Origin: Bacteroidota bacterium
Lineage (GTDB): Bacteria > Bacteroidota > Bacteroidia > AKYH767-A > 2013-40CM-41-45
Length of the DNA: 64,000 nucleotides
NCBI GenBank assembly: GCA_004295015.1
Contig: SHNE01000017.1
Location: 62,001-126,000, forward strand
Direction of reading: 5' to 3'
The notes under the pieces were generated by a model. That model worked only from the letters and a program-made list of their open reading frames with translations. It did not search any database and had not been told where the DNA came from. The position numbers and the translations under genes are program-made. Every line of letters starts with the position of its first letter. The stretch's first letter is position 1. Shown here one piece after another: positions 1 to 64,000 of the stretch.

Positions 1-54
1 GTAATGGAGAGTTATCACTTCACGATCAATGAAAATTAACAGGCAGTTAATTGA

Positions 55-783
55 TCAGCGACGAAGTTCAAAGTTTTGGCCTAAGTAGACTTTTCGTACC
101 TGTTCATCTGCTGCTAACTCCTCTGCCGTACCGGCTTTCAATATCCGGCCTTCAAACAGGAGGTAAGCCCGATCAGTAATTGTTAGCGTTTCGTGTACAT
201 TATGATCGGTGATCAAAACACCTATGTTTCGCTCCTTTAAAAGAGAAACAATTCCCTGAATATCTTCAACAGCAATTGGATCTACGCCCGCAAATGGCTC
301 GTCCAGGAGAATAAATTTAGGATCCACAGCAAGGGCACGGGCAATTTCTGTCCTCCTTCTTTCTCCACCGGATAATAAATCTCCTCTGCTTTTGCGTATG
401 CGTTGCAATCCAAATTCATCCAGCAGTGATTCGAGTTTTTTATGTTGATCAGTTTTACTCAGCCTGGTCATTTCCAGCACCGCCTTAATGTTGTCTTCAA
501 CGCTTAATTTTCTGAAGACAGACGCCTCTTGTGCCAGATACCCAATACCCAGCTGCGCCCGCTTATACATTGGTACCTGAGTGATTTCTTTATCATCAAG
601 ATAAATAGCTCCTTCATTAGGTTTGATCAGACCGACAATCATATAAAAGGAAGTAGTTTTGCCTGCGCCATTAGGACCTAAGAGGCCGACAATTTCTCCT
701 TGTTTAACCTGGATAGAAACATGATCCACCACGGTTCGGTGCTTATAACGCTTGACAAGATTTTCTGAGCGGAGAACGATCAT
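55..783 (-). CDS. lptB: LPS export ABC transporter ATP-binding protein LptB
   Basis: This is the cytoplasmic ATPase that drives LptFG to extract lipopolysaccharide from the inner membrane and push it along the Lpt bridge. The 242 residues match the family length. Visible motifs are Walker A GPNGAGKT at about 36-43, the ABC signature LSGGE at 137-141, Walker B FILLDEP at 157-163 and the H-loop His194; the FAGVDP sequence after Walker B is typical of LptB. It lies 166 nt after the DUF5686 gene at the end of a minus-strand group that also carries kdsD, which supplies the KDO precursor for LPS. No LptA/C/F/G gene is in view. The first 54 bases of the window hold no recognisable gene. Identification is secure by motif and family. 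Confidence 0.95.
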
Positions 784-949
784 GGTGAAAAGAGTGTGTG
801 TTGGCGATGTTTTGTGTTTGAGTAAAATTGATCAAATAGATCTGTATATATGTTTGATAATCAGTTTTGTAAATCTTATATCAAAAGAATAAATCCGGCA
901 TCATATTTTCTTCGTCACAAAGATGCGGAATCCTATCGCTGCAAGCAAA

Positions 950-3433
950 TCAGAAGGTGATGGAGATGGTTCCCAAAATGGCCACTTTTGCAATATCTGG
1001 GCGATCAAGATACGATAGCCGCCAAATATTATCGATACGAAGAATTTTAAAAATATTCTCAATACCAATTCCTGCTTCAAGATAAGGTTTATTTGAGAGG
1101 TCTGAGAATACATCTGGATTAGCCAACAGTGCCCTGTTTTTATTTGAAAGCCGACCACTCACCGCACTGAAACTCGCAACCTCACGCCATTTGAGTTTTC
1201 GAAGTGCCGGTACTCTGTCTAAAAAGATTCCACCAAAATGTTGTTCAGCTTTCACGCTTAGGTACTGATCACTTACAAATTCATAATAGTTCATCAGGTT
1301 GAAGGCCGTTCTATCGTAAACGAACGAATTATTTCCCGGGTGAATATACAGTAATGGGTAGGGTAAAGTCTGAAAGATTTTTCCTGCTTCTGCCCTGATA
1401 CTAAAAAGTCCAAAATTTCCAAGGTAGAGGTAATCTTCTACTCTGATTAAAAGCTTGTCGTACTCAAATGCCGAATGAAGCACATCCTTAATTCCACGGG
1501 AATATAAGATGTTAAGAATCGGATAGCTGCTTCCCAAAGAAATACGATCTACTTTTCCACTTACGAATCGCTCCTTATAAGCAAAACGTATATGGAATGA
1601 CAATTCAGAGTTGTTCAGAAAGTTTGAAGAGTCAGTCCGTATATCATTTCTGAAATAGGTATAATCCAATTTACCGCGAGGACTGTATTCACTGTGTGTT
1701 AGAGTTATGCGATTCGAAAAACCTTCGACCCACTCATGTTCGAAATAGAGTTTTTCTTGTTCAACATCATTCAGTTTGTTGCTGGGAGATCGTCTTAGCA
1801 GGGTGGCAAAAATATTGTCATCGACAAATGCATTTGCACTTTTTCCAAGTTGTTCAATATCATTTTTATATTCAAACCCAAAAAACTGTCGTGGTCTCTT
1901 ACTTGTGAAAAATCGTGCTGTGCCACCATACTTTAGCTTGTTATCCCTGAGCCCATATGCTCCGTAAGCACTTAACACGAGTCGTGTACTGAAATTATTG
2001 CTTGTTTGTCCGCCGAATCGAAGTCTTAATCCCTCTACCGTGTTCGTGCTGATGAAACTGTAAAGAGGCCCGATCTCAAACCAGCCTATTTCGGTATAAC
2101 CGGTTGCAAGAATTTTGACAGCATTTGCGTATCGTTTGTAGGCAGGAATGCTCTTTATAGTGTCGATCATTGCATAAATCTTGCGCTCACTCTCACTCAG
2201 GCTTTCGCCTCTTGTAGAATCCCAGTAAGCTGCATTTTGATGCATTGCTTCATTCTTCATTTCAATTTCGGAGCCACTAAAAAATTTATCACCCATCGGC
2301 TTGTTCAAAATAAAGTCCCTGTAGTAGGTGGTCTTTCTGCCAATGAATCCGGTCGTTTGCTTTGATTTAGTTTCGTTTGCCGCAAGATTTACTACGAGCA
2401 CTTCACGTCCTAACATCCATTGAGTATCATTTACAAATTCATAGTCTTGAACGATTGCCAGGTCTTCAATAAAATTAATATTGGCATCACTCGTAATCCT
2501 CATATTAAGTTTACGAATGGCGAAAGTTGTATCGTGTATCCAGATTTCTCCGTTGAACGTTAGTTCTTGTTTTCTCCTGGGGTGGAAGGTCACCTTATAA
2601 CACCATTTATTTTCTAGGTAGGCACTGTCCATCAACATATATTTGTAATAAAGTTGTGAGATTCCTGAAATCGGGCTCACAAAACCTTTCCCAAACAGAT
2701 ATATGTAATTGTCATATATATTGATGTTGGAATATAAGTCGCCAAGGTATTGAGTGACTGTCTCATTTTCTACTCCGGAAACTTTACTTCCTTTGATAAT
2801 TTCTTTTTTCAGCTTTGGAGAACGTTGGAAATAAACATCAGAAACCGTTTCTGTTATGAAGACCGGTAGATAAGGTTTTTTATTACTTGCCGTTGTATCC
2901 ATATAGTCAAAAATAAAATTGAATGGTTTGAACAGCCTCTTGTTTTTGAATTTTTCACTGATATTATTTATATCAAATTCCAGTTTGTTATAGGACTCAT
3001 ATTGGAAGGCATTTAGTTTTTCCCGATCATTTTCAGGCTTATGATCTATAACTTTTCTTAGCAGAATAATAGCCGGATTTTCTCCTGCCTTAATTTCAAC
3101 TTCTGCCAAATCAAATTTATTCAGACGTAATGCGAAGTTTATTTCCTGTGTTCTTCCTCTTACTACTTTAATGGTTGCAGGGAGAAAACCAACAAATGAG
3201 GCTCGGATACTGTCTACAGCCAGACTCGTCTCAAGTGAGAACTTGCCATCTATGTCAGTGTTGGCTCCAATGCTTGATCCAAGAAACAAGACAGAAGCAA
3301 AGGCGATGGGTTCGTTTGTGAGGGGATCGTATACTTTTCCGAAAACCTTGGTCACCTGTGCTGAAACCGGATTAGCAACACAAATCAAAAGAACCAACAG
3401 TACATTGAAAAATACGTATGCGTTTTTTAGCAT
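950..3433 (-). CDS. DUF5686 outer-membrane protein with N-terminal carboxypeptidase-like repeat
   Basis: An 827-residue exported protein. Residues 1-25 form a signal peptide ending ANPVSA-Q. Residues about 26-115 are a carboxypeptidase-regulatory-like (CarboxypepD_reg) beta-sandwich of the kind found at the front of SusC-like proteins (FGKVYDPLTNEPIAFASV). The rest matches the DUF5686 pattern, with alternating hydrophobic/aromatic strands and a final aromatic residue (SITF) as in outer-membrane barrels. The barrel topology is inferred, and the exact role of DUF5686 proteins is not established. It lies 31 nt downstream of the AhpD-like gene and 166 nt before lptB, within an envelope gene group. 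There is no break or frameshift over its length. Confidence 0.8.
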   Translation of the reverse strand: MLKNAYVFFNVLLVLLICVANPVSAQVTKVFGKVYDPLTNEPIAFASVLFLGSSIGANTDIDGKFSLETSLAVDSIRASFVGFLPATIKVVRGRTQEINFALRLNKFDLAEVEIKAGENPAIILLRKVIDHKPENDREKLNAFQYESYNKLEFDINNISEKFKNKRLFKPFNFIFDYMDTTASNKKPYLPVFITETVSDVYFQRSPKLKKEIIKGSKVSGVENETVTQYLGDLYSNINIYDNYIYLFGKGFVSPISGISQLYYKYMLMDSAYLENKWCYKVTFHPRRKQELTFNGEIWIHDTTFAIRKLNMRITSDANINFIEDLAIVQDYEFVNDTQWMLGREVLVVNLAANETKSKQTTGFIGRKTTYYRDFILNKPMGDKFFSGSEIEMKNEAMHQNAAYWDSTRGESLSESERKIYAMIDTIKSIPAYKRYANAVKILATGYTEIGWFEIGPLYSFISTNTVEGLRLRFGGQTSNNFSTRLVLSAYGAYGLRDNKLKYGGTARFFTSKRPRQFFGFEYKNDIEQLGKSANAFVDDNIFATLLRRSPSNKLNDVEQEKLYFEHEWVEGFSNRITLTHSEYSPRGKLDYTYFRNDIRTDSSNFLNNSELSFHIRFAYKERFVSGKVDRISLGSSYPILNILYSRGIKDVLHSAFEYDKLLIRVEDYLYLGNFGLFSIRAEAGKIFQTLPYPLLYIHPGNNSFVYDRTAFNLMNYYEFVSDQYLSVKAEQHFGGIFLDRVPALRKLKWREVASFSAVSGRLSNKNRALLANPDVFSDLSNKPYLEAGIGIENIFKILRIDNIWRLSYLDRPDIAKVAILGTISITF

Positions 3434-3464
3434 TCAAAAAATTAATACAGGTTTCTTTTTAATA

Positions 3465-3812
3465 TCACTTTGTCGGATGCAGTTGATCCCAGAATTCTAC
3501 CGCACGTCGCAGATGCGGAATAACAATTGTTCCCCCTACGATATTAGCAACAGCAAATATTTCAAAAAGCTCTTTTTCCTGAACCCCTTCGCTGTGACAG
3601 CGTTCGATATGGTATTTGATGCAGTCGTCGCATCGAAGAACCATCGATGCAACAAGTCCAAGCATCTCCTTGGTTTTCACTGATAGGGCCCCATCAGCAT
3701 AGGTGTTCGTGTCAAGGTTAAACAATCTTTTCAGCACAAGATTGTCAGCACCAAGAATTCGTTCATTCATTCGTGACCGATACTCATTGAACTCAGCTAC
3801 AGATTTGTTCAT
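3465..3812 (-). CDS. Carboxymuconolactone decarboxylase (AhpD-like) family protein
   Basis: A 115-residue all-alpha protein of the CMD/AhpD family. The CXXC pair is C61-D-D-C64, followed by H68 (CDDCIKYH), the arrangement that gives AhpD-like proteins thiol peroxidase or disulfide reductase activity. Other family members without redox function decarboxylate lactones, but the CXXC-X3-H favours a redox role. It starts 15 nt after tatC ends and is probably cotranscribed with it. The physiological substrate cannot be read from the sequence. It is complete and of normal length for a single-domain family member. Confidence 0.85.
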   Translation of the reverse strand: MNKSVAEFNEYRSRMNERILGADNLVLKRLFNLDTNTYADGALSVKTKEMLGLVASMVLRCDDCIKYHIERCHSEGVQEKELFEIFAVANIVGGTIVIPHLRRAVEFWDQLHPTK

Positions 3813-3827
3813 GGCGATATTTATTTT

Positions 3828-4658
3828 TCAGGCTTCTTCAGGCGTTTTCTTAACAACATAAGCACTTACAAAAATGCTTATTTCATACAAAATATACAAA
3901 GGAAGTGCGACAAGAACGAGGGTTGTAGCATCTGAAGTTGGTGTGATGATAGCCGCTATCACAAGAATGATAATAACTGCATGCCTCCTGTAGGTTCTCA
4001 TGAAAGTCGGAGTGAGAATACCAATTTTAGTAAGGAAGTAAACCAGGATTGGCAACTCAAAGATTATTCCTGATATTAAAGTCATTGTAGTGACAGTAGA
4101 AATAAATGAATCAAGAGTAATGGTGTTCTTTACTTCAACACTCACCTGATAGCTTCCCAGAAAATTCACAGTCATCGGCGTAATGACGTAATAACCGAAA
4201 AGCACTCCGGTTAAAAACAAAAAGGAAGTATAGAAGACGATTCCACGGGCATATTTTTGTTCTTTTTGATGTAAGGCCGGTTTAATAAATCTCCAAAGCT
4301 CCCACACAACATATGGAAATCCACAAACGACTCCCGCAATGAATGCAACCCACATATGCGTTGTGAACTGTGCACTAAGATCAGTACTAATTAAAGTAAA
4401 TGGAATCTCCTTAATGCAAAGATCATCACCCATATTCAGACTTTCAGAAAGCTGGCAAAGAATTCTGTATGTGAAAAAGCCCGGTTGCTTAGGAGCAAGA
4501 AGAATACCGTCAAATAGAAATTCTTTGAAGAAGAAGAAGGTGATAGCCAGCACCATCACTGCGGAGACAGCACGTACCAGATGCCAGCGCAATGCTTCAA
4601 GATGACCAAGGAAAGACATTTCTCCCTTAAGATTGTCTGAAGAATTTGAAATACCCAT
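3828..4658 (-). CDS. tatC: Sec-independent protein translocase TatC
   Basis: TatC is the receptor for twin-arginine signal peptides in the inner membrane. The 276 residues carry the N-terminal family motif (FLGHLEALRWHL, about 16-27) before the first membrane helix, and six hydrophobic segments in all, including FYTSFLFLTGVLFGYYV and AVIIILVIAAIITP. A second possible start is Met14 (MSFLGHLE), which is where many TatC proteins begin, so the first 13 residues may not be translated. No tatA/B gene is adjacent. It is 147 nt downstream of kdsD and 15 nt upstream of the AhpD-like gene. Confidence 0.93.
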   Translation of the reverse strand: MGISNSSDNLKGEMSFLGHLEALRWHLVRAVSAVMVLAITFFFFKEFLFDGILLAPKQPGFFTYRILCQLSESLNMGDDLCIKEIPFTLISTDLSAQFTTHMWVAFIAGVVCGFPYVVWELWRFIKPALHQKEQKYARGIVFYTSFLFLTGVLFGYYVITPMTVNFLGSYQVSVEVKNTITLDSFISTVTTMTLISGIIFELPILVYFLTKIGILTPTFMRTYRRHAVIIILVIAAIITPTSDATTLVLVALPLYILYEISIFVSAYVVKKTPEEA

Positions 4659-4805
4659 AGAGCCTGTAAATATAAGAGAAAGAGCTGAACTGCGAGAGTA
4701 TGAATGCGGTGAAAAAAAGAGTTAACAACAATCGGTGAAACGGGATTGTGCATTACAAAAGTCCTAATCCGGCTATTTCCTGAAAAATGGATTCATGAAC
4801 ATCAG

Positions 4806-5771
4806 TTAAATAATTCCTTCCCGAATTAAGTCATGCAGGTGTATCATACCAATGTATTTTCCCTTTTCTGTTATAAGGAGCTGAGAGATATTATGCAGTT
4901 TCATTAGATTCAAAGCATCTACAGCCATAGTCTCCTTGTCACTTGATTTTGGATTAGGATTCATTATTTTTTTAGCATTGATTCCTTCAAAAGATTTTTT
5001 AGTCAATAGCATTCGACGCAAATCCCCGTCGGTCACGATTCCGACTATTTTGCCTTTGCTTACAACGGCTGCGGCACCGAGTCTGTTCGATGAAATTTCA
5101 ACAATTACTTTTTTAACATCATCTTCTGGTGAAACAACAGGAGCAGCATTATTCGGATAAATATCTTTCACTTTGAGGTAAAGTTTTTTCCCCAGCGACC
5201 CTCCGGGATGGTACATGGCAAAATCTTTAGCGGAAAAACCACGCTGATCGAGAAGGCAAACGGCGATGGCATCACCCATGGCCATTTGCGCTGCTGTTGA
5301 ACTTGTCGGTGCCAGATTGTTTGGGCAAGCTTCTTCAGAGACCGTTGTGTCAAGCAACAAATCGCAGTGCTTCGCCAGGTATGAATTTGTATTTCCTACA
5401 ATAGCAATCAATTTATTTCCCCAGCTTTTTAATAAAGGAATCAGTACTTTGATTTCAGGAGTATCTCCGCTTTTAGAAATGCAAAGGAGTACATCATTTT
5501 TTTGGATGATTCCTAAGTCACCGTGAATAGCGTCAGCTGCATGCATGAATATCGACGGACTCCCGGTTGAGTTCAAAGTCGCAACAATTTTCTGTCCGAT
5601 GATGGCACTTTTCCCAATACCGGTAACTATTATCCGGCCTTTAGATTTTAATAACAAATCTATACATGCCAGGAATTGATCGTCAATTCTCTGCTTCAGC
5701 TCAGCAATGGCTTGAGACTCAATCTCCAGCGTCCTTATTGCTATTTTCTTAATCTGTTCAGTTTTCTTCAA
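4806..5771 (-). CDS. kdsD: Arabinose-5-phosphate isomerase (KpsF/GutQ type)
   Basis: Interconverts ribulose-5-phosphate and arabinose-5-phosphate, the first committed step of KDO synthesis for LPS. The 321 residues have the KdsD layout: an SIS sugar-isomerase domain (GIGKS at 51-55, SKSGDTPE at 99-106) and then two CBS repeats from about residue 205 to the end. The length equals that of the family. It is first in the minus-strand group that runs through tatC to lptB, and is divergent from recQ. A minus-strand TAATTTTG box at 5821-5828 lies about 50 nt ahead of its start. The link with lptB in one group fits a shared LPS role. Confidence 0.93.
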   Translation of the reverse strand: MKKTEQIKKIAIRTLEIESQAIAELKQRIDDQFLACIDLLLKSKGRIIVTGIGKSAIIGQKIVATLNSTGSPSIFMHAADAIHGDLGIIQKNDVLLCISKSGDTPEIKVLIPLLKSWGNKLIAIVGNTNSYLAKHCDLLLDTTVSEEACPNNLAPTSSTAAQMAMGDAIAVCLLDQRGFSAKDFAMYHPGGSLGKKLYLKVKDIYPNNAAPVVSPEDDVKKVIVEISSNRLGAAAVVSKGKIVGIVTDGDLRRMLLTKKSFEGINAKKIMNPNPKSSDKETMAVDALNLMKLHNISQLLITEKGKYIGMIHLHDLIREGII

Positions 5772-5820
5772 TGGTTGAAAATTTTTTGAGGAATGTTACG
5801 TTCAACATTTCTTGGTTCGG

Positions 5821-5828
5821 CAAAATTA
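5821..5828 (-). promoter_or_regulatory. Candidate -7 box for kdsD
   Basis: Read on the minus strand this is TAATTTTG, an exact match to the Bacteroidota TAnnTTTG -7 element. It lies 49 nt upstream of the kdsD ATG. No clear TTG/TTTG element is seen 19-21 nt further upstream, so it is only a candidate. Confidence 0.35.
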
Positions 5829-5914
5829 TTTAATTTTAGTCTCGAATCATTTTTTTCGGGGGGGATTCAGAATTTATTCGTACATTATATCACATTCAAA
5901 TTAAATACATTACA

Positions 5915-8104
5915 ATGTTAGTGGCTGAAAAGCCTTTGAAAACCTATCTGCAAAAGTATTTTGGGTTCGACAAATTCAAAGGGAAACAGGAAGAAATTAT
6001 TACGAATCTTTTGGCGGGCAATGACACTTTTGTGATCATGCCGACCGGAGGCGGAAAGTCTATGTGCTACCAGCTTCCATCATTAATTCTCGAAGGTACG
6101 GCAATTGTTGTATCTCCTTTAATTGCCTTGATGAAAAATCAGGTAGATGCTATGCGTGGATTCAGCAGCGTTAATGGCGTTGCTCATTTTCTAAACTCAT
6201 CATTGAATAAGGGTGAGATAGCAACTGTCAGAGAGGATATAAAAGCGGGGCGGACCAAGATTTTATACGTAGCTCCGGAATCTCTTACCAAAGATGAGAA
6301 TGTTGAGTTTTTTAAAAATGTCAACATTTCTTTCTTTGCAATAGATGAAGCTCATTGTATTTCAGAATGGGGTCATGATTTTCGACCGGAATACCGTCGT
6401 TTGCGGCCAATTATGGAAGCAATCGGAAAAGTACCTGTGATTGCCCTTACAGCTACAGCAACACCAAAGGTTCAATTGGATATCCAGAAGAATCTGGGAA
6501 TGATGGATGCATCTGTCTTTAAAGCTTCATTTAACAGGGAAAACCTACACTATGAGGTTAGACCTAAAGTTGAAGTAGCAAAAGAGATCGTTAAGTTTAT
6601 AAAGCAAAATACGGGGAAATCAGGTATTATCTATTGCCTCAGCAGGAAGAAGGTTGAAGAAATCGCCAATCTTCTTATCGCCAATGGCATTAAAGCTTTG
6701 CCTTATCATGCAGGCCTGGAGGCTTCTGTCAGAGCGAGAACTCAAGATGATTTTCTGATGGAAGAGATTGATGTCATTGTCGCAACGATTGCTTTTGGAA
6801 TGGGAATCGACAAGCCTGATGTTCGCTTTGTTATCCACCATGATATCCCGAAAAGTTTAGAAGGCTATTATCAGGAAACCGGCCGTTCAGGAAGAGATGG
6901 GAGAGAAGGCAAGTGTGTTACTTTCTATAGCTATAAGGATATTGAAAAGCTGGAGAAATTCATGAAGGGTAAGCCGGTAGCTGAACAGGAAGTCGGTAAA
7001 CAACTGCTCATGGAAACAGTAGGTTTTGCCGAAACTTCAGTCTGTCGCAGAAAGGTTTTACTTAGCTATTTCGGCGAAACATACACACAAGATAATTGTG
7101 GTCATTGTGATAATTGTCTTCATCCGAAGAAAAGCTTTGATGGTCAGGATGAGATTTGTGCTGTTCTTGAGGCAGTACAAGCGGTTAAAGAGAAATTTGC
7201 CATTGAACATATCGTGAATGTTATTACGGGAAAAGCTGAAAATGCAGTCAAACTTCATGGACATGATCAATTAGAAGTGTTTGGTGAAGGTGGCGATCAT
7301 GATCCGAAGTTTTGGGTTGCTATCGTGAGACAGGCATTGCTCGCAGGATTCCTCTCAAAAGATATTGAGACTTATGGTACCTTGAAATTGACGGAGAAAG
7401 GTTTGTCGTTTTTGAAAAAGCCATCGAAGATTATGGTTGTGGAGGATAACGACTATAGTGATGCAGAATCAGATGATGACGAAGAATTCGGCGGTGGAGG
7501 TTCTACTCCTGCTGATCCTGAATTGTTTGCCTCACTGAAAGACCTTCGTAAAAAGATTGCCAAGCAGAATAATGTACCACCTTTTGTGGTCTTCCAGGAC
7601 CCTTCCTTGGAGGAAATGGCTATACAGTATCCGATAAGTATGGAAGAGCTGAAAAACATCAGCGGCGTCGGAGGTGGAAAGGCAGTCAAGTTCGGCAAGC
7701 CATTTATAGAGCTTATTTCGAAATACGTAGACGAAAATGACATAGACAGACCTATTGACTTGGTTGTAAAGTCGGTGGTAAATAAAAGCGTTTTTAAAGT
7801 ATATATTATACAGAATATCGACAGAAAAATTTCGTTGAAAGACATGATCAAAGCCAAAGGCATCAGTCTTCAGGAATTATTGACTGAAATAGAGACAATC
7901 GTTGCTTCAGGTACAAGAATTGATTTGAATTATTATATCAATGAGGTTATTGATGAGGATAGGCAGGAAGAAGTTTTTGATTATTTCAGATCTGCAGACA
8001 CAGATTCAGTAGGTGAGGCACTTAAAGCACTGGGAGAAGATGATTATACCCTGGAAGATATCCGCTTAATGAGGATTAAATTCCTCTCTGAGCTAGGTAA
8101 TTAG
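5915..8104 (+). CDS. recQ: ATP-dependent DNA helicase RecQ
   Basis: A 3'-5' superfamily 2 helicase for recombination and fork repair. The 729 residues show Walker A MPTGGGKS at 42-49, DEAH at 144-147 inside DEAHCISEWGHDF, the helicase C motif with QETGRSGRDG, and the RecQ zinc site (CRRK..., then CGHCDNC, around 375-400). An RQC winged helix and an HRDC domain (about 530-605, with ISGVGGGKAVKFG) follow. About 120 further acidic residues extend beyond HRDC, as in many Bacteroidota RecQ proteins. An acidic linker (about 510-525, rich in D/E) precedes HRDC. It is divergent from kdsD, and a terminator follows immediately. Confidence 0.95.
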   Translation: MLVAEKPLKTYLQKYFGFDKFKGKQEEIITNLLAGNDTFVIMPTGGGKSMCYQLPSLILEGTAIVVSPLIALMKNQVDAMRGFSSVNGVAHFLNSSLNKGEIATVREDIKAGRTKILYVAPESLTKDENVEFFKNVNISFFAIDEAHCISEWGHDFRPEYRRLRPIMEAIGKVPVIALTATATPKVQLDIQKNLGMMDASVFKASFNRENLHYEVRPKVEVAKEIVKFIKQNTGKSGIIYCLSRKKVEEIANLLIANGIKALPYHAGLEASVRARTQDDFLMEEIDVIVATIAFGMGIDKPDVRFVIHHDIPKSLEGYYQETGRSGRDGREGKCVTFYSYKDIEKLEKFMKGKPVAEQEVGKQLLMETVGFAETSVCRRKVLLSYFGETYTQDNCGHCDNCLHPKKSFDGQDEICAVLEAVQAVKEKFAIEHIVNVITGKAENAVKLHGHDQLEVFGEGGDHDPKFWVAIVRQALLAGFLSKDIETYGTLKLTEKGLSFLKKPSKIMVVEDNDYSDAESDDDEEFGGGGSTPADPELFASLKDLRKKIAKQNNVPPFVVFQDPSLEEMAIQYPISMEELKNISGVGGGKAVKFGKPFIELISKYVDENDIDRPIDLVVKSVVNKSVFKVYIIQNIDRKISLKDMIKAKGISLQELLTEIETIVASGTRIDLNYYINEVIDEDRQEEVFDYFRSADTDSVGEALKALGEDDYTLEDIRLMRIKFLSELGN

Positions 8105-8120
8105 GAGCAGAGAATATCTA

Positions 8121-8148
8121 AAACCCGGAACATTTCCGGGTTTTTTTT
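8121..8148 (+). terminator. Rho-independent terminator after recQ
   Basis: A perfect hairpin with arms AAACCCGGAA and TTCCGGGTTT, a 3-nt loop and a run of eight T. It lies 17 nt after the recQ stop codon. Confidence 0.85.
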
Positions 8149-8295
8149 GTTGAAATGTGAGTTGAAAGGACATTAATGCAGGCATGACAAGGCACCCAAA
8201 TGACCTTGAACAAGGTTTTGGAGCGATTGACTAATGAATTGTTGGATAATAAGTCATTTCTTAAATTAATGCTTTCATATTTTAATTCATGTTTA

Positions 8296-8303
8296 TAATT
8301 TCG
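8296..8303 (+). promoter_or_regulatory. Candidate -7 box for mdh
   Basis: TAATTTCG differs from TAnnTTTG at one base and sits 35 nt before the mdh ATG, downstream of the recQ terminator. A separate mdh promoter is needed here. No good -33 element was found. Confidence 0.3.
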
Positions 8304-8338
8304 CATAAATTCAAATACCACTATAAAAAAATCTAATT

Positions 8339-9283
8339 ATGAAAGTTACAGTAGTAGGAGCCGGAAATGTAGGTGCAACCTGTGCCGATGTAATTGCACG
8401 GAAAGAGTTTGTTCACGAAGTGGTGCTTCTCGATATCAAGGAGGGTGTATCTGAAGGGAAGTCTCTTGACATCTGGCAGACCGCTCCGATTAATTTGTTC
8501 GATACCAGAATGATTGGATCTACTAACGATTACAGTCGAACTGCAAATTCTGATGTCGTAGTAATTACTTCAGGACTACCCAGAAAACCGGGTATGTCAA
8601 GAGATGATCTTATCGCAACAAATGCAGGCATTGTTCGCTCTGTTACTGAAAATATAATTAAGCATTCTCCGAATACCATCATCATCGTAGTTTCTAATCC
8701 ACTGGATGTGATGACTTATTGTGCGTACCTCACAGCACAAATTGATCCTTCACGCGTTTTCGGAATGGCAGGTATTCTTGACACTGCCCGCTATCGTGCG
8801 TTTTTGGCAGAAGCACTGAATGTTTCTCCAAAAGATATTCAGGCTGTGTTGATGGGTGGTCATGGTGATACAATGGTTCCGCTTCCTCGTTATACTACGG
8901 TTGCAGGTATTCCGGTAACGGAGTTGATTTCACCTGAAAAACTCGATGCAATCGTTGAGAGGACCAAGAAGGGTGGCGGTGAATTAGTGAATCTTATGGG
9001 AACATCCGCATGGTATGCACCTGGTGCAGCTGCAGCGCAAATGGTTGAGGCAGTGATAAAGGATCAGAAAAGAATATTTCCTTGCTGTGCATGGTTGAAT
9101 GGTGAATATGGATTGAAAGATATTTATCTTGGAGTTCCTGTAAAACTTGGCCGAAAAGGGATAGAACAAATTATAGAATTACAACTTAATGCCGAAGAGA
9201 AGAAATTACTTACCGATTCAGCCAAAGCCGTAAAAGAAGTAATGGGCGTCCTGGATAACATGTCTCAGGCAGCCAGTAAATAA
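8339..9283 (+). CDS. mdh: Malate dehydrogenase (LDH-like type)
   Basis: NAD-dependent malate/oxaloacetate oxidoreductase of the citric acid cycle. The 314 residues have the Rossmann glycine motif GAGNVGAT at 7-14, substrate arginines in PRKPGMSRDD (R82, R88) and DTARYR (R151), and the catalytic His175 in GGHGDTMVP. Arg82 in this position separates malate from lactate dehydrogenases. The length and the MVPLPRYTTVAGIPV stretch match the bacterial LDH-like Mdh group. It stands alone between the recQ terminator and its own terminator. Confidence 0.95.
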   Translation: MKVTVVGAGNVGATCADVIARKEFVHEVVLLDIKEGVSEGKSLDIWQTAPINLFDTRMIGSTNDYSRTANSDVVVITSGLPRKPGMSRDDLIATNAGIVRSVTENIIKHSPNTIIIVVSNPLDVMTYCAYLTAQIDPSRVFGMAGILDTARYRAFLAEALNVSPKDIQAVLMGGHGDTMVPLPRYTTVAGIPVTELISPEKLDAIVERTKKGGGELVNLMGTSAWYAPGAAAAQMVEAVIKDQKRIFPCCAWLNGEYGLKDIYLGVPVKLGRKGIEQIIELQLNAEEKKLLTDSAKAVKEVMGVLDNMSQAASK

Positions 9284-9303
9284 TTTAAAATAAAATTAAA
9301 TTG

Positions 9304-9332
9304 AAAGGCATCCTCTGTAGGATGCCTTTTTT
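9304..9332 (+). terminator. Rho-independent terminator after mdh
   Basis: AAAGGCATCC and GGATGCCTTT pair around a 6-nt loop, and a T run follows. It begins 20 nt after the mdh stop codon. Confidence 0.85.
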
Positions 9333-9339
9333 AATTTTG
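9332..9339 (+). promoter_or_regulatory. TAnnTTTG box abutting the aspartic protease start
   Basis: TAATTTTG, an exact -7 consensus, ends 4 nt before the ATG at 9344. If used, the transcript would start at or next to the start codon. It overlaps the end of the mdh terminator T run, so chance occurrence in AT-rich sequence is possible. Confidence 0.35.
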
Positions 9340-9343
9340 AACT

Positions 9344-9787
9344 ATGGCTACCCGAATTGTTCGAATACCCTTTAACCTTATTGCAATAGAAGAGGATGGT
9401 TTTCATCTGACAGTCAATGTGAACATTGACGGCAAGAATGCGCTCGTCCTGGTGGATACAGGTGCTTCCCGGTCAGTATTTGATATTAATAGAATAAAAA
9501 ACTTTACTGCTGAACAATCTTTTGAGCAACACGATAAACTCTCAACCGGTTTAGGTACCAATTCTATGGTTACCCATACCACTGATCTTAAAAATTTTAA
9601 AATTGGAGATTTAGTGTTGAAGTCCTTTGAGGCCGTATTATTGGATCTGACTCACGTAAATGAATCCTATTCGAAACTAGGAATTGATCCGATTGATGGA
9701 GTATTCGGAAGTGATTTGCTTCATCGGTACAAAGCGGTCATTGACTATGGGAAATGTGAACTTCAACTTAGGCCGGCAGAAATTTAA
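9344..9787 (+). CDS. Retropepsin-like aspartic protease (clan AA)
   Basis: A 147-residue single-domain protein with the clan AA active-site motif LVDTGAS (DTG at 38-40) followed by the expected hydrophobic flap region and a second hydrophobic-hydrophobic-Gly signature near the end (IDGVFGSDLL, about 122-131). It has no signal peptide, so a cytoplasmic location is likely. Retropepsin-like proteins act as homodimers, with one Asp from each chain. The substrate is unknown. The 3' end overlaps the convergent DCC gene by 4 nt, and no terminator lies between them. Confidence 0.8.
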   Translation: MATRIVRIPFNLIAIEEDGFHLTVNVNIDGKNALVLVDTGASRSVFDINRIKNFTAEQSFEQHDKLSTGLGTNSMVTHTTDLKNFKIGDLVLKSFEAVLLDLTHVNESYSKLGIDPIDGVFGSDLLHRYKAVIDYGKCELQLRPAEI

Positions 9788-10191
9788 CGCAACATTTTTT
9801 TTACCAGCTTTTCATCGAGCGAGCACAGTTTTGATTTACCGAATAGGCGGTACCTGTTTCTTGCTATGAGGTAATAGAATTGATCCCGGAATTTTGCAGG
9901 AATAAATCGTAAAAATTTTCCGAGCCGGGAATAGTTCTTTAACTGAATGAGGATCCTGCAAACAGCCTCAGATGCTTCATAAACGAATTGCTGCTCAATG
10001 AGTATGAGCCTTTCTGGGCCAGGCTTTTCCAGTTGAAATTTATTGAGTAGAATCTTTCCCGGACGTGAATTTAAACCGGTAATGCGAAACCTGTCATCAG
10101 AATCTGCAGTTGCAATAAACCGTACTAATTTGTTGCACATGACACATTCATCATCAATAAGAATGATCGAATGTTCAATGCCTTGATTCAT
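9784..10191 (-). CDS. DCC family thiol-disulfide protein (DUF393)
   Basis: A 135-residue member of the DCC1/DUF393 family, named for its conserved Asp-Cys-Cys pattern. Here the pattern is D14-E-C16-V-M-C19 near the N terminus, a thioredoxin-fold CXXC. The family is usually described as thiol-disulfide oxidoreductase-like, but few members have been tested. It has no signal peptide. Its start codon overlaps the stop of the propeller/cytochrome-like lipoprotein gene (4-nt overlap), which places it as the last gene of that operon and suggests a role with Cys or metal handling there (inference). Confidence 0.85.
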   Translation of the reverse strand: MNQGIEHSIILIDDECVMCNKLVRFIATADSDDRFRITGLNSRPGKILLNKFQLEKPGPERLILIEQQFVYEASEAVCRILIQLKNYSRLGKFLRFIPAKFRDQFYYLIARNRYRLFGKSKLCSLDEKLVKKMLR

Positions 10192-11660
10192 TTTCTGTAG
10201 TCTACGTAGTATGGGAAGTTTAATAATTCATTTTTATATTGAAAGGAACTTCCATCTGAAAGTTCTTTTCTGAAAAGTTGTAGTGTGTTCATGTCTATAA
10301 CCGTGAGGTATCCGTTGCGGCCTCCGCATCCAGAAGAGTGATGCGGTGCAGGTCCGTTTTGATCCGCATTCAAATTTGTTACAAACACACAATTTTCATC
10401 ATCGTCAACTGCAATTCCGTGCGGTTGGTAGCCTGTATATATTGAACTGACTATAGTGTTGCTGTAGTAATTCAACACATAAACCGAGCCCTTTTTATTG
10501 GGATCAATATATGCTTCGGTGCAGGTAACAAAAATGTAGGGATGCGTTAGGGACACTGAAAATTCCTGAGGTTTTTCTCCCACAGGAATAGTTGCGAGCA
10601 AGGAATCATTCGAAGCCTGAAGAACCCTTACCTCATTAGATTTTTGACAGCTGACAAAGTATCTGGAACCATCAGGGCTTAGCATCATCTCATGTGGATC
10701 AAGTGTTGATGCTGTTGTTTTACTTGCTCCTGTTTGTAATACCACTGAATTGAAACTATAAAATGGATCAGTCAGGTCAACTTTATTTATAAAATTCCCT
10801 AACTGTGATGTAAGATAAAGCCAGCGACCATCCGGAGTGATGAATCCTCCGTGAGGGTATTCAGGGCTTAAATTTATTTCCAAGCTGAGTGTTTCTAAAT
10901 TTAATACAACTGTCCTTTGTGCATTTGTTGCGCTGACAAATCCTTTTTTCGAGTCAGGAGAAATAATAATGGTATTCCAGTCTGCAGCACCAATGTCAAC
11001 AGAGCCAACATACGAGTCGTCAGATGCTCGGAACTTTTGAATCACATTTCCCGAATAAAAAACAACATACCAATATTGGCCATCAGGGGATACCCTGACC
11101 ATGTGCGGAGCTTCATATATGAATGGATCAACTCCAACAGGGATATATCGCATGATGGTTTTGGTCTCAGCATCCATTACTGCAACCTGATCACATCCTT
11201 GCATACAGATGTATGCTTTTTTTCTATTTGGATTATCAGAAAATTTTACAAAGCCATTTTTGTCAGGAGCGCCGTCAAGAATCCAATTGTATAAAATATT
11301 GTACTCATCCAAGCTTAATGGAGAATCTTCAAAAGGCATAGTTGGTTCCAAAACAGGACCAAGGCTCGAATCGGTGTTGACGGAGTATAGGAGATAACTG
11401 TATTGGGGACTGAATGGAATAACACTACTGCCATTGCGTCCGCCTTCGAACATGATGTCCCAATTGCTGAAATCCAGTCCGCCTGCATTCGCTCTGCTAA
11501 GATTGTTGTGGCATCCAGAAGTTGCACACTTTTTAACCAAAATATTTGCAACAGCTGGTGGATAGTTTGAATCAGGGATTTGTTCTTCCTTTTCATAAGT
11601 ACAGGAACCTACAAAAACGAAAAGGCTTAGGAACAAAAATAAATGACTTAAATTTCTCAT
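10188..11660 (-). CDS. Lipoprotein with cytochrome-c-like CX4CH segment and YncE-type beta-propeller
   Basis: A 490-residue exported lipoprotein (lipobox VFVGSC, Cys20). Residues about 30-140 resemble a short c-type cytochrome: a CX4CH motif (C45-ATSG-C50-H51) and a downstream TMPF Met that could be the second haem ligand. From about 150 to the end there are repeated blades of the YncE/40-residue propeller type (SPDGQYWYVVF, SPDSKKGFVS, TPDGRWLYLTS, SPDGSRYFVS). The haem motif has four residues between the cysteines instead of two; whether haem is attached is unproven. It is preceded by two KHH lipoproteins (3-nt gap) and followed by the DCC protein (overlap). It may move electrons or bind metal at the cell surface (inference). 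Confidence 0.75.
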   Translation of the reverse strand: MRNLSHLFLFLSLFVFVGSCTYEKEEQIPDSNYPPAVANILVKKCATSGCHNNLSRANAGGLDFSNWDIMFEGGRNGSSVIPFSPQYSYLLYSVNTDSSLGPVLEPTMPFEDSPLSLDEYNILYNWILDGAPDKNGFVKFSDNPNRKKAYICMQGCDQVAVMDAETKTIMRYIPVGVDPFIYEAPHMVRVSPDGQYWYVVFYSGNVIQKFRASDDSYVGSVDIGAADWNTIIISPDSKKGFVSATNAQRTVVLNLETLSLEINLSPEYPHGGFITPDGRWLYLTSQLGNFINKVDLTDPFYSFNSVVLQTGASKTTASTLDPHEMMLSPDGSRYFVSCQKSNEVRVLQASNDSLLATIPVGEKPQEFSVSLTHPYIFVTCTEAYIDPNKKGSVYVLNYYSNTIVSSIYTGYQPHGIAVDDDENCVFVTNLNADQNGPAPHHSSGCGGRNGYLTVIDMNTLQLFRKELSDGSSFQYKNELLNFPYYVDYRK

Positions 11661-11662
11661 AC

Positions 11663-12070
11663 CTATTCGCTCACCATTAGAGTAATTTGAACAGGCTCGC
11701 CAATGGAAGAGGTATTGCTCAGATTTATAGCTGTTGATCCCAGAACATCAGCGCCAAAGTAATAGTCATACCCATGAGCAAACAGGTAATAATTTCCGGG
11801 ATACAACTTTGCAAATGTGGCCTTACCATCACTATCGGCAAATGTTGTTAATTCGTATAGACTGGTATCGGTGCCCGGGAATTCGCTTGCATTCTTTTTA
11901 AGGTAGAGTGGAATATTGGGTACATTCCAAGAATGGTGTTTGACCTGGATTTCCAGAGCTAAAGTACCCTCAATGATTTGAGGAGCATCAGTATTTTTCT
12001 TGCAGGAGGAAATCATCATCACTATTAGTGCGATAACTGACCACATTCCTGAAAGCCCTAGAATTCTCAT
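11663..12070 (-). CDS. Lipoprotein, KHH paralog 2, function unknown
   Basis: Small predicted lipoprotein of 135 residues. The ATG at 12070 is preferred over the upstream TTG at 12094, because it places a normal signal peptide (MRILGL...) before the lipobox ending SSC-KKN. The mature part looks like a small beta-sandwich. It shares with the gene upstream the pattern KHH about 20 residues after the Cys, and G-YYL-A-G-D (PGNYYLFAHGYD) near the middle, so the two are diverged duplicates. It lies 3 nt from the cytochrome/propeller gene. I do not recognise a named family. The repeated KHH invites a metal-binding role, which is inference. Confidence 0.65.
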   Translation of the reverse strand: MRILGLSGMWSVIALIVMMISSCKKNTDAPQIIEGTLALEIQVKHHSWNVPNIPLYLKKNASEFPGTDTSLYELTTFADSDGKATFAKLYPGNYYLFAHGYDYYFGADVLGSTAINLSNTSSIGEPVQITLMVSE

Positions 12071-12129
12071 TTTTGAAAGCTTATACAATAACAAATATCT
12101 TTCCGATAAAATGGTGTTTTCAAATTTAC

Positions 12130-12546
12130 CTACTCTGTAACTGCAATGTCTACCGGTATTTCACCGCTTGTTTGTTCTGTTGAATAAGGTCTGCCTCCTC
12201 TTACAACTTCGCCTCCAGGAGATGAAGTATCCCAGCCTGAAGCGTATAAATAATAGTCACCACACTTTAGTCCTGAAATATGAACGTGATCCTCAGGATA
12301 CTCACCTATAAACATTGCATCTGCGCCTGAAGGAGCACCGCTCCAATCTTGAACATTGTACTTGATCCAAACTGTATCAGGTCGCAAAGAATCGTTAATA
12401 ATCACTGCGCCATGATGTTTTAATTTCGCTAACAAGATTAAGCTTCCTCCGCTGCCGGCTTCACATTTGTTGTCTTTTTTGCAAGAAACGCTTAACAAAG
12501 AAGCCGTAGCGATAAAGAATAAGATTAGATATTTTACAGATTTCAT
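12130..12546 (-). CDS. Lipoprotein, KHH paralog 1, function unknown
   Basis: Predicted lipoprotein of 138 residues with a clear signal peptide and lipobox (LLSVSC-KKD). The mature chain has AKLKHHG, then DTVWIKYN, and CGDYYLYASGWD, matching the pattern of the next gene (KHH; PGNYYLFAHGYD). The WIKYN stretch suggests an edge strand of a beta-sandwich. It lies 228 nt downstream of the TonB-dependent receptor with a TAnnTTTG box in that gap, and 59 nt upstream of its paralog, so the lipoprotein-to-DCC genes may have their own promoter. Function is unknown. Confidence 0.65.
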   Translation of the reverse strand: MKSVKYLILFFIATASLLSVSCKKDNKCEAGSGGSLILLAKLKHHGAVIINDSLRPDTVWIKYNVQDWSGAPSGADAMFIGEYPEDHVHISGLKCGDYYLYASGWDTSSPGGEVVRGGRPYSTEQTSGEIPVDIAVTE

Positions 12547-12756
12547 ATTTCTTAATTGTTTTTTTAGAAGTTAATAAGGGAGTATTGCTAAACAAATTTT
12601 CTATGCGATAGTTTTACTAATAAACGCCTTGGATTTTCATGCAAGAGCTTTGAGGCCGGATTGTTTCCCTTAACAGAGGATAATAGTCATTCAGGCACAG
12701 AGGTGAAAATACTAAATTGATAGCAATGATTGTGATAATATTGTCAGATTTTATTG

Positions 12757-12788
12757 CAAAAATACTGTTCATAATCATTTTATCCCAA
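12757..12788 (-). promoter_or_regulatory. Candidate promoter for the lipoprotein/cytochrome-like/DCC genes
   Basis: On the minus strand: TTG (12788-12786), 21 nt, then TATTTTTG (12764-12757), matching TTG-N19-21-TAnnTTTG. It overlaps the last codons of the TonB receptor gene. Use of this site would give a leader of about 200 nt ahead of the first lipoprotein. Confidence 0.5.
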
Positions 12789-15078
12789 TAGGCACCATAA
12801 GGCCAAGACTAATGCTCCTTCCCGGACCATTTACACCTATTTCTTTCATACGACTAAGATGGTCAAAGTAGGACGTGTTAAGCAAATTGCTGATCCTTAT
12901 AAAGAAAAGAGCCGTTTGTTCATCCATTCTAATGTGTGATCCAATCCCAATATTAACCAAGCTGTATCCTTTCGTTTTTGTTTCAAACTGATCTATCCGG
13001 TTTTGACTTAAACTGCTTACCAGTTCAAGTTTCAAATAAGGTTCTTGCAAACGTCTGCCGTTTTTACTTGGGATTTCAAACTTCAATTCGTTTACTATTT
13101 TCATTGGTGGAATTAAGGTTAAGGGTTCATTACCGGCTTCGTTTTGCCCATGAACATAAGAGAGACTATTTTCGAAGTGAAGATTTTTAATAGGGTGTAT
13201 GTCGAGTGTGAACTCTCCACCCTTTAATGTTGACTGTCCCTGAATATAGGAATAAACCGGATAGTCGATTCCATCAATTGCCATAGTCTCTCCGTCAATA
13301 TTTCTGCTGTAAATAAAATTGTCAATATTGTTTAGAAACAAATTAAGGGATAATTCTACAGACTTACTGTCATAGGAAATTCCGAGGTCAAATTGTAATG
13401 ATGTTTCAGATTTTAGATTCTTGTTTCCTTTCTCAAACCGTTGTGTTCCTTCATGAATTCCATTTGATGCCAGCTCAGGAATATTCGGAGATCTGAAACC
13501 TCTTCCAAGATTGGCTTTTAAATCTACTTTCTGACTTAATTTGTGAGTGACTCCCACAGAGGCAGAGATGCTGGAGTAATTACGATTAAATGAATCAAAA
13601 AGGATAAGGCTGTCAATATTTAATTCTTCGGAATTGATGGTCCGGTGATCGTATCTCAGGCCGGCGTTTAAAGTTGTTAAGTCAAATGACTTTCTAAGCG
13701 AAGAAAAAATTCCTATGTCGTCCAGCTGATAATCGGGGATTAGAAATTCTCTTCCCAGATTCTCATTCAGCTGACGCATGCCTGAAATCCCTATAGCAGT
13801 TTCCAGATTATTTACTTCAGGTAAATAGTATTTGAGGTCATAGCTTACAGTATTAAGCTTTAGAGATATTTCAGGTGATTCTTTTGTGACACTGAATTCT
13901 TTCCGGTTATTTTGTTGAACACCTATATTGAAACGAAGCTGACTTTTCCCAATTATAAAATTATTTACAGCTGAAATTTTAGAGTGGGAGACATCCTGAA
14001 ACGGAACAGATACTGATCTTGAATGTAATTTATTCTCTGTAGGGACATTTCCGTTTTCATCAAGCATTTTTCCGCTTAATGAGTCACGCTCTCCTTCAGT
14101 GATTCCGATCGTATTATACCATTTGCTTGCATGGATATGGCTGTATCCCCATTGCCTGTGTAGGCCAAGAAGAGCGTCCACACTTTTTTCTTCATATGCA
14201 GAATTATAGACAGTTTCTATTGGGGTTTTATATGGTGCGGCATTTTTGTAGGAAGCCCTTGCCCTCCAGGTAAAACCATGTGCATTTCCTTCAGTCATAA
14301 CTGAATTGGAACTGAGCGAATTGTTAGAGGAGAATTGGGAATTAATTTCTGCCCTGATTTTTCCTGGAGAGGGTAAAATTGGTTCAAGAATATTGATCAC
14401 TCCACCTAATGCATCTGAACCATAGAGCAGGCTTGAAGGTCCTTTTAGTATTTCAATTCTGTCTGCTGAATACTGATCTATTTCTAATCCATGTTCGTCT
14501 CCCCATTGTTGTCCCTCTTGTCGGATGCCTTCGTTCACCACTACTACCCGGTTGTAGCCTAATCCCCGAATTACAGGTTTTGAAATCGAGTTTCCGGTAC
14601 TTATCGTGGATATTCCGGGTATATTTGAGAGGGATTGAACCAGGTTGTCGGAAGCAGTGCTCAGGATTTTAATTTTGTCAACCGGGGTAATAGCGACACT
14701 GGTTCTTTTTGCATCGGTTGTGAATGCGCTGCCTGTTACTACAATTTCATTTTTTTCTATAATGCTCACCCGGAGAGAAAAATCTTTGACGGTCGTCAAA
14801 TTTAAATCGATTGTTTGGCTCAACGTGGAGTATCCGATCAGCCTTACCTGTATCAGTAGTTTTCGCTTAGGTAAGTTGTTAAGGAAGTATTTTCCATTCA
14901 AGTCGGTTACGGCACCGGTTCTCAAATCTGGTATATAAATGGTCGCGCCGGGCAAAACTTCTTTGCTCTGGTCGTCTATCACAATACCTTGTAATGTTTG
15001 TGCCTGAATTGATTCTGAAATGCTTAAAACCAGCATTATGGTCATTAACATGTACTTCGCTATAGTTACATTTCTCAT
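12775..15078 (-). CDS. TonB-dependent outer-membrane receptor
   Basis: A 767-residue receptor with a signal peptide ending in ESIQA-Q, a CarboxypepD_reg-like domain (about 28-110, LQGIVIDDQSKEVLPGA), a plug domain (about 120-235, IRGLGYNRVVVVNEGIR and then the GDEHG stretch and GSDALGGVINI) and a 22-strand-type barrel to a terminal residue after LGLMVPIGIK. Plug sequences with W-G-D-E-H-G are reminiscent of receptors placed near zinc or copper uptake genes, but the ligand cannot be assigned from sequence. It is downstream of a HYC_CC_PP-like small protein and upstream of two lipoproteins, the cytochrome/propeller protein and a DCC protein. No SusD partner is present, which argues against glycan uptake. 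Confidence 0.9.
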   Translation of the reverse strand: MRNVTIAKYMLMTIMLVLSISESIQAQTLQGIVIDDQSKEVLPGATIYIPDLRTGAVTDLNGKYFLNNLPKRKLLIQVRLIGYSTLSQTIDLNLTTVKDFSLRVSIIEKNEIVVTGSAFTTDAKRTSVAITPVDKIKILSTASDNLVQSLSNIPGISTISTGNSISKPVIRGLGYNRVVVVNEGIRQEGQQWGDEHGLEIDQYSADRIEILKGPSSLLYGSDALGGVINILEPILPSPGKIRAEINSQFSSNNSLSSNSVMTEGNAHGFTWRARASYKNAAPYKTPIETVYNSAYEEKSVDALLGLHRQWGYSHIHASKWYNTIGITEGERDSLSGKMLDENGNVPTENKLHSRSVSVPFQDVSHSKISAVNNFIIGKSQLRFNIGVQQNNRKEFSVTKESPEISLKLNTVSYDLKYYLPEVNNLETAIGISGMRQLNENLGREFLIPDYQLDDIGIFSSLRKSFDLTTLNAGLRYDHRTINSEELNIDSLILFDSFNRNYSSISASVGVTHKLSQKVDLKANLGRGFRSPNIPELASNGIHEGTQRFEKGNKNLKSETSLQFDLGISYDSKSVELSLNLFLNNIDNFIYSRNIDGETMAIDGIDYPVYSYIQGQSTLKGGEFTLDIHPIKNLHFENSLSYVHGQNEAGNEPLTLIPPMKIVNELKFEIPSKNGRRLQEPYLKLELVSSLSQNRIDQFETKTKGYSLVNIGIGSHIRMDEQTALFFIRISNLLNTSYFDHLSRMKEIGVNGPGRSISLGLMVPIGIK

Positions 15079-15130
15079 AGCTATAAAGGGGTTTAGTTAC
15101 TAATGCATTTGTAGAATAATAAATTCATAA

Positions 15131-15166
15131 CATCATCATCTCATAAAATTGATTGAGATGATGATG
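15131..15166 (-). promoter_or_regulatory. Perfect 13-bp hairpin between the small Cys/His gene and the TonB receptor
   Basis: The arms CATCATCATCTCA (15131-15143) and TGAGATGATGATG (15154-15166) pair without mismatch around a 10-nt loop. No convincing T tract follows on the minus strand, so it is better read as an RNA processing, stability or attenuation element than a terminator. Confidence 0.5.
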
Positions 15167-15185
15167 AGAATTTTTAAAAATTGCA

Positions 15186-15509
15186 TTAGCACATGGGCGG
15201 CCCCCGTAGATCAGGGATGAATAAATCGAAATGGTAACAATATAAAAAAGTTGGGAAGCCAACTTCTGCTTTATAGGACGCAGGTTGGATTTCAAAATCA
15301 GAAATAGAAAGGTGTAACGATGGAGCAGAAAATTGAAGATTGCAACAATGTTCGTGCATTGGCACCAGTTGAGCATCTTCGGAATCCGAACAATGAAAAG
15401 CATTTTCTTCATCATCATGAACCAATGCATGAACGTATGTACGAGGTACAATGATCGTGGATATGACCAGAAGTAAAAATCCTGCAAAATATTTTTTATG
15501 CCTTTTCAC
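15186..15509 (-). CDS. HYC_CC_PP-like small exported Cys/His protein
   Basis: A 107-residue protein with an N-terminal signal-anchor-like segment (FAGFLLLVIST), followed by His and Cys pairs (NAFHC, HEHCC) and a terminal RGPPMC. This layout is that of the Bacteroidota HYC_CC_PP family, which is often next to TonB receptors. Function is not established, but His/Cys density suggests metal or redox sensing (inference). A longer frame could begin at a TTG at 15518, but that TTG lies inside an exact TAnnTTTG box (15516-15523). I therefore prefer the GTG at 15509, which gives a normal signal sequence. It heads the operon with the TonB receptor 107 nt downstream. Confidence 0.65.
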   Translation of the reverse strand: MKRHKKYFAGFLLLVISTIIVPRTYVHALVHDDEENAFHCSDSEDAQLVPMHEHCCNLQFSAPSLHLSISDFEIQPASYKAEVGFPTFLYCYHFDLFIPDLRGPPMC

Positions 15510-15515
15510 GATTGC

Positions 15516-15523
15516 CAAAGGTA
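15516..15523 (-). promoter_or_regulatory. TAnnTTTG box abutting the start of the Cys/His operon
   Basis: TACCTTTG on the minus strand is an exact -7 match that ends 6 nt before the GTG at 15509. It decides the start codon choice, because the TTG at 15518 would lie inside the promoter. No good -33 element was found. Confidence 0.45.
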
Positions 15524-15672
15524 ATTATTTTTAAGATTATGGGATGAGTTAGCATTATTGGTCTGAGTGAGCCGTTAAAGCACGCTCTAAATTTGGATTA
15601 AATGAATTAGTTTTGTTATTCTTCTTTTTACTGCGGATCACCCGGAACCTGTTAGAAGATAAATTAATTCGA

Positions 15673-16272
15673 ATGAAGTCATTCAGATATTTTGCGCTCA
15701 ACAAACCGTACGGAATGCTGTCCCAGTTCTCTCGCGAAGGGAATAATAAGTCACTTGCCGATCTGGATTTCAAGTTTCCACCTGATGTTTATCCGATCGG
15801 AAGGCTTGATTCGGACAGCGAGGGCCTGATATTGCTCAGTAATGACCCCGCATTAAATCATGCCTTGTTAGCACCTGTCAAGGCTCATTGGAGGAAGTAC
15901 CTCATTCAGGTTGAAGGTTTAATCGAAGAAAAGGATTGTATCCGGTTAAGAGACGGCGTACAGTTTAGCATCAACGGGAATTCCTACAAATCCCTTCCAT
16001 GCAAGGCCGAGGCTGTAGAAGCTCCTTTTGATCTGCCGGAAAGAAATCCACCGGTCAGATTCAGAAAAAGCATACCGACTTCCTGGCTTATCATGGAGTT
16101 GAGGGAAGGAAAGAACAGACAAGTAAGAAAGATGACGGCAGCGGTGGGTTTTCCAACACTTAGGTTGATTAGAATCGGCATTGAAAAGCTCTTATTGGAT
16201 AAACTTGGTTCAGGTGAAGTAATTGAGTTTGAAAGGGCCGATTTTTTGAAAAAACTGAACTTATTAAAGTGA
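15673..16272 (+). CDS. rluE: 23S rRNA pseudouridine synthase, RsuA/RluE family
   Basis: Converts a uridine of ribosomal RNA to pseudouridine; the short RluE-like group modifies 23S rRNA near the peptidyl transferase centre. It has no N-terminal S4 domain. Visible: KPYGMLSQF (11-19), the catalytic-Asp motif GRLDSDSEGL with D46, and the C-terminal RxGKNRQVRKM stretch. The frame is open from 15613, but the ATG at 15673 (199 residues) gives the usual family N terminus (MKSFRYFALNKPYG). It is a single gene, divergent from the Cys/His operon. The family is sure; RluE rather than another member is likely. Confidence 0.85.
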   Translation: MKSFRYFALNKPYGMLSQFSREGNNKSLADLDFKFPPDVYPIGRLDSDSEGLILLSNDPALNHALLAPVKAHWRKYLIQVEGLIEEKDCIRLRDGVQFSINGNSYKSLPCKAEAVEAPFDLPERNPPVRFRKSIPTSWLIMELREGKNRQVRKMTAAVGFPTLRLIRIGIEKLLLDKLGSGEVIEFERADFLKKLNLLK

Positions 16273-16338
16273 AGTAGGATTTTGTGTCACAGGATTGCTA
16301 TTTCTCTTAGCCTTCATGTTAAAATTAATTTAATAAAG

Positions 16339-16346
16339 TATTTTTG
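16339..16346 (+). promoter_or_regulatory. Candidate -7 box for the secreted metalloprotease gene
   Basis: TATTTTTG, exact TAnnTTTG, 32 nt before the ATG at 16379. An AGGAAA Shine-Dalgarno-like sequence lies between (about 16369). The -33 element is unclear. Confidence 0.4.
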
Positions 16347-16378
16347 TGTCTATAAATTCACCAAAAAGGAAATAATTA

Positions 16379-17656
16379 ATGAAAATGAAATTTTTACTCA
16401 ATTCATTGCTCATTTTATTTGTCTGTAGCACTGCGATTGCATCAGATGATGAGATGGGAAAAATTCGTTGTGCGACGGTTGAATACGTAAATCGTTTGAG
16501 AGCTGAAAACCCAAATTATTTAGAAAATAAGCAAAAAGACGAACTTTTGGTTCAGCAATTATTGCTAAATCAGGCTCAATCGAGAGCCAATGACGTGGTT
16601 TATACCATTCCGGTCGTAGTACATGTCCTTTACAGAACGACTGCTCAGAATATTTCTGACGCACAAATAATGTCACAAATTGATGTGCTGAACGAGGATT
16701 TTGCACGCCTTAATGCGGATACTGCCTTGACACCTTCATTCTTCAGAAGTATTGCGGGCACCAGCAATTTTCAATTTTGTTTAGCGGCAACAGATCCCTT
16801 GGGAAATCCTACAAACGGAATTGAAAGGAGATCAACAACATCAACTTCTTTTAACACCAACAATAATGTCAAGCATTATTCAAGTGGCGGGCTTGACGCC
16901 TGGGATGTAAACCGTTATTTTAATATTTGGGTATGCAACCTGGGAAGCGGGCTGCTGGGATATGCTGAACCTCCTTCAGGAACACATTCTGACGAATATG
17001 GCGTAGTTATTTTGTATGATTCATTCGGGCGAGTAGGAAATGTTTCCACTCCGTACCATAAAGGACGAACAACAACTCATGAAATTGGCCACGCATTTGG
17101 GATGGAACACATATGGGGCGACGATTCAAATTGCTCAGGCAGCGATGGTATATCCGACACACCAAATCAGGAAGTAGAAACCTATGGTTGTCCTTCGACA
17201 CTTCCAAGTTTCGATAATTGCAGTTCAAGCGGGAATGGAATAATGTATATGAACTACATGGACTATACTGACGATCTTTGTATGAATATGTTCACTACAG
17301 GACAAACAAACCGGATGAAATTATTGATGGAGGCCTACTATCCAACATTGCTTGTTTCTACAGCTTGTACTATAACCAGCTCAAGAGAAGCAGCGGATAA
17401 ATTTTCTTTCAGCATTTATCCTAATCCAAGTGACGGACTTGTCAATTTAGATATGTTTCTGATGGAAAATGTGGGATCAAATCTCACCATAAGTGTTAGC
17501 AATCTTCTGGGAGAAATTGTGAAGTCAGAACAAATTTCAAATCCGAATGGAAGAACACATCAACTGAATTTAGGTGATCAAGGATCAGGAATCTACTTCA
17601 TTTCGGTTTTTAACGATAACTTTAAAAAAACTGTTCGTTTAGAATTAATCAACTAA
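16379..17656 (+). CDS. Secreted M43-type zinc metalloprotease with T9SS C-terminal sorting domain
   Basis: A 425-residue exported protease. Residues 1-21 are a signal peptide. The metzincin zinc motif HEIGHAFGMEH is at 234-244, the Met-turn region NYMDYTDD is at about 292-299, and the paired cysteines of pappalysin-like M43B enzymes are present (C252, C271, C281). Residues from about 342 (FSFSIYPNPSDG...) to the end form the type A T9SS sorting domain with KTVRLELI at its C terminus. It should cross the outer membrane through the Por system and lose its tail there. Its regulator PorX is also in this window (62527 onward). It ends at a bidirectional terminator shared with mqnA. Confidence 0.92.
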   Translation: MKMKFLLNSLLILFVCSTAIASDDEMGKIRCATVEYVNRLRAENPNYLENKQKDELLVQQLLLNQAQSRANDVVYTIPVVVHVLYRTTAQNISDAQIMSQIDVLNEDFARLNADTALTPSFFRSIAGTSNFQFCLAATDPLGNPTNGIERRSTTSTSFNTNNNVKHYSSGGLDAWDVNRYFNIWVCNLGSGLLGYAEPPSGTHSDEYGVVILYDSFGRVGNVSTPYHKGRTTTHEIGHAFGMEHIWGDDSNCSGSDGISDTPNQEVETYGCPSTLPSFDNCSSSGNGIMYMNYMDYTDDLCMNMFTTGQTNRMKLLMEAYYPTLLVSTACTITSSREAADKFSFSIYPNPSDGLVNLDMFLMENVGSNLTISVSNLLGEIVKSEQISNPNGRTHQLNLGDQGSGIYFISVFNDNFKKTVRLELIN

Positions 17657-17671
17657 GCGACGAGTTCGTAA

Positions 17672-17708
17672 AAAAAAACGCAGGTGACTTACCTGCGTTT
17701 TTTTTTAT
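17672..17708. terminator. Bidirectional terminator between the metalloprotease gene and mqnA
   Basis: Hairpin ACGCAGGT / ACCTGCGT with a 5-nt loop, a run of A before it and a run of T after it, so it can terminate both convergent genes. Confidence 0.85.
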
Positions 17709-18478
17709 TTCCCTGCAGGTTTATGTTCTTCTTCAAGAAATTGAAGAAAGAGTTTCATTCCTTCCATTTTCTTTTCATCCAAATCATATTGGATATTTTT
17801 CTTGAAATATAACTCAACTTCGTCCTTGCTAATACCGTCTTCATTGTGAGATTCGATTACATCAGGAATAAAATCTGAGACAGTTGATAAAGCTCTGGTC
17901 AGTTTCTCCCGGATGTCCGGATCAATTTCTTTATTGGCAACCCAACAGGCAAATACAAAAGGGAGACCGGTGAGTTTTTTCCATTCTTCCGCCAGGTCAA
18001 AGGCATAAGGAAATTTTTTCTTTTCTTTCAGGGCCCGGTCTCCAATAATTACTCCGGCAATGTGTCCTTTAATATATTTTTCATAACCCGGTTTAGCACT
18101 AAGCCAATCGGGATTTATCTTCCAAAATTTTTCTGAAAGAATCCTGACCAACTCAACTGAAGTTCTGGATTCATTGTCAAGATAAATTTTTTGGATTTCA
18201 TGTAATGGTACATCGCTTAGCAGAAGTACAGATCCAACTTCTCCATCGGCAGCTATACAATGATTGCCAATAATTTTTGCCCGCGGAAGTTTTGGGATTA
18301 TGGTGACCGGTACCAGGCCAATATCCACGCGGTTGTCAAGAAGTTTTGCTGCACAATCGCTGGGAATGTCCAATGAAATTTCCAGCACATCAGTCAGCTG
18401 AGCCTTCTTCAGAGCGAGGATAAAGGGCTTGCTATTAAGATAAGAAACGACAGAAATCTTGATTTTATTATTCAGCAT
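17705..18478 (-). CDS. mqnA: Chorismate dehydratase MqnA (futalosine pathway of menaquinone)
   Basis: First enzyme of the futalosine route: removes water from chorismate to give 3-enolpyruvyl-benzoate. The 257 residues have the periplasmic-binding-protein-like fold of MqnA: SYLNSKPF near the N terminus, the DSCAAKLLDNRVDIGLVPV-like substrate segment (about 40-60) and GVIIGDRALK in the second domain. It implies that this organism makes menaquinone by the futalosine and not the MenFDHC route. It begins 15 nt after the RND pump gene and is the last gene of that operon, a striking position for a respiratory quinone gene. Other Mqn enzymes are not in view. Confidence 0.85.
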   Translation of the reverse strand: MLNNKIKISVVSYLNSKPFILALKKAQLTDVLEISLDIPSDCAAKLLDNRVDIGLVPVTIIPKLPRAKIIGNHCIAADGEVGSVLLLSDVPLHEIQKIYLDNESRTSVELVRILSEKFWKINPDWLSAKPGYEKYIKGHIAGVIIGDRALKEKKKFPYAFDLAEEWKKLTGLPFVFACWVANKEIDPDIREKLTRALSTVSDFIPDVIESHNEDGISKDEVELYFKKNIQYDLDEKKMEGMKLFLQFLEEEHKPAGK

Positions 18479-18493
18479 AATTAATTCTAAGGA

Positions 18494-21400
18494 TCAAATT
18501 TCTGCTTCTATCAGATCTTCCAGTTTTTTTGGACGAGTACCCATATCCTGACTTATTCCTCTCCATTGTCTTACTTTGTTTTTCATCCTTTCGCTGAGTA
18601 GGTACATCACAGGAACCATGATAAGGGTGATGAACGTTGCAAATCCTAATCCGAATATCATAGTCCATGAAAGCGGACCCCAAAACGCCGTATTATCACC
18701 GCCAAAATAGATGTGCGGGTTAAATTCGTTAAATAGTCTTGCGAAGTCGATGTTCAAACCTACTGCCAGTGGAATTAAACCTAACATAGCCGCTAATGCT
18801 GTAAGAATTACAGGAGTCATTCTTGTCTTTCCTGCTTCTACAATTGCATCAAACACTGGAACTCCTTTTTCCCGGAGTAAGTCAGTAAACTCAACAAGAA
18901 GTATTCCGTTCCTGACGACAATACCTGCCAATGCAATAATACCAACACCACTCATTACAATTGAAAACTCCATTTTGAAAATGGAGAATCCGATAAAGAC
19001 TCCAATTATACTGAAAACAATTTCTGTGAGAATTATAATTGGTTTACTCACCGAATTAAATTGAATAACCAAAATTAGAACTATCAACAATAGTGCTGTC
19101 ATCATCGCCCATCCAAGGAAGGCGGATGTTTCAGCTTGTTCTTCTTGTGAACCGGTCATGGCTATGTCGACTCCCGGAAGTACATTGAAGTTTTTCATTG
19201 CTTTCTGTACATCTTGCACTACTTCATTTTCATTATAGCCTCCAAGTACATTAGATCCTATAGTAACCACTCTTTTTTGATTTTTCCTCTTGATGATTCC
19301 ATAAGTATCAGAATATTTCACTTCTGCAAAAGATGACAATGGCACATTTCTTACCATACCACCCATGCTCATGTCTCTGTATAGTATTTTCAGATTTCGT
19401 AAGAGATCAATATTGTAACGCTGATCATCCTGATATTTAATGACGATGTTGTGATCATCGTTCAGATCCCTGTACTTAGAAATATCTGTACCCAGAACTC
19501 CCAGGAGAATTTCATTACCAATAGCGTATGTGGATATCCCTTCCCGGTTAGCTCTTTCTCTGTCTATATTAAAAACGACCTGAGGTTTAGAAGCCTGAAG
19601 GTCACTTCGCAATTCTTCCACACCGTCAATTTTAAGTGAATCGAGATATCTTTTTAATCCTTTGCTGCTTTCTACGAGATCTTCGTAATTATCTCCTGAG
19701 ATTTCAATATTTACCGGCTTTCCGACCGGAGGGCCACCTTGTTCTTGTGCAACTGTTATTTCAGCTCCGGGAATGCCTTTTACTGACTCACGGATTTTAT
19801 CGAGATAAACACCTGTAGATTTTCCATCACGCTTTCCGAATTCAACGAAGGCAACCGATATTTTGCTTTTATTCGGATAACTGTTTTGATCTTCGTCTTG
19901 CGGGTCGGTTACGCTAACTGTAACATTTGCAATAACAGATTTCACCAATGGATTGGGCCAATCAATGGCTTTGTAGACTTTATCCTCGACAATTTTTGTA
20001 ATTGAATCAGTGTAGGATTGGTCAGTTCCCACAGGGAGGCTGGTGTATACATACACAAAATTCGGATCAGCAGTTGGAAAAAAGCTGACTCCACCATTTC
20101 GCACGGCTATCATGACTATTGAGAGGATAAAAATTGCAAATGTACTTATCATCATAGTCCAAGGTCTATGCAAACACCAAACTAACAATTGCTTGTATTT
20201 GGTTTGAAACTTAGGCCATGAATTTTCCTGAAACCTTTTGATAACAAATCGTAACCAATAATGATTGAGTAAATAGAGGAGGAGGGCAAGAACTCCAAAA
20301 TTGCCTGTCCCAAAATCTATCATATATCCTATGAGTATAGCTACCGCAAAGAAGATCATCGACCTTTTCAATGATTTTTTATCTTTTTCAGGATTACTTT
20401 CCGCATGTGGTTTCATGAATTGAGCAGCGAACACAGGATTGATGATATAGGCAACGATTAGAGAGGCCATTAGTGTCACTATAAGAGTGACCGGCAGGAA
20501 GAACATAAACTTTCCGATTATTCCTTTCCAAAAGAGTAGGGGAATAAAGGGTGCAAGTGTTGTAAGCGTACCTGATAATACCGGAAGAAAGACTTCACTG
20601 GCTGCCATTTTTGCTGCCTGAATAATGGGACGCTTTCCATTTGCGAAAATCCGGTGGGTGTTTTCAATAACGACAATCGCATCATCCACAACTATTCCCA
20701 GTGCAAGTAAAAAGGAGAACAATACGATCATGTTCAGTGTAAATCCTATGGTTGGCATAACAAGAAAGGCCAGACACATTGATAAGGGAACAGACATGGC
20801 AACGAAGAATGCATTGGTTGTTCCCATAAAGAACATGAGAATTAAAAATACAAGAACGAAACCGATGATAATTGTGTTGATGAGGTCATGTAAAGTGGTG
20901 CGGGTTTGTTCGCTCTGATCGCCTGTGAGAGTAACCTTGACATCGTTTGGCCAATAATTTTTCTGAAGATCATCCATCAGAGCAACAATCTTATCGGAAG
21001 CCTCAATAAGGTTTTCACCTTTTCTTTTAATGATGTTTAAGGTGATCACATTTTTATGATCGAGCCGTGCATAGCTTTCCTGCTCTCTATAACTATCAAC
21101 AACTTCTGCGATATTTTTTAGGTAGACAGGTTTTCCGTTGATACCATTTACAATCAGATTTCCGATTTGTTCAACATTCCGAAATTCTCCGCTTACGCTC
21201 AATGAACGTCGCACTCCCTGGATATTAACAGAACCTCCCGGCATTGTCAAGTTCTCAGATTGAATCACGCGAGCTATGTCACCCATGGAAACGCCGACAG
21301 CTTGCATTTTTAACATGTCAACATTAATCTGAATTTCACGTTCCAGAGCACCAATGAGCTCAACTTTTTTTACTTCTTTCATGCTCTCAAGGCGGTCTTT

Positions 21401-21913
21401 GGCATCATCCGCATAGTTCTTGAGTTTATTCAGGTCGTAGTCTCCGCTGATATTTACTTGCATGATTGGCAAGTCAGCGAAGTTTACATCAATGATCTCC
21501 GGCTCATTTTTTAAATCTTTCGGGAGGTCTCTTTTTGATCTGTCGACCGCATCTTTAACCTTCTGGCGTGCGTCATCAATGTTTACATCAGAATTAAATT
21601 CTACAACAACGTTACAATAGTCCTGAAGGGAGTTGCTTTTTATTTTCTTCACTCCGGCAATATTCTTACACTCTTTTTCTATTGGTCGAACTATCAGGTT
21701 CTCCATATCCTTCGGAGAAGTTCCCGGATATACAACACTCACATAAATATTGGGAAGTGAAATGTCAGGAAAGCTTTCTTTGGGCAGGGAGTTATAGGAT
21801 GAGATGCCGGCTAAAGTTAAGAGCAAAGTGATAATGAATATTGCCACCTTGTTATCAATAGCCCAGGATGATGGTTTGAATTCTTTAAAATTGTCTTTCA
21901 TAATATTATTCAA
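18494..21913 (-). CDS. RND efflux pump, inner-membrane transporter (AcrB-like)
   Basis: A 1139-residue, proton-driven multidrug or organic-solvent exporter of the RND superfamily. The 12-helix topology is visible as two repeats, each a first helix, a large periplasmic loop and five more helices. Strings such as LALGIVVDDAIVVIENTHR (TM4, the Asp pair used for proton relay) mark the first repeat, and FSIVMSGVGIIALAGIVVRN the second. It lies in the order tetR, tolC-like, adaptor, pump. The adaptor stop and the pump start are 37 nt apart. A short cytoplasmic tail follows the last helix. The substrate is unknown. Confidence 0.92.
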   Translation of the reverse strand: MNNIMKDNFKEFKPSSWAIDNKVAIFIITLLLTLAGISSYNSLPKESFPDISLPNIYVSVVYPGTSPKDMENLIVRPIEKECKNIAGVKKIKSNSLQDYCNVVVEFNSDVNIDDARQKVKDAVDRSKRDLPKDLKNEPEIIDVNFADLPIMQVNISGDYDLNKLKNYADDAKDRLESMKEVKKVELIGALEREIQINVDMLKMQAVGVSMGDIARVIQSENLTMPGGSVNIQGVRRSLSVSGEFRNVEQIGNLIVNGINGKPVYLKNIAEVVDSYREQESYARLDHKNVITLNIIKRKGENLIEASDKIVALMDDLQKNYWPNDVKVTLTGDQSEQTRTTLHDLINTIIIGFVLVFLILMFFMGTTNAFFVAMSVPLSMCLAFLVMPTIGFTLNMIVLFSFLLALGIVVDDAIVVIENTHRIFANGKRPIIQAAKMAASEVFLPVLSGTLTTLAPFIPLLFWKGIIGKFMFFLPVTLIVTLMASLIVAYIINPVFAAQFMKPHAESNPEKDKKSLKRSMIFFAVAILIGYMIDFGTGNFGVLALLLYLLNHYWLRFVIKRFQENSWPKFQTKYKQLLVWCLHRPWTMMISTFAIFILSIVMIAVRNGGVSFFPTADPNFVYVYTSLPVGTDQSYTDSITKIVEDKVYKAIDWPNPLVKSVIANVTVSVTDPQDEDQNSYPNKSKISVAFVEFGKRDGKSTGVYLDKIRESVKGIPGAEITVAQEQGGPPVGKPVNIEISGDNYEDLVESSKGLKRYLDSLKIDGVEELRSDLQASKPQVVFNIDRERANREGISTYAIGNEILLGVLGTDISKYRDLNDDHNIVIKYQDDQRYNIDLLRNLKILYRDMSMGGMVRNVPLSSFAEVKYSDTYGIIKRKNQKRVVTIGSNVLGGYNENEVVQDVQKAMKNFNVLPGVDIAMTGSQEEQAETSAFLGWAMMTALLLIVLILVIQFNSVSKPIIILTEIVFSIIGVFIGFSIFKMEFSIVMSGVGIIALAGIVVRNGILLVEFTDLLREKGVPVFDAIVEAGKTRMTPVILTALAAMLGLIPLAVGLNIDFARLFNEFNPHIYFGGDNTAFWGPLSWTMIFGLGFATFITLIMVPVMYLLSERMKNKVRQWRGISQDMGTRPKKLEDLIEAEI

Positions 21914-21950
21914 AATGGATTTGCATTTAAGAGAGTAGGGTTAAAGGATA

Positions 21951-23072
21951 TTAAAGACGAATCATATCACCGTCAATAATATTCTGATATCCAAAAGTGA
22001 TTACTTTATCACCTGAATCTAATCCGGAAGTGATCTCAGTAATTCCGTTATAAGTCATACCGGAGCTTACCTTTTTTCTGCGTGCAAATGTTTTATCTCC
22101 ATCCTGAGTTGCAACATATACGAATTCACCATCACTGGATTTCTGAATCGAACCAATTGGAACAGTAAACGCATTTGGAGATGTGTAGTCTACTATCTTT
22201 AATACTGCCACCATATTGGGATTAAAGCTGCCATCTTTCGAATTGAGGCGTACTTCGACATTAAAAGTTCTGTTCAGTTCGTTTATGGCCTGACCGGAGT
22301 AGTTCAGCTTGCTTCTTATTTCTTTGTTCTGATCAGGAAAGTAAATTATCACATCATTTCCTTTGTTTACTTTGCTTATGAAAGATTCAGCAACCTCGGC
22401 AACTACCTTGAGAGAATTTAGATTTACCACCCTGAAAGCCGGTAATCCCGGAGCTACTGTTTCTCCAACTTTGATGTTTACCTGATCAACGGTACCGTTA
22501 ATAGGGGATTTAATTTTGGTTAAGTCCCATTGTTGTTGTAATCCGGCCATTTTTTTGTCCATTGATTCCTTATTAGCCTTTGCCTGAAGAAACTGTACTT
22601 CACTTCCAATCTTTTGATCCCACAAATTTTTCTGTTTATTGAAAAGTTGTGTTATTAGGTCTACCTGAGATTGAAGTTCTGCAATTCCCTGGCGAATTAT
22701 CCGGTCGTCCGTTTGAGCCAGTATTTGACCGATCGAAACTTTGTCCCCGGCTTTTACATTAACTGCGGTAACGGTACCCATGCTTTCGGCACTAATCAAT
22801 ACATCTTCGTCGCCTTCAACTTTTGCCTGAACTTCGATGTAGTGATGGAACGGACTGTTTTTCATTTCTGTTACACCCACATTTTTAAATCGGAAATCTG
22901 AAAGTGAGTCACTTTCTGCCAATTCGTTTTCCAGAGTTATAATTTTTTCTTTTAATTCGGCTTGCTGTTTCTTTAAAGTTTCAAGTTCAGCTTTTTTGTC
23001 AGATGAATTTCCACCGGTGGAACATGAAGCCAGAAATCCGCTGAGTAGAATGAGAATAAATAATTTTTTCAT
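21951..23072 (-). CDS. RND efflux periplasmic adaptor (membrane fusion protein)
   Basis: Links the RND pump to the TolC-like channel. The ATG at 23072 is preferred: it gives a lipoprotein signal peptide with lipobox FLASC-STGG, whereas the upstream start at 23153 would overlap the tolC-like gene and prepend 27 residues without signal character. The 373-residue protein has a short coiled-coil with heptads (KKAELETLKKQQAELKEKI), a biotinyl-lipoyl-like hairpin region (VNVKAGDKVSIGQILAQTDD and GTVDQVNIKVGETVAPG) and a C-terminal beta-barrel/membrane-proximal part. Standard for the family. Confidence 0.9.
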   Translation of the reverse strand: MKKLFILILLSGFLASCSTGGNSSDKKAELETLKKQQAELKEKIITLENELAESDSLSDFRFKNVGVTEMKNSPFHHYIEVQAKVEGDEDVLISAESMGTVTAVNVKAGDKVSIGQILAQTDDRIIRQGIAELQSQVDLITQLFNKQKNLWDQKIGSEVQFLQAKANKESMDKKMAGLQQQWDLTKIKSPINGTVDQVNIKVGETVAPGLPAFRVVNLNSLKVVAEVAESFISKVNKGNDVIIYFPDQNKEIRSKLNYSGQAINELNRTFNVEVRLNSKDGSFNPNMVAVLKIVDYTSPNAFTVPIGSIQKSSDGEFVYVATQDGDKTFARRKKVSSGMTYNGITEITSGLDSGDKVITFGYQNIIDGDMIRL

Positions 23073-23115
23073 AGTCTGTAAGTATAGTATTGAGAAGAGA
23101 GATTTATGTTGAGAA

Positions 23116-24459
23116 TTAGTAAATGAATTTTCCGGTAGCTTTATCAAGATCAATTTTTGAAATCATGACTTCATATAAAGCATTGAAATAATTTGCCTGC
23201 GAATCTTTTAATGAAGTTTCGGCATCAAGAACTTCAAGGTTGGATCCAACCCCTTGATCATACTTTATTTTTGAAGTATTGTAAATATCATTAGCCAGTG
23301 AAAGATTTTGTTCTTGAATGTTTAAAGAGTTGATGGAATTAATTAAAGCATCTCTGTTTGCTTTGACTTCAAGTGAAACTGCTTCTTCAAATCGATGAAT
23401 TTCATTTTCAATTTTTCTTAAGGATAATTTTTCCTGTTTGATTTTATTATGCTTTTGAAATCCGTCGAACAAAGGAAGATTAAGAGTTGCTCCTATTAGT
23501 CCCGTGGCATACCAACCTTTGTCAGAGTCGAAAATGTCGAATTTATCTCTTTGCGCAGAGGTGCTTAGATTCCCATAGGCAACGAGATTCGGATAATATC
23601 CTGATCTGTATCTTTTGATATTATATTCCTGTAATTTTTTCTGAGTTTCCAGAATAGTGAATTCTATCCGTTGGGAGATGTCGAATTTTTCTACGCTCAC
23701 TGAGATGTTTTTTAATACTTCCGCATCAATGGTTTCAGTTGCCTCTAAAACTGCAGTCTGGTTCATCCCAATCTGAAATTTCAATAAGTTGTTGGCCATA
23801 CCTGTCAATCGTTCAAATTTTTCTATTTCAGTTTTGACGTTATTGAAAGCCACTGTGACTCGGTCAAGGTCAAGTTTTTCAACAAAGCCATTCGTATAAA
23901 GGGCCTTGGTATCGTCATGCAACTTTTGAATCCTTGCAAGGTTTGCGTTTACTGCTTTTTTACGCTCTTCAAGCAACATTAAATTGTAATATGCTTTAGA
24001 AACGTTTACAGCCGTTTCAATTTCTGTGCGGTTTACGTTTTTATTTGAAAGTTCCCGAAGTGTTTTTGTTGCTTTCACCCCAATCAGATAGGTGGGGTCA
24101 AAAATCAATTGAGAAGCAGATATTGAAGCAGTGGCATTCCATCTTGTTCCAAATTTTAATGGGATGAAGGTTCCGGGGTCACCTCCAAAAAATTCTCCGG
24201 GGATTAGGGAGGTGGGAAGTTCTTCGTAGTCCTTGACATCAAAACTACTGTTGAGCTGCGGTAGTCCGATGCCAAGTATTTCTTTTACCTGCGCATTTGA
24301 AATTTCAGCATCAAGCTTTGCATTTTGTACATCTTTTTGATTTTCCAGAGCATAAGCAATTGCTTGCTTAATTGTTAATCGGAATACACTGTCTCTGGTC
24401 TGTGCCATCAAATTTGATGATACAAGTGAAATCAGAAGCAGAATGGTTGTTTTTTTCAT
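23116..24459 (-). CDS. TolC-like outer-membrane efflux channel
   Basis: A 447-residue outer-membrane factor. It starts with a signal peptide (LLISLVSSNLMAQ), followed by the alternating long helices and strands of two TolC repeats (YALENQKDVQNAKLDAEIS in the first, NRDALINSINSLNIQEQNLSLAND in the second). It is 43 nt upstream of the adaptor gene and downstream of tetR, so it is probably cotranscribed with both. No lipoylation Cys was seen at the N terminus. Confidence 0.9.
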   Translation of the reverse strand: MKKTTILLLISLVSSNLMAQTRDSVFRLTIKQAIAYALENQKDVQNAKLDAEISNAQVKEILGIGLPQLNSSFDVKDYEELPTSLIPGEFFGGDPGTFIPLKFGTRWNATASISASQLIFDPTYLIGVKATKTLRELSNKNVNRTEIETAVNVSKAYYNLMLLEERKKAVNANLARIQKLHDDTKALYTNGFVEKLDLDRVTVAFNNVKTEIEKFERLTGMANNLLKFQIGMNQTAVLEATETIDAEVLKNISVSVEKFDISQRIEFTILETQKKLQEYNIKRYRSGYYPNLVAYGNLSTSAQRDKFDIFDSDKGWYATGLIGATLNLPLFDGFQKHNKIKQEKLSLRKIENEIHRFEEAVSLEVKANRDALINSINSLNIQEQNLSLANDIYNTSKIKYDQGVGSNLEVLDAETSLKDSQANYFNALYEVMISKIDLDKATGKFIY

Positions 24460-24509
24460 ATAGATAAGAATGTGAATGGATTTATTTATGATAAAGGAAA
24501 CTGGAATTT

Positions 24510-25148
24510 CTATTCTTCTTCAATGATGTTGTTGTATTTATTCAGAAGCCTGTGACCCTTTAGTGTAACAACCCCTTGCAGGAAATGCTCCATCATAGTG
24601 AGTTGAACTTCAACAATACTAAATTGATCAGGCGGGAATTTCTTTGGATCCAAGGCAAGTTCAATTTGTTCTAATCTGAGCCTGGAAAGAATTTTAATAT
24701 TCAGTTTATCCCGGTAAAGGCCTTGCTTTACGCCTTTTCTCATATTCTCTTCGATAAACCCGATTAATTCATCTTCTTTAAATTTTTTAAAAATGTTCCA
24801 GGCAGAAGGATGGTATTTTCTTAAATCATAAAACATTCCCGGATTAATTTTTGAAAAAAATTGACCAACATATTTCATGGACTCTAAAAGTTCCTGAATT
24901 GCATTATCGGCTTCTTTTCTTATCAGGCACATATCTTCATGCTGACACTTCGTTTGATTACGGGTGAATGAATTTATGAGTGCATTCTTATCTTTATAAT
25001 ATTGATAAATGGTTTTTTTTGAAATTCCCTGATACGTTGCAATGTCATCCATTGTCACACTCTTGATACCATTTCTAAAGAAAAGTTCACGTGCCGTTTC
25101 TAGAATACGGTCTTCGATTAAAGGGTCTTCTGTTTTAGTTTTCTCCAT
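24510..25148 (-). CDS. TetR/AcrR-family repressor of the efflux operon
   Basis: A 212-residue regulator. Residues about 14-60 are the TetR DNA-binding domain (ILETARELFFRNGIKSVTM, then IATYQGISKKTIYQYYKDK as the recognition helix region), and the rest is the ligand-binding helical domain. It is the first gene of the minus-strand efflux operon. A perfect 8-bp inverted repeat (25164-25193) lies between and over the promoter elements of its own gene, which supports autorepression and control of the pump genes. The inducing ligand is unknown. Confidence 0.9.
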   Translation of the reverse strand: MEKTKTEDPLIEDRILETARELFFRNGIKSVTMDDIATYQGISKKTIYQYYKDKNALINSFTRNQTKCQHEDMCLIRKEADNAIQELLESMKYVGQFFSKINPGMFYDLRKYHPSAWNIFKKFKEDELIGFIEENMRKGVKQGLYRDKLNIKILSRLRLEQIELALDPKKFPPDQFSIVEVQLTMMEHFLQGVVTLKGHRLLNKYNNIIEEE

Positions 25149-25155
25149 TGCGGCG

Positions 25156-25186
25156 CAAAACTATGGAAACTATTTTCATTTACAAA
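25156..25186 (-). promoter_or_regulatory. tetR promoter, TTTG-N19-TAGTTTTG
   Basis: On the minus strand TTTG (25186-25183), 19 nt, TAGTTTTG (25163-25156): an exact Bacteroidota promoter. The -7 box ends 7 nt before the tetR ATG, so the transcript may be leaderless. Confidence 0.7.
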
Positions 25187-25193
25187 GTTTCCA
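25164..25193. promoter_or_regulatory. Candidate TetR operator (inverted repeat)
   Basis: TGGAAACT (25164-25171) and AGTTTCCA (25186-25193) are a perfect inverted repeat with a 14-nt centre. They overlap the spacer and the -33 element of the tetR promoter. This is the geometry of a TetR operator. Which protein binds has not been shown. Confidence 0.55.
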
Positions 25194-25351
25194 CATCATT
25201 TAATAAAACTTTAACATCCGGTCCAGTTTTCCGGTGGTTTATTTGGTAAACAACAGTGTATTTAATGTATTTCGTTGATTTGTAGTCGTTTGTTGCATTA
25301 ATATGGTATTGCTCTCTTTTGTACCTTCGCGATTCTTTTTAATTAAGCTAC

Positions 25352-26695
25352 ATGGATTCAAATGCATTGACTGCGATTTCTCCGGTCGACGGTCGTTATA
25401 AAAATCAAACTAAAGAATTGATTGCTTTCTTTTCAGAGGAAGCTTTAATGAAGTATCGTCTCAAAGTAGAGGTGGAGTATTTTTTAGCTCTGTGTGAGAT
25501 TCCATTACCGCAGTTAAAAGGGATAAATAAGAATTCGGTCGAACAGTTTCGGAATCTGTATCTGAATTTTTCCGGAAAGGATTCTTTACTTATTAAAGAA
25601 AAAGAAAAGATCATCAATCACGATGTGAAAGCTCTTGAGTATTTTCTAAAAGAAAAAATGAATGACTTAGGTTGGGATCAGTATAAAGAGTTTATTCATT
25701 TCGGCCTTACATCACAGGACATAAATAACACGGCTTTTCCTCTGGCTATTAAAGACGCTATACATGAGTGTTATTTGCCATTGCTTGGAGATTTGATTAA
25801 TGTATTGGAAAAATTAAGTCATGCCTGGGCAGAAATTCCAATGCTCGCCAGAACTCATGGTCAACCTGCATCACCAACCAGACTTGGTAAAGAGATAAAG
25901 GTATTTATTGAGCGACTCGAAAGACAAGTAAGTTTGTTGAGTAAAATTCCCTACTCTGCAAAATTTGGTGGTGCAACCGGTAATTTTAATGCACACCATG
26001 TTGCTTATCCGGAACTTGATTGGAAAATTTTCGCAAATTATTTTGTGAATCAGATATTGGGTCTGTCAAGACAGCAGTTTACCACTCAGATTGAGCATTA
26101 CGATGACCTTGCTGCCTTGTTTGATAATCTTAAACGGATTAATACAATATTGATTGACTTTGACAGGGATATGTGGACATATATTTCGATGGATTATTTT
26201 AAGCAGCAAATCAAGGAAGGCGAAGTTGGATCTTCGGCCATGCCACATAAAGTAAACCCAATTGATTTTGAGAATTCGGAAGGCAATTTGGGAATTGCTA
26301 ATGCATTGTTCGAACACCTTTCAGCTAAGCTCCCTGTGTCACGTTTGCAAAGAGATCTGACAGATTCCACCGTTCTTAGAAATGTAGGAGTTCCTTTTGC
26401 CCATACTGTAATTGCGATTAAGTCTCTGTTAAAAGGCTTGTCGAAAATTAAAGTTAATGAAGAAGCACTTTCGAATGATTTGGAATCTAACTGGGTTGTT
26501 GTTGCTGAAGCTATTCAAACCATACTTCGAAGAGAAAATTATCCTAATCCTTATGAAGCCCTTAAAGAATTGACCCGTACAGGAAAAGGGATCGATCAAA
26601 CAACAATGCAGAAATTTATTGATGATCTCAACGTAAGTGATCAGCTTAAGATGGAATTAAAGTCTGTGACTCCTTATAATTACACAGGCATCTGA
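25352..26695 (+). CDS. purB: Adenylosuccinate lyase
   Basis: Releases fumarate from SAICAR and from adenylosuccinate in purine synthesis. The 447 residues match the family and contain the fumarase/lyase signature GSSAMPHKVNPIDFENSEG (about 291-309), with the mobile loop bearing the catalytic Ser, and the HGQPASPTRLGKE stretch with a catalytic His. The TACCTTCG box at 25322-25329 (one base from TAnnTTTG) may be its promoter. It is 3 nt from the following glycosyltransferase gene, so the two are transcribed together. Confidence 0.95.
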   Translation: MDSNALTAISPVDGRYKNQTKELIAFFSEEALMKYRLKVEVEYFLALCEIPLPQLKGINKNSVEQFRNLYLNFSGKDSLLIKEKEKIINHDVKALEYFLKEKMNDLGWDQYKEFIHFGLTSQDINNTAFPLAIKDAIHECYLPLLGDLINVLEKLSHAWAEIPMLARTHGQPASPTRLGKEIKVFIERLERQVSLLSKIPYSAKFGGATGNFNAHHVAYPELDWKIFANYFVNQILGLSRQQFTTQIEHYDDLAALFDNLKRINTILIDFDRDMWTYISMDYFKQQIKEGEVGSSAMPHKVNPIDFENSEGNLGIANALFEHLSAKLPVSRLQRDLTDSTVLRNVGVPFAHTVIAIKSLLKGLSKIKVNEEALSNDLESNWVVVAEAIQTILRRENYPNPYEALKELTRTGKGIDQTTMQKFIDDLNVSDQLKMELKSVTPYNYTGI

Positions 26696-26698
26696 GAT

Positions 26699-27568
26699 AT
26701 GAAAGTTACAGGATTTACTTTTATACGAAATGCCATTCGTTTTGATTACCCTGTAGTAGAAGCGATAACTTCAGTTCTTCCTCTTTGCGATGAATTTATA
26801 GTACTGGTTGGAAATTCAGATGATGGGACTAAAAAACTCATTCAGGAGATTCCCTCAACCAAAATAAAAATCCACGAGAGCGTTTGGAATGATGAATTAA
26901 GAGAAGGTGGAAAGGTTCTTGCCGAAGAAACCAATAAAGCGATGCAACTCATTTCATCAGACACGGACTGGTGTTTTTATATTCAGGCTGATGAAGTGTT
27001 GCATGAAAAATATATTCCAATTGTCAGGGAAGCAATGCTAAAATGGAGAAGCCATTCTGAAGTGGAAGGCTTGTTGTTTAACTACACGCATTTTTACGGA
27101 TCTTATGATTTCGTTGGCGATTCTGTTAAATGGTACCGAAAGGAAGTTCGAATTATCAGAAACGATCCGGAAATTAGATCATTTCGTGATGCACAAGGCT
27201 TTCAAAAACAGGGAAGACCTTTGCGGGTGAAAGCATGCAATGCCGGTATTTACCATTATGGTTGGGTTAAACCTCCCGGTAAACAACAGGAGAAACAAAA
27301 GTATTTCCATAAATTATGGCATTCCGATGAATGGATGAAAAAGAATGTCAGTTCAGGTGATGAGTTCGATTATTCAGGTATCGATTCTTTGGCACATTTT
27401 AAAGGAACACATCCTGCTGTTATGCATAATCGAATCAGCAGTAAAAACTGGAAATTTGAGTTTGATCCTTCACAAAAAAAATTGAGTATTAAGTCCCGCT
27501 TTAAAATGAATCTGGAAAAGTTGACGGGATGGAGGATAGGGGAATATAAAAATTATAAAATTATCTAG
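26699..27568 (+). CDS. Glycosyltransferase-like protein (GT2-like, GT-A fold)
   Basis: A 289-residue cytoplasmic protein. The N terminus MKVTGFTFIRNA and the FIVLVGNSDDGT strand with acidic turn belong to the nucleotide-sugar binding fold of family-2-like glycosyltransferases. The ADE in FYIQADEVLHEK (about 92-103) takes the place of the DXD metal motif. The C-terminal half has no family match that I recognise. Acceptor and sugar are unknown. It follows purB by 3 nt and ends 27 nt from the convergent Fe-S gene with no visible terminator. Confidence 0.75.
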   Translation: MKVTGFTFIRNAIRFDYPVVEAITSVLPLCDEFIVLVGNSDDGTKKLIQEIPSTKIKIHESVWNDELREGGKVLAEETNKAMQLISSDTDWCFYIQADEVLHEKYIPIVREAMLKWRSHSEVEGLLFNYTHFYGSYDFVGDSVKWYRKEVRIIRNDPEIRSFRDAQGFQKQGRPLRVKACNAGIYHYGWVKPPGKQQEKQKYFHKLWHSDEWMKKNVSSGDEFDYSGIDSLAHFKGTHPAVMHNRISSKNWKFEFDPSQKKLSIKSRFKMNLEKLTGWRIGEYKNYKII

Positions 27569-27594
27569 CCTCAATTTTTAATTCGAAAAACGGA

Positions 27595-28314
27595 TCACCA
27601 TCCGCTTGCCAGAACATCTGCAAGGTGCATGGTTTTCATTTTCTTTCCGGACTTTTGCATATAGCCTTGCATGTGCATCAGGCATGATGAGTCTGTTGAA
27701 ATTAAATACTCGGCATTGGTTTCTTCCGCATTGATTATTTTTTGCTCAGACATTCCAACTGCTATTCCTTCATACTTCACAGAAAATGTACCTCCGAAAC
27801 CACAACATACTTCTGTGTCTTTCATTTCAATGATTTCAAGACCTTTCACATTTTTTAAAAGTATTCTCGGTTCTTCTTTAATTCCGACCTCTCTCAGACC
27901 GCTGCAGGAATCATGGTAAGTTCCTCGTCCGTTTAATTTAGCTCCGACGTCAGTTACTTTTAAAACGTTCACCAGGAACTCAGAAAATTCGATGATGTTT
28001 TTTTGAACGGTTTTAAATTGATTATGCAGTGCAGTATTGTGAAACAGTTCAGGATAATAATTCCTTACCATTCCAACACAGGATGCTGATGGTGTTACGA
28101 TATATCTGTCATTGGGAAAATCGCGGATAAATTTTTCTCCGACTGATTTGCATTGATCCCAATATCCTGCATTGAAGGCAGGTTGACCACAGCAAGTTTG
28201 TTCTGTATTGTAGTTTACTGCACATCCAACCTTCTCTAATACTTTAACCATGTTCATGGCAGTATCCGGGTAAATTTGATCAATAAAGCAGGGAATAAAT
28301 ATATCTACTATCAT
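27595..28314 (-). CDS. Cysteine-rich (CCG) Fe-S oxidoreductase subunit, LutA/YkgE-like
   Basis: A 239-residue protein with two CCG domains. The first has EQTCCGQPAFNAGY and the second EVCCGFGGTFSVKY; both match the heterodisulfide-reductase D/LutA-type pattern. Partners LutB/LutC (lactate utilisation) are absent here, so the electron donor is unknown. The ATG at 28314 is preferred over an earlier start at 28356 that would overlap the MFS gene. MIVDIFIPCFIDQIYPDT is the family N terminus. It is transcribed with the MFS gene upstream (29 nt between stop and start). Confidence 0.8.
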   Translation of the reverse strand: MIVDIFIPCFIDQIYPDTAMNMVKVLEKVGCAVNYNTEQTCCGQPAFNAGYWDQCKSVGEKFIRDFPNDRYIVTPSASCVGMVRNYYPELFHNTALHNQFKTVQKNIIEFSEFLVNVLKVTDVGAKLNGRGTYHDSCSGLREVGIKEEPRILLKNVKGLEIIEMKDTEVCCGFGGTFSVKYEGIAVGMSEQKIINAEETNAEYLISTDSSCLMHMQGYMQKSGKKMKTMHLADVLASGW

Positions 28315-28342
28315 AAGTTTTTCAGCTAAAACATTCGTCAAC

Positions 28343-29668
28343 TTAATTCGAAACACCTTCGAGTTCCGGTGATTTTTCTTTCCGCATGCGAAGTAACAAA
28401 ATCAGACCGATTATGAAAAAACCGGCTAAAACAATTATACTGTTTCTCATGCTCCCGCTGATTTCGTTGATATAACCGAATGCAAATGTACCCAATACAG
28501 TTCCTAGTTTGTCGCATACATCATAAAAACTGAAATATGAAGCATGGTCCTTTGTTTCAGGAAGGAGTTTTGAATAGGTGGAACGGGACAGTGATTGGAT
28601 TCCTCCCATAACCAGGCCCACAACTGCTGCCAGGATCATGAACATGGTTTGTTCATCAACTCCATAACGTTTATCGCAAAAATACGCTCCAATACATATT
28701 CCAACCCAAATAATCAGAGCAATGGAAATCGCATAAATATTTCCATAACGGTTGGACAATGAGCTGAATAAAAAGGCTCCCCCAATTGCTACAAACTGTA
28801 TTATAAGTATAATGGCTATGAGAATTGAAGAGGGAAGATGTAATTCTCCATCACCAAACAGGGTCGCCACATACATGACTGTTTGAACACCCATATTGTA
28901 AAAGAAAAATGAAATCAGGAATGTTTTAAGACGACTGCTTTGCCTGAGTTCAAACCACACTTTTTTCAATTCTAAATACCCATTAAAGATATAACGCCCG
29001 CTTGGCTTTTGATCATATACATTGTTTGGAAGATAATGAAAAGTATATTGGGCAAATACGAACCACCAAACTCCAACTAAAAGAAAGGCCAGCCTGGTTG
29101 CAGTTCCGCTCTCAATATTTCCGTACCACTGCGGAAAAAGTATCATAGTTAAAGAAAATATCAGCAGGATGGAACTGCCAATATAACCCATTGCGAATCC
29201 TCGTGCGCTCACTCTATCCTGATCTTTAACTTCGGCAATTTCAGGGAGGAAGGCGTTGTAAAATACAATGCTTCCTGCATAACCAATTGCTGCTAATACT
29301 GAACCAAGAACTCCTATCCATAATGTTTCTATGGAATCGAAGAAAAACAAAGAAGAGCAAGAGATAGCACCAAGAGTACTAAAGAAATACATGAATTTTT
29401 TCTTTCTCCCGCTATAATCAGCAATTGAAGATAGAATCGGACTGATAGCTGCAATCATCAGGAAAGCAAAAGAAATCGCATAGGTCTGTAAGGAGTCGCT
29501 GTTATAAGTTCGTCCCATAAACTTAACAAGATTATTATCATCAGTTGTAGTTACCGCATGAAAATAAATGGGGAACAAAGCAGAAGTAATTACCAGAGAA
29601 TAGGCTGAATTTGCCCAGTCGTAAATGGTCCAGGCCCGTATGATCTTTTTATTGCCTTTTTCTAACAT
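28343..29668 (-). CDS. MFS transporter of the UMF1/Atg22-like type
   Basis: A 441-residue membrane protein with 12 or so hydrophobic segments. Features typical of the UMF1 group: the N-terminal IIRAWTIYDWANSAYSLVI, SPILSSIADYSGRKKKFMYFF after the second segment, and GGIQSLSRSTYSKLLPE later. The substrate is unknown. It lies directly upstream of the CCG Fe-S gene (29 nt gap), suggesting that the two share a substrate such as a small organic acid, but this is inference. Divergent and convergent signals around it are ordinary. Confidence 0.85.
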   Translation of the reverse strand: MLEKGNKKIIRAWTIYDWANSAYSLVITSALFPIYFHAVTTTDDNNLVKFMGRTYNSDSLQTYAISFAFLMIAAISPILSSIADYSGRKKKFMYFFSTLGAISCSSLFFFDSIETLWIGVLGSVLAAIGYAGSIVFYNAFLPEIAEVKDQDRVSARGFAMGYIGSSILLIFSLTMILFPQWYGNIESGTATRLAFLLVGVWWFVFAQYTFHYLPNNVYDQKPSGRYIFNGYLELKKVWFELRQSSRLKTFLISFFFYNMGVQTVMYVATLFGDGELHLPSSILIAIILIIQFVAIGGAFLFSSLSNRYGNIYAISIALIIWVGICIGAYFCDKRYGVDEQTMFMILAAVVGLVMGGIQSLSRSTYSKLLPETKDHASYFSFYDVCDKLGTVLGTFAFGYINEISGSMRNSIIVLAGFFIIGLILLLRMRKEKSPELEGVSN

Positions 29669-29732
29669 AAAGTGAAATTTGTAAAAGACTGGAGGCGAAC
29701 AAAAGAACTAATTATTCTGATAGAATGAGAGA

Positions 29733-30764
29733 TTAATCTAAATGTTTGAAGTTTTTAATCGTATTGACGAAGAATTTTACTTTTTCCGGATCAGTATCGG
29801 GGTACAAGCCATGACCCAGGTTTGCAATATGTCGCAAAGGGCCAAAGGCTTTTAACATTTCTTCAGTTTCCAGTTGAATCGTTCCTTCATCGGCATACAA
29901 TAAACAAGGATCTATATTCCCTTGTAAAGTTTTGTTGTTGCCAATCATTTGGCGACTCTCCTTAATATCCATATTCCAATCAAGTCCGATCACGTCACAA
30001 TTCAATTTTGACATCTCCTTTCTTGCAAAGTGAGCACCTTTCGCAAACACAATCACCGGAACTTCTGTAATTGCATCGCAAATCATTGAAATATAATGCA
30101 GAGCAAATTCTTTGTATTGTTCAGGTGAAAGTACACCAGCCCATGAATCAAAAATTTGAACAATGTCTACTCCCGCTTTAATTTGTCCTTTTAGATAATT
30201 AATTGTGCTTTCAGCTATTTTATGGAGAAGTTTATGAGATAGTACAGGTTCGGTATATAAGAATTTTTTTGCCTCACTAAAAGTTTTGCTCCCTTTTCCC
30301 TGAATCATATATGAAAAAATCGTCCAGGGTGCTCCTGCAAATCCAATAAGAGGAACCCGTCCATTCAATGCTTTCTTTGTGAGCTGGATTGCTTGCATAA
30401 CATAATCGAGATCTCCTGCTTCAGCAATCTTTAATTTCTGTATATCAGATTCGGAGCTGATAGTTTTCTCAAACCATGGTCCGGTAGCTTCAACCATTTG
30501 ATAGGAGAGCCCCATTGCTTCAGGAATTACCAGTATGTCGGAAAAAATTATTGCAGCGTCAACACCAAGTATATCGACCGGCTGAACGGTTACCTCAGCT
30601 GCAGCTGCAGGGGTCTCTACTAATTCTTTGAAACCGCCAATGCTTTTTCGGACTTCCCGGTATTCCGGAAGTATTCTGCCAGCCTGACGCATCATCCAAA
30701 CGGGAGTACGTTCAGTTTTTTCTCCGCGTGCAGCACGTAAGATTAAATCGTTTTGTAATTTCAT
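29733..30764 (-). CDS. hemE: Uroporphyrinogen decarboxylase
   Basis: Removes four carboxyl groups from uroporphyrinogen III in haem synthesis. The 343 residues match the family. The N-terminal signature is [15 protein letters not shown] (about 25-39) and the second is [16 protein letters not shown] (about 143-158); both bind the substrate. The Tyr in the latter and the DSWAG stretch (about 209) are active-site elements. It is 64 nt upstream of the MFS gene on the same strand and could be transcribed into it. Haem made by this route would serve the respiratory chain implied by mqnA. Confidence 0.95.
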
Positions 30765-30981
30765 ACGGGCGCAAATTAGTTATTTTATATGAGCTATTTA
30801 TTTCAACTTTCGTAATTGCCTGTGGTATTTTTAAGTTTGATGTAATAGGATGAATTATTTATTTCAATCCTATGACAATCACTAAAAGTCAGCCTTTTAT
30901 ATTTTCTCCCGGAGAATTTGTGGCATGACAGATAATTCTTTCAATTGTTTAATGAAGCATGCATGCTAATCAAAAGGGGCA

Positions 30982-32811
30982 TTAAAAATAGTTGACTATA
31001 CCAAAATGGATTTTCCCATTTCTTAGCAAAATCGGATTGTCAAATTGCTTGCCAAGTGCATAGCTTACGGACATTATTCCAAGCTTAGTTTCAAAATTAA
31101 TTCCAGCACCGAAGCCAATGGGGGTATCGGTCAGGAAAGTATGCCGACTTTGGTTTTCATACCATGCTGCATTAAAAAATGCAAAGAGGAAAGAGTTTTG
31201 TTCAAGCAAATAACGGTATTCAGCTTTGCCAATTACAAAAGATGATGCGTATATAGATTCTTCATCAAAACCTCGTAATGATTTCAATCCTCCAATTCTC
31301 ATAAGTTCATTACTGAAAATTTCAGGATTGTAAATATAGCCTCCAATGCTACCAAGGTTCAGGACGTGTCTTCCTGATAAAGAAAAATAGTTATCAAAAG
31401 AAAAATCTGTCTGGTAACTGGTTGTACGTAATCTGATGCTATCATAAAGTATCGGATTAATATCCTGGTTTTTTCGAATATCACGGTTCCCTATACTACC
31501 CGTCAGCTCCATGCTAAATCCCTTTCTGGGATTTAATCTATAGTCAAGATTCTCATAGTGAAATGTCAGACCATATGAAAGAATACTGATGTCTGCGTAA
31601 GTTGGAAGCACGGTAGCATTTTCTAGTCCTTTAGAAGTTTGAAGATCACTCTGTTTGTCTTTCACAAATGCTTTCATGTAATTATTTCCGGAAAAGGAAT
31701 ATTGTACTCCTAGACTTTTGATTACGTCAACATAAGTGCTGTCTTTACGGAAAATGGAAAGATAGCCGTCAAGCCCAATCGGTGTATTTAGGAGATAAGG
31801 GTAATAGGCACGAAGACGTAAATCCTGAGAGCTCGAAGGGAGTTGTTTCCAGTTTAATTCAATGATTTCTCCACGACGCAAAGAATTTTGTAGTTTGATG
31901 TGTGCTTCACCGGTAATTTTGAATTTTCCTTCCTTATTTTCATCAGGTAATAGGCCTAAAATACCATCAAATTGACTTGACTTTTTGTTTTCAAGATACA
32001 ACTCCAATTTCGTCAACTTGTCTGTAAATTCAATTCTTGATTCTCTTATTTCTCTGACAAAGGCAAGTTCTCTCAGGCGGTTACTGATTTTTGATACTCT
32101 TGATTCGTCATAGAGGTCTCCGGGTTTTACACCGATATAATTATAAATGAATACAGGTGCAATGCTTGCGTTTCCTTTGATTAAAACACTGTCAATTGTT
32201 ATTACATTGTTTTTTTTCAGTAAAATCTGTGCATGGATATTTTCATTTTCAATAACAATACTGTCAAGATTAACCGAAGCAAATGGGTATCCTTGATTTT
32301 CACAATTTCTAAGAATACGTTCCTGTATTTTTACGATCTCCTTGTAGTCGAATGCTTTCGCCGATTTGTAGTTTTTTCGAAGTGGAGTTCCGGCTAAAAA
32401 GGAATTATCCGCATTTCCCTTTCCCAAAAAAGCAATCTTAAAAGCGGGACCTAAATACAAGTGAGCATGGAAAAAGGCTGAGTCACTATAGACTGAATCA
32501 AATCCCGATGCCAGGTACCCGCTGCTTTGTAATTTTTGGAGAATGGATAACAATTCATTTCTTGCCTGAATACTATCCCGAAAATATTTTTGACTTTGGA
32601 GTTGATTACTGATCTTTAAAAACTCATTTTGATAGGATGTATCACTAAGGTGAATTTTTAATTCTAAATTTTTCTGAGCCAGTATAGTAGAGAAGGGAAT
32701 TGAAGTGCTTAGGAGCAAGAAGAATATAAAATAGCAGCAAGCTGACCCGGTTCTACTGAACGGAATTGTAAATACACATAAATGTTTTTGAACCTTTGAT
32801 AAAAAAAACAT
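30982..32811 (-). CDS. BamA/TamA-like outer-membrane barrel protein with POTRA repeats
   Basis: A 609-residue exported protein with an N-terminal hydrophobic segment (CYFIFFLLLSTSIPFSTI) that acts as signal peptide, an N-terminal part of POTRA-like beta-alpha-alpha-beta-beta repeats (IDSVLIKGNASIAPVFIYNYIG), and a C-terminal barrel ending in an aromatic residue (NYF), which is the surface-antigen pattern. FDEESIYASSFVIGKAEYRY resembles the conserved strand before the barrel closure. Length is less than BamA, so this is an accessory Omp85 protein (TamA-like). It is followed by a 217-nt gap before hemE. Confidence 0.8.
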   Translation of the reverse strand: MFFLSKVQKHLCVFTIPFSRTGSACCYFIFFLLLSTSIPFSTILAQKNLELKIHLSDTSYQNEFLKISNQLQSQKYFRDSIQARNELLSILQKLQSSGYLASGFDSVYSDSAFFHAHLYLGPAFKIAFLGKGNADNSFLAGTPLRKNYKSAKAFDYKEIVKIQERILRNCENQGYPFASVNLDSIVIENENIHAQILLKKNNVITIDSVLIKGNASIAPVFIYNYIGVKPGDLYDESRVSKISNRLRELAFVREIRESRIEFTDKLTKLELYLENKKSSQFDGILGLLPDENKEGKFKITGEAHIKLQNSLRRGEIIELNWKQLPSSSQDLRLRAYYPYLLNTPIGLDGYLSIFRKDSTYVDVIKSLGVQYSFSGNNYMKAFVKDKQSDLQTSKGLENATVLPTYADISILSYGLTFHYENLDYRLNPRKGFSMELTGSIGNRDIRKNQDINPILYDSIRLRTTSYQTDFSFDNYFSLSGRHVLNLGSIGGYIYNPEIFSNELMRIGGLKSLRGFDEESIYASSFVIGKAEYRYLLEQNSFLFAFFNAAWYENQSRHTFLTDTPIGFGAGINFETKLGIMSVSYALGKQFDNPILLRNGKIHFGIVNYF

Positions 32812-32855
32812 TTTCCTTGTTCAGTATTCGTTGAATTAAATTTGTCTATGTATAA

Positions 32856-33536
32856 TTAAAGTTTCCAGTCTATCTCGGGAATTCCCTTTTTTCTCAGGTA
32901 TTCATTTGCCAGAGAGAAATGTTTGCATCCGAAAAATCCCCGGTGCGCTGCGAATGGCGATGGGTGAGCTGCTTTAAGAATAATATGTTTATGCTGATCG
33001 ATCAACGTTTCTTTTGCCTGAGCATATTTTCCCCATAGCATAAAAACGAGATTCGATTTATTTTTCGAGAGTTTTTTTATTAGAGCATCAGTGAATTTTT
33101 CCCATCCTTGATTTTGATGAGACCCGGCTTCATTTGCACGCACTGTGAGCGTGGCATTTAACAAAAGAACCCCTTGGGTGGCCCAGGCTTCAAGATTCCC
33201 TGAGGTGGGTGAACTGATACCAAGGTCTGAACTTAATTCTTTAAAAATATTTCGCAGAGATGGAGGTATAGGTATGCCTTTGGGCACTGAGAATGAAAGG
33301 CCATGTGCTTGTCCGGGTCCATGATAAGGATCCTGGCCTAAGATGACCACCTTAAGTTTATGAAATGGCGTTTTTTCAAAGGCCGCATATATTTCAGATT
33401 CCGGTGGATAAATGAGATGATTTGCTCTTTTCTCTGAAACGAGGAAATCCATAATTTCTTTGAAATAGGTTGAATTAAACCCATCTTTCAGGAATTGCTT
33501 CCATGTGGCTTCAGTATAAGGCATCAATTCAATCAT
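32856..33536 (-). CDS. ung: Uracil-DNA glycosylase (family 1)
   Basis: Cuts uracil from DNA to start base excision repair. The 226 residues have the active-site motif GQDPYHG (67-73) with catalytic Asp69 and the HPSPFAAHRGF motif near the C terminus with the catalytic His. The length and the proline-rich VPKGIPIPPSLRN segment match. It is a single gene with an ordinary start ATG (MIELMPYTEATW). Confidence 0.95.
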   Translation of the reverse strand: MIELMPYTEATWKQFLKDGFNSTYFKEIMDFLVSEKRANHLIYPPESEIYAAFEKTPFHKLKVVILGQDPYHGPGQAHGLSFSVPKGIPIPPSLRNIFKELSSDLGISSPTSGNLEAWATQGVLLLNATLTVRANEAGSHQNQGWEKFTDALIKKLSKNKSNLVFMLWGKYAQAKETLIDQHKHIILKAAHPSPFAAHRGFFGCKHFSLANEYLRKKGIPEIDWKL

Positions 33537-33622
33537 AATGTGAAATTACCAAGAGAAATGGGAATATTCCAGAAACTGCCAATTTTATATAAAATCGAAT
33601 GCTGTTAATATGTTGAAAACTT

Positions 33623-33663
33623 AGCCTTGCTAATTTTATGTAAAAAAGTATTTTTGCAAGGCT
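33623..33663 (+). promoter_or_regulatory. Promoter with flanking inverted repeat for the 44-residue lipoprotein
   Basis: TTG (33627-33629), 19 nt and TATTTTTG (33649-33656) form an exact promoter. The inverted repeat AGCCTTGC (33623-33630) / GCAAGGCT (33656-33663) covers both elements. It can be an operator or a hairpin in DNA. Confidence 0.6.
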
Positions 33664-33730
33664 TTAATCATAATAATCACAACATTATCTTAGAACTTCC
33701 GTTCTCAGAACAAACAATCTATTCAAAAAG

Positions 33731-33865
33731 ATGAAAAACCTACTTCGTACTTGTGCTTTTGTGGCCCTAATCAGCCTCTTCTTTGCTTCATGCAAATCGC
33801 ATGAGAAATGCCCTGCTTATGGCGATATGAATAAGACGAAAATCAATAAAGAAATCCGCAGTTAA
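33731..33865 (+). CDS. Small lipoprotein, 44 residues, function unknown
   Basis: An ORF of 44 codons read directly from the sequence. It starts MKNLLRTCAFVALISLFF and has the lipobox FFASC-KSH at residue 21. The mature part is only 24 residues: charged, with KCPAYGDMN in the middle. Such tiny lipoproteins with a CPAY stretch are common in Bacteroidota. A promoter with exact TTG-N19-TAnnTTTG is placed 75 nt ahead, and a terminator follows, which supports the call. It has no counterpart with known function. Confidence 0.7.
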   Translation: MKNLLRTCAFVALISLFFASCKSHEKCPAYGDMNKTKINKEIRS

Positions 33866-33889
33866 TATTGGATTTTACTGAACAAATCG

Positions 33890-33917
33890 GCGAATCGGAT
33901 TCCGGTTCGCTTTTCTT
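33890..33917 (+). terminator. Rho-independent terminator after the small lipoprotein gene
   Basis: GCGAATCGG / CCGGTTCGC (one G-T pair) with a 3-nt loop and then TTTTCTTGTTT. It lies in the gap before the convergent OsmC-family gene. Confidence 0.75.
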
Positions 33918-33925
33918 GTTTATAG

Positions 33926-34336
33926 TCATTCCCTATAGTGAAAATGAATGTTCTGAACTAATTCCGGGTGCAGGCTTAATGCCACAGGGCAGGTTCTCGC
34001 AGCCCTCTCCAGAATATCTTTTTCTTTCTCACTGAAACTATACTCAGGCATGTCAAAATCAATTTGCACTTCGCCTACTTTTCTTGGATTGCTGAGCATT
34101 TTTTTTACGATTCTGAGTTTCATTCCCTCAATTCGGATGCTATGTGTATTTGCAGCAATCCCCATAAGTGTTGACATACATGTAGCTAATGCAACACACA
34201 AAAGATCAGTCGGAGAAAAAGCTTCACCTTTGCCTTGATTATCAGGTGGGGCATCTGAAATAATGGTGGAACCAGATTTCAGGTGCTTGGACTCCGTTCT
34301 CAATTCTCCCTTATAAATAGTATACATCGTTTCCAT
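33926..34336 (-). CDS. OsmC/Ohr family protein
   Basis: A 136-residue member of the OsmC superfamily, which reduces organic hydroperoxides through a pair of cysteines. Here the pair is C53 (VALATCMSTL) and C116 (ARTCPVAL), separated by the expected 60-65 residues; C47 is an extra Cys. The SPTDLL at 41-46 is a family motif. It does not carry the Ohr subgroup signature clearly, so OsmC-like is the safe call. A TAACTTTG box lies 4 nt before the ATG. A second in-frame Met lies at residue 4. Confidence 0.85.
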   Translation of the reverse strand: METMYTIYKGELRTESKHLKSGSTIISDAPPDNQGKGEAFSPTDLLCVALATCMSTLMGIAANTHSIRIEGMKLRIVKKMLSNPRKVGEVQIDFDMPEYSFSEKEKDILERAARTCPVALSLHPELVQNIHFHYRE

Positions 34337-34340
34337 GCAG

Positions 34341-34348
34341 CAAAGTTA
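34341..34348 (-). promoter_or_regulatory. TAnnTTTG box abutting the OsmC-family gene
   Basis: TAACTTTG on the minus strand, exact consensus, ends 4 nt before the ATG at 34336; a TTTG lies at 34374-34371, 22 nt further upstream. Confidence 0.5.
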
Positions 34349-34440
34349 TTGAATGCCATGAAGCATTGAACAAATGACCGATAAATGATGTTATTATTTG
34401 TTGTTGCAATTTTTTAAGTTCGAATAACACGGAAAATTCT

Positions 34441-34448
34441 TAGTTTTG
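34441..34448 (+). promoter_or_regulatory. TAnnTTTG box abutting the 254-residue membrane protein gene
   Basis: TAGTTTTG, exact, ends 8 nt before the ATG at 34457. A TTCG is found 18 nt further upstream in place of TTTG. Confidence 0.4.
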
Positions 34449-34456
34449 TAGTGAAT

Positions 34457-35218
34457 ATGCATAGGATACTCGCCTTTATTTGTTTTTTGCTATTTGCATT
34501 GCAGGTGGATGCACAAGATTCCTTGAGGCCAACAGAAGAGGGGGTTCAAATTTTATTTCGGAATGAAGCTGAAGGAGGACTGACACTTCATTCAAATGGT
34601 TTTGGAATATCTTTTAAACGAGGCTGGCATAAGACAGGCTATAAGAAGAAAATGCTGGATATGGATTTGGTTTCGCTTCGACATCCAAAGCAGTATAAGC
34701 AACCAAATCCGTATTATCCTGATTCACGTCCATTCTTTTATGGGAAATTGAATTACGCATATATGTTGCGTGCAGGATATGGAATGCAGAATGTACTGTT
34801 CGGAAAAGGGGAGCGTAGTGGAGTTGAAGTGCGTTTCAATTATTACTTCGGCGTAAATCTGGGAATGACGAAGCCTGTGTATCTTGAAGTATTACTCGAC
34901 TCTCAGTTTGATTCCTTGTTTAAAGTCGTTGAGGTACAACAATACAATCCGGATGATCCTTTACATCAATCAGTGGAGAATATTTATGGACCCGGACCTT
35001 ATTTTAAAGGATTTGATCAAATGAAATTTCACCCGGGTGTTTATGCCAAATTTGCATTGTCATTCGAGTATTCCATGTGGCAACAAAAAGTCACCGCTTT
35101 GGAAACAGGTGTTACTTTGGATTATTTTCCTAAGGCAATTCCGATCATGGCTTATAATAAGAATGATAATTTATATGTGAATTTTTTTATCACCTTGCTT
35201 TGGGGCGCGAAGTGGTAG
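34457..35218 (+). CDS. Exported beta-strand-rich protein, function unknown
   Basis: A 253-residue protein (ATG 34457; a GTG at 34451 would add two residues). Residues 1-18 are a signal peptide (LAFICFLLFALQVDA-Q). The mature chain is rich in aromatic and alternating hydrophobic residues (YGKLNYAYMLRAGYG, FALSFEYSMW, LYVNFFITLLWGAKW), ending in a Trp. This is the appearance of an outer-membrane barrel of modest size. I do not recognise a named family. It is divergent from the OsmC-family gene. It may be transcribed with lipA, which lies 78 nt on. Confidence 0.65.
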   Translation: MHRILAFICFLLFALQVDAQDSLRPTEEGVQILFRNEAEGGLTLHSNGFGISFKRGWHKTGYKKKMLDMDLVSLRHPKQYKQPNPYYPDSRPFFYGKLNYAYMLRAGYGMQNVLFGKGERSGVEVRFNYYFGVNLGMTKPVYLEVLLDSQFDSLFKVVEVQQYNPDDPLHQSVENIYGPGPYFKGFDQMKFHPGVYAKFALSFEYSMWQQKVTALETGVTLDYFPKAIPIMAYNKNDNLYVNFFITLLWGAKW

Positions 35219-35296
35219 TTGCCATATTTACCCAATCGTTAAACCGTCCACAGAGTACGAAAAAAATTAATTTACTAACCTGCTATTTGATAAAAA

Positions 35297-36169
35297 TTGG
35301 ATCAAGCTATAGATAATTCAACAGAAAGTAAACCCCGAAAACCGGATTGGTTAAAGGTGAAACTTCCTACCGGAAAAGAATATGCGAAGGTAAGAGAGAT
35401 TGTTGGTGAGCATAAACTGCATACCATTTGTCAAAGCGGGAACTGTCCCAATATGGGAGAATGTTGGGGGGCTGGAACGGCCACTTTCATGATTCTTGGA
35501 AATGTTTGTACGCGTAGCTGTGGTTTTTGCAGTGTGGCAACAGGTAAACCCGATGCCGTTGATCCTTTTGAACCTTTGCGTGTAGCCAAGTCAGTCAAAC
35601 TTATGGGTATTAAACATTGCGTGATTACTTCGGTTGATCGGGATGATTTAAAAGATGGGGGCTCTCAAATTTGGGTTGAAACAATCAGAAAAATCCGTGA
35701 GTATTCACCGGGTACAAGCATGGAAACACTCATACCGGATTTTCAAGGGATCTGGATAAATTTGCAAAGGGTAATCGATGAGAAGCCCGAGATAATTTCG
35801 CATAATCTGGAAACTGTCAGACGACTTACGCGGCAAGTTCGCATTCAGGCTAAATATGACAGAAGCCTGGAAGCACTTAGGAGAATCAGTGATGCAGGTG
35901 TGACTGCAAAATCTGGAATTATGCTAGGTTTAGGAGAAACTAAGGAAGAAGTTATAGAATCCATGAATGATCTTCGGGCATCAAATGTGTCGGTATTGAC
36001 ATTAGGACAATACTTACAACCGACAAAAGATCATTTGCAGGTTGCAGAATTTATTCATCCGGATTTATTTGCCGAATTTAAAAGCATTGGTCTTGGATTG
36101 GGATTTCGCTATGTGGAGAGCGGTCCATTGGTAAGATCCAGCTATCATGCCGAAAAGCATCTGATTTGA
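35297..36169 (+). CDS. lipA: Lipoyl synthase (radical SAM)
   Basis: Inserts two sulfurs into the octanoyl group of lipoyl-dependent enzymes. The 290 residues show the auxiliary cluster cysteines C45, C50 and C56 ([12 protein letters not shown]), the radical SAM cluster C71-X3-C75-X2-C78 (CTRSCGFC) and the C-terminal RSSYHAEK with the auxiliary-cluster Ser. The start is TTG at 35297: no ATG precedes the CQSGNC segment in frame, and a start later than Met53 would drop the first cysteines. LipB is not in view. Length is typical. Confidence 0.93.
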
Positions 36170-36264
36170 TGAAGAGTGGTATGATTGATTTGACTGTTTT
36201 GAATAATACGATGCTCCTGAGTTTTCAATCTGAAAATATTATTAATTCCAATTTTTAATTTACT

Positions 36265-37263
36265 ATGGCTAAAATACGTGTTGCAATTAATGGATTCGGA
36301 CGAATCGGTCGTATGACGACCAGGGTATTGCTAAGAAATACGAATGTAGAGCTCGTTGCAATAAACGATTTGACAGACAATAAAACTTTAGCACATCTTT
36401 TTAAGTACGATTCAATTCACGGACGATATAAAGGAATTGTAGAATCAAGTGAAAGCAGTTTAATTATTGATGGAGTATCAATAAAAAGTTTTACAGAGAA
36501 AGATCCTGCAAAACTTCCATGGAAGGCATTGAAGATTGATGTTGTGTTAGAGTGTACCGGAAAATTCACTGATCTTGCCGGTGCCCGTCTGCATCAATTG
36601 GCAGGAGCATCAAAGGTTGTGCTTTCGGCTCCTGCAAAAGGAGACGAAGACGTGAAGACGATTGTGCTGGGTGTGAATGATGCTGAGCTGAAACCGGAAG
36701 ACACTGTGGTTTCAAATGCATCCTGTACTACGAATAATGCTGCACCCATGTTAAAGCTCCTCGATGATAAGTGGGGAATTGAAAAAGCCTTTGTAACTAC
36801 CGTTCATTCTTATACCGGGGACCAGAATATTCATGATGCACCACATAAAGATTTACGAAGAGCCCGTGCCGCCGCAGTCTCTATAATTCCAACAACTACC
36901 GGAGCAGCTAAAGCTCTTGGCGAAGTCTTACCCCATTTGCATGGGAAACTGGGCGGAGCCGGGATACGGGTTCCTTCACCTGACGGATCACTCACCGACA
37001 TCACATGTGTACTTCAGAATGAAGCCACCGTAGAAGAAATCAATCAGGCCTTTAAACAAGCTGCTGAGACATCAATGAAAGGGATTCTGGAATACACGGA
37101 AGATCCGATTGTGTCTGTTGATATAATCGGGAATCCGGCATCCTGCATTTTCGATTCTGAACTAACTTCAGTACTAGGAAAGATGGTTAAAATTGTTGGT
37201 TGGTATGATAATGAAATGGGCTATAGCAATCGATTGGCAGAATTGGTTGTGAAGATGTCTTGA
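36265..37263 (+). CDS. gap: Glyceraldehyde-3-phosphate dehydrogenase, type I
   Basis: NAD-dependent step of glycolysis. The 332 residues have the Rossmann motif NGFGRIGR at about 9-16 and the active-site SNASCTTNN with catalytic Cys154 (about 150-158), and a further His in TTVHSYTGDQ. The length is family standard. The gene ends at 37263 and is followed by a 397-nt stretch without an ORF. It could be transcribed separately from lipA (95 nt upstream). Confidence 0.95.
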   Translation: MAKIRVAINGFGRIGRMTTRVLLRNTNVELVAINDLTDNKTLAHLFKYDSIHGRYKGIVESSESSLIIDGVSIKSFTEKDPAKLPWKALKIDVVLECTGKFTDLAGARLHQLAGASKVVLSAPAKGDEDVKTIVLGVNDAELKPEDTVVSNASCTTNNAAPMLKLLDDKWGIEKAFVTTVHSYTGDQNIHDAPHKDLRRARAAAVSIIPTTTGAAKALGEVLPHLHGKLGGAGIRVPSPDGSLTDITCVLQNEATVEEINQAFKQAAETSMKGILEYTEDPIVSVDIIGNPASCIFDSELTSVLGKMVKIVGWYDNEMGYSNRLAELVVKMS

Positions 37264-37660
37264 TTTTTTGACTGACAATTAGTCAAAGTCTCGAATTTTT
37301 TTTAATTAGGCTTTAAAATGAGCCATTTAACGCTTTTTTTTTAGCCTGACCTTATTTTTTGAGATTCAATTGACATGTAGAAAATTTGTTTACCTTCAGT
37401 ATATTAATGGCAGAATTTCAATAAAAAGACCGATTTTAAACTTTTTAAATAATTAACTTCTCTTAACGAATAATATTCCACCAATTATCGTTTCTTTGGA
37501 CAGCAATTGAAATAATGAATTTGTGTAAAATTTAGTTTATTTCAATTAATTCATGAGTGGTGCTTTGATTGGTACAATAATTGTTTCTTCATTCTAAAAA
37601 CATTTAGGGTTCTTTTCTTGTTCCCAATACAGATTTAATCTAATACATATCTTTTTAGTT
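37264..37660. other. 397-nt stretch without a protein gene, with interleaved inverted repeats
   Basis: AT-rich and without an ORF I can support. At 37505-37515 and 37537-37547 the sequences AATTGAAATAA and TTATTTCAATT pair perfectly (11 bp). A second pair, ATGAATT (37515-37521) and AATTCAT (37548-37554), is interleaved with the first. A weak terminator-like pair TTTGACT/AGTCAAA is at 37267-37287, with a T-rich stretch after it. This may be a leader or a small RNA gene for the 55-residue protein; nothing else is recognisable. Confidence 0.4.
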
Positions 37661-37828
37661 ATGGTACGTCGCCCGAAAAAGAAGGCAAAAATTGTAAAAG
37701 AACCCGTTCGCGATTCAGCTACACGAATTAAAGTCCAGTTGGATCATAAAACTTTGATGGTTGTTCACAGCATGGCGGCTTTTAAAATGTGGAAAAAAAG
37801 GTATCCATTAGCTAAAGTGATCGATTAA
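37661..37828 (+). CDS. Small basic protein, 55 residues, function unknown
   Basis: Read directly from the sequence: 55 codons starting MVRRPKKKAKIVKEPVRD and ending KRYPLAKVID. It is strongly basic at the N terminus and has a segment IKVQLDHKTLMVVHSMAAF that could form an amphipathic helix. No SD sequence or signal peptide is seen. It has a terminator after it (37866-37894), which supports it as a real gene. The product could bind RNA or DNA, but I do not recognise a family. It lies just before the tRNA/tuf operon. Confidence 0.6.
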   Translation: MVRRPKKKAKIVKEPVRDSATRIKVQLDHKTLMVVHSMAAFKMWKKRYPLAKVID

Positions 37829-37865
37829 GTTGATTTTTAGGCTAAATTCAAACATTATTTATAAG

Positions 37866-37894
37866 AAGCCCTTTATTTTAGAGGGCTTTTTTTT
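37866..37894 (+). terminator. Rho-independent terminator after the small basic protein gene
   Basis: AAGCCCT / AGGGCTT with a 9-nt loop and then a T run. Confidence 0.8.
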
Positions 37895-37929
37895 ATGTGA
37901 ATTGCTGAAAAATTTATTTTTTCAAATAA

Positions 37930-37960
37930 TTGTCAATTTGAAATCGCTTTTCTACATTTG
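37930..37960 (+). promoter_or_regulatory. Promoter of the tRNA-tuf operon
   Basis: TTG (37930-37932), 20 nt, TACATTTG (37953-37960): an exact Bacteroidota promoter, 48 nt before the first tRNA gene. It should drive the four tRNAs and probably tuf. Confidence 0.65.
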
Positions 37961-38008
37961 CAATCCCTTTTTTGAGGGTAGTGCGTTCGTTGAAATTCGA
38001 ACAAAAAA

Positions 38009-38082
38009 GCCGATGTAGCTCAGTTGGCCAGAGCTACTGATTTGTAATCAGTGGGTCGGGGGTTCGAATCCCTCCATCGGCT
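38009..38082 (+). tRNA. tRNA-Thr (anticodon TGT)
   Basis: Acceptor arms GCCGATG and CATCGGC pair perfectly. The anticodon stem ACTGA/TCAGT surrounds the loop TTTGTAA with anticodon TGT (38043-38045). TTCGAAT T-loop present. No CCA is encoded. First gene of the thrU-tyrU-glyT-thrT-tuf order. Confidence 0.95.
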
Positions 38083-38114
38083 CAAGTTCGTGATAAAATA
38101 GTTGATATCGGGAA

Positions 38115-38195
38115 GGGGAGATACCAGAGTGGCCAAATGGGACGGACTGTAAATCCGTTGCGAAAGCTTCGAAGGTTCGAATCCTTCTCTCCCCA
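38115..38195 (+). tRNA. tRNA-Tyr (anticodon GTA)
   Basis: Class II tRNA with a long variable arm. Acceptor GGGGAGA / TCTCCCC, anticodon stem ACGGA/TCCGT and anticodon GTA at 38149-38151. Discriminator A is the tyrosine identity base. No CCA is encoded. Confidence 0.95.
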
Positions 38196-38276
38196 CTCAA
38201 AATGTTTTGAATATTGTCTTTTTGCTATATAAATTCTTAGAATTTCTAGAAACAAAATCGATATAAAAGACCAAAA

Positions 38277-38349
38277 GCGGAAGTAGCTCATTTGGTAGAG
38301 CATCAGCCTTCCAAGCTGAGGGTGGCCGGTTCGAGCCCGGTCTTCCGCT
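38277..38349 (+). tRNA. tRNA-Gly (anticodon TCC)
   Basis: Acceptor GCGGAAG / CTTCCGC, anticodon stem TCAGC/GCTGA, anticodon TCC at 38310-38312, T-loop TTCGAGC. No CCA is encoded. Confidence 0.95.
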
Positions 38350-38416
38350 CTGTTGAATACCGTTCATTGAAAAAAGAATTGATCATTCATTTATCTCCTA
38401 TTATCACGAACTTTTG

Positions 38417-38489
38417 GCCAATGTAGCTCAGTCGGTAGAGCACATCCATGGTAAGGATGAGGTCACCAGTTCGATCCTGGTCATTGGCT
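38417..38489 (+). tRNA. tRNA-Thr (anticodon GGT)
   Basis: Acceptor GCCAATG / CATTGGC, anticodon stem CATCC/GGATG, anticodon GGT at 38450-38452. No CCA is encoded. The 3' end sequence (tggtcattggct) recurs in the degraded copy that follows. Confidence 0.95.
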
Positions 38490-38638
38490 CATCAGGCAGA
38501 GCAAACCGAACAGATGGATAGATTGCCATGAAACTATGGTTATCCACTCTTCAGTCTGGGATTGGTCGAATAAAAAGAATCAGGTTAATCAACCGGATTT
38601 CTTGATCAGTGAGCATTTGCAAACTGATAAATGAATTA

Positions 38639-38712
38639 GCGAATGTTGCTCTTTGGTAAGAGCGTTTCCGTGAGTAACGGATAGGCAACCGGTTCGATTC
38701 CGGTCATTGGCT
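38639..38712 (+). pseudogene. Decayed tRNA-Thr-like gene (AGT in the anticodon position)
   Basis: A 74-nt sequence folds as a tRNA with a G-G mismatch in the acceptor arm (GCGAATG / CATTGGC), an intact D stem (GCTC/GAGC) and a perfect T arm. The anticodon stem has a T-T mismatch at its first pair, and there are two bases instead of one between the D and anticodon stems. The loop reads TGAGTAA: position 33, normally T, is G, and the anticodon would be AGT, which is unusual in bacteria. The 3' half matches tRNA-Thr(GGT), so it is most likely a duplicated and degraded copy. Confidence 0.6.
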
Positions 38713-38815
38713 CAAGCGGAAAACAGAATTCAGAGCTTCCCTCTTTCTGTCACCGTTATATTGTAACAAACATATTATTAAAACTGAATAATTAACATTA
38801 AATAAAACCATTGCC

Positions 38816-40003
38816 ATGGCAAAAGAAAAATTTGACCGTTCCAAACCACACGTAAATATTGGAACGATTGGTCACGTAGACCACGGTAAAACGACCCTCA
38901 CTGCAGCTATTACTACGGTATTGGCTGGTCAGGGGTTTGCTGAATTACGCTCTTTCGATTCAATCGATAACGCTCCTGAAGAAAAGGAGCGCGGTATTAC
39001 TATTAACACTTCTCACGTTGAGTATATGACGGCTAACCGTCACTATGCACACGTTGACTGTCCGGGACACGCTGACTATGTGAAAAACATGGTTACAGGA
39101 GCTGCTCAGATGGACGGAGCTATTCTTGTGGTTGCTGCTACTGACGGACCAATGCCTCAGACGCGTGAGCACATTCTTCTTGCTCGTCAGGTAGGAGTTC
39201 CTAAGATCGTTGTATTCATGAACAAAGTGGACATGGTAGACGATGCTGAACTTCTTGATCTTGTTGAGATGGAAATTCGTGAACTTTTAAGCTTCTATGA
39301 ATTTGACGGAGACAAGACTCCAATCATTCGTGGATCTGCTTTAGGTGGACTGAATGCTGACCCTAAGTGGGTTGGTTCTATCACTCAATTGATGGAGGCT
39401 GTTGATACTTATATTCCAATTCCTCCGCGTGAAGTTGACAAGCCATTCCTTATGCCTGTTGAGGACGTATTCTCTATCACCGGCCGTGGTACTGTTGCTA
39501 CAGGTCGTATTGAGCGTGGTGTTATCAATTCAGGAGAAGAAGTTGAGATCATCGGTATGCAGGAGAAGTCCTTAAAATCTGTTGTTACAGGTGTTGAGAT
39601 GTTCCGCAAAATCCTTGATCGTGGTGAAGCAGGAGATAACGTAGGATTACTCCTTCGTGGTATTGAGAAAACTGATATCCGTCGTGGTATGGTTGTAGCT
39701 AAGCCGGGTTCTATTACTCCGCATACTCAGTTCAAAGCTGAGATTTATGTGTTGAAGAAAGAAGAAGGCGGACGTCACACTCCATTCCATAATAAATACC
39801 GTCCTCAGTTCTATTTACGTACTACTGATGTGACAGGAGAAATTTCACTTCCTGAAGGACGCGAAATGGTAATGCCTGGTGACAACGTAAGTATCACTGT
39901 AGAATTGATTCAGCCGGTGGCTATGGACAAAGGACTTCGCTTCGCGATTCGTGAAGGTGGACGTACTGTTGGTGCCGGTCAGGTTACCGAGATTATTAAG
40001 TAA
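38816..40003 (+). CDS. tuf: Translation elongation factor EF-Tu
   Basis: Carries aminoacyl-tRNA to the ribosome. The 395 residues have P-loop GHVDHGKT at about 19-26, DCPGH (about 81-85), NKVD (about 136-139) and the C-terminal [12 protein letters not shown]. Normal length. It lies after the tRNA genes, in the same order as E. coli tufB, and is followed by tRNA-Trp and secE. The leader between the degraded tRNA and the ATG is 103 nt. Confidence 0.98.
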
Positions 40004-40022
40004 TCCAATTGAACTCGAGGCG

Positions 40023-40052
40023 ACAGCAGGCGGTGTAAGCACGGTCTGCTGT
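40023..40052 (+). promoter_or_regulatory. Hairpin between tuf and tRNA-Trp
   Basis: ACAGCAG (40023-40029) and CTGCTGT (40046-40052) pair. No long T run follows, so it is a weak terminator at best, or a processing site before tRNA-Trp. Confidence 0.3.
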
Positions 40053-40145
40053 TTCCTGTCAATAAACGGTTAGGCTTTCCTGAGAATTATTCGGATCCAG
40101 ACTCAATGTCGGAATCAGTTTTCTCACAAAGCTTAATCAGGGTTT

Positions 40146-40221
40146 ACGGGTGTAGCTCAATTGGTAGAGTAGCGGTCTCCAAAACCGTTGGCTGGGAGTT
40201 CGAGTCTCTCCACCCGTGCCA
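40146..40221 (+). tRNA. tRNA-Trp (anticodon CCA)
   Basis: Acceptor ACGGGTG / CACCCGT, anticodon stem GCGGT/ACCGT with one G-T pair, anticodon CCA at 40179-40181. Discriminator G and a CCA end encoded at 40219-40221, the only one of the six tRNA-like genes here with an encoded CCA. Confidence 0.95.
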
Positions 40222-40302
40222 GATCAGATATGTTAGAATTATCCGTCTTAATGTCATCAGGAATAATTTCAACAGAAAGAAAATTCATAACGAACAACCA
40301 AC

Positions 40303-40497
40303 ATGAGCAAAATCAGCGCTTACATCAAAGAAAGTTACACCGAACTGGTTCATAAGGTAAGTTGGCCTACGTGGGAGGAATTGCAGAGTAGTGTCATCGT
40401 AGTGATGGTCGCTACTGTCATTATTACGTTAATGATCTTCGTGATGGATTTTGGATTCAATTCTATCATGAACATCTTCTATAAAATGATTGCATAA
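40303..40497 (+). CDS. secE: Preprotein translocase subunit SecE
   Basis: Essential small subunit of SecYEG. The 64 residues contain the conserved ELVHKVSWPTWEEL amphipathic region before one membrane helix (VIVVMVATVIITLMIFVMDF). It is a short, single-helix form, normal outside the gammaproteobacteria. It is 11 nt upstream of nusG. Confidence 0.95.
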   Translation: MSKISAYIKESYTELVHKVSWPTWEELQSSVIVVMVATVIITLMIFVMDFGFNSIMNIFYKMIA

Positions 40498-40508
40498 GGT
40501 TTATTGTC

Positions 40509-41072
40509 ATGGCTGAAGCGCAACAACCTAAAGAACTTATCAGAAAATGGTACGTGGTACGTGCCATTAGTGGTAAGGAGAAAAAGGTTAAGCAATATAT
40601 TGAGTACGAAGTAAACCGTTTGAAGTTGACGGACTATGTTACTCAGGTACTTATTCCTACGGAGAAGTTTTATCAGATCCGCAATGGGAAGAAAGTAAGC
40701 AAGGAAAGAAATATTCTTCCCGGCTACGTACTTATTGAGGCAGCATTAACAGGGGAGATACCACATATCATTGAGGGAGTAACCGGAGTTATCTCTTTCT
40801 TGGGTGCAAAAGGTGAACCTCCGGCTCCACTAAGACCATCCGAGGTGAGTAGAATTCTCGGTAAAATGGATGAGCTGGCCGATAGTGAAGCAGTGATGAA
40901 TGTACCATATGTGGTTGGAGAAACGGTAAAAGTTATCGATGGACCTTTCAATAGTTTCAGTGGAGTAATCGAAGAGATTAATGAAGAGAAGAAAAAATTA
41001 AAAGTGATGGTAAAGATCTTCGGACGGAAAACACCGCTGGAGTTAAATTATATGCAAGTAGAGAAGGAGTAA
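40509..41072 (+). CDS. nusG: Transcription termination/antitermination protein NusG
   Basis: Couples RNA polymerase with the ribosome and with Rho. The 187 residues contain the NGN domain starting KWYVVRAISGKEKKVKQYI and a C-terminal KOW domain (VIDGPFNSFSGVIEEI). Normal length. Placed between secE and rplK as in most bacteria. Confidence 0.97.
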   Translation: MAEAQQPKELIRKWYVVRAISGKEKKVKQYIEYEVNRLKLTDYVTQVLIPTEKFYQIRNGKKVSKERNILPGYVLIEAALTGEIPHIIEGVTGVISFLGAKGEPPAPLRPSEVSRILGKMDELADSEAVMNVPYVVGETVKVIDGPFNSFSGVIEEINEEKKKLKVMVKIFGRKTPLELNYMQVEKE

Positions 41073-41167
41073 ATAAACCTTAACCGGATACAGTCAGAAA
41101 CAAAACGCATAGATAGCTTCCACTAAAATCGTTCAGTTGCAGACTTAATCCCGAATAAATTAAAATC

Positions 41168-41605
41168 ATGGCTAAAGAGATAGGAACATACATCAAATTA
41201 CAGGTCAAAGGAGGAGCAGCTAATCCTGCACCGCCAATCGGACCGGCACTCGGTGCAAAGGGTGTAAACATCATGGAGTTCTGCAAGCAGTTCAACGCTC
41301 GTACGCAGGATCAACCCGGTAAAGTGTTACCGGTAATTATCACCGTATATGTCGATAAGTCTTTTGACTTCGTCATCAAAACACCTCCTGCAGCTGTTCA
41401 GTTATTGGAGCTCTCTAAGTTAAAGAGTGGATCCAAGGAGCCTAACCGTAATAAGGTAGGCAGTGTGAGTTGGGATCAGGTTAAAACCATTGCGGAAATA
41501 AAAATGCCTGATCTGAACTGTTTCACTATTGAATCAGCAATGAGCATGGTAGCAGGAACTGCACGCAGCATGGGAATTACTGTCGATGGCCAAAAGCCAT
41601 TCTAA
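41168..41605 (+). CDS. rplK: 50S ribosomal protein L11
   Basis: Binds the GTPase-associated centre of 23S rRNA. The 145 residues have the N-terminal proline-rich [12 protein letters not shown] segment and the C-terminal RNA-binding domain ending SMGITVDG. It is 95 nt after nusG. Confidence 0.97.
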
Positions 41606-41707
41606 GCAGGTCGAGTAAGGAATACGATTTTCATTAAATATATTATTGATAACAAGAAGGAGGGCGAGATCCTATCAACCCCGATCGAACTTCAAAATTT
41701 TAATTCA

Positions 41708-42400
41708 ATGGCTAAGATCAGTAAAAAGAGAAAGCAGATTCTTTCGAAAGTTGATCAGAGTAAGACTTACAATTTGGCTGAAGCCTCTAAGATTGTAAAG
41801 GATATTACTACTACAAAATTTGATTCATCTGTTGATCTGAGTATCCGTTTGGGTGTTGATCCACGGAAAGCAAACCAAATGGTTCGTGGTGTCGTGACGC
41901 TTCCGCATGGCACAGGAAAAGTTAAAAAAGTACTTGTACTCTGTACACCTGACAAAGAAGCTGAGGCTAGAGAAGCCGGAGCTGATTATGTTGGATTGGA
42001 TGAGTATATCACGAAAATTGAACAAGGCTGGACAGACATCGATGTGGTGATCACCATGCCAAGCGTAATGGGAAAAGTGGGTAAACTTGGTAAAGTTCTC
42101 GGTCCACGTAACCTCATGCCTAATCCGAAAACAGGAACTGTTACGACTGATATCGGAAAAGCTGTGAATGAAGTGAAGGCGGGTAAAATAGACTTTAAAG
42201 TTGACAAGCAGGGAAGTATCCATGCTTCCATCGGAAAGGTTTCTTTTGACGCTAAAAAGATCGAGGAAAATGCTAATGAATTGCTAAATACAATTATCAA
42301 GTTGAAGCCTTCATCTGCCAAGGGAACGTATATGAAAAGCGTGTACTTATCATCAACGATGAGTCCATCTGTTCAGATCGATACCAAAACATTATCGTAA
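41708..42400 (+). CDS. rplA: 50S ribosomal protein L1
   Basis: Builds the L1 stalk and usually represses its own operon. The 230 residues include the signature [10 protein letters not shown] (about 135-144). The 102 nt before the ATG could hold its mRNA target, but I cannot prove a consensus site. It is followed by rplJ after 40 nt. Confidence 0.97.
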
Positions 42401-42440
42401 TCAGGGATCTTATCCTGTTAAATCCTAAAATTATTAAAAC

Positions 42441-42965
42441 ATGAAAAGAGAAGAAAAGGACGTGATCATTGGTGAGATTACGGAACTCCTCGATAAATAT
42501 CCGACTATTTATGTCACCGATACATCGTCGATGTCAGCTGCGAAAACTAACCAGCTGAGAAGACTTTGTTTCAACAAAGGTGTCAAAATGCTCGTAGCCA
42601 AAAACACGCTTATCCAGAAAGCGATGGAAAAGAAAGATGCCGAAGGGTATCAGGAACTTTTCTCTTCTCTCAAAGGAACAAGTGCATTATTGTTCAGTGA
42701 AGTTGGTAACGTACCTGCAAGACTGATAAAAGATTTCCGTAAAGCGACTGACCGTCCACAGCTCAAAGGAGCCTGGATAGATACAGCCGTGTTTCTCGGA
42801 GACAGTCAGCTGGAGACGTTGACTCTCCTGAAATCAAGAAATGAACTCATTGGTGATATCATTGCATTGTTACAATCACCTGCGAAGAATGTTATTTCTG
42901 CTCTTAGTAGTAGCGGAGGTAAGCTTGCGGGAATTGTAAAGACATTGTCTGAACGCCCTGAGTAA
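42441..42965 (+). CDS. rplJ: 50S ribosomal protein L10
   Basis: Anchors L7/L12 dimers. The 174 residues have the conserved N-terminal RNA-binding domain and a C-terminal helix. The spacer after rplA is only 40 nt, so the long L10 leader known in E. coli has no room here. Confidence 0.96.
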   Translation: MKREEKDVIIGEITELLDKYPTIYVTDTSSMSAAKTNQLRRLCFNKGVKMLVAKNTLIQKAMEKKDAEGYQELFSSLKGTSALLFSEVGNVPARLIKDFRKATDRPQLKGAWIDTAVFLGDSQLETLTLLKSRNELIGDIIALLQSPAKNVISALSSSGGKLAGIVKTLSERPE

Positions 42966-43064
42966 ATGACCCCTGTGTGAGCAGGAATTGAATAGAATGC
43001 TTCCAGTGCCCAATATAAATTACATTATTAAACTGAAATCCTTAACAATCAAAACCCTATAACA

Positions 43065-43442
43065 ATGGCAGATTTAAAAACATTCGCTGAGCAGTTAGTT
43101 AACCTGACAGTGAAAGAAGTAAACGAATTAGCGAAAATCCTTAAGGATGAGTATGGCATCGAGCCGGCAGCAGCAGCAGTTGCAGTAGCAGCAGCAGGTG
43201 GTGGCGGTGGTGGTGAAGCCGCAGCTGAAAAATCAACATTCGATGTAATCCTGAAAGCACCAGGTGGTGCAAAATTGAATATCGTTAAGTTGGTAAAAGA
43301 AATGACTGGTCTTGGTTTGAAAGAAGCAAAAGACTTAGTTGATGGTGCACCAAAACCAGTAAAAGAAGGTGTGTCTAAAGAAGAAGCCAATTCTATCAAA
43401 TCACAATTGGAAGAGGCTGGAGCGGAAGTTGAAGTTAAATAA
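43065..43442 (+). CDS. rplL: 50S ribosomal protein L7/L12
   Basis: The multi-copy stalk protein that recruits translation factors. The 125 residues have the N-terminal dimerisation domain, a hinge ([16 protein letters not shown]) and the C-terminal domain with [19 protein letters not shown]. It is 99 nt after rplJ. The hairpin that follows is described separately. Confidence 0.97.
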
Positions 43443-43469
43443 GGCTTCGGCGTCAGTTCGCGAGCATTT

Positions 43470-43516
43470 ATAGACCTTTCCCGGCCAAAAACCGGGACAG
43501 GTCTATATCCTTTTTA
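43470..43516 (+). terminator. Two-tier hairpin between rplL and rpoB (probable attenuator)
   Basis: Outer arms ATAGACCT (43470-43477) / AGGTCTAT (43499-43506) and inner arms TCCCGG (43479-43484) / CCGGGA (43492-43497) with a short A-rich loop. ATCC and TTTTT follow. In E. coli an attenuator and an RNase III site lie in the same gap; this is a likely equivalent. Confidence 0.6.
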
Positions 43517-43580
43517 ATTGGTGTGTTTCCGGAACATCACCGTTAGAAAAATTTAATCTCAAAATCTAAACCCAAGCAAC

Positions 43581-46500
43581 GTGTCCACAGCCATTAGTCC
43601 TTCGAAGAGAATTAACTTCTCCACAAGTTTACATAAAATTGATTATCCAGATTTTTTGGATATCCAGCTGAAATCTTTTCAAGATTTTTTCCAGCTTGAA
43701 ACAACCTCTGACAACCGTCAGAAAGAAGGTCTGTACAAGGTCTTCAGTGAAAACTTTCCCATCTCGGATTCTCGAAACAATTTCGTTTTGGAATTCCTTG
43801 ATTATTTTATCGATCCGCCACGCTATTCCATCGAAGAATGTATTGAGCGCGGATTAACTCATAGTGTACCTCTGAAAGCGAAATTGAAACTTTATTGCAC
43901 CGACCCGGAGCATGAGGATTTCGAAACGATAGTGCAGGATGTATACCTGGGTACAATACCATACATGACTCCGAAAGGAACCTTCGTAATCAATGGTGCA
44001 GAACGTGTTGTTGTATCTCAGCTTCACCGTTCACCTGGCGTTTTCTTCGGACAGAGCCGTCATGCCAATGGCACAAAACTATATTCAGCCCGTGTTATAC
44101 CTTTCAAAGGATCATGGATCGAATTCGCTACTGACATCAACAGTGTCATGTATGCATACATTGATCGTAAAAAGAAATTCCCTGTAACGACGCTTCTCCG
44201 TGCCATCGGTTATCAGACCGATAAAGAAATATTGGAGATCTTCGGTTTGGCTGACGAATTTAAAGTTACCAAGTCAGGAATTAAGAATATACTTAACAGG
44301 AAACTTGCAGCACGTGTTTTGAAAACATGGGTTGAAGATTTCGTAGATGAGGATACCGGTGAGGTTGTTTCTATCGAGAGAAATGAAGTAATTATCGAGA
44401 GAGAGACTGTAGTTGAAGAAAACCATCTTGATCTGATTCTTGAATCAGGAGTTAAATCAATCATCTTACACAAGATTGATACTAACACGAATGATTACGC
44501 TATCATCTATAACACACTCCAGAAAGATACTTCGAACTCCGAGAAGGAAGCTGTGGAGCACATCTACCGTCAGCTGAGAAATGCTGAGCCGCCTGATGAA
44601 GAAACGGCACGTGGCATCATCGACAAATTATTCTTCTCTGATAAGCGTTACGATTTAGGTGACGTTGGTCGTTACAGAATTAATAAAAAATTAGGATTGC
44701 AAATTGAAGATGATATCCGTGTTCTTACGAAAGCCGATATCATTGAAATCATCCGTCAGCTGATTCAGTTGATTAACTCTAAGGCTGAGGTGGATGATAT
44801 CGATCACCTTTCGAATCGTCGTGTGCGTACAGTGGGAGAGCAGTTGTTCTCTCAGTTTGGCGTTGGACTTGCCAGAATTGCTCGTACAATTCGTGAAAGA
44901 ATGAACGTTCGTGATAACGAAGTATTCACTCCGGCAGATTTGATCAATGCTAAAACATTGTCGTCTGTAATTAATTCATTCTTCGGAACGAATCAGCTAT
45001 CACAGTTTATGGATCAGACCAATCCACTTGCTGAGATTACTCACAAGCGTCGTCTGTCGGCACTCGGGCCCGGTGGTCTCTCCAGAGAGCGAGCAGGATT
45101 TGAGGTTCGTGACGTACACTATACTCACTACGGACGTCTATGTACCATTGAAACACCGGAGGGTCCGAACATCGGACTTATCTCTTCATTGTGTGTATAC
45201 GCAAAAATTAATAACCTCGGATTTATTGAGACGCCATACCGTACAGTAACGGAAGGTAAAGTTGATGTAAATACCGAAGTAATATATCTAACAGCGGAGG
45301 AAGAAGATAACCGGGTTATCGCGCAGGCAAATGCAAATGTTGACGTAAAAGGAAATTTCCTCGATGGAAAGGTAAAAGCCAGATATGAAGGTGACTTCCC
45401 GGTTGTAGAGCCTGACAAGATTAACCTGATTGACGTAGGTCCGAACCAAATTGCATCAATTGCAGCATCACTGATTCCATTCCTTGAGCATGATGATGCC
45501 AACCGTGCCCTGATGGGCTCGAACATGCAACGTCAGGCTGTTCCCCTTCTTCGTCCGCAGGCTCCAATTGTTGGAACCGGCCTGGAAGGATTGATTGCAC
45601 GCGACTCACGCGTACTCATCAACGCAGAAGGCGATGGAGTAGTGGAGTATGTTGACGCAAGAGAAATCGTAATTCGGTACAGTCGTAAAGAGACTGAGAA
45701 GCTTGTGAGTTTTGAGGATGATGTTAAATCATACCCGCTTACTAAGTTCCAAAAAACAAACCAGAGTACTTGTATTAACCTTCAGCCAATTGTTGTAAAA
45801 GGACAAAAGGTGAAGAAGGGACAGGTATTATCAGAAGGATATGCAACGCAGGGTGGTGAACTGGCGCTCGGAAGAAATCTAAAAGTGGCATTCATGCCAT
45901 GGAAGGGTTACAATTTCGAGGATGCCATCGTTATTTCTGAGCGTGTTATCCGTGAAGATATATTCACTTCAATTCACGTGGATGAGTATAGTCTCGAAGT
46001 TCGTGACACTAAGCGTGGAATGGAAGAGCTAACTGCTGATATTCCTAACGTGAGTGAGGAAGCAACCCGTGAGTTAGATGAGAACGGAGTTATCCGTGTA
46101 GGTGCTGAAGTGATGGAAGGTGATATCCTTATTGGTAAGATTACACCTAAAGGTGAAACGGATCCTTCACCTGAAGAGAAACTATTACGTGCCATCTTTG
46201 GTGACAAAGCAGGTGATGTAAAGGATGCTTCATTGAAAGTTCCACCATCTGTTAAGGGTGTTGTTATCGATAAGAAATTATTCTCACGTGTTCTTTCAAA
46301 AGATAAATCACAGAAGAGTGATGAGAAAGTTCAGCTGGAAAAACTGGACAAAGAATACAATCAGCAAAGTGCTGAGTTGAAAGAGAAGCTTATTGATAAG
46401 TTATTCCTTCTCGTTAGTGGAAAGACCTCACAAGGTGTAATTGATATCTTTAAGGAAGTAATTATTCCTAAAGGAGCGAAGTTCACGCAGAAGATGTTGT

Positions 46501-47396
46501 CTGAAATTAATTACGAGACAATCAATCCTGATAAGTGGACAACCGATAAAGAAAAGAATGACCAGATTAAGCAATTGCTTCACAATTTCAACATCAAGTT
46601 TAATGATGTAACAGGATTGTATAAGCGCAAGAAGTTTGCCTTGGTTGTTGGAGATGAACTTCCGGCCGGTATTGTTCAGTTAGCGAAAGTTTATATCGCT
46701 AAGAAACGTAAGTTGAAAGTAGGAGATAAGATGGCCGGTCGTCACGGAAACAAAGGAATCGTTGCGAAAATTGTTCGCGATGAGGACATGCCTTTCCTGG
46801 AAGATGGAACTCCGGTTGACATAGTATTGAACCCATTGGGCGTACCGTCCCGAATGAACCTTGGGCAGATCTATGAAACAATTCTTGCATGGGCCGGGGA
46901 GAAGTTGGGGTTGAAGTTCAGCACACCAATTTTCGACGGAGCATCTATTGAGCAAATTGATGATTATGTTTCCAAGGCAGGTCTGCCAAAATTCGGATCT
47001 ACTTATTTATATGATGGTGGAACAGGACAGCGTTTCGATCAGCCTGCAACCGTTGGAATCATCTATATGATGAAACTAGGTCACATGGTTGATGACAAGA
47101 TGCACGCCCGTTCTATCGGACCATATTCATTGATCACGCAGCAACCACTGGGTGGAAAGGCTCAGTTTGGAGGTCAGCGTTTTGGAGAGATGGAAGTGTG
47201 GGCATTGGAAGCATTTGGTGCTGCCAATATCCTGCAGGAAATTCTTACCATCAAATCTGACGATGTAATTGGACGAGCGAAGACTTATGAAGCAATTGTG
47301 AAAGGAGATAATCTCCCTACACCTGGAATTCCTGAGTCCTTCAATGTATTGCTCCATGAGCTACGAGGATTAGGACTTAAGATTACACTTGACTAA
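43581..47396 (+). CDS. rpoB: RNA polymerase beta subunit
   Basis: The 1271 residues are the usual length for Bacteroidota. The start is GTG (43581), since the frame gives the family start [15 protein letters not shown] and no ATG is near. Conserved features include the rifampicin-region [19 protein letters not shown] (about 467-485) and [16 protein letters not shown], the catalytic region near [15 protein letters not shown] (about 1050) and the C-terminal [19 protein letters not shown]. The region about residues 490-510 has [12 protein letters not shown], the wild-type sequence. It lies 138 nt after rplL. Confidence 0.98.
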
Positions 47397-47470
47397 GGTT
47401 AAATTGAATCGGGTCCGCTGAAATTTGCAAAGCATATTTCGGTTTATTCCAAATCCAAAAAATTAAAAAG

Positions 47471-50400
47471 ATGGCAACCAGAAAAGAAATAAAGATCAAA
47501 TCAAATTTTACCAAGATTATTATCAGTCTTGCTTCTCCGGAACATATTCTTGAGCAGTCGAGTGGTGAAGTCTTGAAGCCTGAAACGATCAATTACCGTA
47601 CTTATAAACCTGAGCGTGACGGATTATTCTGTGAACGTATATTCGGACCGGTAAAAGATTGGGAATGTCATTGCGGTAAATACAAACGTATTCGATATAA
47701 AGGAATTGTTTGTGACCGTTGTGGAGTAGAGGTGACCGAAAAGAAAGTGCGTCGTGAACGGATGGGCCATATCACGCTTACCGTCCCTGTTGCACACATT
47801 TGGTACTTCCGTTCTTTGCCAAATAAAATTGGTTACCTGTTAGGGCTTCCTACCAAGAAGCTGGACATGATCATATACTATGAACGTTATGTGGTTATTC
47901 AATCCGGAATTAAGGAAGCAGATGGAATCCATTATCTGGACTTTCTGACTGAAGAAGAGTATCTTCAGATTTTAGAGGAGCTTCCAAAAGACAACCAGCA
48001 CCTTGATGATACTGATCCAAATAAGTTCATCGCAAAAATGGGAGCAGAGGCACTTTACGATCTTCTGGCTCGCTTGAATCTTGATGAATTATCTTATAAT
48101 CTTCGTCACCAGGCAAGCAATGAAACTTCTCAGCAACGTAAGAATGAAGCCTTAAAGCGATTAAATGTTGTTGAGGCTTTCCGTAGTGCGAATGGACATA
48201 TTCAGAATAATCCTGAGTGGATGATTGTGAAAGTAGTTCCTGTAATTCCACCTGAATTGCGTCCACTCGTTCCATTGGATGGTGGTCGATTTGCGACATC
48301 TGACTTGAACGATTTATATCGTCGGGTAATTATACGTAACAATCGTTTGAAACGCCTTCTTGAAATTAAGGCGCCTGATGTCATTCTTAGAAATGAGAAA
48401 AGGATGTTGCAGGAGGCGGTTGATTCCTTGTTTGACAATTCCCGTAAGGTGAATGCTGTTAAGACAGAATCAAATCGTGCCTTGAAATCTTTATCTGATT
48501 CTTTGAAAGGAAAGCAAGGTCGTTTCCGTCAGAATCTCCTTGGAAAGCGTGTCGATTACTCAGCCCGTTCTGTAATTGTTGTTGGACCGGAAATGAAATT
48601 ACACGAATGCGGATTGCCTAAAGATATGGCTGCAGAACTTTTCAAACCATTTATCATTCGCAAAATGATAGAGCGTGGTGTTGTTAAGACTGTGAAATCT
48701 GCAAAGAAAATAGTAGACAGAAAAGATCCTCTGGTTTGGGACATTTTGGAGAATGTTTTGAAAGGTCATCCTGTTCTGTTGAATCGTGCCCCGACTCTTC
48801 ACCGTTTGGGAATTCAGGCATTTCAGCCAAAGCTGATCGAAGGTAAAGCGATTCAGTTACACCCTTTGGTATGTACTGCCTTCAACGCCGACTTTGACGG
48901 TGACCAAATGGCTGTTCACGTTCCATTGGGACACGCAGCTATTCTGGAGGCACAAATGTTGATGTTAGCTTCCCATAATATTCTAAATCCTGCAAATGGT
49001 GCACCGATAAGTGTACCTTCTCAGGACATGGTATTGGGACTATATTATATAACGAAGGAAAGAGTTAGTGATAGTACGATGACCGTAAAAGGTCAGGGTA
49101 TGAAGTTCTATTCGCCGGAAGAAGTTATTATCGCACACAATGAAGGTCGTGTTGAATTACATGCAGCGATTGAAGTAAATGTGCCGGTAATGACGAACGG
49201 TGTTACTAAGATCGAGAAAATCAAAACTACCGTTGGTCGTATATTATTCAACCAGGTTGTTCCTGCAGAAGCAGGTTATATCAATCAGCTTTTGACTAAG
49301 AAAGCTCTTCGTGATATTATCGGCGATGTATTAAAAAGTTGTGGTGTTGCAAAGACTGCAAAGTTCCTTGATGATATTAAAGATCTTGGATTCGGAATGG
49401 CATTCAAAGGTGGATTATCATTCAACCTTGAAGATGTTAAGATTCCTGAAGTGAAATTGGAACTGATCGCTAAAGCAAATGCTGAAGTAGATGAGGTAAT
49501 GAGTAACTATAATATGGGATTCATTACTTACAATGAACGTTACAACCAGATTATTGATATCTGGACTCGTACCAGTTCAAGGATCACTGAAACATTGATG
49601 AAGCAACTTTCAACGGATCGTCAGGGATTCAACTCCATCTTTATGATGTTGGATTCCGGAGCCCGTGGTTCTAAAGAACAGATTCGTCAGTTGGGTGGAA
49701 TGAGAGGTCTGATGGCAAAACCACAAAAGAGTGGTGCCACCAGCGGTGAGATTATCGAGAATCCAATCTTGTCTAACTTTAAAGAAGGACTGTCGATTCT
49801 TGAGTATTTTATCTCAACTCACGGAGCCAGAAAGGGTCTTGCAGATACTGCCTTGAAGACGGCCGATGCCGGTTATCTAACCCGTCGACTTGTTGACGTA
49901 GCACAGGATGTGATTATCACCGATGAAGATTGTGGAACCTTGCGTGGATTGGTTGAGACGGCCTTGAAGAATAACGAAGATGTGGTTGAATCACTCTACG
50001 ACAGAATATTAGGACGCGTATCGGTGCATGATGTTTTGCATCCATCCACCAATAAGGTAATCATCCCTTCCGGGGCTGAAATTACTGAAGCTATTGCTAA
50101 GACTATTGAAGAGTCTCCGATTGAAAGTGTAGAGATTCGCTCAGTTTTAACATGTGAATCAAGCAGAGGTGTTTGTGTAAAGTGTTACGGAAGAAATCTG
50201 GCAACTGGTCGGATGGTTCAGAAGGGTGAAGCTGTTGGAGTTATAGCAGCCCAGTCTATCGGAGAGCCTGGAACACAGTTAACGCTTCGTACTTTCCACG
50301 TAGGTGGGGTTGCACAAAAAGGTGCAACTGAATCAGAATTGAAAGCAAAATTTGCCGGTAAACTGGAATTCGAAGAAGTAAAAACTGTTACTAAAAAAGA

Positions 50401-51763
50401 TGGTGCCAAATCACACGAAGTTGTAATTGGACGTTCGGGTGAATTCAGAATTGTTGATACATCCACAGGTACAGTCCTCACGACTTCTAATATTCCTTAC
50501 GGTGCCAAGCTGAATATGAAGGCGGGTGACATCGTCGATAAAGGTGCCGTGATTTGTGAATGGGATCCATTTAACGCAGTAATCATTTCTGAATTCGCAG
50601 GTAAGATTGATTTCGATCATATTGAAGAAGGAATTACTTTCCGTGAAGAGTCAGATGAGCAGACCGGTTATAAAGAGAAAGTAATTATCGAAACACGCGA
50701 CAAGACGAAGAATCCTTTGATTAAAGTTCTCGATGAAAAGAAAGAGCAACTTAAAGGATACAATATTCCTGTAGGAGCTCACGTGATGGTTAATAAAGGG
50801 CAGAAAATTATTGCCGGTGAAATTCTAGTAAAGATTCCAAGAGCAACCGGTAAGTCAGGAGACATCACCGGTGGTCTTCCACGAGTTACTGAATTGTTTG
50901 AAGCAAGAAATCCAAGTAACCCGGCAGTAGTATCGGAGATCGATGGAATTGTTTCTTATGGTGGTATTAAACGTGGTAACCGAGAGGTAATTATAACCTC
51001 ACGCGATGGAGAAGTGAAGAAGTATCTTGTACCTCTTTCCAAGCACATCCTGGTTCAGGACAATGACTTCGTGAGAGCCGGTGATCCTTTATCTGATGGA
51101 GCTATCACACCAAGTGATATCCTTTCTATCAAAGGACCTAAGGAAGTTCAGGAGTATCTCGTTAATGAGGTACAGGAAGTTTATCGTTTACAAGGTGTAA
51201 AGATTAATGATAAGCATTTCGAAGTAATCGTTCGGCAGATGATGCGTAAAGTGATCATTGACGATCCGGGTGATACCTCATTCCTCGAAAGAGAATCTGT
51301 GGATCGCGTAGATTTCATGAAAGAGAATGATGACATCCTGGATAAAGTGGTAGTACTTGATCCGGGAGACAGTTCGGACATCAAACCCGGACAGATTATT
51401 TCACTTCGTAAACTGAGAGAAGAAAACTCTATTCTGAAACGTAAAGATTTGAAACCGGTAGAAGCAAGGGATGCAATCTCTGCTACATCTTCACCGGTAC
51501 TTCAGGGAATTACTCAGGCTTCACTTCATACCAAGAGTTGGATTTCGGCTGCCTCCTTCCAGGAGACGACCAAGGTTCTCAATGAAGCAGCCGTTAACGG
51601 TAAGATAGACGGACTCTTAGGATTAAAGGAGAATGTTATCGTTGGGCATCTTATCCCGGCAGGAACGGGTCTCCGTGACTATGAGAAGCTGATTGTAGGA
51701 TCACAGGAGGAATATGATCTTCTCATGGCTTCTAAGCAGGAAGAGGAACTCAGTCCTAATTAA
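47471..51763 (+). CDS. rpoC: RNA polymerase beta' subunit
   Basis: The 1430 residues have the N-terminal zinc site ([20 protein letters not shown], about 66-85), the active-site NADFDGD (about 471-477), the bridge helix region ([19 protein letters not shown]) and the second zinc site ([13 protein letters not shown]). It starts 74 nt after rpoB and is followed by a strong terminator, which ends the long operon. Confidence 0.98.
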
Positions 51764-51781
51764 TACATGATTCATTCAATG

Positions 51782-51815
51782 AACCGCTTTGCATTCGCTG
51801 CAAAGCGGTTTTTTT
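51782..51815 (+). terminator. Rho-independent terminator after rpoC
   Basis: AACCGCTTTGC / GCAAAGCGGTT (11 bp, loop of 7) followed by a T run. Strong. Confidence 0.95.
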
Positions 51816-51889
51816 ATGCCATTATACCGTTTTAGTTCAAGGAAAGAGATTTTTTACGAACTTTGTTGAAATATTTAATAAAACCTATC

Positions 51890-52204
51890 ATGGACGAAAA
51901 TCAGAATCAAGCGAACCAACTAAATATCGAATTATCTGAAGAAATTGCAGACGGTATTTATTCTAATCTGGCCATCATCACGCATAGTAATTCAGAATTT
52001 GTATTAGACTTTGTTAAAGTGATGCCGGGAGTTCCTAAAGCAAAAGTAAAAGCTCGTATTTTGTTAACCCCTCAACATGCTAAAAGACTTTTGGCAGCAA
52101 TTCAGGATAATGTATCAAAATATGAAAGCGTTCACGGGCCGATTAAGCAAACTGAAGGGATTGGAATTCCAATGAACTTTGGAGGACCTGCAGCACAGGC
52201 ATAA
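51890..52204 (+). CDS. DUF3467 family protein
   Basis: A 104-residue protein (ATG at 51890; the TTG 27 nt upstream is not needed). The DUF3467 pattern EEIADGIYSNLAIITHSNSEFVLDF is at about 15-40, followed by ILLTPQHAKRLLAAIQDN. The family is found in many bacteria and its function is unknown. It has its own terminator and is not close to the rpoBC transcription unit. Confidence 0.85.
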   Translation: MDENQNQANQLNIELSEEIADGIYSNLAIITHSNSEFVLDFVKVMPGVPKAKVKARILLTPQHAKRLLAAIQDNVSKYESVHGPIKQTEGIGIPMNFGGPAAQA

Positions 52205-52220
52205 TCTTACTAAATTATTT

Positions 52221-52248
52221 AATCCGGGTTTAGCCCGGATTTTTTTTA
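52221..52248 (+). terminator. Rho-independent terminator after the DUF3467 gene
   Basis: AATCCGGG / CCCGGATT (8 bp, 5-nt loop) followed by eight T. It separates DUF3467 from the convergent patatin-like gene. Confidence 0.9.
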
Positions 52249-52256
52249 CCCGATAA

Positions 52257-54551
52257 TTAATCTAAGGCACTTTGGTTGAAGATGAAAAAACCAACATGGA
52301 ATAAAACAGAAAATTTATTTTCTCTGTCATCATAATAATTTAAAAACAGACTCACAGGTCCAACAGGACTGTGGTAGACAGCACCGAGGGAGCCAAGGTA
52401 ATAACGCTTTGAGAAGGCTTTCCCGTATTCTGTTTGCAGGTTTTCGGTTTGGATGAGTTCTTTATAAGGCATAAATACAAATCCCTCTATTCGCATGTCA
52501 AGATTTGGGCGAATCATTACTACATTTTTCAATCCAAACCCTGCATACGAATGAGAATGAAAATTCGTTAGAAAGAGAGTTTGTGATTCCTGTATTGGTT
52601 CAAATGCAGGAGAATTAAGAACAGTCGAAACATAGTTCGACAAAAATGGCATTGTTGTAGTTGCCGCTTCCGCATAGAATCCGAGTTTTAGTCGCCCTCT
52701 GCGTTTATAATAATTATCATAAACAAATTTGAACTGAAACCATTCCCTTGGCTTGTTCGAAATTTCCTTTTCGAATGAAGTTGAACCCGGAATTGTTGAT
52801 TCGTTGACATTCACATATCTAAGTTTGAATTGTAAAAAGGTTCCCTGGTTGGCGTATTGTTTTCGGTTCAAAGTACTTCGTTCAATCGAAATTGATCCTG
52901 TTACACCATCTAATAAAGATTTATCTGCTGTGTCTTTCTGTAAAAAGTCCTGAGTTTGATAGTACTTGTCTGCAATCCTGATATAGGCTGCTGAAGAAAT
53001 CAATCTTCCTTTATTTCTGAGGGGAATTCCAAAATTCAATCCAAAATTATAATCAGATTTAACTACGTAAGCCGGTTTTTGATCTGAGAAAAAAGCATTG
53101 CTGCTTCTGAAAAAATCATATTGATTAAGTGTGACATCTGACTCAATAAAATATGGAATGCTTGCCGGGTAGTCCATCCGGATTTTTAATTGTCCCGAAG
53201 TATACAATTTGCCGAAGTAGAAGTTGCTAAAGATTGAATAAGAGCGCCTGTTCCAAAATTTATATTGTATTCCCACAAATCCTTCGCTGACAGGACGAGA
53301 TGAGAGGTTGCCACCAAATTGTGCGATGAGATCATTTTCTCGCTCAATCCTGAGTTTGACATCATAATAACCCGAAACCTTATTGTATTTTATGGTAGGA
53401 TAAATGAATCTGACATTAGGATCAGCTACCAGCCGAAAGTAAGTAGATTTGAATTTTGAGAATGAAATTGGTTCGTATGAAGGTTTGATAATTTGCCTCA
53501 CATAGTCAGCCTGTTTACTGCTTATACCTTCGATAACAATATGATCGATTTCTATTTCTTTATCCAGTTTTCTAAATTCTTTTCGTCGTGCATCGACAAG
53601 TTTTTTGTCGATTCTTCTCTGTGTATAAAACTTAATTTGATCAATTTGTTTCAAGCCTTGTTCATATCCTGCTGCAATAATTTCAGAAACTCTTGTAAAG
53701 TCAAATGCGCCAAATGCGTTGGTGTTAACATCAATGAGGACGCTATTTTCACAAATGACGGAAAAGGATGTAGGAATAGTCATCATTGCCCGTATATGTG
53801 AAAGAACATTTTCTTCAGAAGTTTCGGGATTTGCTCCTGCAGAATTTACACCAATTATAATATCAGGCTGAAATTCTGTGAGCGCAATTTCTGCCGGGAA
53901 GTTATTATACATTCCTCCATCATAAAGCAATTTTCCGTCATTCAATAATGGTCGGAAGTAAAAGGGGTAGGCTGACGATGCACGAACTGCATCAGAGAGA
54001 ATTCCATTCCGGAAAATTACACTCTGTTTTGTCTCTATATCTGCTGCTACACAACGGAATGGAACGAAGAGAGAATCAAAATTGTATCCTGTTTTGGCAT
54101 TTAGAGCTGCTGTAAGTTCAAGCAGTGCAAAATCTAAGGGAATTGAATTTACAAGATGAGTCGGAAGTCTGGTTTGTAGAGTTGAATCGATAGAAAATTT
54201 CAGATTTATCCAGGAAGCATTTTCGTCATTCTTCCTGAAAAAATAGGTGTAGTCTTCATCGATCACCCCGGTTGCCCAATCATAAAAATCTGTTGTGCTT
54301 ATGAGAGAGTCCATTTCTTCAGGAGAATAGCCCAGCGAATACAAGCAGCCTATAATTGCACCTGCAGATGAACCCGCGATATAATCTATCGGTATCCCGT
54401 TTTCTTCGAGAGCTTTGATAACACCAATATGAGCCATTCCACGTGCACCACCACCACTAAGCACTAAGCCAACCCTTTGTGCGGAGACAAATTGAAGAGA
54501 GGAGCAGATTAAAAGGACTGCTAAAAGTACGGTGGATCTGAATAGACTCAA
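52257..54551 (-). CDS. Patatin-like phospholipase with POTRA and outer-membrane barrel
   Basis: A 764-residue exported protein with a signal peptide (1-24). A patatin domain follows: GGGARGMAHIG (about 33-43), the nucleophile elbow GSSAG (60-64, Ser62) and the Asp of DGGMYNNFP (about 212). From about residue 320 there is a POTRA-like segment (IDHIVIEGISSKQADYV) and then a barrel with a terminal aromatic stretch (FHVGFFIFNQSALD). This patatin-barrel fusion is known in Bacteroidota and is reminiscent of type Vd autotransporters (PlpD). Substrate and surface exposure are not shown. It is 30 nt downstream of the BtuF-like gene. Confidence 0.88.
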   Translation of the reverse strand: MSLFRSTVLLAVLLICSSLQFVSAQRVGLVLSGGGARGMAHIGVIKALEENGIPIDYIAGSSAGAIIGCLYSLGYSPEEMDSLISTTDFYDWATGVIDEDYTYFFRKNDENASWINLKFSIDSTLQTRLPTHLVNSIPLDFALLELTAALNAKTGYNFDSLFVPFRCVAADIETKQSVIFRNGILSDAVRASSAYPFYFRPLLNDGKLLYDGGMYNNFPAEIALTEFQPDIIIGVNSAGANPETSEENVLSHIRAMMTIPTSFSVICENSVLIDVNTNAFGAFDFTRVSEIIAAGYEQGLKQIDQIKFYTQRRIDKKLVDARRKEFRKLDKEIEIDHIVIEGISSKQADYVRQIIKPSYEPISFSKFKSTYFRLVADPNVRFIYPTIKYNKVSGYYDVKLRIERENDLIAQFGGNLSSRPVSEGFVGIQYKFWNRRSYSIFSNFYFGKLYTSGQLKIRMDYPASIPYFIESDVTLNQYDFFRSSNAFFSDQKPAYVVKSDYNFGLNFGIPLRNKGRLISSAAYIRIADKYYQTQDFLQKDTADKSLLDGVTGSISIERSTLNRKQYANQGTFLQFKLRYVNVNESTIPGSTSFEKEISNKPREWFQFKFVYDNYYKRRGRLKLGFYAEAATTTMPFLSNYVSTVLNSPAFEPIQESQTLFLTNFHSHSYAGFGLKNVVMIRPNLDMRIEGFVFMPYKELIQTENLQTEYGKAFSKRYYLGSLGAVYHSPVGPVSLFLNYYDDRENKFSVLFHVGFFIFNQSALD

Positions 54552-54581
54552 GATATGCTGACGTTGACTGAATGGGTAAAA

Positions 54582-55382
54582 TTACGAATGAGAATTGATT
54601 TCTTTAAGAATTGTCTTGAAATAAACAGGGGCTTTTAACAAACGAGAACCATACCAGGAAAACATCTCTCCTTCAACTATATGAATGTCTGATTCAGGTA
54701 GGAGACTCTTAAATTCTTTAATATGTTCATGCGAAAAGGGGTAAGGCTCTGAGGAGATGAAGAGGAGATCCGGTTTTAAATCGGACATCTGCTGCGCAGT
54801 TATTTCAGGGTAACGAATTTCATTTGCAAGACAATTAGATAATCCGCATTTTGTTAACATATCATGAATAAAGGTGTCATTGCCAATGGATATATAGGGA
54901 TTCTTCCAGATAAGGTATAGCACACTTTGTTTTTTGGTCGATTTATGTTGCTGAAGTGATGCGAAGTTTTCATTAATGGAATGAATTATCGACTGAGCCA
55001 TTTCATGTTTACCGCAGATCCGTCCAAGTTCCTCAATCATGAGTGTTGCATCTTTCAAATTTCGGACATCGCTAATCCAAACAGGGAATTCATTTGCCAG
55101 TTCAAGAATTTGTTCTTGTTCGTTTTCTTCTTTATTGGCAATAATCAAATCCGGTTTGAGGGATTTTATTTTTTCAATGTTGATGTTTTTTGTACCCCCA
55201 ATGATGTTCTTACCCGACTTCCAATGTTCAGGATGCACACAAAATTTTGTGATCCCTGTTACTTCAGTACCTAGTCCCAGATCATAAAGTAGTTCCGTTT
55301 TAGAAGGTACAAGCGAGACAATTTTCTTAGCCGGCTCATTTAAGAAGACCATTCGATTTAGTTGGTCCTGAGACTTTATCAT
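54582..55382 (-). CDS. BtuF-like helical-backbone metal receptor without signal peptide
   Basis: A 266-residue protein of the BtuF/FhuD/TroA superfamily: VSLVPSKTELLYDLGLG, then GITKFCVHPEHW, IKSLKPDLIIANKEENEQE. The N terminus MIKSQDQLNRMVFLNEPAKKI is not a signal peptide or lipobox, so it looks cytoplasmic, unlike transport receptors for cobalamin or iron. No ABC permease gene is near it. It is 105 nt after the CBS-like gene and 30 nt before the patatin-like gene. The ligand is unknown. Confidence 0.8.
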   Translation of the reverse strand: MIKSQDQLNRMVFLNEPAKKIVSLVPSKTELLYDLGLGTEVTGITKFCVHPEHWKSGKNIIGGTKNINIEKIKSLKPDLIIANKEENEQEQILELANEFPVWISDVRNLKDATLMIEELGRICGKHEMAQSIIHSINENFASLQQHKSTKKQSVLYLIWKNPYISIGNDTFIHDMLTKCGLSNCLANEIRYPEITAQQMSDLKPDLLFISSEPYPFSHEHIKEFKSLLPESDIHIVEGEMFSWYGSRLLKAPVYFKTILKEINSHS

Positions 55383-55395
55383 GTGCTAATAAATT

Positions 55396-55431
55396 AAAAG
55401 CCTGATGCGAGAGCAAAAGGCTTTAGCTCTC
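55396..55431 (-). promoter_or_regulatory. Interleaved inverted repeats upstream of the BtuF-like gene
   Basis: Two pairs of arms overlap: AAAGCC (55397-55402) with GGCTTT (55419-55424), and GAGAGC (55409-55414) with GCTCTC (55426-55431). They cannot form simultaneously as simple hairpins, so they are alternative stems or a pseudoknot. On the minus strand the later stem is followed by TTTTAATTT, like a weak terminator. Confidence 0.45.
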
Positions 55432-55487
55432 ACTAATTTTGTAGTGTGAAGCAAGTTAAAATTTCGGGATGTTTTGTTGAATAAATG

Positions 55488-56486
55488 CTAGTCTATGTAA
55501 CCCATTTTTTTCATCCATTCGTCATTAAAAATCTTTCCCAAATACCTTGAGCCATGGTCATGGAATATTACAACGACCATATCCTTCTCAGTCAATTGAT
55601 CTTTCAGTTGAAGAAGACCTGCTATGGCGGAACCGGCAGAGTTTCCAACCCAAATTCCTTCTTCCCTCACAATTCTTCTTGTCATAACGGCGCCATCTTT
55701 ATCCGTGACTTTTTCAAAATGATCGATAACATCGAAGTCATAATTCTTCGGAATAAAATCTTCACCTATTCCTTCAGTGACATAGGAGTAAATCTCATCC
55801 TGATCAATAATGCCTTTATCTTTGAATGCCTTAAGGGTAGATCCATACGTATCAATTCCCCAAATCTTTATGTTCGGATTTTTTTCTTTTAAAAATTTTC
55901 CTGTTCCGGTGATTGTTCCTCCGGTTCCCGCTCCTACAACGAGATGAGTAATTTTTCCGTCTGTTTGATCCCAAATCTCCGGACCGGTTTGTTCATAATG
56001 GGCTTTATAATTGGAAAGATTGTCGTATTGATTAGGATAAAACGAGTTTTCTATTTCTTTGTTGAGGCGTGCAGCTACAGAATAATAAGAGTTGGGATCT
56101 TCAGGCGCAACATTCGTAGGGCAGACGATTACCTCTGCTCCGAAGGCACGAAGTGCATCCATCTTTTCTTTAGATTGTTTATCGGTTGTCGTGAATATGC
56201 ACTTATAACCTTTTACAATTGCTGCAATTGCAAGTCCCATTCCCGTGTTTCCTGAAGTTCCTTCTATGATGGTTCCTCCGGGCTTTAGGATGCCGGCTGC
56301 TTCCGCATCCTCAATCATCTTTAAGGCCATCCGGTCTTTGATAGAATTGCCCGGATTAAATGTTTCCACTTTGGCTAAAACAGTTGCTTTAATCTCTTTA
56401 GTAACACTATGAAGTTTTACCAACGGTGTATTGCCGATGGTTTCAAGTACATTTTCACAAATTTTTTTCTTTGGTTGAGCAGACAT
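55488..56486 (-). CDS. Cystathionine beta-synthase-like / cysteine synthase-like PLP enzyme
   Basis: A 332-residue fold-type II PLP enzyme. The PLP lysine is Lys50 in NPGNSIKDR, the phosphate loop TSGNTG is at 77-82, and GAGTGGTITGTGKFLKEKNP at about 186-205 closes the active site. The PTNVAPEDPNSYYSVAARL and YRN-like stretch matches the catalytic core of cystathionine beta-synthase more closely than CysK, but the C-terminal CBS pair is missing. Reaction (transsulfuration or cysteine synthesis) is therefore not decided. An exact TACATTTG box lies 94 nt upstream. Confidence 0.85.
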   Translation of the reverse strand: MSAQPKKKICENVLETIGNTPLVKLHSVTKEIKATVLAKVETFNPGNSIKDRMALKMIEDAEAAGILKPGGTIIEGTSGNTGMGLAIAAIVKGYKCIFTTTDKQSKEKMDALRAFGAEVIVCPTNVAPEDPNSYYSVAARLNKEIENSFYPNQYDNLSNYKAHYEQTGPEIWDQTDGKITHLVVGAGTGGTITGTGKFLKEKNPNIKIWGIDTYGSTLKAFKDKGIIDQDEIYSYVTEGIGEDFIPKNYDFDVIDHFEKVTDKDGAVMTRRIVREEGIWVGNSAGSAIAGLLQLKDQLTEKDMVVVIFHDHGSRYLGKIFNDEWMKKMGYID

Positions 56487-56579
56487 ATTGGTTATTTATA
56501 GTGACTAAACGAATCGTAACACTTCAGGCGAGAATTAAAATACTGTAAATCAAGTAGATGTATTAACTATGATTGAACA

Positions 56580-56587
56580 CAAATGTA
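56580..56587 (-). promoter_or_regulatory. Candidate -7 box for the CBS-like gene
   Basis: TACATTTG on the minus strand, exact consensus, 93 nt before the ATG. No good -33 element was seen. Confidence 0.35.
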
Positions 56588-56688
56588 CAAAACCTCTTAA
56601 AATATTGTGGCATTTTAAGCAAAAGGTTTTCCTGAATGTTGGGGAAATGGATTCAGTCAGGATAGATTATGTGAGGAAAATTGGCGCA

Positions 56689-57912
56689 TCATGAAAAGCG
56701 TAGTGCTTTGAGAGGAGAAATTCGTGTGATCATTATCGTTGGCAGTATCATCATAATCAAGCAGGCACTGAGCGTTCCCACATTAAGCAAGAGTAAATGA
56801 GGGATTGATAATTCAATAGGAACCTTGGATATGTAGTAGGATGCCTGATCTAAAGTCAGCAGTCCGAATTGTTGCTGTATGAGACATAGGCCTATACCAA
56901 TAATATTTCCCCAAAGGAGACCTCTTCCTATCAGGAAAGCTGCGACATAGATAAATATTTTCCGGACAGAATAATTTCCTGCTCCCATTGCTTTAAAGGT
57001 CCCAATCATATTTACACGTTCAAGTATTATGATTATGAGAGCAGAAATCATGTTTATCGCAGCAACTACGATCATCAGTATAATTATCACAATTGCATTA
57101 ATATTTTGCAAGCCGAGCCAGTCAAATAATTGGGGGTAGATTTCTTTGATAGTCTTTGCGTTTAGGTCTGAACTTATTTGAGCGTAAACCTGATCACCGA
57201 CTTCATCCAATTTATTAAAATCCTTCACCGTGATTTCTATCCCACCAACATCTCCATCATTCCAATCATTTAATTTTTGAATATGTTTAATATCACAAAT
57301 GAGGTACAGGTTATCAAATTCTTCAAGTCCGGTCTCATAAATACCTGAGATTAAAAATTTTCGAACTCTCGGTGGTTGTTGAATAAAGTACATAATTACA
57401 TGCTCGCCAACGTGCAGCCGTAATTTACGGGCATTGTTAGAGGAGATGATGATCTCATCCGATTTAATGTCATCACTCAAACTGAATATTTTTCCTTCTA
57501 CCATCCTTGAATTGAAAAAACTCCAGTCAAAATCCTTACCAATACCTTTTGCCACGACTCCCCCGATCTCATCACCGGATTTTAATATTCCTGCTTTGGT
57601 AGCAAAAACCTGAATGTGTGATATTTCAGGATTTAATTTGAGTGAACTGATAAGTGAAGAATCATTTTGTATTGATTGTGTTTCAAATGAATTGTTCTCA
57701 GCATATTTACTAATCTGAATATGTGAACCAAATCCAATAACTTTTTCACTGATTTCTTTTTTGAATCCTGTAACGATAGAGAGGGCGAGGACCATGATGG
57801 TAAATCCCAGAGCAACACCAATAAGCGCCAGACGGATTATAGGCCGTGCGATCATATTTCCTTTTCTTTCAAAGAAGGCAATACGCCGGGCAACAATTAG
57901 TTCATAGTTCAA
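56689..57912 (-). CDS. LolC/E-like ABC transporter permease (FtsX/MacB family)
   Basis: A 407-residue inner-membrane protein with the FtsX topology: one N-terminal helix (LALIGVALGFTIMVLALSIVTGF), a large periplasmic domain of about 220 residues, and three C-terminal helices (AIVIIILMIVVAAINMISALII, IFIYVAAFLIG and LLLLNVGTLSACLIMM). This arrangement is that of LolC/E, which extract lipoproteins from the inner membrane. The partner LolD ATPase is not adjacent. It is divergent from the NamZ-like gene with 57 nt between. Confidence 0.85.
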   Translation of the reverse strand: MNYELIVARRIAFFERKGNMIARPIIRLALIGVALGFTIMVLALSIVTGFKKEISEKVIGFGSHIQISKYAENNSFETQSIQNDSSLISSLKLNPEISHIQVFATKAGILKSGDEIGGVVAKGIGKDFDWSFFNSRMVEGKIFSLSDDIKSDEIIISSNNARKLRLHVGEHVIMYFIQQPPRVRKFLISGIYETGLEEFDNLYLICDIKHIQKLNDWNDGDVGGIEITVKDFNKLDEVGDQVYAQISSDLNAKTIKEIYPQLFDWLGLQNINAIVIIILMIVVAAINMISALIIIILERVNMIGTFKAMGAGNYSVRKIFIYVAAFLIGRGLLWGNIIGIGLCLIQQQFGLLTLDQASYYISKVPIELSIPHLLLLNVGTLSACLIMMILPTIMITRISPLKALRFS

Positions 57913-57947
57913 TTGGAATGGAATTAATTTTTAATTTCGTCGTTAAA

Positions 57948-57955
57948 TATATTTG
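57948..57955 (+). promoter_or_regulatory. Candidate -7 box for the NamZ-like gene
   Basis: TATATTTG, exact consensus, 14 nt before the ATG at 57970. The -33 element is not clear. Confidence 0.4.
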
Positions 57956-57969
57956 TTTCAATCCGTTTG

Positions 57970-59202
57970 ATGAGCAATACCGCTAAAATACTTTCCACAT
58001 TCTTTTACTTCTGGCTTATTTGTGTTAATATCTCATGTAGTCATGCCGGTAAATCAGTGGAGGATTTCTCAGACAGAGTCAAATCTGATAGAATAGTCGT
58101 TGCTGCGGAGAGGATAAATGAATATGTGCCTCTTCTAAGAAATAAGACAATTGCCATTGTTGCAAATCAAACTTCTCAATTAGGTCAGAAACATCTGGTC
58201 GACTCACTTATTTCATTGGGAAGCAAGATAAAATGTGTTTTTGCCCCTGAACATGGCTTTCGGGGTGAAGCAGGTGCAGGTGATAAAATACCGGACGGCA
58301 TTGATCGCAAAACAGGCCTCCCAATTATTTCCTTATATGGCAAGCATTTAAAACCAACAAGAGAGGATCTCAGGAATGTTGACATCGTTTTGTTTGATAT
58401 CCAGGACGTAGGGGCAAGATTTTACACATACATTTCCACCCTCCAGTATGTGATGGAATCCTGTGCGGAGAATAATGTCGAGATGATTGTTCTCGATCGT
58501 CCTAACCCCAACGGATATTATGTAGATGGACCTGTTCTGGAAGACAACTTCAAGTCTTTTGTAGGAATGTGCAATATTCCTGTGGTACACGGTATGACTA
58601 TCGGAGAATATGCCAAAATGTTGAAAGGAGAGAAGTGGTTTATGCAATCAGATTCTTTGAAATTAAAAGTTGTGTTGATAGAGAATTATACTCATGATAG
58701 TCTGTATAAATTGCCGATCCGACCATCGCCTAATTTGCCAAATATGGAATCGGTTTATTTATATCCTTCATTATGTTTTTTCGAAGGAACATCAATTAGT
58801 CTTGGAAGAGGAACGCCATTTCCTTTTCAATGCATTGGCTTTCCGGGATTGAAGAATGGAACTATTTCGTTCACACCTGTGAATATTAAAGGTGTAGTGA
58901 GTAATCCACCTTACAGAGATACTCTTTGCCAGGGACTGGATCTTCGATCAAGTGTATTCAATGAGGGTAAATTAGATGGGAAAATTCAGATTCATTTGTT
59001 ACTTGACATGTATGATTCATTTCCCGCAAAGCATAAGTTCTTTAATTCATTTTTTGAAAAGCTCGCCGGTACCGGAAAATTGAGAGAACAAATTATCAAC
59101 CGGACAAGTGAAGCAGATATTAGAAAGTCATGGGAGCCTGAGCTTTCAGCATTTAAAAAAATCCGAAAAAAATACCTGCTGTACCCTGACTTTACAGAAT
59201 AA
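57970..59202 (+). CDS. namZ: Exo-beta-N-acetylmuramidase NamZ-like (DUF1343)
   Basis: Cleaves terminal N-acetylmuramic acid from peptidoglycan fragments; the family was assigned in Bacillus and in Tannerella. The ATG at 57970 gives 410 residues (a TTG directly before it is an artefact of frame). Signal sequence with a possible lipobox (VNISC). Domain signatures: VANQTSQLG (about 60-68), APEHGFRGEAGAG (about 94-106), DVGARFYTYISTLQ (about 145-158) and DRPNPNG (about 178-184). The length matches the family. It is a surface or periplasmic enzyme for cell-wall recycling. Confidence 0.9.
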   Translation: MSNTAKILSTFFYFWLICVNISCSHAGKSVEDFSDRVKSDRIVVAAERINEYVPLLRNKTIAIVANQTSQLGQKHLVDSLISLGSKIKCVFAPEHGFRGEAGAGDKIPDGIDRKTGLPIISLYGKHLKPTREDLRNVDIVLFDIQDVGARFYTYISTLQYVMESCAENNVEMIVLDRPNPNGYYVDGPVLEDNFKSFVGMCNIPVVHGMTIGEYAKMLKGEKWFMQSDSLKLKVVLIENYTHDSLYKLPIRPSPNLPNMESVYLYPSLCFFEGTSISLGRGTPFPFQCIGFPGLKNGTISFTPVNIKGVVSNPPYRDTLCQGLDLRSSVFNEGKLDGKIQIHLLLDMYDSFPAKHKFFNSFFEKLAGTGKLREQIINRTSEADIRKSWEPELSAFKKIRKKYLLYPDFTE

Positions 59203-59270
59203 GAAAAATTGCTATTGTCTCAATAAATGTGACAATAACATTTGTACTGCGATTATAAGCTGAATGTAGA

Positions 59271-60503
59271 TTATGCCTTTCCTGAACCTGATAGCTCTGC
59301 CTTATGCATTCTTTTGTTCGGGTATGCATCAAGAGCGTGTTTGAGACAGGTCATTGCATTCTTCAAGTCATTAAGGTTAAGAACGTAGGCAATCCTGACT
59401 TCATCAAGTCCTAAACCCGGGTGAGAATAAAAACCGGTAGCAGGAGCGAGCATCACTGTTTGATTCTCAAAGCTGAATTCTTCCAAGAGCCATTGACAAA
59501 AAGCATCTGAGTTGTCGATAGGTAATCTTGCAATGCAATAGAATGCTCCACTTGGTTTAGGACAAAACACACCCTCCATTGAGTTTAGTGCTGACACCAG
59601 ATAGTCCCGCCGGGAAACATATTCTTCTTTCACTTCATTGAAGTAACTTTCGGGTGTGTCAATTCCTGCCTCGGCAGCGATTTGTCCAAATGTTGGGGGA
59701 CTCAGTCTGGCCTGAGCAAATTTTAACGCTGTATTCATCACTTCCTTATTGTGAGAAACGAAGGCGCCGATTCGGGCCCCACAAGCACTATAGCGTTTCG
59801 ATATTGAATCAAGCATAACAACATTGTTTTCTATGCCCTTCAAATGCATAACTGAAGTATATGGCTTAGCATCGTAGCAGAATTCACGGTATACTTCGTC
59901 TGAAAAAAGCCATAGATCGTGTTTTTTAACCAATGCTGCCAGGGATTCCAATTCTGATTTGCTGTAGAGATATCCGGTTGGGTTACTCGGATTGCATATC
60001 ATTATTGCCTTTGTCTTAAGCCCTATAAGTTTTTCAAATTCTGAAATGGGGGGGAGGGCAAATCCTGTTTCGATACTCGACTGAATAGGAACAATTTTGA
60101 CATTTGCCTGAGTACAGAAGCCATTATAATTCGCATAAAATGGTTCCGGAATGATAATCTCATCGCCCGGATCCAGGCAACTCATCATGGCGATTTCAAT
60201 GGCTTCCGATCCTCCTGTTGTGATGATGATTTCTGAAAAGTCAACCTGAATTGAGTATCTATTATAGTATTCTGTAAGTTTTTTCCGGTAGGATTCAATT
60301 CCGGCTGAGTGGCTGTATTCTACAATTTTATCAGAATAATTTCGAATAGCATTTAGCATAACCTCCGGAGTCTGAATATCAGGTTGTCCGATATTCAGAT
60401 GATATATTTTTAAACCCTTTTGCTTCGCTGCCTCGGCATATGGAACAAGTTTTCTGATTGGTGATGGCGGCATTTCGCGGCCTTTGGTTGAAATATGTGG
60501 CAT
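59271..60503 (-). CDS. Class I/II pyridoxal-phosphate aminotransferase (AspC-like)
   Basis: A 410-residue fold-type I aminotransferase. Features: YHLNIGQPDIQTPE near the N terminus, CNPSNPTGYLYSK (about 169-181), and the PLP lysine in LDSISKRYSACGARIGAF. The best substrate (aspartate, aromatic or other) cannot be decided. It is downstream of the DUF1573 operon and is separated from it by a strong terminator. There is no clear partner gene. Confidence 0.88.
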   Translation of the reverse strand: MPHISTKGREMPPSPIRKLVPYAEAAKQKGLKIYHLNIGQPDIQTPEVMLNAIRNYSDKIVEYSHSAGIESYRKKLTEYYNRYSIQVDFSEIIITTGGSEAIEIAMMSCLDPGDEIIIPEPFYANYNGFCTQANVKIVPIQSSIETGFALPPISEFEKLIGLKTKAIMICNPSNPTGYLYSKSELESLAALVKKHDLWLFSDEVYREFCYDAKPYTSVMHLKGIENNVVMLDSISKRYSACGARIGAFVSHNKEVMNTALKFAQARLSPPTFGQIAAEAGIDTPESYFNEVKEEYVSRRDYLVSALNSMEGVFCPKPSGAFYCIARLPIDNSDAFCQWLLEEFSFENQTVMLAPATGFYSHPGLGLDEVRIAYVLNLNDLKNAMTCLKHALDAYPNKRMHKAELSGSGKA

Positions 60504-60535
60504 CGTATCAGGGCTTTGCTGAACAGAATTTGAAA

Positions 60536-60572
60536 TAAAAAAAGAAGCCCTCCCTGTGACAGGGAGGGCTTC
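60536..60572 (-). terminator. Rho-independent terminator after the DUF1573 operon
   Basis: GAAGCCCTCCCT / AGGGAGGGCTTC (12 bp, 5-nt loop) with a U run on the minus strand (A run 60536-60543 on plus). It lies just upstream of the aminotransferase. Confidence 0.9.
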
Positions 60573-60599
60573 AAAAATACAAAAATAAATAGCGTTCTC

Positions 60600-61058
60600 T
60601 TATTTTTTATTGCCTTCTTCGTCGGTTTTTACCGGTGCCGGAGCTTCAACATTGCCTTTTAAGTGAAGCACAACCTGAGGGTTTTTAGCGTTGGAAGAAA
60701 TAGTAACCGTTTTGTCCTGCATCCACATCTTACCTGCCGAGTTGAATTCAACATGAATGGTTCCCTTAGATGATTTGGCTATAGGCTCTTTTGTCCATTG
60801 AGGAACGGTGCAACCGCAGCTTCCCTGAGCATTTGAAATGATGAGTGGTTCTTTACCTGTGTTTGTAAATGCAAAATCATAGGAAACCTTATCTCCTTGT
60901 TTGATAGTTCCGAAATCGTAAGTCTCAACATCAAACTTAATTTCAGCTGCATTTTTATTTTCCTTCGCAGGTGTTTCAGCTGTAGTACTTTTAGGTTCTT
61001 GTGCATTGGTCGAAACAACTATGAACAGGAGGGAGGCAAACATTATTAATTTTTTCAT
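60600..61058 (-). CDS. DUF1573 protein 3 of 3
   Basis: A 152-residue exported protein with signal peptide (ending STNA-Q). It has the DUF1573 Ig-like domain with YDFGTIKQG (about 47-55), FTNTGKEPL (64-72) and GSCGCTVP (79-86; C81 and C83). The C-terminal tail is acidic and lysine-rich. It is 45 nt after its paralog and last in the three-gene group, with a strong terminator next. The function of DUF1573 is not known; it resembles ASH/MSP-like Ig domains. Confidence 0.88.
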   Translation of the reverse strand: MKKLIMFASLLFIVVSTNAQEPKSTTAETPAKENKNAAEIKFDVETYDFGTIKQGDKVSYDFAFTNTGKEPLIISNAQGSCGCTVPQWTKEPIAKSSKGTIHVEFNSAGKMWMQDKTVTISSNAKNPQVVLHLKGNVEAPAPVKTDEEGNKK

Positions 61059-61103
61059 TCGGGTCGTTTTTGTTTTTGATTTTGCTAAACTATTTGTTTA
61101 AAA

Positions 61104-61565
61104 TTATTTTGGTGTTGTGCCGGGCGTGCTTGCGGGTTCAGAAGGCTTTTCAACAATTCCTTTCATGTGCAACACCATAGGGTTTTGTTTGGCGTTAGAA
61201 GTGATAGTCACTGTTTTATCCTGAACACCGGACTTCCCTGTAGAATTGAAAGTCACCTTGATAATTGCCGTTTGGCCTTTCATAATCGGTTCTTTAGGAT
61301 AAACCGGAACTGTACAGCCGCAAGAGCCTTCAGCTTTGCTGATTACAAGGGGTTCGGAACCTTCATTCGTAAATTTGAATTCATAGGTTGAAGATTCTCC
61401 CTGCTTCAGGTTGCCAAAATCAAACTCATCTTTCTCAAATTTAAAACTTGCCTGATTGGAGTTTTCATTGACAACATTTGTCAAAACTTTTTTGCCTTGG
61501 TCCTGTGCGTACGAACACAAGCCAATTAATACAAAGGATAGGAGGAAAATTAAATTCTTTTTCAT
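61104..61565 (-). CDS. DUF1573 protein 2 of 3
   Basis: A 153-residue paralog of the genes on both sides: signal peptide (ending CSYA-Q), DFDFGNLKQGE, FTNEGSEPL and GSCGCTVP (about 80-87; C82, C84). The TVPVYPKEPI string after the CGC is shared with gene 1 (TVPTYPKEPI). Divergence to the flanking copies is considerable, so duplication is old. It is 29 nt after gene 1. Confidence 0.88.
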   Translation of the reverse strand: MKKNLIFLLSFVLIGLCSYAQDQGKKVLTNVVNENSNQASFKFEKDEFDFGNLKQGESSTYEFKFTNEGSEPLVISKAEGSCGCTVPVYPKEPIMKGQTAIIKVTFNSTGKSGVQDKTVTITSNAKQNPMVLHMKGIVEKPSEPASTPGTTPK

Positions 61566-61594
61566 GTTTGATTAATTGTTTTCTGTAATTTGAT

Positions 61595-62074
61595 TTATTT
61601 GGTGTTTTCCAGTGGTAAGCCACTTGTTTTTTTAACGGGTAAAGCAGGTTCAGCGGCCTCTTCTGCAACTCCTTCAACAAGACCTTTGATCGTTATCACT
61701 TTAGATTCAGTTTTTGCATTGGAGGTGATAGTTACCGTTTTTGTGAAAGCTCCTACGCGCTTGGTATCATAGTGTACTTTGATTATTCCTGTTTGATTAG
61801 CCATGATGGGTTCCTTTGGATAAGTAGGAACAGTACACCCGCAACTACCTTTTGCAGCGGAAATAATCAATGGCTCCTTGCCTGTATTTTTGAATTTAAA
61901 TTCGCAAGAACCATCTGCGCCCACTTTAATAGTACCATAATCATGCACGTCGCTTTCGAATGTGATTTCTGCAGCATTCGGGTTATCCGTTTTTACTGCT
62001 TCTTGTGCATTTGTCGAAAGAATTCCGACGAAACTCAGTACGAAGAAAAGCGATAAGAATTTTAGAGATTTCAT
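61595..62074 (-). CDS. DUF1573 protein 1 of 3
   Basis: A 159-residue exported DUF1573 protein. ATG at 62074 gives the signal peptide (FLSLFFVLSFVGILSTNA-Q); the longer frame up to 62257 is not needed. Domain: HDYGTIKVGADG, FKNTGKEPL, GSCGCTVP (76-83; C78, C80). It is first of three tandem paralogs. A TACTTTTG box is 87 nt upstream. Confidence 0.88.
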   Translation of the reverse strand: MKSLKFLSLFFVLSFVGILSTNAQEAVKTDNPNAAEITFESDVHDYGTIKVGADGSCEFKFKNTGKEPLIISAAKGSCGCTVPTYPKEPIMANQTGIIKVHYDTKRVGAFTKTVTITSNAKTESKVITIKGLVEGVAEEAAEPALPVKKTSGLPLENTK

Positions 62075-62526
62075 AGGTTTATGTATATTGATTGGTTTTT
62101 TGAAGGTTGACTCAGCATTTGTCCGAAATGCCTTGATTGTATTTGGTTTGTAATAGTAAGCCAAAAGTATAGAAAGGCTATGAAGGTTATATGAATAAAT
62201 GTATGAAAATTGATCAAATTGACAGAAAATATTAAATTCTACTTCGCAGAAATGCAAATAATATCTGAATTTGAAGCGTTTTGCCTTGTTTAAGGTAAAA
62301 TCCGGCTTTTTACGTTAGTTTGGGAATGGCAGGGCTTTCGTGCAACAAAGCTCGGGAATTAAGCCTAATTTATATGAACCACTAAGCTGATTTTAAATCT
62401 TGCCGTAAGTTGATATAGTTTTATCCATTCTCCCTAAAGACTTTCTTTTGATTTTCGTTCTGTCCGCAAATGAAAGTAAGTTTCCCGGTTAATCAGGAAC
62501 ATTATCTATCTCAATAAAACTACCAA
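62075..62526. other. 452-nt stretch without a protein gene between DUF1573 and porX
   Basis: AT-rich and without a supportable ORF. It holds a TACTTTTG box on the minus strand (62162-62169) as probable promoter for the DUF1573 genes and a small hairpin TTGCCTT/AAGGTAA at 62281-62298. It lies 3' of porX and 5' of DUF1573. I see nothing more in it. Confidence 0.4.
62162..62169 (-). promoter_or_regulatory. Candidate -7 box for the DUF1573 operon
   Basis: TACTTTTG on the minus strand, exact TAnnTTTG, 87 nt before the ATG of the first DUF1573 gene. No good -33 element was seen. Confidence 0.4.
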
Positions 62527-64000
62527 TTACTTCGAAACAAGTGTTGCAAATGGAACGATCATTTCCTCGAGTGATATTCCACCATGTTGCAATGTGTTTT
62601 TGTAATATGTCACGTAGTGATTAAAATTATTAGGATAGGCAAAAAATTTATCCTGCTTTGCAAAGACAAAGACCTGGGATAAATTTTGTTTTGGCAAGAA
62701 AGCGTCAGCCGGATTTTTTATTTCAAAGACTTCCTTTTTTTCATAGTTCATGTTTTTACCTTGTTTGTAGCGAAGATTTGTATTGAGAGTTCGATCGCCA
62801 ACAATTTTACTTGGTTCTTTTACCCTTATCGTTCCATGATCAGTTGTAATAATTAATCGAACTTTTTTATCGGATAATTTTCGTAAAGCTTCTAAAAGCG
62901 GTGAGTGTTTGAACCACGAAAGTGTAAGTGATCTGTATGCAGCTTCGTCATCTGTCAGTTCTCTTATCATGTCCATCTCAGTTCTTGCATGAGAAAGCAT
63001 GTCTACGAAATTATAAACGATGACATTCAGCTTATTTTCTAGTAATTGAGGTATACTGTCGACAAGATTTTTCCCGTCTGTATTATTGGTAACCTTGGTA
63101 TAAGAATGTTTATAGTCTTTTCTGAAACGGGAAAGTGCGTCCTGAAAGAAGTCTTTTTCATGCAGGTTTTTACCTCCCTCATCTTCATCATTGAGCCACC
63201 ACTTTGGGAAACGGGCTTCGATTTCTGAAGGCATGAGTCCGGCAAATATTGCGTTTCTGCAATATTGTGTTGCAGTTGGAAGTATGCTCAGATAAAGTTC
63301 ATCATCCTGCAATCGAAACATATCATCAAGTACAGGTTGAATAATTCTCCATTGATCATAACGTAAATTATCAATCAATATCATGAAAACCGGCTCAGAG
63401 CTTGCGTCAACGAACGGAAGAATTTTATTTTTCATCAGTTGATGCGACATGGTAGGTGTGTTCTCACCCGGTTCTTTTAACCATTTTAGGTAATTGTTTT
63501 CGATGAATTTTGCGAATAGATGATTCGCTTCACTTTTTTGTGAAGTGAGAATTTCATACATGCTTTCATCGGTAGACTTCTCTAATTCCAGCTCCCAATA
63601 CACAAGTCTTTTATATACATCTTCCCATTCTTTCCAGCTAAGCCTGTCGCTCAGTGTCATTCCCAGGTTTCGAAATTCCTGTTGGTAGGATGAGGCTGTC
63701 TTTTCACTAATCAGCCTTTTGTTTTCTAAATTCTTTTTTAAAGTAAGCAGAATCTGATTCGGATTGACCGGTTTGATAAGATAATCGGCAATTTTACTGC
63801 CTATGGCTTCATCCATTATTTGTTCTTCTTCACTCTTCGTGATCATTATCACCGGAATTCCCGGCTTAATATTTTTAATTTTAGATAAAGTTTCGAGTCC
63901 GGATAAACCAGGCATATTCTCATCCAGGAAAATTATTTCAAAATTATTGGTGCGAACCTGTTCTAATGCATCATCTCCATTTGTGACAGTTGTTACCTCG
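62527..64000 (-). CDS. porX: PorX-like response regulator with PglZ domain (5' end outside the window)
   Basis: The reading frame is open to the window edge, so at least about 25 N-terminal residues are missing. Visible part: the second half of a CheY-like receiver domain with the phosphoacceptor Asp in FLDENMPGLSG, the Lys of LIKPVNP, then a linker, and from about 170 on the PglZ (alkaline-phosphatase-like) domain with DNLRYDQW, PTATQYCRN and TTDHGTIRV as metal-binding elements. This layout is that of PorX, the regulator of type IX secretion, with a length of about 515 expected. The membrane kinase PorY is not in view. It fits the T9SS cargo protein at 16379-17656. Confidence 0.93.
   Translation of the reverse strand, partial: EVTTVTNGDDALEQVRTNNFEIIFLDENMPGLSGLETLSKIKNIKPGIPVIMITKSEEEQIMDEAIGSKIADYLIKPVNPNQILLTLKKNLENKRLISEKTASSYQQEFRNLGMTLSDRLSWKEWEDVYKRLVYWELELEKSTDESMYEILTSQKSEANHLFAKFIENNYLKWLKEPGENTPTMSHQLMKNKILPFVDASSEPVFMILIDNLRYDQWRIIQPVLDDMFRLQDDELYLSILPTATQYCRNAIFAGLMPSEIEARFPKWWLNDEDEGGKNLHEKDFFQDALSRFRKDYKHSYTKVTNNTDGKNLVDSIPQLLENKLNVIVYNFVDMLSHARTEMDMIRELTDDEAAYRSLTLSWFKHSPLLEALRKLSDKKVRLIITTDHGTIRVKEPSKIVGDRTLNTNLRYKQGKNMNYEKKEVFEIKNPADAFLPKQNLSQVFVFAKQDKFFAYPNNFNHYVTYYKNTLQHGGISLEEMIVPFATLVSK

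What the first reader, a model, noticed from the sequence alone, without database searches (positions are those of the whole stretch)
9784..15523. A six-gene surface operon joining a Cys/His protein, a TonB receptor, duplicate KHH lipoproteins, a cytochrome/propeller protein and a DCC protein
The genes are collinear and mostly tightly spaced (3-59 nt among the last four, a 4-nt overlap at the end, 107 and 228 nt earlier). They combine proteins that could take up a metal or move electrons: a HYC_CC_PP-like small protein, a TonB receptor without SusD, two duplicated lipoproteins with KHH, a CX4CH-bearing propeller lipoprotein and a CXXC thiol protein. I know of no described system with exactly this set.
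Basis: partly seen in the sequence, partly recalled or inferred. Interest (0 to 1): 0.75.

Follow-up and report, generated by a model that had tools for sequence, protein, structure and literature searches.

The report
Metal-sensing leader gene and surface operon
This bacterial operon appears to begin with a tiny protein that senses a metal (probably copper) while still inside the ribosome and so controls an outer-membrane metal receptor, followed by two small surface proteins and an undescribed heme-containing propeller protein whose histidines look like a metal site.

Summary
The six genes are there as described. They form two modules. (1) Core: KHH lipoprotein(s), a cytochrome/propeller lipoprotein (PROP), often DCC. 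PROP is in 107 of 395 sampled genomes of the class, KHH in 99, both in 82. PROP is a predicted 7-bladed propeller with an N-terminal c-heme domain. Four histidines sit at equivalent starts of inner strands, plus an HH doublet; the four are largely lost together in some paralogues. KHH has near-invariant H, H, D and E. Neither has a family name. (2) Optional head: small Cys/His gene plus TonB receptor. The small gene is not a HYC_CC_PP match but carries HxHC, exactly 46 residues, RGPP, then the stop: the layout of the copper-sensing arrest peptide CruR (CXXC-45-RAPP). A DNA-pattern search matched 32 genomes at spacing 46 and 2 at spacing 47; 29 of 30 inspected end within 6 residues of RGPP/RAPP, and 23 head a receptor with the same QQWGxEH plug. 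The window's leader/receptor junction folds into a strong hairpin (z -6.1). The receptor keeps three ZnuD metal-ligand positions. Copper is favoured (MbnP/MbnH near PROP in some relatives) but not shown. The leader is a new variant of a known kind; the PROP/KHH pair is undescribed.

The parts
15186..15518 (-). Leader ORF (110 aa from TTG; GTG at 15509 also possible): exported small protein with HEHC, 46-residue spacer, RGPP, 2-residue tail; candidate metal-sensing arrest peptide
   Evidence: Only HxHC-46-R[AG]PP match in the 64 kb window; same spacing in relatives; no Pfam/NCBIfam match
15195..15356 (-). HxHC to RGPP segment of the leader ORF
15098..15191 (-). RNA hairpin spanning the leader's last codons/stop and the intergenic region: outer helix 15182-15191 with 15098-15107, inner 13-bp stem 15154-15166 with 15131-15143
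   Evidence: strand folding of 15079-15200: -29.6 kcal/mol, z -6.1, 0 of 200 dinucleotide shuffles as stable
12775..15078 (-). TonB-dependent receptor with CarbopepD_reg_2 domain and QQWGDEHG plug motif; E195-H196 and H542 align with ZnuD D99-H100 and H499
   Evidence: ZnuD ligands from PMC4557270
12130..12546 (-). KHHa lipoprotein (C22 lipobox; near-invariant H44, H45, D106, E138), predicted beta-sandwich
11663..12094 (-). KHHb lipoprotein (probable ATG start at 12070), paralogue of KHHa
10188..11660 (-). PROP: lipoprotein with N-terminal c-type cytochrome domain (CX4CH 45-51, Met108) and 7-bladed propeller with conserved H186, H270, H323, H414, H440-H441 and C156/C445
9784..10191 (-). DCC1-like thiol-disulfide oxidoreductase (PF04134; CVMC), overlaps PROP by 4 nt
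   Evidence: near PROP on the same strand in 27 of 81 surveyed loci

Best explanation
A metal-uptake and metal-use operon of the cell envelope, most likely for copper. Inferred: the first gene is a cis-acting nascent-chain sensor. When metal is scarce the ribosome stalls at the C-terminal RGPP and holds the leader/receptor hairpin open, so the receptor and following genes are made. When metal binds the HxHC site, just emerging from the ribosome 46 residues upstream, the stall is relieved and expression falls, as for CruR. Shown here by sequence: the motif, its exact spacing, its C-terminal place, its position ahead of the receptor, and the predicted hairpin. Inferred: the receptor brings metal or metal chelate to the periplasm; the KHH lipoproteins bind it through HH plus D/E and pass it on or form part of PROP; PROP is a lipoprotein oxidoreductase in which a channel-mouth histidine cluster binds metal and the fused c-heme moves electrons; DCC keeps thiols in order. 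Rough likelihoods: arrest-type sensor 0.8, envelope metal system 0.75, copper specifically 0.5-0.55, PROP a metal-plus-heme redox enzyme 0.6.
For: Leader: in 11 divergent leaders ahead of the PROP-linked receptors the metal motif lies 46 residues before R[AG]PP (CXXC forms 47/44) while spacer identity averages 12%. The pattern search matched 32 of 277 genomes at spacing 46, against 2 at spacing 47 and 1 for the reversed-pattern control; 29 of 30 end within 6 residues of the motif and 23 precede a QQWGxEH receptor. Of 14 genomes with both this pattern and PROP, 10 have them within about 8 kb (coordinates). Published: CruR CXXC-45-RAPP controls a copper-repressed TonB receptor (PMC9426467); RAPP and RGPP are particularly robust arrest motifs and occur upstream of TonB receptors (PMC12992588). 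Hairpin z -6.1; 28 such junctions have median z -2.1 against -0.5 for 120 controls, p 7e-4. PROP: heme motif and Met108 in 100-101 of 101; H186/H270 lost in the same 7 proteins, H323/H414 largely with them; C156/C445 co-lost; HH doublet in 110 of 115 including other classes, where two relatives have canonical CVECH. KHH: H, H, D, E near-invariant in 59, with one degenerate tandem copy that lost H, H and E together. PROP/KHH co-occurrence 82 of 107/99, Fisher 1e-44. Copper link: MbnP (187.8 bits) and an MbnH-like di-heme protein beside KHH-PROP-DCC.
Against: No experiment and no coordinates: histidine distances were not measured. MbnP is near PROP in only 8 of about 100 loci, mostly one family. 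The window leader has HxHC, not CXXC, and fails DUF2946. Receptor models score best for hemin, then ZnuD, then copper, all below cut-off, so zinc or heme is open. Pairing of the leader's stop region is no commoner than in control junctions (17 of 28 against 81 of 120). Fisher values ignore shared ancestry. Outside the class PROP sits beside FG-GAP or choice-of-anchor-type surface proteins, not metal genes.
Confidence: 0.55

Rival explanations
1. Same architecture, but the metal is zinc or iron/heme: the leader and receptor serve zinc or heme uptake and PROP holds another metal.
For: Best receptor models are TonB-hemin (183 bits) and ZnuD (140 bits); three ZnuD zinc-ligand positions are kept. 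The ZnuD paper notes the site overlaps a heme site of heme receptors. HxHC is a plausible zinc site.
Against: MbnP/MbnH neighbours are copper-linked; known leaders of this layout (CruR, CutF) sense copper.
Confidence: 0.25
2. PROP is an electron-transfer or structural surface protein (heme c plus a propeller used for binding), and the conserved histidines do not hold a metal cluster; or it holds a heme d1-like cofactor as NirS/NirN do.
For: Foldseek ranks an archaeal YVTN propeller and NirN/NirS highest; the cytochrome-plus-propeller order is the same; distant relatives sit beside secreted FG-GAP propellers.
Against: Seven blades by strand count, not eight; no heme d1 NirJ over cut-off in the own genome (57.7 against 515 bits); generic YVTN proteins lack His at these positions (alignments); the histidines vary as a set.
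Confidence: 0.25
3. The first gene is an exported metal-binding protein (chaperone or sink), not an arrest peptide.
For: It has a signal-like N terminus and many His/Cys residues.
Against: Exact spacing with an unconserved spacer, and a C-terminal RGPP/RAPP motif that bacterial proteomes avoid (PMC12992588), are not expected of a chaperone.
Confidence: 0.12
4. The six genes are adjacent by chance and do not work together.
For: The receptor module is absent from most PROP loci (TBDR in 10 of 81).
Against: KHH-PROP co-occurrence and repeated linkage of leader-receptor with PROP in three families.
Confidence: 0.07

Closest known systems
CruR (Bordetella pertussis, DUF2946) heading the bfrG/crtA TonB receptor operon
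   Same: Small exported leader ahead of a TonB receptor; Cys metal motif about 45 residues before a C-terminal R[AG]PP; leader/receptor intergenic gap (107 nt here, 162 nt there)
   Different: HxHC instead of CXXC in the window (CXXC in the f25 relatives); no significant DUF2946 match; copper response untested; the downstream KHH/PROP genes are new
CutF (Rhodobacter capsulatus) of cutFOG
   Same: Nascent exported copper sensor with a proline motif and a downstream RNA stem-loop
   Different: CutF has CxxxC and controls a multicopper oxidase; the window leader precedes a TonB receptor
RAPP/RGPP upstream ORFs of TonB receptors (Fujiwara et al. 2025, PMC12992588)
   Same: The window leader falls in this statistically described class
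   Different: In the passages read, no HxHC motif or fixed 46-residue spacing is reported; copper-related leaders were said to be missing in Bacteroidota
ZnuD zinc receptor (PDB 4rdr)
   Same: D/E-H plug ligands and a barrel His position align
   Different: 140 bits against a cut-off of 950; the fourth ligand (E340) is not aligned; extra carboxypeptidase-like N-terminal domain
Nitrous oxide reductase / thiocyanate dehydrogenase (histidine-lined 7-bladed copper propellers)
   Same: HH doublet plus single His at inner strands of a 7-bladed propeller
   Different: About 12% identity to TcDH; different His order and spacing; fused N-terminal heme c, lipoprotein; metal untested
NirN / NirS
   Same: N-terminal cytochrome c domain fused to a propeller
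   Different: 8 blades and heme d1; here 7 blades and no NirJ over cut-off in the genome
MbnP/MbnH
   Same: Co-located copper-linked pair in some relatives; three pairs elsewhere in the own genome
   Different: Not part of the window operon

Membership tests
CruR / DUF2946 copper leader | Small ORF directly upstream of a TonB receptor in an operon | tested here: met
   23 of 30 pattern matches
CruR / DUF2946 copper leader | C-terminal RAPP-type arrest motif | tested here: met
   RGPP, 2 residues before the end
CruR / DUF2946 copper leader | Metal motif 45 (within 2) residues before the arrest motif | tested here: met
   46 residues (control spacing 47)
CruR / DUF2946 copper leader | CXXC motif | tested here: not met
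   Window has HEHCC; CXXC only in L154, L155, L158 among PROP-linked leaders
CruR / DUF2946 copper leader | Match to PF11162 | tested here: not met
   None for the window; L158 E 0.017, 16.3 bits against 23.7
CruR / DUF2946 copper leader | Copper-dependent ribosome stalling | not testable with these tools
   Needs bench work
HYC_CC_PP small protein | Match to an NCBIfam model of that name | tested here: not met
   No such NCBIfam match at E 1 for the window or nine relatives; whether the release holds a model of that name was not checked separately
L-NosZ nitrous oxide reductase | NF052460 score over cut-off | tested here: not met
   43 bits against 700
L-NosZ nitrous oxide reductase | CuA cupredoxin domain | tested here: not met
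   No cupredoxin match; protein ends with the propeller
Thiocyanate dehydrogenase | 7-bladed propeller fold | tested here: met
   (TMq 0.53)
Thiocyanate dehydrogenase | Active-site K103, H135, H136, H206, H381, H437, H482, H528 in register | tested here: inconclusive
   HH doublet and single His present but order and spacing differ (residues from PMC6504805); no residue-level alignment obtained
cd1 nitrite reductase / NirN | 8-bladed heme d1 propeller with d1 biosynthesis in the genome | tested here: not met
   7 inner strands; NirJ not over cut-off
ZnuD | NF038289 cut-off | tested here: not met
   140 bits against 950
ZnuD | High-affinity ligands D99, H100, E340, H499 | tested here: inconclusive
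   E195, H196, H542 align with D99, H100, H499; E340 region not aligned
SusC/SusD or BtuB system | SusD partner, or B12 or SusC receptor model over cut-off | tested here: not met
   No SusD in the operon; TIGR01779 74 bits against 600, TIGR04056 80 against 368
c-type cytochrome domain of PROP | Heme attachment Cys-Cys-His and distal Met | tested here: met
   CX4CH 101/101, Met108 100/101; canonical CVECH at the same place in L208, L209; PF07635 only 18.1 bits against 22

The most novel reading that the evidence does not exclude
PROP is a third kind of histidine-lined copper propeller enzyme, after nitrous oxide reductase and thiocyanate dehydrogenase, with its own fused heme c, widespread in Bacteroidota, supplied by a new family of HH lipoproteins and, in this genome, switched by a new HxHC-type metal-sensing arrest peptide.
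Probability: 0.28. Interest if true: 0.88.

Novelty: new variant of a known kind. Interest (0 to 1): 0.68.

Why it matters
How Bacteroidota sense and take up copper or similar metals is poorly known. The fixed 46-residue HxHC-RGPP rule finds these leaders where no family model does, and points to a receptor family (QQWGxEH plug) that can be tested at once. The PROP/KHH pair would add an undescribed heme-plus-metal protein to the envelopes of roughly a quarter of the sampled genomes of the class.

Tried and rejected
The L-NosZ family search rang nowhere, including controls, so it does not show absence. A first drift-prone profile search over-merged the FG-GAP and MbnP groups and was redone with stricter seeds. 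Apparent loss of H441 in L187-L190 and L193 was an alignment slip: the HH doublet is there. One search was typed with 141 N by mistake and so served as the spacing-47 control. Pairing of the leader's stop region as a hallmark was rejected: controls do it as often. The KHH fold search gave no significant match (best E 5e-3). Reading the propeller as a NosZ, TcDH or NirS member was rejected or left open on the membership tests.
Full report
Observation. The six minus-strand genes stand as described. The TonB receptor and DCC pass Pfam cut-offs; the propeller matches propeller and planctomycete-cytochrome models below cut-off; the small first gene and both KHH proteins match nothing reliable. The HYC_CC_PP label was not confirmed.

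What is conserved. PROP was found in all 33 high-quality genomes of the order, in 107 of 395 genomes of the class and, as divergent forms besides the own genome, in 16 of 395 of a phylum-wide draw. KHH was found in 99 of the same 395 class genomes, 82 of them shared with PROP (Fisher 1e-44, not corrected for ancestry). Of 81 loci with enough flank, KHH is within five same-strand genes in 41, DCC in 27, an FG-GAP secreted propeller in 34, and the receptor in 10. So the core is KHH-PROP with DCC often following, and the leader-receptor pair is an optional head. That head recurs at PROP in families f1, f25 and f41. The complete six-gene order was seen in G000 and G010; G009 has five of the six.

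PROP. AlphaFold2 gives a confident model (pLDDT 91.6): a helical N-terminal domain with CX4CH and a distal Met (inferred c-type heme), then a propeller with seven inner strands. Each inner strand starts with a residue at the same structural position. Four of the seven are His (186, 270, 323, 414); an HH doublet (440-441) lies in a long loop on what should be the same face (inferred from the strand order; no coordinates were available). In 101 proteins H186 and H270 are lost in exactly the same seven, and H323 and H414 largely with them; C156 and C445 also go together, which suggests a disulfide. The HH doublet is present in 110 of 115 including other classes. Generic YVTN propellers have other residues at these places (alignments). 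Two distant relatives carry a canonical CVECH at the CX4CH position, which supports heme attachment. Foldseek places the model near YVTN propellers, NirN/NirS, hydrazine synthase beta and thiocyanate dehydrogenase, with no close sequence relative. TcDH is a 7-bladed propeller with three coppers in the channel (PMC9456337), so PROP may work like it, but it is not filed as a member.

KHH. The family has no Pfam, NCBIfam or PDB relative. The model is a beta-sandwich (pLDDT 92.4) with no significant fold match. In 59 sequences H44, H45, D106 and E138 are near-invariant, and the one tandem copy that lost both His also lost the Glu. A metal site is the natural reading, not shown.

Receptor. The best PDB relative is ZnuD. 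The alignment puts E195-H196 of the plug on ZnuD D99-H100 and H542 on H499 (chain numbering minus 14, inferred), three of the four zinc ligands named in PMC4557270. H196 and H542 are invariant in ten PROP-linked receptors. This speaks against a known sugar or cobalamin type, but does not exclude heme.

Leader. In eleven leaders ahead of PROP-linked receptors the metal motif is 46 residues before R[AG]PP (47/44 for the CXXC form), with 12% spacer identity. A DNA pattern for HxHC-46 codons-R[AG]PP matched 32 of 277 genomes; the same pattern at 47 codons matched two, and the reversed pattern one. Of 30 matches examined all are open, 29 end within six residues of the motif, and 23 are followed by a receptor with QQWGxEH. 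This matches the layout of CruR (CXXC, 45 residues, RAPP; PMC9426467), whose arrest was shown in vitro in PMC12992588. That paper also finds RAPP/RGPP leaders upstream of TonB receptors in Gram-negatives generally, so the kind is known. The HxHC motif and its exact spacing in Bacteroidota I did not find described in the passages read. The window's junction folds strongly (z -6.1), with the outer helix covering the leader's last codons and stop; 28 related junctions are more structured than 120 controls, but the arm position itself is not distinctive.

Which metal. Copper is favoured: MbnP, and in some cases an MbnH-like di-heme protein, lie on the same strand near PROP in eight loci, and known leaders of this layout sense copper. 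MbnP and MbnH were known partners of methanobactin loci of then unclear role (PMC3621798). Zinc and heme remain possible.

Verdict. A real, mostly undescribed envelope metal operon. The leader is a new variant of a known regulatory kind. PROP and KHH are a conserved pair without a name whose enzyme function is open.

Noticed in passing
window 8339-9283 and 9344-9787 (+): Malate-dehydrogenase-like gene and an aspartyl protease lie convergently downstream of DCC; the protease and a 311-315 aa gene keep this place at PROP loci of several families (f1, f5, f25, f41).
   Followed up: partly
L047, L080, L145, L148, L149, L155, L159, L194: A second type of small leader (C[NK]G[KS]CHLxK ... HPP or QPP near the C terminus) heads operons with MbnP or outer-membrane barrel genes beside PROP; possibly another arrest-type sensor.
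   Followed up: partly
L204:7216-15000, L205:6652-8483, L206:5281-7088: The own genome has three MbnP-MbnH-like pairs away from the window; one is followed, after two intervening genes including a small His-rich ORF, by a CusA-like RND efflux gene.
   Followed up: partly
L235, L236: HxHC-46-R[AG]PP leaders (family f7) precede a small lipoprotein gene with DGHSHGK instead of a receptor.
   Followed up: no
L089:14231-15730, L058:8371-9819: PROP paralogues that keep heme and the HH doublet but lost the four single channel histidines, in genomes that also have an intact copy; natural inactive controls.
   Followed up: no
L142: Tandem KHH genes, one degenerate at both His and the C-terminal Glu.
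   Followed up: no
L096, L098, L216-L218: FG-GAP secreted propellers with T9SS tails, and in other classes choice-of-anchor-B-like proteins, sit next to PROP.
   Followed up: partly
L145, L154, L155, L158: Outer-membrane barrel-like proteins whose mature part begins CDFCGC[FY]MGITPYDNQ, next to KHH-PROP; the one scanned (L154) matches no Pfam family.
   Followed up: no
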